Below are positions 1 through 27,645 of a stretch of 27,645 nt of DNA, piece by piece (positions within the stretch are counted from its first letter, which is position 1; the number at the start of each line of letters is the position of its first letter). The notes beneath the pieces were generated by a model. That model was not told the DNA's origin. It saw only the letters and a list, made by a program, of their open reading frames with translations, and ran no database searches. This DNA comes from a virus: the IMG/VR virus record IMGVR_UViG_3300034272_000490, positions 1-27,645 of that record; one strand, 5' to 3'. The position numbers were made by a program, and so were the translations under genes.

Positions 1-134
1 CCTACTACGACGGATACGGCAAGCTTGTGTGGGCTGATGGTAGGATTCGCCCCGGCTTCCAGCACTGTTCCACTAGCACTGGTCGCCTTAGCTGTACACA
101 ACCAAACCTGCAGAATGTTAGCAAAGGAGAATGA
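1..134 (+). CDS. DNA polymerase I-family (family A), N-terminal part, 3' end only
   Basis: Frame 3, open at the left edge, with in-frame codons from base 3 and a TGA stop at 132-134. The 43 visible codons contain the family A signature TGRLS..PNLQNV, which lies in the palm just before motif A and helps hold the primer-template. The protein then stops after Ser-Lys-Gly-Glu, where a normal polymerase would run through a short loop into motif A. The missing motif A, O-helix and motif C are encoded by the gene at 315. This piece therefore looks like the carboxyl end of a separate subunit that would carry the thumb and any 3'-5' exonuclease domain, which lie outside the window. That the two parts assemble into one enzyme is inference. 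Identification as family A polymerase is firm. Confidence 0.88.
   Translation, partial: YYDGYGKLVWADGRIRPGFQHCSTSTGRLSCTQPNLQNVSKGE
123..129 (+). promoter_or_regulatory. Ribosome binding site inside the end of the polymerase N-part
   Basis: AAAGGAG lies six bases before the ATG at 136, inside the last codons of the polymerase N-terminal gene. It fixes the start of the 59-aa ORF at 136 rather than at the ATG at 25, which would read through the polymerase in another frame. It also shows that the split is equipped for separate translation. Confidence 0.7.
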
Positions 135-135
135 A

Positions 136-315
136 ATGAAATATGTGCCAATGACTGATGATGAGTTGTTTCATATTGTGCGCAATCATGCCACTGGTAG
201 CGTTGAGGAGCTTCGGGCTATTGAACGGGCTGTTCTAGCGCGTCTGCCAAAGACTGTTGAGCCGATTATACAAAGTCAGCAATATAACGATGAGGTTTAT
301 AAGGAAAAGGCGTAA
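136..315 (+). CDS. Small hypothetical protein (59 aa) between the two polymerase parts
   Basis: I do not recognise this protein. It has a good ribosome binding site (123-129), starts one base after the polymerase N-part stop codon, and ends with TAA sharing a base with the ATG of the polymerase C-part (TAATG at 313-317). It is soluble-looking and mostly helical by composition, with a Glu/Arg/Leu-rich stretch at residues 20-40 (SVEELRAIERAVLARL). There is no cysteine pair, membrane segment or nuclease motif. Its placement suggests it was inserted into the polymerase gene, splitting it, or that it arose in the gap. It could be a linker or clamp between the halves or simply a moron-like gene; the sequence does not decide. 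Confidence 0.65.
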   Translation: MKYVPMTDDELFHIVRNHATGSVEELRAIERAVLARLPKTVEPIIQSQQYNDEVYKEKA

Positions 316-1145
316 TGAGTAGGATTAAGGAATGCTTCACAACACGCTTTGAGAACGGCAGCATTGTCAATGCCGACTTCTCTCAGCTAGAGGTAGTTGG
401 ATTGGCTATCCTATCCCTAGACCAACAGCTGATTGACGACATTAAATCAGGTATGGACATGCACATCGTTCGAGCTGCTAAGCTGTTTAACATTGCGGAA
501 GACAAGGTGACTAAGCAACAGCGCCAGCTTGCAAAGATGCTGAGCTTCCAGTTGCAGTATGGCTCAGGAGCTAGGAATATGTCTGAGCAGAACAAGATTC
601 ACATTAACGTGGCAAAGAAGTTTATCGAGCAATACTATGAGAGGTACAAAGATGTTAAACGATGGCAAGAGCACGTCAGAGAGAGTGTCGTATCTTCTCG
701 CAGAGTTGACGGGCATACTAAAAGAGGCTACCCCAGAGGAACTGGAACATACCGAAGCCCGTCTGGAAGAGCTTATACGTTTTATGAATACGACCCTATG
801 GGAGATTGGCAGAAAGAAGCCAGCTTCTCCCCTACGGAAATGAAGAACTACCCCTGCCAAGGCTTCTCCACTGGTGATGTCATGGCGTTGTATCGGGGGC
901 AAGTGATGCGCCAATTGATGCCTGAGATGTTTATAAACATCTTGTTTATCAATAGCGTACACGACAGTGTGATGTTTGACTGCCGTGATGAAGAAAGTGT
1001 TGCAAAGTGTGTAGAGGTGTTGTATAATATGTGTAAGGAGCTTCCAATGCTTCTTACCAAGCGGTTCGGAATTGAAGTGCCGTTGGAGTTTAACATTGAT
1101 GTAGAGACTGGCTCATCGTGGGCTAACTTAACTAAGAGGAAATAA
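315..1145 (+). CDS. DNA polymerase I-family (family A), C-terminal catalytic part
   Basis: This 276-aa protein is the catalytic half of a family A polymerase. Motif A is at residues 20-28 (ADFSQLEVV, metal ligand Asp21). Motif B, the O-helix that binds the incoming dNTP, is near residues 69-81 and fits RxxxKxxxFxxxYG. Motif C is VHDSV at 215-219, with metal ligand Asp217. Both catalytic aspartates are therefore on this piece, while the preceding thumb and TGRLS region is on the gene ending at 134. The start is well placed: ATG at 315 directly precedes Ser-Arg-Ile-Lys-Glu-Cys-Phe, the usual beginning of the strand into motif A, and purine-rich AAGGAAAAGG lies just upstream. Alone it lacks the template-binding thumb, so it probably needs the N-part. 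The reading frame is the same as that of the N-part. Confidence 0.93.
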   Translation: MSRIKECFTTRFENGSIVNADFSQLEVVGLAILSLDQQLIDDIKSGMDMHIVRAAKLFNIAEDKVTKQQRQLAKMLSFQLQYGSGARNMSEQNKIHINVAKKFIEQYYERYKDVKRWQEHVRESVVSSRRVDGHTKRGYPRGTGTYRSPSGRAYTFYEYDPMGDWQKEASFSPTEMKNYPCQGFSTGDVMALYRGQVMRQLMPEMFINILFINSVHDSVMFDCRDEESVAKCVEVLYNMCKELPMLLTKRFGIEVPLEFNIDVETGSSWANLTKRK

Positions 1146-1147
1146 GT

Positions 1148-1573
1148 ATGGCAATTGTTACTGGTCAAGTGGAAGAAAGTAAAGACAACAAGCGTTTCAA
1201 AGTAGATGGTCAGTGGTATGGCTCGTTCAATGCTGTTAGCGGTATTGTTATTGGTGACTTTGTTACTATCAACTGGGCTCCTGACAAGACGGGGCAATAC
1301 AAGAACATCAAGGGCATATCCAAGGTTGACGCTCCTGCAGGTGGTGGCAGTGCTCCTGCTCCCTCTGGTGGTGGCACTACTGGTGGTCGTGACTTGGTGA
1401 TTGTGCGTCAGAACGCTCTGGCTCACGCTACAGCCCTTGTTGTTGCCACAGGTGTGGCAGATGTATGGAAAGCCCAATCGCTTGTCCTTAAGCTTGCCGA
1501 AGGCTTCGCTAAGTACAGCGCAACAGGTGAGATTGAAGACGACAGCCCTATCCATGACGAGGTAGGTTTCTAA
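1148..1573 (+). CDS. Probable single-stranded DNA-binding protein
   Basis: The 141-aa protein begins with a beta-rich region (residues 1-60) containing Gly-Asp-Phe-Val and Trp-Ala-Pro turns, consistent with an OB-fold. A flexible Gly/Ala/Pro/Ser linker follows (about 62-80), then a helical segment, and an acidic tail that ends DDSPIHDEVGF. An acidic tail finishing in an aromatic residue is typical of replication ssDNA-binding proteins (E. coli SSB, T7 gp2.5), where it recruits partner enzymes. Position supports this: it sits between the polymerase and the 5'-3' exonuclease. AGGA at 1137-1140 is seven bases before the ATG. The fold assignment is inference from composition, tail and neighbours; an unrelated phage replication accessory protein is the alternative. 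Confidence 0.5.
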   Translation: MAIVTGQVEESKDNKRFKVDGQWYGSFNAVSGIVIGDFVTINWAPDKTGQYKNIKGISKVDAPAGGGSAPAPSGGGTTGGRDLVIVRQNALAHATALVVATGVADVWKAQSLVLKLAEGFAKYSATGEIEDDSPIHDEVGF

Positions 1574-1782
1574 TGTCTGTAACAGTATATGATGATGGTT
1601 ACTATCAGGTACGTTCCCATCCTGATAATTTTAACAGCAGGAACAGGTTCGAAGTGTGGAACATGGCTACTAACTCGAAGCTTGGGGAGTTTTTTATGAC
1701 TGGTGAGTTTCTAATGTCGGCTTCGACTTTAGAATTAGACACCCTTCTGAAAGCTCGGCTCAAAGAATTTGGAGTGCTATGA
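1573..1782 (+). CDS. Hypothetical protein (69 aa)
   Basis: Not recognised. The ATG shares a base with the stop of the ssDNA-binding-like gene (TAATG) and its own TGA overlaps the start of the exonuclease gene (ATGA at 1779-1782), so it is almost certainly translated with its neighbours. It is Tyr/Asn/Phe-rich at the start and has a predicted helix near the C-terminus (Leu-Glu-Leu-Asp..Leu-Lys-Ala-Arg-Leu). No membrane segment or metal motif is visible. A small replication-module protein of unknown role. Confidence 0.7.
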   Translation: MSVTVYDDGYYQVRSHPDNFNSRNRFEVWNMATNSKLGEFFMTGEFLMSASTLELDTLLKARLKEFGVL

Positions 1783-2507
1783 AAGCTCTTATTGACGGTG
1801 ACATTCTGGTGTATAGCTGTGGCTTTGCCTCAGATGCTGCCGCCAAGGAGCAAGGCATTGAAGCAGAGCCTGTAGAGTTTTGCCTTAACGGTGTTAAGGA
1901 AACAATTAGGAGCCTCTGTGAAGCTACAGAGGCGACTGATTACATCATCTTCCTGACTGGCAAGGACAACTTCCGATACAAGGTGAGCCCTGACTACAAG
2001 GCAAACCGCAAGGATGCTGCCAAGCCTTACCATTACGACTCTGTGCGGAGATATTTGCAAGACCATCATCCGTGTACTGTTAGTGATGGGGAGGAAGCAG
2101 ACGATGAACTAGGGCGCTTCCAAGTAAATGCTGAACCAGCTAGTACAGTAATTATCTCTAAGGATAAAGACTTAGACATGATTAGGGGTTGGCATTATAA
2201 CTGGAGCCCGAAGAACAAAGAGAAAGGTATGTACTTCACCAGTGAGATTGATGGGCTACGTTTGTTCTACAAACAACTCATCACTGGTGATGCTACAGAC
2301 AACATCTCTGGTGTTTATCGTCTGTTTGGGCGGAAGGCTACAAAGGGATTGCTTGAGCCATTAGATGACATGAGGAATGAGCGTGACATGTTCCAGTATG
2401 TTCTGGATGAAGCCTACAATGGCGACATTGACCTGATGGACAGGCAAGCAAAACTTCTGTGGATTAGAACGAATGAAACATGGGAAGAGCATTTTTCCAA
2501 ACTTTAG
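1779..2507 (+). CDS. 5'-3' exonuclease (T5/T7-type FEN, PIN-like fold)
   Basis: A 242-aa flap endonuclease/5'-3' exonuclease that removes RNA primers or flaps or degrades host DNA, working with the polymerase. All family motifs are visible: metal-binding LIDGD (Asp6, Asp8), the conserved basic stretch NFRYKVSPDYKANR (64-77) that contacts DNA, the acidic cluster GEEADDE (104-110), SKDKDLD (127-133) and the helix-3-turn region ITGDATDNISGV (168-179) with Asp171 and Asp174. Length fits single-domain phage FEN proteins. Start at 1779 overlaps the upstream stop (ATGA) with GGAG four bases before it. Family A polymerases in cells carry this activity as an N-terminal domain; phages typically encode it separately, as here. 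Confidence 0.92.
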   Translation: MKALIDGDILVYSCGFASDAAAKEQGIEAEPVEFCLNGVKETIRSLCEATEATDYIIFLTGKDNFRYKVSPDYKANRKDAAKPYHYDSVRRYLQDHHPCTVSDGEEADDELGRFQVNAEPASTVIISKDKDLDMIRGWHYNWSPKNKEKGMYFTSEIDGLRLFYKQLITGDATDNISGVYRLFGRKATKGLLEPLDDMRNERDMFQYVLDEAYNGDIDLMDRQAKLLWIRTNETWEEHFSKL

Positions 2508-2532
2508 CGTTATTTTAATATAGGAGTACAAC

Positions 2533-2676
2533 ATGATTATTGCGTTGCTGGCTAGTCTTTTGCTTTGGGGCGGTAAGATTGAAGAGGATGCGTGGGGAGT
2601 CGCGCTGTTATTCTCATTAATTGAGTTTACTTTGGAACTTTGCGCCCTTGCCCCTTTGCTTTTGGGTTGCCAATAA
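2533..2676 (+). CDS. Small membrane protein (47 aa)
   Basis: A short ORF starting ATG at 2533 with TAGGAG six bases upstream and ending TAA at 2674-2676, ten bases before the first tRNA. The product starts with a hydrophobic stretch (MIIALLASLLLW), has a short charged loop (KIEEDA, residues 15-20), then a second, longer hydrophobic stretch (about 22-46), so two membrane passes are plausible. I do not recognise it. Many phages carry such tiny inner-membrane proteins in the early region, where they affect the host envelope or superinfection, but no such role can be read from this sequence. Confidence 0.55.
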   Translation: MIIALLASLLLWGGKIEEDAWGVALLFSLIEFTLELCALAPLLLGCQ

Positions 2677-2685
2677 AAACTTCTC

Positions 2686-2762
2686 GCGGCTATAGCTCAA
2701 CGGGATAGAGCATGAGCCTTCTAAGCTCAGGGTTCGGGGTTCGAGTCCCTGTGGTCGCGCCA
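2686..2762 (+). tRNA. tRNA-Arg (anticodon UCU)
   Basis: A full cloverleaf can be drawn: acceptor GCGGCTA pairs with TGGTCGC (two G-T pairs), D-stem GCTC/GAGC, anticodon stem TGAGC/GCTCA with loop CTTCTAA giving anticodon TCT at 2720-2722, and T-arm CGGGG-TTCGAGT-CCCTG. The discriminator is G and the CCA end is encoded (2760-2762). It decodes AGA (and AGG by wobble), codons often rare in bacterial hosts, so it probably supplements host translation during infection. Confidence 0.95.
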
Positions 2763-2765
2763 ATC

Positions 2766-2840
2766 GCTCCGTTAGCTCAGTGGTAGAGCAGCCGCCTTGT
2801 AAGCGGCAGGTCGGGGGTTCAAGTCCCTCACGGAGCACCA
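2766..2840 (+). tRNA. tRNA-Thr (anticodon UGU)
   Basis: Acceptor GCTCCGT pairs perfectly with ACGGAGC, D-stem GCTC/GAGC, anticodon stem GCCGC/GCGGC with loop CTTGTAA giving anticodon TGT at 2798-2800, T-arm GGGGG-TTCAAGT-CCCTC, discriminator A and encoded CCA at 2838-2840. It decodes ACA (and other ACN by wobble). Only three bases separate it from tRNA-Arg, so both are likely processed from one transcript. Confidence 0.95.
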
Positions 2841-2858
2841 CTTTAACAAAGGATGTTT

Positions 2859-3005
2859 ATGGATGATGAATTTGAAATTGATACGGGAGACATGCAGAAT
2901 CTGGCAGACGTTCCCACTGAGGTTCTAGTTACACTAGCGCTTGGCATTCTTGAAGAGCTTGAGATTCGTGTCAACCGCAAGGAAAAGCTTAGGGCTGTAA
3001 ACTAA
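2859..3005 (+). CDS. Small acidic hypothetical protein (48 aa)
   Basis: ATG at 2859 follows AAAGGA (2848-2853) at five bases; an alternative in-frame ATG at 2853 would overlap that site and is less likely. TAA at 3003-3005 shares a base with the ATG of the HNH gene. The product is acidic at the N-terminus (Asp-Asp-Glu-Phe-Glu) and then forms a likely amphipathic helix (LVTLALGILEELEIRVNRK) with a basic end. No known family is recognised. The coding overlap with the next gene and the ribosome site support it as real. Confidence 0.65.
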   Translation: MDDEFEIDTGDMQNLADVPTEVLVTLALGILEELEIRVNRKEKLRAVN

Positions 3006-3382
3006 TGGCAGGGAAACGAGCCCCTCCTAGCGGAGAGTTTCGACACTATCCTGCTTGGAGTAACAGTAAGTTTTGGGGATACATACGCTCAGGGCTTCGT
3101 GCCAAGTGGAGCAGGTACCCTGTAAAGTTTCAAGTGTTAAATGCTTCAAAGCGCAAAGCGTTGCTTAATCCACGAGCCAAGTGGGAATATCAATGCTCTG
3201 TGTGTAAGACTTGGAGCTTGCAAAAAGACGTAGAAGTAGACCATCTAATCCCATGCGGAACCTTGCGTTCCTATGAAGATTTGCCACAGTTTGTAGAACG
3301 ATTATTCTGTGGTGCTGAACATCTACGCACCGTATGCAAGCAATGTCACAAAATCATTACGAAAGAGGAAAGAGACAAATGA
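3005..3382 (+). CDS. HNH-type endonuclease
   Basis: A 125-aa protein with a C-terminal HNH/zinc-finger core: CSVC (Cys64, Cys67), VDH at 78-80 (catalytic His80), and CKQCH at 111-115 (Cys111, Cys114, His115) with His106 nearby. The two CxxC pairs bind a structural zinc, and the Asp-His with the final His form the beta-beta-alpha-metal active site that cleaves DNA. The N-terminal 55 residues are basic and aromatic and may contact DNA. The gene fits its operon closely (stop/start overlaps on both sides), unlike most free-standing homing endonucleases, so a role in DNA metabolism or host DNA breakdown is as likely as homing. Confidence 0.82.
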   Translation: MAGKRAPPSGEFRHYPAWSNSKFWGYIRSGLRAKWSRYPVKFQVLNASKRKALLNPRAKWEYQCSVCKTWSLQKDVEVDHLIPCGTLRSYEDLPQFVERLFCGAEHLRTVCKQCHKIITKEERDK

Positions 3383-3687
3383 CAGACAAAATGCCAGCTG
3401 CAAAGTTTCCGCCGTGGGGATACCTGCCTAATGAACGAGCAGACCTTCCAATGCATGAGCACCAGCCTGATATGGTGAATAGTCCTCCACACTATCGGCA
3501 AGGCGGCATCGAATGTATTGACGCAATCGAAGCTATGCTTTCTAAGACAGAGTATCAGGGCATGCTCAAGGGCAACATCCTGAAATATCTGTGGCGTGAG
3601 AACTACAAAGGCCGTCTTGAGAGTCTCAAGAAAGCCCAATGGTATCTAAACAAACTTGTGGAGTCGTATGAAAATCCTTCTACTTGA
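3379..3687 (+). CDS. DUF3310 protein (T7 gp1.7-related domain)
   Basis: Starts at the ATG that overlaps the HNH stop (ATGA at 3379-3382), giving 102 aa; an upstream in-frame ATG at 3334 lies well inside the HNH gene and is less likely. The core SPPHYRQGGIECIDAIEA, then a helical LKGNILKYLWR and a closing KKAQWYLNKL, is the DUF3310 signature. In T7 this domain occurs in gp1.7, a nucleoside monophosphate kinase, so a role in the phage nucleotide supply is possible but not demonstrable from the domain alone. The 30-residue N-terminus is proline-rich and variable. Its end overlaps the next gene by 20 bases. Confidence 0.85.
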   Translation: MTDKMPAAKFPPWGYLPNERADLPMHEHQPDMVNSPPHYRQGGIECIDAIEAMLSKTEYQGMLKGNILKYLWRENYKGRLESLKKAQWYLNKLVESYENPST

Positions 3688-4411
3688 CATTGAGACATCA
3701 CCACACAGCGTGTATGCGTGGGGCTTGTTCAAGCAAAACATTAGCTTGAGCCAAGTGAAAGATACAAGCCGTGTGCTATGCTCTGCATACAAGTGGCTTG
3801 GGGAAAAGAAGACACACTTTACGTCTGAATGGACAGATGGTGTTGACGGCATGTTGGAAAACATGTATAATGTAATTGAGGAGGCAGATGCAATCGTTAC
3901 CTACAACGGGAACCGATTCGACCTACCAACCCTCAACAAAGAGTTCTTGCTAACTGGATATAGTCCACCTGCTCCCTACAAAAGCGTTGACCTATATCGT
4001 ACCGTTAAAAACAAGTTTAGGTTTGCAAGTAACAAACTAGACCACGTTGCACAACAGCTTGGACTAGGCAGTAAAACCGACCACTACGGGTTTCAGATGT
4101 GGCTTGATGTCATGGACGGCAACAAGAAAGCTCAGAAGCTAATGGAGACTTACAACAAACAAGACGTAGTTTTATTGGAGAAAGTGTATGACATTGTTTT
4201 ACCTTGGATTGCTAATCATCCTAATCGTAGCCATCACAGCGGTAGTGCTGTATGTCCAAACTGCGGTTCAGAGCACTTACAACATCGAGGATTTGCTATC
4301 ACCTCCGTGGGAAGACAGCAACGCTTCCAGTGTCAAGACTGCGGCAAATGGAGTAAAGCCTCAGAAAGCTGTGAGAAAACCCCGAAAGAAAACCGTATCA
4401 ACTCAATCTAA
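3668..4411 (+). CDS. DEDDy 3'-5' exonuclease (RNase H-like) with C-terminal zinc ribbon
   Basis: A 247-aa nuclease. Exo I is LLDIETSP (Asp7, Glu9), Exo II NGNRFDLPTL with Asp85, and Exo III YNKQD with Tyr162 and Asp166, the DEDDy arrangement of DnaQ-fold exonucleases. A four-cysteine zinc ribbon follows: CPNC (196-199) and CQDC (222-225). The start at 3668 is preferred over the in-frame ATG at 3656 because GGAG lies four bases upstream and Met-Lys-Ile-Leu-Leu-Leu-Asp is the normal beginning of the first strand. It may serve as a proofreading exonuclease in trans, process DNA ends or act on structured DNA. Another ORF overlaps its last 224 bases. Confidence 0.87.
   Translation: MKILLLDIETSPHSVYAWGLFKQNISLSQVKDTSRVLCSAYKWLGEKKTHFTSEWTDGVDGMLENMYNVIEEADAIVTYNGNRFDLPTLNKEFLLTGYSPPAPYKSVDLYRTVKNKFRFASNKLDHVAQQLGLGSKTDHYGFQMWLDVMDGNKKAQKLMETYNKQDVVLLEKVYDIVLPWIANHPNRSHHSGSAVCPNCGSEHLQHRGFAITSVGRQQRFQCQDCGKWSKASESCEKTPKENRINSI
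4177..4180 (+). promoter_or_regulatory. Internal ribosome binding site for the overprinted ORF
   Basis: GGAG sits seven bases before the ATG at 4188, inside the exonuclease gene. Both motif and spacing are good, which supports translation of the +1-frame ORF at 4188-4433. Confidence 0.4.
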
Positions 4412-4433
4412 ACCTAAAGGAAAAGCTAAATGA
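4188..4433 (+). CDS. Candidate overprinted small membrane protein (81 aa)
   Basis: This ORF runs in the +1 frame relative to the exonuclease, over its zinc-ribbon coding region, and continues 22 bases past its stop. The product has one strong hydrophobic segment (residues 3-24, FYLGLLIILIVAITAVV), a middle stretch with Pro-Pro-Trp-Glu-Asp, and a Lys/Pro-rich tail (KAVRKPRKK, KPKGKAK). Support for it being real: GGAG at seven bases, and a TGA that overlaps the ATG of the next gene (ATGA at 4430-4433), as in other gene pairs here. Alternatives are chance or an ancestral frameshift that moved the exonuclease tail into this frame. No function recognised; a single-pass membrane protein if made. 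Confidence 0.45.
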   Translation: MTLFYLGLLIILIVAITAVVLYVQTAVQSTYNIEDLLSPPWEDSNASSVKTAANGVKPQKAVRKPRKKTVSTQSKPKGKAK

Positions 4434-4627
4434 AAACCAAACAAACCAAAATCCAAAAGCTCATCAACGCTCTGCGTAAGCGTAACCTGACTGTCCGTGA
4501 GATTGCCTCTCGCTTCAGCGTCCCGAATGTGTATGCCATCATCGACGACATCCGCAAGGTGCACAACCTGAACGTGCAGCGTACCACAACCCGTACAGGC
4601 ATCACAGCCTACCGTCTGGTTGCATAA
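4430..4627 (+). CDS. Small helix-turn-helix protein (65 aa)
   Basis: A basic 65-aa protein with an N-terminal Lys/Arg-rich helix (about 1-19), then a helix-turn-helix reading LTVREIASRFSVPNVYAIIDDIRK (20-43), and a C-terminal beta-hairpin-like part rich in Thr and Arg (RTTTRTGITAYRLV), as in a small winged helix. Such proteins typically bind DNA as regulators or recruit replication factors. The start overlaps the stop of the ORF at 4188-4433 (ATGA) and AAAGGA lies upstream. The DNA-binding role is inferred from the fold; no operator was found in the window. Confidence 0.7.
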   Translation: MKTKQTKIQKLINALRKRNLTVREIASRFSVPNVYAIIDDIRKVHNLNVQRTTTRTGITAYRLVA

Positions 4628-4635
4628 GGATTAGC

Positions 4636-4839
4636 ATGAAAGACCCTGATTTCCTCGAAGAGATTGTGGAGCGAGTGGAATCGGCCTATGAGCCCGATGA
4701 GATTGTCGGGCTCTTAGAGCTTTCCATGATGGAGATAGCGCAAGCTTTCGAGAAAGACTTCCTTGACCTTGCATTTAATTTAGGTTTTATCTCAAACCAC
4801 GGAGACGACTATGACAAAGAAGACGACAGTAATTGGTAA
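4636..4839 (+). CDS. Acidic hypothetical protein (67 aa)
   Basis: ATG at 4636 with AAGGA five bases upstream, eight bases after the HTH gene. The product is strongly acidic and mostly helical, ending in GDDYDKEDDSNW. No family recognised. Its end overlaps the following small membrane protein gene by 29 bases. The acidic character could mimic DNA or serve protein contacts, but nothing specific can be read. Confidence 0.7.
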   Translation: MKDPDFLEEIVERVESAYEPDEIVGLLELSMMEIAQAFEKDFLDLAFNLGFISNHGDDYDKEDDSNW

Positions 4840-4936
4840 TATTTTAGCTGGTATTTATTGGTATGGTGTGGTGCTTATCGGAGCTCTTCTGACTGGCGTT
4901 GCATTCAATGTGTTTCTCACTTTTGCAGGATTCTAA
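4811..4936 (+). CDS. Small membrane protein (41 aa)
   Basis: ATG at 4811 has GGAG six bases upstream (4801-4804), and the TAA at 4934-4936 shares a base with the ATG of the reductase (TAATG), so the start and end are both fixed by context. The product has a short basic N-terminus (MTKKTT) followed by a hydrophobic run from residue 7 to 41, probably a long transmembrane helix or a helical hairpin (GNILAGIYWYGVV, then GALLTGVAFNVFL). By the positive-inside rule the N-terminus should face the cytoplasm. It has no family I recognise; the role is unknown. Confidence 0.55.
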   Translation: MTKKTTVIGNILAGIYWYGVVLIGALLTGVAFNVFLTFAGF

Positions 4937-6795
4937 TGAACGACTATCAACAATTTATCCATCGAAGTAGGTATGCCCGATACCTTGAAGACAAAGGGCG
5001 GCGAGAGACGTGGGAAGAAACTGTACAGCGTTACATGGATAATGTTGTTGGCAGTAAAGTGGATGCAGACGTTGCTGAGCAGATTCGCAAAGCAGTCCTG
5101 AATATGGAAGTGATGCCGTCTATGCGTGGCCTGATGACGGCTGGCAAGGCTCTGGAGCGTGACAATGTTGCACTATTTAACTGTAGTTACATCCCGTGCG
5201 ACCATCCGCGAGCGTTTGATGAGGCTATGTACATCCTCATGTGCGGCACTGGCGTTGGCTTTACTGTCGAGCGTCAGGATATATCTAAGCTTCCTGCGGT
5301 CTCTGACGAGATGCACGACACAGACACTACTATCGTTGTGGAGGACTCTAAACTTGGATGGGCAAAAGCATTCAAAGAGCTTATCTCAATGCTCTACGCA
5401 GGACAAGTGCCAAAGTGGAATGTGGACAAGGTTAGACCAGCTGGAGCACGACTTAAAGTTTTTGGAGGAAGAGCTTCTGGCCCTGAGCCTCTCGTGTCCC
5501 TCTTTAGGTTCTGTGTTAAAACTTTCAAAGGAGCTGTAGGCCGTAAGCTGACCAGCATCGAATGCCACGACATCATGTGCAAGATTGGTGAGACTGTGGT
5601 GGTAGGTGGTGTACGGCGCTCGGCTCTGATTAGCCTGAGCAATCTGTCTGACGACAGGATGCGCAACGCTAAGAGTGGTGCATGGTGGGAGAACAACCCT
5701 CAGCGTAGCTTGGCTAACAACAGCGTGTGCTACACAGAGAAGCCTGACATGCTGGCATTCATGAAAGAATGGCAAGCTATGTATGAGAGCCAGTCTGGTG
5801 AGCGTGGAATCTTCAATCGCATTGCAGCCAAGAAGCAAGCAGGTAAGAACGGACGGCGTGACACTAACCACGACTTCGGAACTAACCCGTGCAGTGAAAT
5901 CATTCTACGCCCTTATCAGTTCTGTAATCTAACTGAGGTGGTGTGTAGGGCTGACGACACCCTCGAAAGCCTCAAGCGCAAGGTGGAGCTGGCTACGATT
6001 CTAGGCACGATTCAGGCGACGTTCACAGAGTTCCGCTACCTGCGTAGCATCTGGAAACGCAACACAGAGGAAGAGGCATTGCTGGGCGTAAGCTTCACTG
6101 GCCTCATGGATAGTCCACTAAAGGATATGTATTATGAAAGTGCAGACCAGCTCGAATCTCTCAAGCAACACGCAGTCGAAGTCAACAAGCTCTGGGCAGA
6201 GCGACTTGGAATCAATCAGTCTACGGCAATCACTTGCGTCAAGCCATCGGGAACTGTTTCACAGCTCGTTGACTCTGCTAGCGGCCTCCATCCTCGCTTT
6301 AGTGATTTCTACATACGCCGTGTAAGAAACAGCATCAACGACCCTCTGACGCAATTCTTGGCAAGCCAAGGCGTTCCTTGGGAGATGGACAAGGTGAGCC
6401 CTAATACGGCTGTGTTCAGCTTCCCTCAGAAGAGTCCTGATGGTGCTGTGTGTAAGGACGGCCTCACGGCGATTCAGCAGATGGAGTATTGGAAGCACAT
6501 TCAGGATAACTGGTGTGAGCACAAGCCTTCCATCACCGTCTACTACGGCGCTGACGAGTACATGGAGCTAGGTGCGTGGGTGTGGGAGCATTTCGATGAG
6601 GTGAGTGGTGTGGCGTTCCTGCCTCGCCTTGAGCATACATACGAACAAGCTCCTTATGAGGAAATCACAAAGGAGCAGTATGAAGAACTTCGGTCATCAA
6701 TGCCAACAATCGACTGGTCACAATTCACAGAAGCAGAAGACAATACAGAAGGAAGCCAAACCCTTGCCTGTTTCGGAAGCTCATGCGAAATATGA
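4936..6795 (+). CDS. nrdJ: Adenosylcobalamin-dependent (class II) ribonucleotide reductase, monomeric
   Basis: A 619-aa class II reductase that makes deoxyribonucleotides from ribonucleotides using coenzyme B12 and no oxygen. It matches the Lactobacillus leichmannii enzyme at every key point by spacing: thiyl-radical Cys319 in NPCSE with Asn317 and Glu321, the reducible pair Cys83 (FNCSY) and Cys330 (QFCNLTE), the PSGT loop in VKPSGTVSQ, and a C-terminal shuttle pair Cys612/Cys617 near the end (CFGSSCEI). The start at 4936 is chosen because it overlaps the upstream stop (TAATG) and begins MNDYQQF; the in-frame ATG at 4858 is inside the membrane protein gene. It needs cobalamin from the host. 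No thioredoxin or glutaredoxin gene is seen nearby. Confidence 0.95.
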   Translation: MNDYQQFIHRSRYARYLEDKGRRETWEETVQRYMDNVVGSKVDADVAEQIRKAVLNMEVMPSMRGLMTAGKALERDNVALFNCSYIPCDHPRAFDEAMYILMCGTGVGFTVERQDISKLPAVSDEMHDTDTTIVVEDSKLGWAKAFKELISMLYAGQVPKWNVDKVRPAGARLKVFGGRASGPEPLVSLFRFCVKTFKGAVGRKLTSIECHDIMCKIGETVVVGGVRRSALISLSNLSDDRMRNAKSGAWWENNPQRSLANNSVCYTEKPDMLAFMKEWQAMYESQSGERGIFNRIAAKKQAGKNGRRDTNHDFGTNPCSEIILRPYQFCNLTEVVCRADDTLESLKRKVELATILGTIQATFTEFRYLRSIWKRNTEEEALLGVSFTGLMDSPLKDMYYESADQLESLKQHAVEVNKLWAERLGINQSTAITCVKPSGTVSQLVDSASGLHPRFSDFYIRRVRNSINDPLTQFLASQGVPWEMDKVSPNTAVFSFPQKSPDGAVCKDGLTAIQQMEYWKHIQDNWCEHKPSITVYYGADEYMELGAWVWEHFDEVSGVAFLPRLEHTYEQAPYEEITKEQYEELRSSMPTIDWSQFTEAEDNTEGSQTLACFGSSCEI

Positions 6796-6807
6796 GGAGA
6801 TTAAACA

Positions 6808-7011
6808 ATGGCTATCTACAGTTACGATTGCCAAGAACACGGACGATTTGAAGTAAGTCGTCCGATGGCAGAGAGTGATGAGCAGGGCGAATGCCCTGCC
6901 TGTCACAAGCTCTGGGATAGAGTTAAGTTTGTAGACATCTGTATAGCGCATGACTATAAAGGACTTTGGATGAAAAACCACGGAGGATATAGCGTGATGG
7001 ATAAAAAATAA
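6808..7011 (+). CDS. FmdB-like zinc ribbon protein (67 aa)
   Basis: Begins MAIYSYDCQEHG and has one zinc ribbon made of Cys8, His11 (CxxH) and Cys29, Cys32 (CPAC), the pattern of FmdB-family regulators, here with one cysteine replaced by histidine. The ATG at 6808 has GAGGAG seven bases upstream, just after the reductase stop. It is the last gene of the rightward block before the terminator. It may be a transcription cofactor or a partner of the reductase; neither can be shown here. Confidence 0.8.
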   Translation: MAIYSYDCQEHGRFEVSRPMAESDEQGECPACHKLWDRVKFVDICIAHDYKGLWMKNHGGYSVMDKK

Positions 7012-7061
7012 TAGCCCGTAGGCTAGTTCTGATTTCGTTTTTCTCTCCATATATTAAGTTG

Positions 7062-7087
7062 AAAGCCCCGCAGCGATGCGGGGCTTT
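7062..7087. terminator. Bidirectional intrinsic terminator between convergent operons
   Basis: AAAGCCCCGCA (7062-7072) pairs without mismatch with TGCGGGGCTTT (7077-7087) around the tetraloop GCGA, a stable GNRA type. A T-run follows on the plus strand and an A/T-rich tail on the other, so it can end transcripts from both sides. It starts three bases after the transglycosylase stop codon on the minus strand and 50 bases after the FmdB-like gene on the plus strand. A smaller stem (TAGCC/GGCTA, 7012-7025) followed by a T-rich run may add to rightward termination. Confidence 0.9.
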
Positions 7088-7089
7088 TC

Positions 7090-7647
7090 TTATTTGCGAT
7101 TCAGCTGACCAAGAACCTTTGGAACATAATCTCTGGTTTCTTTTGGTGCGCCAGCTAATGCCTTCCTAGCATCTCCACCAGCCTTCTTCATGGCCCTCTC
7201 CCAATTTCCGGGCCCCCAATTGTAAGCTGCCAAGCCACCCTCGATGCCGTACTCTTTAATCATCGCATCTAGGTAGTCCCTGCCCACACGCCGAAGTTCA
7301 CCAACCGACCTGTCTCTGGCAGGAGCAACGCCATATCCGGGGTCTATGAGCGTCTTAGGCATTGTCTGCATCGGGCCAATAGCGCCCTTGGGAGACACAG
7401 CATTTACGTTCCCACGAGACTCTACAAACTCCACAGCTCCGTACAGGCGCTCTCTGGAGGTAAACACCGCGTTCTTTCTTGGGCTTTCTCCCCGAATATT
7501 CTGAACAACGGGCTGTCTTTTAGGAAGCCAGTCTGCCCATCCACTATTATCTGGCTCGATAGCTTCCCTAGGCTTTAGAGCATTGGCTTGTGCGGCAGGG
7601 GCTGGGGACTCAAATACACGCGAGTATATCTCATCTAGCCCAGCCAT
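7090..7647 (-). CDS. Virion-associated lytic transglycosylase
   Basis: A 185-aa protein with an SLT/lysozyme-like fold. The catalytic Glu is residue 76 in FVESRGN, followed by AVSPKGAIGPMQTMP (83-97) and AAYNWGPGN (140-148), the three hallmark motifs of phage and Slt70-type lytic transglycosylases. The first 60 residues are unstructured and Pro/Ala-rich. It cleaves the glycan strand to open a hole in the cell wall. Since it lies in the structural operon just after the ejection proteins, it most likely rides in the virion and acts at entry. In T7 this domain is fused to the N-terminus of gp16; here it is a separate gene. The lysis endolysin is a different protein (26589-26960). No signal peptide is seen. 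Confidence 0.85.
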   Translation of the reverse strand: MAGLDEIYSRVFESPAPAAQANALKPREAIEPDNSGWADWLPKRQPVVQNIRGESPRKNAVFTSRERLYGAVEFVESRGNVNAVSPKGAIGPMQTMPKTLIDPGYGVAPARDRSVGELRRVGRDYLDAMIKEYGIEGGLAAYNWGPGNWERAMKKAGGDARKALAGAPKETRDYVPKVLGQLNRK

Positions 7648-9425
7648 TATTTACCTCCAGCGCGGAGTTTTGCATATCTGTCATATGCGTTTTTAATTGG
7701 AGCAGATTGAGTTTCGACTACTTGCAGCACTTCATTGATTCTTTTAAGCTGTTCAGAACTAGGATTGCCAACTACCTGCAAAGCTCCGTTCCAGTTAATG
7801 CCTCGTCCTTCCCGAGCAAGAGCCATTGTAGTTCCTCTCTTGAGATATTGACCCAATCCCTCGTCAGCTAGTCTCTTATATGCCGCAAGATTTGCTTGGT
7901 CAATGACACCAGCCATAAACATAAGGTTGGCTGCAAACACTCTCGGAGACTCCTGCAAGGTTTGCTTTGTCATATATGTGTTGTCCAGCGCAGGAATTGC
8001 AGTGGCAAGCGAGGACATAACGCCCTGTCTCGGGTCAAAATAATCCGTCATGCTTCTTGCAACAGTTTGTCCAGTAGCGTCCACGATTGGATATCCCCAA
8101 TCTGCCAGCAGACCACTCAGAGTAAGAGCTGCTCCAGACTTTTCTTCTGGCTTCAACTTCTCACCCTTCGGATTTCTAGCCAGTTGTCCAGCGAACAGCT
8201 GGAATCCAGCGGGGCTTGACGGGCTATACAATCCGAGTCTGTGGCTACCAGTCTGTCTGGCCTGTGAGCCAGATGCAAAACTTTGTGCAATAGGGGCGAT
8301 AGCTTCTTTGGGAACATCTGCAAGAAAGCTAGATACGATGTTAGCAGCATCTGGCGGAACCTTCCTAGCATCAAGCGCCGCCCGTCCGTCCAGCAGGGCG
8401 CTTACTTTCATCGGGTCGTCTACTTTACTTTGAATTGTAGCAAGAAGCTCCAAGTCTTTATTATTCTGCTCCATCTTTGTTTTAGAAGCTGGAATATTAA
8501 TGTTAGCAAGTGCTATGTTCTCAGCTCTAATTATTGATTCATATGCTCGCATGTTTGTTACAATTTCTTGCCATTCGGGGGAGTCTGGCAGGAGTTTAGC
8601 AGCGACATCGCGCAATCCGGATATCTTTTCGTCAAATCCAACAGTTGCCTTGGTTGCTTGTATAAACTGCGGCATGCTATCGCCAGTGCTTTTTGAAAGC
8701 GTAGTATTAAGTGTTGGGTCTGCTAGGATACGCTCTGCCTCCGCCACGCCCCTAGTCGGGTCAAGCAAGGCAGCCTGAGCACTAGCGACAGTTGCAACAA
8801 TGACTTGCGCATCGTCAACGTCTAGGCTTTTAGACAGCTGTAGCAAATCGCCAGTGCGTCTTGATATGTCAGCCTCTGAAGTTCCTTTATTTCCCTTAGC
8901 AGCTGCCCCCACCCAATCCAAGTCTTCTGCAAAGTAACGATGCTGCAGCATTTCAAGACTTGGTGTTCCAACGGCCTTGGAGTACATATCATTAAGTTCT
9001 TTAGCCAAGTCTGGCCTGCGCTTAATAGACTCCCTTAAAAGCGCCTGCGCTTGAAGCTCAAACCCCTTTTGAGTTTGCCTACCCTGCTCTACTGCAGAAA
9101 ACAGATTTCCGTAGTCTTTATTTATTCTAGCAAGTTCTTTTGTATCACTCTCATCAAGAACCCCAGCCTTCTGCTTTTCCATGATGTTTCTTGCTATGGA
9201 AATATCAGCAATCCTTTTGTCAGTAGCGTGAGCTACCTTCAAATTTTCTGTAGAAGCACTCTGCTCATCAAGAAATTGCTGCGTTTTAACTGAACCGTAT
9301 GCTTCGCCAGCCGTCTTGATTATAGAACCCCAATCCATGCCTCTGTCAATTGGAGCATTCACCCCAACTTCCGGCAGTTGAGGAGGAGTGTAGTTACTAG
9401 GTGCTTGAGAAATTTTATCGACCAT
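7647..9425 (-). CDS. Internal virion (ejection) protein, T7 gp15-like by position
   Basis: A 592-aa, mostly alpha-helical protein without cysteine motifs. It lies between the 1795-aa ejection protein and the transglycosylase, with TAATG overlaps on both ends. By position it corresponds to the second internal core protein of T7-like phages, which is ejected to form the periplasmic conduit for DNA. The N-terminus is Pro-rich (PSNYTPPQLPEVG) and the middle is a series of helices rich in Ala, Leu and Lys. Sequence similarity cannot be judged without a search. The alternative is a different tail-associated structural protein. Confidence 0.55.
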   Translation of the reverse strand: MVDKISQAPSNYTPPQLPEVGVNAPIDRGMDWGSIIKTAGEAYGSVKTQQFLDEQSASTENLKVAHATDKRIADISIARNIMEKQKAGVLDESDTKELARINKDYGNLFSAVEQGRQTQKGFELQAQALLRESIKRRPDLAKELNDMYSKAVGTPSLEMLQHRYFAEDLDWVGAAAKGNKGTSEADISRRTGDLLQLSKSLDVDDAQVIVATVASAQAALLDPTRGVAEAERILADPTLNTTLSKSTGDSMPQFIQATKATVGFDEKISGLRDVAAKLLPDSPEWQEIVTNMRAYESIIRAENIALANINIPASKTKMEQNNKDLELLATIQSKVDDPMKVSALLDGRAALDARKVPPDAANIVSSFLADVPKEAIAPIAQSFASGSQARQTGSHRLGLYSPSSPAGFQLFAGQLARNPKGEKLKPEEKSGAALTLSGLLADWGYPIVDATGQTVARSMTDYFDPRQGVMSSLATAIPALDNTYMTKQTLQESPRVFAANLMFMAGVIDQANLAAYKRLADEGLGQYLKRGTTMALAREGRGINWNGALQVVGNPSSEQLKRINEVLQVVETQSAPIKNAYDRYAKLRAGGK

Positions 9426-12400
9426 TATTGATACCTGCTGTTTGTTTGTTCATATTCATCTCTCCAATCTTGGAGGCGCTGTTGTAACACGGGTGACATC
9501 TCTACAGCTCGTTGCCTCATGATATATAGCACTCGGCCCAAACCACCGTCGTCATACGCAAGCCCATCAATTTCTCCCATGAAGTCCCTGATTTGCTTTC
9601 CTTGAGCAGAGCCTTTTTCAACCTCTGCGTCAATCTTCTTGATGACATATTCCTGTACAAGCTGGGCGTCGCCCTCTGGCATCATTGCGTACATGTTCTT
9701 AATCTGAGCGTTGTGCCTATTTAGCATTGCCTCTCTCACAGAACTGCCTTCTTCAGACTTCGGAACTTTCGTAACAAGCTCGAATACGGCATCAAAAATC
9801 TTATCGCCCTGCGCCGCAACTTCTTGCTGTTGATTCCCAGCCTTAGACTCTTTCACAAAGAACGAGTTCCAGCCAGCCTTAGTTGCTTCGATGTCATCCA
9901 ATGTGCGGACACCTAGCGCAGTAGTGACCCACGAATCCGCAGTGTTCTCAAAGGCAACATTGCGAAGACCCCGAGCTGTAATCTCCTCCTCGTATCTCTG
10001 CTGAGCTTTCAGCTTATAATACTGAGTTATCATCGGAGACACTTGTTCAAGACCTTCTTTCGTAATAGCTACGAAAGCATCGTTGCGAGCTTCCACGTCT
10101 GCGTTCAGCGTCATGCCCCACAGCTTAGAGGTTCTCTTGGAGAACTCCAGAATATCCCTAGGGAGTGCACCACCAAGAATCTCCGCCATGTCTATTGTGC
10201 TAGGCCAGTTGCCGTTATACACCGAATTCACAGCGCCAGCGATGGCAGCAATTTTGCCGATGGAATCCACAGGGCTTGCGCCGAGTGAGTATCTATCGCC
10301 AAAGCCATACTCTTGATAGGTGTAGGACGGGTCTTCTACGACATCAGAATTAATTGCAGCCACGATAGCGTGCATCACTCTGTTCATGTACGAGCCTAGA
10401 ATGCCCTGCTCAAGCAGCGGTTCTATCTGCTTGTAGTCTTCAATCAGCTGAGCATGCTCTTCTGGGGACAAGTCAGTGTCGTCCAGCATATAGGCTGCGA
10501 CGGCCTCCTTGAACTTTCCGACATGCCACAGAGCATCCGCGCCAAGCAATGTGCTTTGAGAAATCATCACGCCAATCTTCTGAGCAGGAGTAAGTTGCAG
10601 AGACCCCGGAGTTAGCATCATGAACATCTTGTACGGGAACGCCAAGAACTGAGTGGTCATCTTCCACCAATCCTTCTGCATCCACACACGGCCTTCTGGA
10701 GTCATCTCGCCCATGAGCGAGTTAGTAATACCAGCGAGCTCCTGCTGTGACGTCTGTTTGGACAAATTGAAGTCCTTGTTCTTGCGCAGATTTAGATATT
10801 GAGTCAGGTAGGTTATGACTGATGCTTCGTGTTCACCACCATAGATACCCAGAGCATCTAACGTCCTTAGTGCCGAGTTGCCAGTCCGTCCCGCAATACC
10901 CCAAGCCCGTGCGCCAAGCGAGTCATCAACAACCTCACCAACCTTCATCGCTTTCAGCTGTTCTTCCGACAGAGCTCCCAAACCACGCATATCATTGTGT
11001 GTGACGCGATGCCACGAACCACTCTCAATGTATGCTCTAGCTAGTTTACCAAACTCATCCGGCTTAACGCCAGCAAGTCTAGCCGCTGTCTTAACGTATG
11101 TCTTGTCGAGAGTCTTGTAAGCATCGTCCCACGACTTACCACCACGCATTGCATCCAGCGTGGAGTTAAGCACAGTCATGAATGCGTCACGCATTACAAT
11201 CGCTTTACCCATGCTAACAGGAGTGCCCGCGTTAGCCAGCATCTGCGACAAGTTGAGCATACGTGCGCTTAACGGATTCATACGAATCTTGCGGAAGTAG
11301 TTGAGGCGTGTAGCAAGCACGGTGATGTCTGCCGCACTGTTCTGAGATAAACCGTATCCAACTTTCTCTACAGCTTGGCCTACCTTGGCGCTCCCCTTCG
11401 ATAACTCATATGCCGCTTTCTCTATAACTTTACCCGTCTTTCCATCAACGGCTTTTCCAACATACTCACCAGCCTTTCGAATAGCACTTCCTTCAAAAAT
11501 TCTGCCAAAGAACTCACCAGTCTTTCGGATGGCTCTGGCTTGCAAAGCAGAAGCACTGTCTGGAAGCAGAGAATATCCGTTAATTGTCTTCAGCGTAGAG
11601 ATGGCATGGTCATATGCCGCTGCCACTTCGTCGCCCATGCTCAAAGCCTCGTCACGAGTGATTAGCTCCGTAGGGCTCCCCACTTTACGAGCGCCTGGGC
11701 TTCGGAGCAATCCATATTGCTGTGCATGTTTGCCTAGAGCACGTTCCATGAACTGAATCATTTCGCCCTTGGTGTAAACGCCAGCAATCATCATGAAGCT
11801 CTTAATGGTAGCTTCAACAGGAGCCTCGAAGTTAGCTGGCTTCTCTCTATTAGAGAAGTCAATCGGGCCCTTTCCTTGAGGAGAGTCTTTCTTGCCGAAC
11901 ACACGGCCTCCCCAGTTCTCGTACATTTCACGAGTATTATTGGAGGACGCAATGTAGTCTCGGTAGCCCCCAAGCGGCTCATCTTTAATATCGTCTCCAT
12001 ACTTCTTAACAATATCTGGATTGCTCTTTAGTTCCTCTACAGCTTTGCGAGCATCTGCAGCTGTGTTGGCAGTACCAATGAGATACTTCCTACCAGACGA
12101 AGTTTGAGCTCTAATAGCAATCGGAGCGTTCACTGCATTAGTGTAATAGCCATCTACATAGTCAATTACCTTGTCGCCAGAACGAACTCGCTTGCTGTGG
12201 CTTGGATTTGCGCTTTGCTTTATCAGCGTGTAACCAACTTCAATATCATCCACAAACTCAGCTTGACGCATGGCGTACATGACATCGCCATCAGTTTTAA
12301 TGGCATCGTCAATTTGACCAGTTGACATGCGGACGATTTCTTCCTTTTCCCCGTCAATGACACGCACTGGAACGGAACGGAAGTTTGAACGCTCGTTAAC

Positions 12401-14812
12401 CGTCAGGTCTACGGAATTGCGAATTGGGCGTCCAAATCCAATACGAGCGCCATCTGTTCCAATGATATGGAAGAAGTCTTCCTTAGCCATGGACTCAGAT
12501 GCTTTCAAGTTGGCAATCTTATACATGAACTCCGTAGCATTGCGATAAGCAAAGTACGCTGCCTTGCCATTATTGGAGGTCAATCCAAACTGAGAACCAA
12601 GCTCATCATCAGTCCATCGGGTTGTTTTTCCTTGACCAGCCTCAATAGCTCTGTTAAGATTCAAACTGTCCTTAGCATTAAGACGAGCCAGCTCGGGCTC
12701 GAACATCGCAAGCACAAGCTCTTGAGCAATGCGCTGGTTGCCTTCGGCTTGCTTTAATGCGCCACCCACGTCTTGTTTCCACAGAGAGTAGATGGAGTTG
12801 ATGTTGCGATGGACACGCTGAAGGGCGGGCGACCTAAACACGTTCTCCACCTTGCGGGCAAACTTTTCACCACGTGTTGTAGGAACTTTCTCTTCCTTAA
12901 ATGTCTTTGTTACGATGAACGTTGGGTCAATCATCTCGTCCCAATTAGCCATCTCACTTGTTGGAATCTTCTGGTCAATCTGAGCAAACCACTCAAATTC
13001 TTTGCCAAGCTCAGGAGACGCAGCTACGTCCGAAGCAATGTCGGCAAAGTCTGGGTCATCCTTCTTAATAACTGCTCCGCTATCCTTGTGACGCAATACA
13101 AGCTGTATAGCGCCATCCTCGTCAGTTCCAAAGATACGAGAAGTGGCTTGGCGAAGTTCGTCAAGAGTTTTATATCCCTCTTCCTTAGACCGTCCGTACA
13201 GCCCAGAGATAGTAGCGCCGTCTTCAGCCACGTCAATCCCAGCCTCGATGGAGCTGAGGTCTGGTCTGTGAACCATGTGATGGCGACCTATCTTTTCAGC
13301 AACGCCAGCAGCAGCTCGGGTTGGATTAATGGTTACAACACTGTTTTCCAAGATTTTGCTAAGATTACCAGCAATCTGAGATTGAGATGCAGCAATCCTT
13401 TCTTTCATCTCGTCCAAGATGTTAATCTTAGCGTTAGATTCTTTAAGAATAGATGGGCTTGTGGGCATGGCTTGCTCTACAACTTCACCCAAATCATCAA
13501 TACCAAGAGCCTTCTTTCCTTCATCACCAGCTAAAACAGCATTAGCTACTCCACGTGACGTAGTTTCTGGAGCAACCTTTGTCATGCGAGAGTATTCGCC
13601 CATTCCAAAAACAGACTTTAGGCTGCCCTTCAATGCCATCTTCGACGTCTTTATTGATGTAGAAGCAGCTAAGCCAATTCCAGTTCCTTCCAGCCAGCCC
13701 ACACCAGTCTCAAGATGGTCAAAGGCATATCGAAGGATGGTGGAGCCACGAGTTTCTTTTTCTTCTGGTGGAATTAGTAGACCACCAATCAACTTCTCTA
13801 CAATGGTCTGCTCAATGAATCCATTACCGCCCGTCAATTTCTTAAAACCAGTTGTGTCCGCGTATCTACGGATGGACTGAACAAGTTGGAGTTGTTTTTC
13901 TGGAGAAAGGTTGTTCACCGTCTCACGCAAGTCTCTATTAAACTGGCCTATGTTCAGAATAGCTTGCCCTGCGCGAACTCCAGCCAAATCCCATCTGCTA
14001 ACCATTTCGTTAAGTTCTGGGATTCCAGAGTAAGTAGCAAGGCCAGAAAGTGCTTGTGCCTCAACAGTCACACTTCCCACAACTGGAACAAATAATTGAC
14101 CAATTTCAGCCATAGTTTTACCAGCAGTAAATGGATTTAGCAAGCGAGAAAGCTCTGCCTTATTATCAACGTACCGCATCGTAGCCACGCTTTCACGATA
14201 GACATCTTCTTTCGTGATAGCAACCTTTGTCCTAGCTACGGAAACAGCTTGCTTTCCATTGGTTACGTTAGCAGATGCCATTTGAACACCACGGCCCTGC
14301 GGTGTAGCATTAAACTCTACATCTGCCATGGCAGCGTCATTAACGGTGCCTTCTCTAGCAAGTAAGCTCTCTTCTTTTAGCTGATTAATGTAGGCAGCAC
14401 CTTTATAAACATCCTCTACAGATTGAATTGTTCTGTCTTGCAAATCCATAGTTGCAAGTTGATTGCCAACGTATATACGAGTGCCTACTGGAATGTCAGG
14501 ATTGGACAGAAGCCCAGTCACAGCGGCTCTGCGTGCCTCACCTTTAAGTCTAAAGGCTTCATCAAGCAGTCTAAACAAGTCATTAGGATTGTTCTTGTTT
14601 ATGGTTTGCGGGTCAATGCCAGCGGCCTCGGCAGCAAGAGACACACCCGTTTGAGCCATAGTCTCTTCAGCCGGAGCTAGTATATCTACTGGTGAGGTTT
14701 CTGCAATCTGCGAAGGAAGCGCATCTGGAATAATCTCAGCATTGGATAGTTCTGCGGTGTCCTCAATGGGCTCCATTGGCTGTAGTGCGTCTTCTTGAAT
14801 GTTATCTTCCAT
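9425..14812 (-). CDS. Very large internal virion/ejection protein (1795 aa), T7 gp16-like by position
   Basis: The largest gene in the window. The protein is helical, acidic at the N-terminus, and larger than T7 gp16 (1318 aa) but much smaller than the N4 virion RNA polymerase; I saw no RNA polymerase motif. Residues about 1084-1157 form a string of amphipathic helices alternating Gly/Ala with Lys/Glu, suited to membrane insertion. The C-terminal third contains QFLAFPYKMFMMLTPG (about 1383-1398), a stretch of the kind seen in gp16-like and polyvalent ejected proteins. It has no transglycosylase domain; that activity is on the gene at 7090. In T7-like phages this protein is packaged and ejected ahead of DNA and pulls the genome in. 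Its identity as the ejection protein is inference from size, order and composition. Confidence 0.55.
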   Translation of the reverse strand: MEDNIQEDALQPMEPIEDTAELSNAEIIPDALPSQIAETSPVDILAPAEETMAQTGVSLAAEAAGIDPQTINKNNPNDLFRLLDEAFRLKGEARRAAVTGLLSNPDIPVGTRIYVGNQLATMDLQDRTIQSVEDVYKGAAYINQLKEESLLAREGTVNDAAMADVEFNATPQGRGVQMASANVTNGKQAVSVARTKVAITKEDVYRESVATMRYVDNKAELSRLLNPFTAGKTMAEIGQLFVPVVGSVTVEAQALSGLATYSGIPELNEMVSRWDLAGVRAGQAILNIGQFNRDLRETVNNLSPEKQLQLVQSIRRYADTTGFKKLTGGNGFIEQTIVEKLIGGLLIPPEEKETRGSTILRYAFDHLETGVGWLEGTGIGLAASTSIKTSKMALKGSLKSVFGMGEYSRMTKVAPETTSRGVANAVLAGDEGKKALGIDDLGEVVEQAMPTSPSILKESNAKINILDEMKERIAASQSQIAGNLSKILENSVVTINPTRAAAGVAEKIGRHHMVHRPDLSSIEAGIDVAEDGATISGLYGRSKEEGYKTLDELRQATSRIFGTDEDGAIQLVLRHKDSGAVIKKDDPDFADIASDVAASPELGKEFEWFAQIDQKIPTSEMANWDEMIDPTFIVTKTFKEEKVPTTRGEKFARKVENVFRSPALQRVHRNINSIYSLWKQDVGGALKQAEGNQRIAQELVLAMFEPELARLNAKDSLNLNRAIEAGQGKTTRWTDDELGSQFGLTSNNGKAAYFAYRNATEFMYKIANLKASESMAKEDFFHIIGTDGARIGFGRPIRNSVDLTVNERSNFRSVPVRVIDGEKEEIVRMSTGQIDDAIKTDGDVMYAMRQAEFVDDIEVGYTLIKQSANPSHSKRVRSGDKVIDYVDGYYTNAVNAPIAIRAQTSSGRKYLIGTANTAADARKAVEELKSNPDIVKKYGDDIKDEPLGGYRDYIASSNNTREMYENWGGRVFGKKDSPQGKGPIDFSNREKPANFEAPVEATIKSFMMIAGVYTKGEMIQFMERALGKHAQQYGLLRSPGARKVGSPTELITRDEALSMGDEVAAAYDHAISTLKTINGYSLLPDSASALQARAIRKTGEFFGRIFEGSAIRKAGEYVGKAVDGKTGKVIEKAAYELSKGSAKVGQAVEKVGYGLSQNSAADITVLATRLNYFRKIRMNPLSARMLNLSQMLANAGTPVSMGKAIVMRDAFMTVLNSTLDAMRGGKSWDDAYKTLDKTYVKTAARLAGVKPDEFGKLARAYIESGSWHRVTHNDMRGLGALSEEQLKAMKVGEVVDDSLGARAWGIAGRTGNSALRTLDALGIYGGEHEASVITYLTQYLNLRKNKDFNLSKQTSQQELAGITNSLMGEMTPEGRVWMQKDWWKMTTQFLAFPYKMFMMLTPGSLQLTPAQKIGVMISQSTLLGADALWHVGKFKEAVAAYMLDDTDLSPEEHAQLIEDYKQIEPLLEQGILGSYMNRVMHAIVAAINSDVVEDPSYTYQEYGFGDRYSLGASPVDSIGKIAAIAGAVNSVYNGNWPSTIDMAEILGGALPRDILEFSKRTSKLWGMTLNADVEARNDAFVAITKEGLEQVSPMITQYYKLKAQQRYEEEITARGLRNVAFENTADSWVTTALGVRTLDDIEATKAGWNSFFVKESKAGNQQQEVAAQGDKIFDAVFELVTKVPKSEEGSSVREAMLNRHNAQIKNMYAMMPEGDAQLVQEYVIKKIDAEVEKGSAQGKQIRDFMGEIDGLAYDDGGLGRVLYIMRQRAVEMSPVLQQRLQDWRDEYEQTNSRYQ

Positions 14813-15210
14813 TAACCAACGCCTTTTTGTTTTCCAAGATACATGTCAGGGCCAGCAAGCGTCTGCGCAACCTGCGATAAAGCACCAAATCCTGAACCAA
14901 CTCTATTCCAATGGCTAACATTATTGGCAGCCGCAATTGTCTGGATTTGTGCCCCAACCCTACCAGCGCCTGTGCTTGCAACGGAGCCCATAGCCTGTGC
15001 TTGGGCAGAGCCACCACCAGTTCCTGATGCTTGTCCTTGGAACTCTAACTCTCGCTGAGCCATGCGTATGGCCTTGAGTTGCTCGCGGCGCTCTCTTGCG
15101 TTTTGAATATTGGTCGCTTTTTGTTGAGCCTTAGACGCCTTATTTTGCGCGTAAGCCGAACCTACGGCTGCGACAGCAGTAGTTACAGCGGCAGTAATTG
15201 CAAATGACAT
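14812..15210 (-). CDS. Internal virion protein A-like (T7 gp14-like), N-terminal membrane segment
   Basis: A 132-aa protein starting at the ATG at 15210, chosen because GGAGG lies seven bases upstream and the ATG overlaps the cupin stop (TAATG); the codons upstream to 15231 are less likely to be used. It begins with a hydrophobic helix (residues 3-20, AITAAVTTAVAAVGSAYA), then a Gln/Lys/Ala-rich region and a Gly/Ala/Ser-rich middle. This pattern, size and place fit T7 gp14, which is ejected first and forms the outer-membrane end of the conduit. It is followed directly by the 1795-aa ejection protein. Confidence 0.65.
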   Translation of the reverse strand: MSFAITAAVTTAVAAVGSAYAQNKASKAQQKATNIQNARERREQLKAIRMAQRELEFQGQASGTGGGSAQAQAMGSVASTGAGRVGAQIQTIAAANNVSHWNRVGSGFGALSQVAQTLAGPDMYLGKQKGVG

Positions 15211-15695
15211 TACAGTTCCTCCAAATACCACACATCTTCGTGGTCTACTATTCCGCTTTCCAGTACTTCTATGTCTCTGAGATTATCAGGGTTTGCATGG
15301 ATAGTTAGGAAAGTACAATTCTCATATGTATAAAGAGCCCTTTGGTCTCCGGGCTTACTAATCCAGATATGAGGGGCTATAATATCCTGCATCCCCTCGT
15401 CTGTGTTAATTCTACAAGCGCCTTCTGCCAAGATAACAAAATGCTCATGCTTATGAATCTTGCCTACGCAAACAACATCTTCTGGAATCTCAAGTTCTCG
15501 CAAATACACATTGCCAGCAAACCAGTGGTAAGGATGTAGCTTAGTCTCCTCTACCTTTCTTAGTTCTTTTGCAAGACCTCGCAGCTGTTCTCTGCTTGGA
15601 AAGTTACCAAGTTCCATAATCTCATTGCCTTGTTGTGCTTCTTGAGCAATCATGGACTCTTCATACCGCACGGCGCATTCTCTATCTTTCAACAT
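15210..15695 (-). CDS. Cupin-fold protein in the structural operon
   Basis: A 161-aa protein with a single cupin (double-stranded beta-barrel) domain in residues about 60-135: HKHEH (81-85) begins the first cupin motif, followed by VILAEG, then a second half with PHIWISKPGDQRALY and FLTIHAN, where His133 could be a ligand. The usual His of motif 2 appears to be replaced (Pro-Gly-Asp-Gln-Arg-Ala). The start at 15695 has AAGGA at five bases; an in-frame upstream ATG would overlap the tail tubular gene. The last 25 residues are acidic. It may be a decoration, chaperone or assembly protein, or an enzyme. No family member with a known job is recognised. Confidence 0.72.
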   Translation of the reverse strand: MLKDRECAVRYEESMIAQEAQQGNEIMELGNFPSREQLRGLAKELRKVEETKLHPYHWFAGNVYLRELEIPEDVVCVGKIHKHEHFVILAEGACRINTDEGMQDIIAPHIWISKPGDQRALYTYENCTFLTIHANPDNLRDIEVLESGIVDHEDVWYLEEL

Positions 15696-15703
15696 AAGTT
15701 TCC

Positions 15704-17833
15704 TTAAATTACAGAAGTTCCTGTGAATCTGACAGCCCATCCTAAAATATGAGCATCTTTTTCGTTCTCAGACTTAAACAGTAGAGACAAAGCCTTACCG
15801 CGTCCTGTCAGCCTGTTCTTTGTAATAATAACCTCGTGTCCGTAGTCCAGAGGCTGTCCTGCAACTGGCAAAATAAATGGGCGATTGAGCCTATAGGCTT
15901 GTTGCTCTGGGCCCCACTTACCACTGGTAGCGCTATCCGCGAAGTCCCATCTGCTCTGAACAATAAGGGAGCTCGGGTAATCGTATTGAACCCCACCGCC
16001 AGTCACTGCCACTACGTTATTCTCTGTTCTCTGAGAGAATGTTAAAATCCACGGAGCTTGTTTAGTAGAAAGAACCGTGCCCACTAACTCATGCCCTGTT
16101 AGCAAATAGCTTTCAAAGTATCTACCAACCCCGTTGTATTCCTTCCAATCAATAAACTGGCGGTTCCAATAATGCGAGAACGCCACGTTTGGAATGGAGC
16201 TGCCAGACTCATACCATATTGTCAAATACTTAGTGGAACTGCTTCCAAGTGTTCCTGCATTGATTAGGTCTGGGGTGGTGAGCTGCCCAGCCAGATATGG
16301 AGACGAGCCCGTCGTCAGCGTCGATATAGTGTTCTTATAGAAAGCACCAAGGCTAGCGTCAAGCAACAACTCTGTGTCGTATCTAAACTTGTAGTTGACA
16401 CCATCATAAGCAACATCTGAGGAGTACAACCAAGACACACGCTTGTTAATTGGGTCATAATTTCCTACGGCATTCTTCTTGTTAGCCTTCGGAATGTCAG
16501 AAAACAGCCTGTGCACAGTCTTCTTTGAGATGTTCTCAACACCGAGCCCGCCATCTCCTCCGCCAATCATGTAAATACCAGAGTCGCTCCAATACAGCAC
16601 GGAGGTCTCCGTCTTAACGGCAGCACTACCAGACACACATCCGAAGTCGCTAATTTTTTGCACTTGCTGCTCGATGCCGCTGAACCCAGCGTCACCACCA
16701 GTAATAGCCCACACCCCGTTCTGTGCCAATATGATTAGCATGTCCAGCAGTGGAATTAACTTAAAGATTTGACCACTATCAGGAATGTTAATGTAGCCAC
16801 CGTCTACAGGAGACGGCTCGTTGTCAATTTCAGATGTAGGGTCGGTGTCTGGGTGGCACTGCCCGAAGTCTTGTGGGGTGCGTATGATACGGCTATAGAA
16901 TACGAAGCCTTGCATAGAAGGCGAGGTATCTGTCAATGTAACTGCACTGCCATTCAAGCCAGCATACCAGATTCTCTGCTGAAAGAATTCAACGCAGGAC
17001 GGGCGTGATGTTTCAATGTCACTAGCCAGCCCGCTGATTCCAGATGCCGAAATCCTGCTTGTGCTTCTATCAAAAGCATCAATTATATAGCGGCCCTTTG
17101 GTGCGGCAGACGTACCAAAATCTGTCTTGTTGAGTCTAGCTGGAGCAAAGTCATCGTCTGTGTTCTTAGCTACATACCAAATCTCAGCATTAGACGGGTA
17201 AGTGCTTCTATTTGAATATACAGCAGTGTTCTTGGTAGCATCCCAGCCCTGATTAAACAGATTGTATTTATGAGCATCACTCAGAGTGCTTGGCTTAGCA
17301 TTTACAGCCAAGCCATCATACACGCCGAAGAAGTCACGAATCTTCATGCTGATTGAGCGCAGGGTTACAGTAGTACCCACATACTCAAGCACAGCAGTGT
17401 TACCTGAACCAGAGGCAAAGAAGAAGAAGCCCATGCCAGAAGCGGCTTGGATTTCTTTTGTTTCGTCAATGATGACGCTTGAAGCATCAATTGTTGCAAT
17501 TAAGCTTGAGCTAATTATATCTGCGTCAGCATTATATACAAGTAACTTATCGCCCACTTGAACAACAGCAAACTGATTGGCTACCGTATTACCTGCGTTT
17601 TTCCACTCATGACAAGAAACACCAATAGCCGCACTCGTCATTGACGGCACGGCTGTGGCGGTAAAGTCCATCTCTAAATCAATTCCAAGTCTTCTTTGGC
17701 GAGAGCCATCGAAGTTTAACACAAAGTTGGCTTCATCAATCGAGGCATTCTCAGGAAACGTGAGTGGATTAGCCTCAGTGATTATGCCTCTAATAAAGTT
17801 ATTATACTCTTTGTTTTCGCTTTGTAGTGCCAC
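15704..17833 (-). CDS. Tail tubular protein B-like (tail nozzle)
   Basis: A 709-aa beta-rich protein whose N-terminus, FIRGIITEANPLTFPENAS, then NFVLNFDGSRQRRLGI, matches the start of phage tail tubular B/gp12-like proteins. A further family feature is HKYNLFNQGW around residues 187-196. In the virion this protein forms the nozzle below the adaptor that the fibre contacts. GTG is used as the start codon: GGAG lies six bases upstream (17840-17843), and no ATG upstream fits. It overlaps the end of the 81-aa ORF (17802-18047) by 32 bases. It follows tail tubular A in transcription order, as in T7. Confidence 0.8.
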   Translation of the reverse strand: MALQSENKEYNNFIRGIITEANPLTFPENASIDEANFVLNFDGSRQRRLGIDLEMDFTATAVPSMTSAAIGVSCHEWKNAGNTVANQFAVVQVGDKLLVYNADADIISSSLIATIDASSVIIDETKEIQAASGMGFFFFASGSGNTAVLEYVGTTVTLRSISMKIRDFFGVYDGLAVNAKPSTLSDAHKYNLFNQGWDATKNTAVYSNRSTYPSNAEIWYVAKNTDDDFAPARLNKTDFGTSAAPKGRYIIDAFDRSTSRISASGISGLASDIETSRPSCVEFFQQRIWYAGLNGSAVTLTDTSPSMQGFVFYSRIIRTPQDFGQCHPDTDPTSEIDNEPSPVDGGYINIPDSGQIFKLIPLLDMLIILAQNGVWAITGGDAGFSGIEQQVQKISDFGCVSGSAAVKTETSVLYWSDSGIYMIGGGDGGLGVENISKKTVHRLFSDIPKANKKNAVGNYDPINKRVSWLYSSDVAYDGVNYKFRYDTELLLDASLGAFYKNTISTLTTGSSPYLAGQLTTPDLINAGTLGSSSTKYLTIWYESGSSIPNVAFSHYWNRQFIDWKEYNGVGRYFESYLLTGHELVGTVLSTKQAPWILTFSQRTENNVVAVTGGGVQYDYPSSLIVQSRWDFADSATSGKWGPEQQAYRLNRPFILPVAGQPLDYGHEVIITKNRLTGRGKALSLLFKSENEKDAHILGWAVRFTGTSVI

Positions 17834-18047
17834 TTTCTTCTCCAGTAGGCTCTTCTACTTTAATCTCTTGTGTGGACTCTGGCTTAACTTCAATCAGATA
17901 TTTCTCAATTGCTTTCTTAGCTAAGCTTTCGTTTGTAAACTCGCCTTGTAGTTGCCAAGGTACGTCTCCAGAAGTTCCTTCATAAGCAATTACTTTATTT
18001 GCAGATGTAGCTGACATTTTAATAACAAAGTTTCTATTAGAAGCCAT
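17802..18047 (-). CDS. Hypothetical protein (81 aa)
   Basis: A small gene between tail tubular A and B with an ATG that overlaps the tail tubular A stop (TAATG at 18047). Residues 1-50 look like a compact beta-alpha domain (FVIKMSATSANKVIAYEG, then a helix with AKKAIEKYL), and the tail is charged (VEEPTGEESGTTKRKQ). No known family is recognised. Its 3' end overlaps the tail gene, which hosts the tail ribosome binding site. It could be a minor virion or assembly protein. Confidence 0.65.
   Translation of the reverse strand: MASNRNFVIKMSATSANKVIAYEGTSGDVPWQLQGEFTNESLAKKAIEKYLIEVKPESTQEIKVEEPTGEESGTTKRKQRV
17840..17843 (-). promoter_or_regulatory. Ribosome binding site selecting a GTG start
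   Basis: On the minus strand GGAG lies six bases before the GTG at 17833-17831. It supports GTG as the start of the tail tubular B-like gene, within the end of the 81-aa gene. Confidence 0.55.
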
Positions 18048-18793
18048 TATTTTCGCCCGTAATATGGATATGTAATACGCTTGCCACCAGCTCTAAACTT
18101 CTCTCCAGACAACCACTTCCGCTGTCTATCTGCAGCTTGCTCAACCTTCTGGTGCGGGGCTTCCTTGATTGTGTAGAAGCATACGCTCTTTGTTTCATTA
18201 ACAAAGTAAGGGAACATCTTTGCCGGAATGTCTGGAATAAACTCGTCGGTAGATGTCCATACAGGCTCACGCTCGCCATAGGCATAGCACTTCGAACTCT
18301 GAATGGTAGATTCAATTTCCGAGTTGTAGCTGTCGAAGATGATTGTTTTATCATCAAACGAAGTCCAGTAGCTTGGCGCAGCGTCATTGATAATAAACAA
18401 TGGAAGCACATCAAGCACCGTATCTACGTTGGGAGATTGCGGATTGCGAGACATAACATAATCCGCGAACTCTTTCGGAATCATGTATGTCAATTCTTTC
18501 GGGTCTACAGGGTCAGCCTCCGTCATGCGACAGTCATATTTAATGCTTTCCACCCGAATAACGTTGTCCTCAATACGGACATGTGTTGGCTTGGCAGGGT
18601 TTACCAAAGCCGTCAAATTAAAGAACGATGCCGTATGTGGCAAGATGCGCTCGTTAATCATGTTAAAATATGTGCGCTTAGCAATCTGTACAACTTGCTG
18701 CGCTTCGATAGTGTCGTTGATGCTGTTTACGTTGTCGGAGTTCATGTCCGACAGAATTTCTTGTACAACGTCTAGCAGAGTCATTTTAGCCAT
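18047..18793 (-). CDS. Tail tubular protein A-like (head-tail adaptor)
   Basis: A 248-aa protein with the N-terminal pattern of phage tail tubular A/gp11 proteins: MTLLDVVQEILSDMNSDNVN, then a helix with AQQVVQIAKRTYFNMI, followed by a beta-rich body with many Tyr/Phe/Pro. It links portal to nozzle. The start at 18793 follows an AGGA eleven bases upstream, a wide spacing; a second in-frame ATG at 18784 (Met-Thr-Leu-Leu) is possible. It lies just downstream of a stem-loop at 18815-18841. Confidence 0.78.
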   Translation of the reverse strand: MAKMTLLDVVQEILSDMNSDNVNSINDTIEAQQVVQIAKRTYFNMINERILPHTASFFNLTALVNPAKPTHVRIEDNVIRVESIKYDCRMTEADPVDPKELTYMIPKEFADYVMSRNPQSPNVDTVLDVLPLFIINDAAPSYWTSFDDKTIIFDSYNSEIESTIQSSKCYAYGEREPVWTSTDEFIPDIPAKMFPYFVNETKSVCFYTIKEAPHQKVEQAADRQRKWLSGEKFRAGGKRITYPYYGRK

Positions 18794-18814
18794 TTGGCAT
18801 TGATTCCTGTAAGA

Positions 18815-18841
18815 GAGGGGCTAGGCCAATCCCAGCCCCTC
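18815..18841 (-). promoter_or_regulatory. Intercistronic stem-loop after the capsid genes
   Basis: GAGGGGCT (18815-18822) and AGCCCCTC (18834-18841) form a perfect 8-bp stem with an 11-base loop, in the 58-base gap between the capsid-accessory gene and tail tubular A. It lacks a clean U-run on the minus-strand transcript (TCTCTTACAGG follows), so it may be an attenuator, RNA-processing or stability element rather than a full terminator. This would fit a need for more capsid than tail mRNA. Confidence 0.4.
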
Positions 18842-18851
18842 GATTTACTAC

Positions 18852-19310
18852 TTAGATAACGCGATACTGGAACACAACCTTACACTGACCAGCAGCGGTA
18901 ATGGTCGGGTTGGAACCGTCCAGAGCAACCACGATGGAGGCAGCAGCCGCCAGCGGAGTGTCAACAGCCAGCGTACCAGCCGGAGCAGCCGAGGCATATG
19001 TGCCCAGAGCTTCAGCTTGTGCTTCGCTGATTTCGGCAAGGTAGTTAGTACCGTGCGAACCAGAGACGCCGATGTTGATTGTCGGAGTTGTACCGCCCAA
19101 AGCAAAGGCTTCGGTAATTTCCACAAGCGGCTTACCTACAATTGTAGCGCCAGCCGGAAGGCTGAACGCAACGCTCGCGTAGTTTTCACCAGTGAAGGTC
19201 ACAACGCCTTCTTTCACGCAGCCGTCGGTGTTCAGCACGCCTTGGACTGCTTCGAAACGGCCTGTAGCGCCGTAGTAGTTTTTAACGCCATTGATAACTT
19301 GAGTAGTCAT
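18852..19310 (-). CDS. Capsid-accessory candidate (152 aa)
   Basis: A 152-aa protein directly downstream of the major capsid gene, with a very strong ribosome binding site (AAAGGAG before ATG). It is Gly/Ala/Thr/Val-rich, predicted beta-rich, and has no cysteine pair or membrane helix. Its position and composition fit a capsid decoration protein or head fibre. I recognise no family. Well-placed, highly expressed genes right after the capsid gene are usually virion components. Confidence 0.65.
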   Translation of the reverse strand: MTTQVINGVKNYYGATGRFEAVQGVLNTDGCVKEGVVTFTGENYASVAFSLPAGATIVGKPLVEITEAFALGGTTPTINIGVSGSHGTNYLAEISEAQAEALGTYASAAPAGTLAVDTPLAAAASIVVALDGSNPTITAAGQCKVVFQYRVI

Positions 19311-19325
19311 ATTAAATCTCCTTTA

Positions 19326-20303
19326 TTAGTAGTTGCTGGCAGAAGTCAGAACCACACCCAGAGACTCAGGACGCTGACGACCAAAGCCATAGCGAGCACG
19401 AGTCACGAACTCGTCACGGGCCAAGTCTTTGTTACGCTCGCCTTCGACCTTCGGCATTTGACGCCATGCGCCCATAATCGGCTTGGTGGAATCATCAAGC
19501 ACGTTCATGAACACGTTAGCAACCGAGCCAACCGGAGCAGTTTCGGCAGTGCCGTTGTGCGTGATTGTTTCTGTAGCTGCAATGGTCGGCAGACGCGAGG
19601 AGGTGTAGATGTCCCAGCCAAACAGGTTGAACAGGAACTTGTGGTCACGAGCAAAGCCTTGCTCCAGAACGCCTTGGAACTGCGGGTTTCTGTCCATCGA
19701 GACAGTAGCGCCAGCCAACTTGTTCAGGGTAGCTTCCACAACAGGGTCAACCAGAACGATACGACCAGCTTGCGGAACATTAGCTTTGTCAAAAGCCAGC
19801 TTCATGTCGATGAAGTCGCTCAGACCCATCTTGTAGCTGTTGTCAGCACCAGCGTCAGCAACCCAGCGGTGGTCGAAGCCGTTGATGGCGTTCTTGTTAC
19901 CAGCTGTTTGAGCAGTGATACCAGCCGCACGGAGGAACTTCGATTCGAAGTCTTCCTGAATGGCACGGGTGGATTCAACACCACGCATAGCCATCAGCTG
20001 TTCGATTTGAGCACCGTCTTGACGCAGCACGTCCGACACATACCAAGCGTCACCAATGTAGTCGGTGATAGCCAGTGTGACGGTCGAGGTGTCAATCGGG
20101 TTGTATGTGACGGCTTTGTCTTCTTCAACGTCTTGGATGGTGGCAGCGCCAACAACCTTGATGTTCAGGGTAGTACCAGCCGGAAAGTCGGAGACGTTAC
20201 GGTAGAAAGTACCCGGCAGCAGTCCGTCGTGCAGATTTGACAGAATGAAGTTCGAGTACTGTTGGGCTTCAATAAAAGCCGCAGTATTAGTTGTAAGTTG
20301 CAT
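19326..20303 (-). CDS. Major capsid protein
   Basis: A 325-aa protein in the position of the coat gene, just after the scaffold gene, and of typical length for an HK97-fold coat. Visible features are the N-terminal helix with IEAQQYSNFILSNLHDGLLPG, beta strands with DFPAGTTLNIKV, the helical stretch around AIQEDFESKFLRAAG, and VVEATLNKLAGATV. It has AAGGA upstream of the ATG. The fold is inferred from these features and neighbours; the role as major coat is well supported by gene order (portal, scaffold, capsid). Confidence 0.88.
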   Translation of the reverse strand: MQLTTNTAAFIEAQQYSNFILSNLHDGLLPGTFYRNVSDFPAGTTLNIKVVGAATIQDVEEDKAVTYNPIDTSTVTLAITDYIGDAWYVSDVLRQDGAQIEQLMAMRGVESTRAIQEDFESKFLRAAGITAQTAGNKNAINGFDHRWVADAGADNSYKMGLSDFIDMKLAFDKANVPQAGRIVLVDPVVEATLNKLAGATVSMDRNPQFQGVLEQGFARDHKFLFNLFGWDIYTSSRLPTIAATETITHNGTAETAPVGSVANVFMNVLDDSTKPIMGAWRQMPKVEGERNKDLARDEFVTRARYGFGRQRPESLGVVLTSASNY

Positions 20304-20315
20304 TATATTTCCTTA

Positions 20316-21017
20316 TTATGAGTTAGTCGGAGAAACTGCTCGCCAAGCCGCTAAAATATCTTCCGTCTTAGCACCAGCCATCACAGGCTTGGGAATGGGA
20401 GCAGGTTTTGTACCAGCAAGCGCTTGAGTATTAATGCTACCTACTGGAGCTGCTGTCGATTGCGGAGTATCCTTTTTCGCCAATCCAAACAGTTCCAAAG
20501 CAGCTTTAGGTGACTTTGCAGCAACATCTGTCAGGAAAGCTTCATTGACTCCAAGCTCTTTGGCTTTAGTGCCAAACACTTCCGAAGCCTTTTCACCAAA
20601 CTTCTCTGTCAGGCTATCTCTCACGGTAGACAGGTTGTTACTACGCAGCTCTTGCGCTTGTTTTTCTTGGAGCTTGCGCTCCAGCACTGTATCCAACATT
20701 GTTTCATCGAACGCCTGAGTTGTAGGAGGGGTCGCCTCGCCAGCTAGGGGACGGGATGTAAGTGCTTCGTACACTTCTTCAAGAGCTCGTGCTTGAGCAG
20801 CTTTTTCTCTCAGAGCCTTATTCTCTTCCTCAATCCTTGCAATATGTGCTTGGGCATGTGGTAGAGCTTTCAAAGCATCTTCGACAGAATTGTACTTTTT
20901 GCCAACTCCGACTAGACTAACAACCTCGTCCGGTAAGACGGGAGCAGCTGGAGTAGTGGCGGGCTCCTGATTCGGCGGGGTCGTGCCAGCTTCAGGAAAA
21001 AGGGTTGTATCAGTCAT
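20316..21017 (-). CDS. Scaffolding protein
   Basis: A 233-aa charged, helical protein with a Pro/Thr-rich N-terminus, a long coiled coil at about residues 50-75 (HIARIEEENKALREKAAQAR), and a second helical region (LERKLQEKQAQEL), then a Pro/Ala-rich linker and a short basic/helical end. This is the typical pattern of podovirus scaffolds, which direct procapsid assembly and leave the head. It sits between the portal region and the capsid gene. It overlaps the upstream 85-aa gene (ATGA at 21014-21017). Confidence 0.85.
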   Translation of the reverse strand: MTDTTLFPEAGTTPPNQEPATTPAAPVLPDEVVSLVGVGKKYNSVEDALKALPHAQAHIARIEEENKALREKAAQARALEEVYEALTSRPLAGEATPPTTQAFDETMLDTVLERKLQEKQAQELRSNNLSTVRDSLTEKFGEKASEVFGTKAKELGVNEAFLTDVAAKSPKAALELFGLAKKDTPQSTAAPVGSINTQALAGTKPAPIPKPVMAGAKTEDILAAWRAVSPTNS

Positions 21018-21271
21018 TTGGATTCCTTAATTGGTAATAGGTCAATCACCTTTCGGTAAGTTCGTTTAGCGCCGTTAATATCGGCTTGCAGGTACGCCCA
21101 ATTGGACGTATTGTACACATCGCTTTTTAACTCATTATCCTCCAAATTGTTTAGTTCATCCTCAAGAATTTCTTTTAATATAATCAGTGTTGGTCTAGCA
21201 GCTTGTATTAAAGCTTGTCGTTCTTTCTTTGCTTCGGGAGTCTTTGCGCCCTTTAGCCAAGATGTTTTCAC
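21014..21271 (-). CDS. Hypothetical protein (85 aa) between portal and scaffold
   Basis: A small helical protein: basic N-terminus (KTSWLKGAKTPEAKKERQ), two helices rich in Leu/Glu/Asn (LIILKEILEDELNNLEDNE), and a C-terminal helix with Tyr and Lys. ATGA overlaps join it to both the portal stop (21268) and the scaffold start (21017). Homologues of unknown function often occupy this site in podoviruses. A role in portal or scaffold assembly is possible. Confidence 0.7.
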   Translation of the reverse strand: MKTSWLKGAKTPEAKKERQALIQAARPTLIILKEILEDELNNLEDNELKSDVYNTSNWAYLQADINGAKRTYRKVIDLLPIKESK

Positions 21272-23061
21272 ATTTGTCCTTGTTGTAGCGGCATCGGAGC
21301 CGCAGGTTGCGTTTCAGTTGGGGTTGCAGCAGTTTCTTGCATCTGTGCCGTAGCTTCTTGCGCCAGAGTCTGTGTTTCAACTTCTTCAAAGATTCTAACG
21401 TTTTCTTGATAAAGCATAAATTTCTCAAGTCCGAGGAACTCCTCAACAAGCTTAGCCACGCCTTTACCAGAAATATGAGCTCTAACTGCAGGGTCTTGAC
21501 CAACGGCAGATTGATAGAAGTTACTAATGTTCTGAATTACTGTAGCTTGTGCGGCAAAGTGTCTAGCACCAATCGGACGAAGCTTACCTGCGGCAGTGAT
21601 GTCATCCTTGGTAATTTCCATGAACTCCATAACGCCGACATCATCATCAATAACTCTAACAAGGTCTGTGCCATCCATATTCCGCTTAGCAACTTCAAAC
21701 ATCTTGTTAAGAGCGTCCTCAATGCACTCAATCTCAAAGTGCGTAATCTTGTTCTGGAAGATACGGGAAGCAGCTTGTTCAAGGCTTTGTACCTCGTAGG
21801 CTGTCTTTTCGCCAGGGGTTCTAATGCCCATAGCTTGCTTAGGAGCTCCAGCCATCTCTTCCATCTTAAACTCAAGCATCGAGATTTCGTTGTTAGCAGC
21901 AATCACGCCTTGCAAACTACGACCAAGTTCCTGAATGGAGCCGCCCTCGCCAATGTAAATCTCAGCATTCGGGCCCCATTCAAACTCTTCAACGTTGCCT
22001 GTAATCGCCAGAGGCGGGTGCACAGCCAAGTCCATCGCGTCAGCCTTGAGGTTTTCCAGATGGTCGATGCGATACTGCATCCCCACCAGATTATCCAAAG
22101 GCCCCATTCCGTAGAGATTGTCAGGGCGCATCCGCCACTGTACCTGCCCCTTAGTGGTTTTGCCCATCCATGAGGGCATAGGAACCGCACGAATTACCTT
22201 GCTTCTATCGGCTACTGTAATGAGGACGTTCTGCATGAACTCCCCAGTGTCCTTGTTGTTAATGGAGCCTTCAAACTCCAGCAGCTCAACATATCCGCTT
22301 TGCAAGTAGTCTGTAAAATTGCCAAATCCATCTATCTGGAGAGCCAGCGCCTTAGACATATCCTCTGTGGAATAGCCAGAGAGGGTTTGCCGATAAGAAT
22401 ACATCTCCCCAAGTACATCCTTATTATAACCCATTTCGGGCATATTGTCAAGCTCCCATTGCAATTCTCCGAAAGTTTTAACACTTCGGACAATATTATA
22501 GGAGTCTTTGAAGCTATTAGCGGTTAGGTTAAAGACCACATCATAGGGACTAATCCGCTTTAGTTTGGGGCCGCGATAGCCTTGAATGACGTTGCCATCG
22601 GCGTCTTTGTGGGTTTCATTAACAAATACGACGTCCCAAAAAGCATTGCCATAGTCAATGTAATCATACAAAAGCTTGTAAATCTCGCTTCTAAACCCAG
22701 ACAAGCGCACCTTATTGGACATGTAGGCTTCAATAGCCTTGCGCTTTTTAATAAGGGCTCCGTCCCTGCTGTAAGCCTCCCACTTAAACCAGCTGTCATT
22801 CGGAAAGATAGCCGAAGCATAGTTGGCATGAAGATTGTCACGGATTTGACAAAGCTTCGGGATTGTGGTTTTGTTTTTCCACGGAAGCTGACTATTTGTT
22901 GTTTTAGTCGTATCTGTAGCAAATATGTAGTTACGGAGCTCTTCTTTCTCCTTCACCCATGTATTGCGGTTTGTGTTAAGATTATCCCACATATAAGCAA
23001 TCTCTGAGGCCAGAGAGTGTGGCTGTAAAATATTCTTAATTTCGGCTACTTTAACACTCAT
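21268..23061 (-). CDS. Portal (head-tail connector) protein
   Basis: A 597-aa protein in the portal position directly after TerL (ATGA overlap at 23058-23061). It has the portal pattern: an N-terminal helical region with DNLHANYASAIFPNDSWFKWE, a conserved stem with KLLYDYIDYGNAFWDVVF, the GYRGPKLKRISPYDVVF wing segment, and a C-terminal helical crown with LEQAASRIFQNKITHFE. The last 50 residues are Gln/Thr/Pro-rich. Twelve copies form the channel at one vertex through which the terminase packages DNA and to which the tail binds. Length is a little above T7 gp8. Confidence 0.9.
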   Translation of the reverse strand: MSVKVAEIKNILQPHSLASEIAYMWDNLNTNRNTWVKEKEELRNYIFATDTTKTTNSQLPWKNKTTIPKLCQIRDNLHANYASAIFPNDSWFKWEAYSRDGALIKKRKAIEAYMSNKVRLSGFRSEIYKLLYDYIDYGNAFWDVVFVNETHKDADGNVIQGYRGPKLKRISPYDVVFNLTANSFKDSYNIVRSVKTFGELQWELDNMPEMGYNKDVLGEMYSYRQTLSGYSTEDMSKALALQIDGFGNFTDYLQSGYVELLEFEGSINNKDTGEFMQNVLITVADRSKVIRAVPMPSWMGKTTKGQVQWRMRPDNLYGMGPLDNLVGMQYRIDHLENLKADAMDLAVHPPLAITGNVEEFEWGPNAEIYIGEGGSIQELGRSLQGVIAANNEISMLEFKMEEMAGAPKQAMGIRTPGEKTAYEVQSLEQAASRIFQNKITHFEIECIEDALNKMFEVAKRNMDGTDLVRVIDDDVGVMEFMEITKDDITAAGKLRPIGARHFAAQATVIQNISNFYQSAVGQDPAVRAHISGKGVAKLVEEFLGLEKFMLYQENVRIFEEVETQTLAQEATAQMQETAATPTETQPAAPMPLQQGQM

Positions 23062-24590
23062 GCGGCTACGCCTCCAAATCGGCTATTAAATTGCAATACA
23101 TTAGTTCGTTTCATTTTATTTCCCCTCCGTGTAGGTGGAGTGGCTACGTCAATAGCAGCTGTCAGGGCATCCTTAATATCGTCATGCGGAGGCTTCTCTA
23201 ACATCAGCTCTTCTTCCAAGGCCGCAGTGTAGGCCCCCTTATAATGCCACACCTTCTGATTGTCATACTTAGGTTCAAGGGTTGCAGCAATACGTTCTGC
23301 CTTATTGCCCTCGTGTCTGCTTGGGCGGTATTCATCAACAATCAGGTTCAATCCCTGTCTAGCGATGTAGTTTTCCTTAAGGTCACGCACAATCACCTGC
23401 TGTGCCACAGTGACTTCGCATCGAATCTTTCTGAATCCCCACTTCTGGTACATCCTCAGAATCGCGTTAAAGTAGTCACTAATCCTGTCGCTCTTAAACC
23501 TGTCAATATCCAGTACGTAGATGTTGGACTCACTATCCATGCCAATAACCACAATAGCTGTGCTGTCAGCCTTCGCTTTCGTCGAGAACGCAAAGTCGAT
23601 AGCAGCAAACACGTTAAGGCGGAGGTCTTTGAAATACCAACCGTCAGGCTCATTGGTGACATGCTTAACATCAAAGTATTGAAACTTGTCTGTAGAGATG
23701 CGAAGATTAGACGGGTCATTGGGGTTTTGGTAATACTGAGCATAGAATTGGGTTTTGTCTTCGTATTCTGCATTAATCTTGCTTAACACATTCCTATCAA
23801 AGCCAAACCTCTTTCCGTCCTCTCGTCTTGCCCTAGGCCACAAAAACTCACCATCTGTCTCCACTACCTTGATGTAGCTATCCCAAACGTACTCCTCGCC
23901 CTCGATTTCATCGTTCTCATCGTAGGTGAAGTATGACTGCTTCATGAACGTGGTGTACTGGTCTTTGCCGTGGTAGCGAGTGCCTACACAATCCATCCTA
24001 GCGTCCGGCACTTTAATCGAGGCAATCTGACTAATAATAGCAGCAACAGCCTGTCGTCCGTCTTCTGTGTAAGCATTCTTCGGAACCACCACGTCGTCCA
24101 GCTTAACCTTGCTTGCGTGGAAGCCCGTGATGTTTGTGGTCAAGCCAGCGGTCTTAATAGACGGGTCACGGACGCCCTCTTTCTTACGCAGCGGATGGTC
24201 AACACAAATCTCGCTAAGACTCCACTTCTCACGCTTGCCTTCTTGCGGATGAATCATCTCAGGCCAATACTTCATGTACGTCTTGCTGGTCATGATGTTT
24301 TTCATTAGAGCCAGCTGCTGCTCCGCAAGGTCGCTTGTAGCAGACACGTACAGGATTGTTTCCGTTGGGTCTTTGGTTAGCTCCCAGACCGTCTTGTACG
24401 CAATGAGCATGCTCTTTAAGTGACCACGAGGCAGCAACACCATGACGTTATCTTTTCGGGCTGAGCTAGTCCACCAGCGGATTAGTTCTCTGTGGCATTC
24501 GCCAATCAAGAGGTGCGGGGCCACAAGCCCAATAAACACTTCCAAATCTGACTCAGCTGCTTGTCTAATCTCGTCTTGTGTCAAACTCAT
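23058..24590 (-). CDS. terL: Terminase large subunit
   Basis: A 510-aa packaging motor. The ATPase half has Walker A-like LPRGHLKS (residues 53-60) and Walker B at about 162-169 (VKLDDVVV, Asp165/166). The nuclease half has the RNase H-like acidic set: Asp332 (AAIDFAF), Glu392 (CEVTVAQQ) and Asp470/471 (PHDDIKDAL). It drives ATP-dependent DNA translocation into the procapsid and cuts concatemers. The ATG overlaps the stop of the repeat protein (TAATG). The small subunit gene is not adjacent; two fibre-like genes lie between. Confidence 0.95.
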   Translation of the reverse strand: MSLTQDEIRQAAESDLEVFIGLVAPHLLIGECHRELIRWWTSSARKDNVMVLLPRGHLKSMLIAYKTVWELTKDPTETILYVSATSDLAEQQLALMKNIMTSKTYMKYWPEMIHPQEGKREKWSLSEICVDHPLRKKEGVRDPSIKTAGLTTNITGFHASKVKLDDVVVPKNAYTEDGRQAVAAIISQIASIKVPDARMDCVGTRYHGKDQYTTFMKQSYFTYDENDEIEGEEYVWDSYIKVVETDGEFLWPRARREDGKRFGFDRNVLSKINAEYEDKTQFYAQYYQNPNDPSNLRISTDKFQYFDVKHVTNEPDGWYFKDLRLNVFAAIDFAFSTKAKADSTAIVVIGMDSESNIYVLDIDRFKSDRISDYFNAILRMYQKWGFRKIRCEVTVAQQVIVRDLKENYIARQGLNLIVDEYRPSRHEGNKAERIAATLEPKYDNQKVWHYKGAYTAALEEELMLEKPPHDDIKDALTAAIDVATPPTRRGNKMKRTNVLQFNSRFGGVAA

Positions 24591-25129
24591 TAAAACTGCT
24601 CCGCTGGCGGGTAGTCTGGCTCAAATGGAGGGCCTAGATTTTCCTGCGTGTATATATAACTAAAGCTAAATGGGATGTAGAAGTCTGCTGACGCTGCCAG
24701 AGAATCCGTAACCGTAACTTTAACTTCGCCTTCTTTTGAAAGGTTTCTGCCTACAGTCGTGCTAGCTGTAATTACAAATCCAACATTATTTACATTAAGC
24801 GTCAATGCGGGGCCTGTTGATACTACAGCAGTCACCGTGTAGGGGCCTGTGCCACCAGAGGCGGCGTATACTACTGTGTCGCTTTGCGTATCTGTTAATG
24901 GGCAAGAGCCGCTGGGATTATCGCAGACTAATGTATCTTCAAAGCTGGACGTTGTTGGATTAAGCAGTATTGCGCTACCTCCACCACCGCCACCGCCTGT
25001 ATAAATATCTACCCATGCGCTTCCATTCCATCGCTTAGCAATAGTTAAGTCCACCCATGTTGAGCCGTTCCAACGCTTCTTTGTAGCATGGTCAACCCAA
25101 GCTGACCCATTCCAGCGCTTTCCTGCCAT
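24590..25129 (-). CDS. WNGS-repeat, Gly-linker, Ig-like-domain virion protein (179 aa)
   Basis: Modular and unusual. Residues 4-44 are three tandem 14-residue units KRWNGS(A/T)WVD..., then a run of seven Gly (45-51), then a beta-rich domain with one Cys pair (Cys69, Cys75), Thr/Val-rich strands and an Ig-like pattern (TVTAVVSTGPALTLNV, VKVTVTDSLAASADF), ending in a Pro/aromatic tail (GPPFEPDYPPAEQF). Short Trp repeats like these are known from surface-binding modules, and Ig-like domains decorate virions and bind glycans weakly. It sits between the tail fibre and TerL. Likely a fibre-tip or head-surface adhesin; not proven. Confidence 0.6.
   Translation of the reverse strand: MAGKRWNGSAWVDHATKKRWNGSTWVDLTIAKRWNGSAWVDIYTGGGGGGGSAILLNPTTSSFEDTLVCDNPSGSCPLTDTQSDTVVYAASGGTGPYTVTAVVSTGPALTLNVNNVGFVITASTTVGRNLSKEGEVKVTVTDSLAASADFYIPFSFSYIYTQENLGPPFEPDYPPAEQF
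24998..25120 (-). repeat. Three-fold 42-bp tandem repeat coding KRWNGSxWVD units
   Basis: Three consecutive copies encode Lys-Arg-Trp-Asn-Gly-Ser-(Ala/Thr)-Trp-Val-Asp followed by four (three in the last) variable residues. The period is 14 codons. Codons differ among copies, so this is not recent duplication alone. A triplet-repeat Gly run follows directly. Confidence 0.85.
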
Positions 25130-25132
25130 AAA

Positions 25133-25609
25133 TCACCAGAACCACAAATTAGAGCGACCAGCGACAATTACCCCAGACGCGGGCTCTCCTGCTTGAACCC
25201 AAATATAAGGGTCGTCTTCTAAGGCATCCAAACGTGTGTCCAAGCCGTTGAGGTTTGACTGCAGGTTAGTGATGTCAGTAATTGCGTGAGTGTGAGCTGC
25301 TGGTGTGAATGTGGTGGGTTTTTCTGTAATGCTCGCCCATGTGTGGACGTGGTTAGCAGGAGTGTAAATATTAAGGGTTCCAAGCGCAAGCAGCTGTCCG
25401 TATGTAACAGGCTCATTGTTAGAGCCAGCTGTCGGCAGGTTCAGAATGCGATTGCCATTCATGTCCAAAGCAGCAGACATCGAGTTAGGAGCCAAGCCGT
25501 TTCTCGACAGCGTATTCTCCATAGCAGTTTCAATTGCGGTAAAGTTGGCATTGAGCAGGTCAACTGTGAAGCTACCGCTTGACAAATCATTTAATGTAAG
25601 TTTAGCCAT
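25133..25609 (-). CDS. Tail fibre-type protein (158 aa)
   Basis: Begins with a virion-attachment motif common to podovirus fibres (TVDLLNANFTAIETAMENTLSR, then LDMNGNRILNLP), followed by a fibrous part with two His-x-His motifs (HVHTW and AHTHA), typical of trimeric metal-binding fibres, and a coiled-coil-like LQSNLNGLDTRLDALED near the end. It is short for a complete fibre, so it may be a baseplate-like adaptor with the next gene product as its tip. Its last residues, SNLWFW, are aromatic. Overlaps the small terminase gene by 8 bases. Confidence 0.75.
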   Translation of the reverse strand: MAKLTLNDLSSGSFTVDLLNANFTAIETAMENTLSRNGLAPNSMSAALDMNGNRILNLPTAGSNNEPVTYGQLLALGTLNIYTPANHVHTWASITEKPTTFTPAAHTHAITDITNLQSNLNGLDTRLDALEDDPYIWVQAGEPASGVIVAGRSNLWFW

Positions 25610-26117
25610 TGCTATTTCCTTTTACAAGCGACAGGATTCGTGCGCTTTCTTCTTTGGTTTCTGTATCAATCATAGCCGCTTTCTTCAAAGCGCCTTCCCT
25701 ATCGGCCTTACTCGGACGGCCCTTACCTGTTCCGTATTCCTTGTTTGCCATATACTTTGCAGCATTGTAATTGCCGTCTTCTGCAAGCTTCTGAATGTGC
25801 TTCAGGTGACGAGCTGTAAGCTTTAGCTCTAGCTCTTCTCTCCACGCCTCAATCTCTTTGCGGAGGTCGGCGTTACCACAAATCTTCTTCCAGTGATTCC
25901 AGCCAGCTAGATGTGCGTCGGCAAAGGCATACTCTGTTACGTCTTCCATTTCCAGATACAGGCGCTTCAGGCTTGTGTATGTCTTGCCCTTATACACTTT
26001 GTCTACGTCATCAAATGTGAAAAAGGCTTCTGGGTCGTAGGCTGTCTCTAGGAACAGGCTCTGGGTTTTATATCTACCCATGCTGTCCAGAAAGTCACTG
26101 CGTTGCTTCGTAGTCAT
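25602..26117 (-). CDS. Putative small terminase subunit
   Basis: A 171-aa, helical, basic protein in the terminase/lysis region. Its end shows AAKYMANKEYGTGKGRPSKADREGALKK, a basic helix-and-AT-hook-like pattern (GRPSK) found in phage small terminases. The middle is helical with ELELKLTARHLKHIQKLAEDG. In T7 the small terminase also lies beside the holin/Rz genes. The overlap with Rz by 23 bases and the neighbourhood support the call, but there is no clear DNA-binding HTH, so a different DNA-binding virion or packaging protein is possible. Confidence 0.6.
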   Translation of the reverse strand: MTTKQRSDFLDSMGRYKTQSLFLETAYDPEAFFTFDDVDKVYKGKTYTSLKRLYLEMEDVTEYAFADAHLAGWNHWKKICGNADLRKEIEAWREELELKLTARHLKHIQKLAEDGNYNAAKYMANKEYGTGKGRPSKADREGALKKAAMIDTETKEESARILSLVKGNSNG

Positions 26118-26589
26118 TCTTAATTAGTCCTTGACAGGCTGTGAGCTGTTGCACGATTGCGTCTGCTCTTGTGGCTTCTCGAATAAGAAATTGCACATCC
26201 TCTCCAAGAAGTCCGGCTTCTGCTCCTCCATTATCTCCGCTGGAGGTACAGGCTTGCTGAACGAAACGGGCTTTGAGGCGCAGCCTGCCAGACTGCCAAT
26301 CAGCAATAACTTTATCGCGTTTTTCATACTCTTTATTCCTCTCGATAATAAACTGCTTTGCTTGTTCATTGTATTTCTGTTCAAGCCTCCTACGAGCTTC
26401 TTCAGCAAGTGCGCGTTCCGTGGCAGCATCAAATGCCGCTGCAGCTTCTGCGTTTTCGTATCCTTGCTCATAACGCTTGTGTCCGTAGTACAGAATGCCT
26501 AAGAGTAACGCAATGCTAATCCAGACCTTTAATGGAACCTTTTTAATCAGCTCCCAAAGCTCTAAAAAGAAATGTATAACTAGAGGCAT
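26095..26589 (-). CDS. Rz: Inner-membrane spanin (i-spanin, Rz)
   Basis: A 164-aa protein with one N-terminal transmembrane helix (about 22-36, VWISIALLLGILYYG), then a long Ala/Glu/Arg/Lys-rich periplasmic coiled coil (about 44-100) and a variable tail with two Cys. This is the Rz pattern. With the outer lipoprotein encoded inside it (26124-26327), it spans the periplasm and fuses the membranes at the last lysis step. It starts at the ATG at 26589, which shares a base with the endolysin stop. Confidence 0.85.
   Translation of the reverse strand: MPLVIHFFLELWELIKKVPLKVWISIALLLGILYYGHKRYEQGYENAEAAAAFDAATERALAEEARRRLEQKYNEQAKQFIIERNKEYEKRDKVIADWQSGRLRLKARFVQQACTSSGDNGGAEAGLLGEDVQFLIREATRADAIVQQLTACQGLIKNDYEATQ
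26124..26327 (-). CDS. Rz1: Outer-membrane spanin lipoprotein (o-spanin, Rz1), nested in Rz
   Basis: A 67-aa ORF in another frame wholly inside the Rz gene. It starts MKNAIKLLLIGSLAGC, with a lipobox LAGC so that Cys16 would be the lipidated first residue, and continues Ser/Lys/Pro-rich. This is the nested Rz1 lipoprotein pattern. The ATG is preceded by AGAGGA on the minus strand; the longer ORF start at 26471 would place the signal peptide internally and is not used. With Rz it forms the complete spanin set, evidence of a Gram-negative host. Confidence 0.85.
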   Translation of the reverse strand: MKNAIKLLLIGSLAGCASKPVSFSKPVPPAEIMEEQKPDFLERMCNFLFEKPQEQTQSCNSSQPVKD

Positions 26590-26960
26590 TATTTACTCAA
26601 CTCGAAATGAGGGCCATCAATAAACGACTTCCAATCTCCGCCCCAGACAATCTTGATTCCGAGCTTGGCAGCCACCTTTTTAATATGTGTAGCAACAGCT
26701 TTGTAGTATTTCAATTCCCACGTAATCTTACCATCTACAAACACGGCAATATCAAAAGCGTCTCCAGTCAAATGCTTAGACCTCATAGTGCGGCTTTTGC
26801 CCGTGGCTAGCAAAACCTTCTGCTCTTCTACCGTGCGCAATCCACAAGTAATGCTAAAGTCATAAGGGCTATCAGTAATAGCGGACTTAGCGAGAGTCTG
26901 CAGAGGCTCTTTAATCCCCGCCAAACGCTCAAGGCTTTTCTTTCCGAACTTCCACGCCAT
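26589..26960 (-). CDS. Endolysin, M15-type peptidoglycan peptidase
   Basis: A 123-aa single-domain zinc peptidase with SKHLTGDAFD (61-70, ligands His63 and Asp70) and DGPHFEL (115-121, ligand His118), the VanY/Ply M15 pattern shared with the T5 endolysin, which cleaves the L-Ala-D-Glu peptide bond of peptidoglycan. No signal peptide or SAR helix is visible, so it depends on a holin for export. It lies between the holin candidates and the spanins and overlaps the 78-aa membrane protein by 32 bases. Confidence 0.87.
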   Translation of the reverse strand: MAWKFGKKSLERLAGIKEPLQTLAKSAITDSPYDFSITCGLRTVEEQKVLLATGKSRTMRSKHLTGDAFDIAVFVDGKITWELKYYKAVATHIKKVAAKLGIKIVWGGDWKSFIDGPHFELSK

Positions 26961-27165
26961 TTTGTTCCTCCTTGCTAATCCACATCATTGCTACAGGGCC
27001 AATGGTCATCACTCTCAACAGAATGTTTACAGCGGCAAGAACAGCTGCTGCATATTCCCAGCCACCAAACAAAGCAAGAATGCCCTGCCTTACGTCTTCC
27101 CATTGCAAAACAATAATGGCGGTTATGTTAAATGTTACTGTTTTCCATCCCTTTAGAAACTTCAT
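26929..27165 (-). CDS. Candidate holin (78 aa, two membrane segments)
   Basis: A small protein with a basic amphipathic N-terminus (MKFLKGWKT), two hydrophobic segments (about 9-22 and 37-60) separated by a short charged loop (QWEDVRQG), and a charged tail (SKEEQNGVEVRKEKP). This is a class II-like holin topology. It immediately precedes and overlaps the endolysin. One base separates its start from the stop of the 71-aa coiled-coil membrane protein. Confidence 0.65.
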   Translation of the reverse strand: MKFLKGWKTVTFNITAIIVLQWEDVRQGILALFGGWEYAAAVLAAVNILLRVMTIGPVAMMWISKEEQNGVEVRKEKP

Positions 27166-27166
27166 A

Positions 27167-27382
27167 TTAATATCCCTTCAAAAAGCCAAAGAGTTTTAAT
27201 ACCAAAACTGTTATGAACGACACCACGCTCCCAAGAGCCACGAGCAACTTCCAGCCCCCCTTAGTTTGATTAAGGGTGGCGGTTAGCGTTTCTACGGCAA
27301 CTGTTAGCTTCTCTACACGGTCTTCCAGCTTATCTACTGTAGCCTGTAAGTATCCAAATTCTTGCGGAGGGATGTCGCTCAC
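27167..27382 (-). CDS. Coiled-coil plus C-terminal membrane-anchor protein (XhlA-like), lysis-associated
   Basis: A 71-aa protein with an N-terminal heptad coiled coil (about 9-40, LQATVDKLEDRVEKLTVAV) and a C-terminal transmembrane helix (44-66), ending KGY. This is the XhlA-like layout, in which such a protein works with a holin in membrane lesion formation. It uses a GTG start at 27382 with AAGGA six bases upstream. Whether it is the holin, antiholin or partner cannot be told. Confidence 0.65.
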   Translation of the reverse strand: MSDIPPQEFGYLQATVDKLEDRVEKLTVAVETLTATLNQTKGGWKLLVALGSVVSFITVLVLKLFGFLKGY

Positions 27383-27397
27383 TTCAATTCCTTTTGC

Positions 27398-27645
27398 TTA
27401 TATTACGTTTCGTGAATCGGCACGTAACTCAATCGTACCTGTGCTGACAGTCACGCCATCTTTTCTAATGGCTATCGTACCGCTATCTGTTACGGTTTGA
27501 CCAGAAGTTGGTGAAGTACCCTGTGCGCTGATAAAGAACTGAAGTTCGCCAGTATCGGGCAGAGAGTATGTCCCATTAGCCACTACGCTAAAACCACTTA
27601 GCACCACATCGTATGTGCCAGAAGGCGCACTTGCAGACGGTACGA
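27398..27645 (-). CDS. Virion protein of fibre type, C-terminal part (partial)
   Basis: Open at the right edge (the reading frame continues to 27645 with Pro-Ser-Ala-Ser-Ala-Pro codons; no start seen). It is beta-rich, Ser/Thr/Gly/Val-rich and low in charge (LPDTGELQFFISAQG, SGTIAIRKDGV), like the end of a tail fibre, spike or other surface protein. It is the gene before the lysis cassette in transcription order, which fits the T7 arrangement of fibre then holin. No conserved motif identifies it. Confidence 0.55.
   Translation of the reverse strand, partial: VPSASAPSGTYDVVLSGFSVVANGTYSLPDTGELQFFISAQGTSPTSGQTVTDSGTIAIRKDGVTVSTGTIELRADSRNVI

Follow-up and report, generated by a model that had tools for sequence, protein, structure and literature searches.

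Results

A family A DNA polymerase encoded by two genes

The window, by which we mean the whole stretch of 27,645 nucleotides that was analysed, opens inside a family A DNA polymerase gene, whose reading frame 3 from base 3 gives YYDGYGKLVWADGRIRPGFQHCSTSTGRLSCTQPNLQNVSKGE. This N-terminal part (N-part) occupies bases 3-131 of frame 3 and ends in TGRLSCTQPNLQNVSKGE at a TGA stop (132-134), and a second gene, the C-terminal part (C-part), begins at its own ATG at 315 with MSRIKECF, proceeds into motif A and stops at 1143-1145 (Table 1). The C-part holds motif A (DFSQLE), the motif B region (RQLAKMLSFQLQYG) and motif C (VHDS), and with the TGRLS..PNLQN region and the DNA_pol_A domain these features identify the enzyme as family A. 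The two parts cover positions 92-132 (E 1.2e-8) and 140-380 (E 2.1e-37), respectively, of the 381 positions of the Pfam DNA_pol_A profile, and one loop alone is missing from the coverage between them. An earlier, sequence-only reading had described two polymerase genes split just before motif A, each with independent start and stop signals and with every later catalytic motif intact in the second; its coordinates and motifs were correct, and we confirm each of these points.

Complete N-parts of relatives are 380-410 aa long and carry a 3'-5' exonuclease-like domain followed by the beginning of the polymerase domain. These proteins have DLETS-type starts, and the N-part of phage ICP2 matches PF01612; in the window's own group, where the window's N-part is itself truncated at its 5' end, the exonuclease match is obtained only via phrog_9556 and phrog_17. 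In PHROGs the two halves match different families, phrog_9556 being N-only and phrog_2573 C-only.

Between the two parts lies an open reading frame (ORF) of 59 aa. Its frame contains no stop as far upstream as base 1, but the likely start is the ATG at 136, which is preceded by AAAGGAG, and its stop overlaps the start of the C-part (TAATG). With respect to its function, a phage collection gave chance matches only. The Shine-Dalgarno-like sequence listed in Table 1 would serve the small ORF in the window, and the C-part directly in L007, a relative that has no insert.

Table 1. Features of the polymerase locus and replication module in the window
Feature	Positions	Strand	Remarks
N-part, 3' end	3..134	+	PF00476 match; ends PNLQNVSKGE, then stop; 5' side lost at contig start
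Shine-Dalgarno-like CAAAGGAG	122..129	+	Inside last N-part codons; sequence read, function putative
Insert ORF, 59 aa, MKYVPMTDDELFHIV...	136..315	+	No Pfam, PHROGs or NCBIfam match
C-part gene, 276 aa	315..1145	+	PF00476, phrog_2573; palm remainder and fingers, motifs A, B and C
5'-3' exonuclease gene	1779..2507	+	Pfam and PHROG matches; replication module, downstream of C-part
RNase H-like exonuclease, phrog_403 'DNA polymerase exonuclease subunit'	3656..4411	+	Profile match; replication module

The best matches of the window's large terminase subunit (TerL) are those of MEP401/402, MW202697 and ICP2 (56-57% identity), and a DNA-level search of sequenced phages found no near relatives of the window. 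Judged from the closest TerL and replication genes, the window appears to belong to a Zobellviridae-like podovirus. The phage is of a marine type, and the two-gene polymerase is its only recognisable DNA-copying enzyme. The window also encodes a ribonucleotide reductase, two tRNAs, a 5'-3' exonuclease, an HNH gene and a separate exonuclease subunit (phrog_403). The last of these carries a C-terminal zinc-ribbon-like stretch and, in this phage group, coexists with the N-part's own exonuclease-like domain. Directly after the polymerase, at 1148-1573, lies a gene for a 141-aa protein with an N-terminal match to phrog_18140; L005, L010 and L059 have a similar gene behind the C-part, so the product is a conserved replication-module protein, possibly one that binds single strands. 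The two tRNA genes, tRNA-Arg (tct) and tRNA-Thr (tgt), are adjacent downstream of the exonuclease gene (2686-2840) and are kept in L004-L006. We note that another phage contig, L032, has a short tmRNA match (4475-4553; 66.3 bits, 79 bases of a 374-position model).

The same break in related phages

About 20 other contigs and isolates have the junction found in the window, and chance or sequencing error, the latter named in the sequence-only reading as an outcome that would undo it, is thereby excluded. The best isolate relatives are the Vibrio phages ICP2 and VP41s3. In ICP2 the N-part ends LQNISN and is followed by an HNH gene and then by MSDIKRCI, and in VP41s3 it ends LQNLSN and is followed by a different small ORF and then by MSDVKKCI. 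The break lies at the window's site (site 1) both in closer contigs (L004-L008, with C-parts 67-96% identical to that of the window) and in more distant ones (L009-L012, L024, L027, L030-L035 and L059). Continuous homologues align end to end across the gap, with LQNISNNPIKQIF in L036-L060 and LQNIPRGDTSEVKKMF in L061-L088, in K385, JSF7 and R8W and in others, so the two parts are not two different, non-contiguous proteins. Each part is an independent gene with its own start and stop, and this arrangement is conserved over the relatives.

A second break point is found in phages of the MEP401 type, where the polymerase is interrupted about 15 residues downstream of the window's break (..FDGEIKTLFLSRYGE and a stop, then M-I-L-N-A-D-A-K-A-L-E-W). 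All related contigs examined (53 of 53) are split at this second site, with gaps of -17, -1, 26 and up to 635 nt, and MW202697 is also split near it. MEP401 and MEP402, which infect Methylophilales, and their 'group I' relatives were described in 2023 as having a split PolA with a small ORF, for which an intron was suspected (PMC10580990). The earlier reading thus holds in that a PolA split around a protein-coding insert is present here, but the arrangement is not the unusual one that it was taken for: the site is common to a group of Zobellviridae-like phages that includes ICP2, and for MEP401/402 the combination of a split PolA and a small ORF had already been published (PMC10580990).

Contents of the gap

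Across the approximately 20 loci split at site 1 the gap measures -1, 1, 3, 9 or 102-742 nt. In L007, with ..AAAGGAGAGTAATGAGC.. at the end of the N-part, the stop's final A doubles as the first base of the C-part ATG (TAATG, a 1-nt overlap); the gap is 1 nt in L011 and L012, 3 nt in L009 and L010, and 9 nt in L035, and all of these insert-free loci still have a stop and a start. The longer gaps differ by lineage and hold an HNH gene (ICP2), a nucleotidyltransferase-like gene (L034), a DUF551 gene (L030) or, in several further cases, small ORFs without known relatives. The L034 gene (2272-2997) resembles a PolyA_pol head (phrog_1614, PF01743). Even within the window's group the inserts vary: the ORF of L005 is of the window's type, that of L004 is of another, and the insert of L006 (5745-6000) is a mosaic, its first two thirds L004-like and its last third like that of the window and L005. 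Moreover, a copy of the 59-aa ORF that is 74% identical, with the same ribosome-binding leader, lies away from polA in L183 (3001-3180), where the neighbours are unrelated and a primase-helicase gene adjoins on the other strand. From the lineage-specific gap content and the L183 copy we conclude that small genes enter and leave a pre-existing gene border. Because the size and content of the gap vary down to an overlap, the insert is neither the cause of the split nor an intron; it is an optional passenger and not what keeps the polymerase gene split.

We consider it very unlikely that the gap is a self-splicing group I (or other) intron carrying a small ORF, whose removal would join the exons into one message. 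Such introns do occur in phage polA genes (PMC3428280), one has been suspected in MEP401/402 (PMC10580990), the gap of ICP2 is occupied by an HNH gene and the ICP2 record gives a joined coding sequence (CDS), and the C-part of L059 carries a genuine group I intron (RF00028, 75.5 bits). However, we found no Rfam match in the window's gap at either gathering or permissive thresholds, and none at the gathering threshold in the gaps of 15 split relatives; the run that failed to find a group I catalytic core in these gaps detected the L059 intron, which thus served as a positive control. Gaps of -1, 1, 3 and 9 nt (and of -17 and -1 nt at the second site) leave no room for an intron and yet separate two genes, and the 59-aa ORF with its ribosome site is also found away from polA. 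Among the insert-free loci L007, L009-L012 and L035 there was no intron-minus allele with one continuous protein. The intron that the earlier reading had named as a possible refutation is therefore not borne out, given the gaps free of Rfam introns and the insert-free L007 that is still two genes. We note that the L059 polymerase (intron at 3256-3517, at motif B of the C-part) has both kinds of interruption, its split-site gap being without an intron. The overlapping stop and start codons and the insert-free members speak against an intron at both break points.

Two further routes to a single chain can be weighed at the junction itself. Stop-codon read-through or frameshifting, giving one fused protein, finds some footing in L009, L010 and L035, in which the two parts are in the same frame and are separated by a stop codon and 1-3 codons, but the frames differ in L007, L011, L005, L006, L001 and others, so that read-through is not general, and the longer gaps are full of stops (10 in that frame in the window); we regard this route as extremely improbable. 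A split intein, with half-inteins on each part and protein splicing of the two chains, has been reported for PolB of MIJ3 (PMC6892783), but here the N-part stops 5 residues past PNLQN, the C-part begins M-S-R-I-K-x-C-F, and no relative has extra sequence that could house intein halves. With no additional residues at either junction we reject the split intein, which we find barely conceivable.

Selection, polymerase inventory and structure models

Ka/Ks was 0.09-0.21 for the N-part and 0.03-0.20 for the C-part, and for the insert ORFs, two types of which were compared, 0.18 (window ORF against the L005 copy) and 0.11; purifying selection acts on all three ORFs. Each of the eight sister genomes has one PolA, always in two pieces that meet at profile positions of about 132 and 138 (132 and 150 in MEP401), and no match to a family B or PolIII alpha polymerase was found in any of them. 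The halves could in principle be relics of a decaying gene in a phage that relies on another polymerase, a reading for which we found no support and which we hold to be highly improbable: purifying selection on both halves is strong, every catalytic motif is retained, the split has been kept over deep divergence, and no further polymerase of family A, B or PolIII was found in the eight sister records. The Ka/Ks values lead us to reject a pseudogene.

In L010 both halves are in one frame with a single TAA between them. An AlphaFold model of the corresponding read-through protein (N-part, TAA and C-part) has a pLDDT of 90.2 and a pTM of 0.86; being a linked chain, it informs on the position of the junction and not on the binding of two chains, whose affinity is outside its reach. 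The only segment below 50 pLDDT is residues 379-383, which is the junction, and over its full length the model aligns to Bst and Klenow structures (TM up to 0.82 by target). The window's C-part modelled alone has a pLDDT of 93.7. In the model the break thus lies where a loose loop connects parts of a single Klenow-type fold.

Discussion

We consider it very probable that the replicative family A polymerase of this phage is encoded by two neighbouring genes, the products of which assemble into one Klenow-like enzyme with no splicing. In the mechanism that we propose, the first chain would contribute the 3'-5' exonuclease, the thumb and the first palm strand up to PNLQN, and the second would contribute motif A, the fingers and motif C. 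The break would fall in a palm loop that is exposed and can accommodate an interruption. The two chains would presumably be transcribed and translated together, from one message with separate starts, and would fold together into a single enzyme, the common fold being predicted and the assembly and activity being what we would expect of it. The gap would be a site at which unrelated small genes come and go, the 59-aa gene being the one present in the window. Because relatives share the cut with either no insert or unrelated small genes, we conclude that the two-part design is stable and inherited, the cut being neither an intron nor a sequencing error.

By analogy with the T4-like 43A/43B polymerases, the two chains most likely assemble into one polymerase. 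Genes 43A and 43B occur in Aeromonas phages 25 and 44RR; the two chains from phage 25 purify together and show activity, and what separates the genes is an endonuclease gene in one phage and, in another, a spacer that is not translated (PMC2988022). That system resembles ours in that a replicative polymerase is split into two genes (PMC2988022), but it is a family B enzyme with a different fold and a different break. The group I introns in the polA genes of SPO1, Pf-WMP3 and phiL7 are, as here, HNH-linked interruptions of phage family A genes, but they are spliced from RNA and lie at other positions (PMC3428280). Both comparisons, with the family B splits of T4-like phages and with introns in phage polymerase genes, had been drawn in the earlier, sequence-only reading.

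Closer to the window, ICP2 (NC_015158) has the same break point (LQNISN and a stop, then MSDIKRCI) and a C-part 38% identical to that of the window, whereas its gap holds an HNH endonuclease gene (gp51) and not the 59-aa ORF, and its record gives one joined CDS around gene 51 (NC_015158.1, 40112-42680). Our comparison favours two separate genes in ICP2 over a joined CDS. MEP401 and MEP402 are related phages (TerL 57% identical to that of the window), Zobellviridae-like and with a split PolA; they differ in that the break is about 15 residues further downstream and in that their authors suspected an intron (PMC10580990). A two-gene family A polymerase is thus known in kind, and what is new is the site, its spread and the finding that the insert is a passenger.

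In a tree of C-parts the split sequences form a paraphyletic belt, with weak support, between two contiguous groups; in a tree of the joined N- and C-parts contiguous relatives lie on two sides, and one split clade was not rejected (AU p 0.28). The simplest reading, though not proof, is one origin at site 1 and a separate one at the second site. A single ancestral split at site 1 is possible, perhaps made by a homing endonuclease since lost except in ICP2-like phages, and the same doubt about an endonuclease as the maker of the split has been recorded for T4-like 43A/43B (PMC2988022). We think it unlikely that the split itself has been selected for, with the gap as a standing cassette site whose swapped-in genes are made together with the polymerase, some as a third subunit, and with the two break points as parallel inventions.

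With the stable split told apart from the changing insert, the intron interpretation given in the literature, and that in the ICP2 record, is corrected. The distinction also bears on annotation, since the N-only and C-only 'DNA polymerase' families of PHROGs are two halves of a single enzyme. These loci provide natural split sites for building two-part DNA polymerases, and a comparative set in which to test whether such splits are made by homing endonucleases that later disappear. The PolA palm, a constrained catalytic domain, can apparently work when divided between two chains, at either of two neighbouring positions and across deeply diverged phages.
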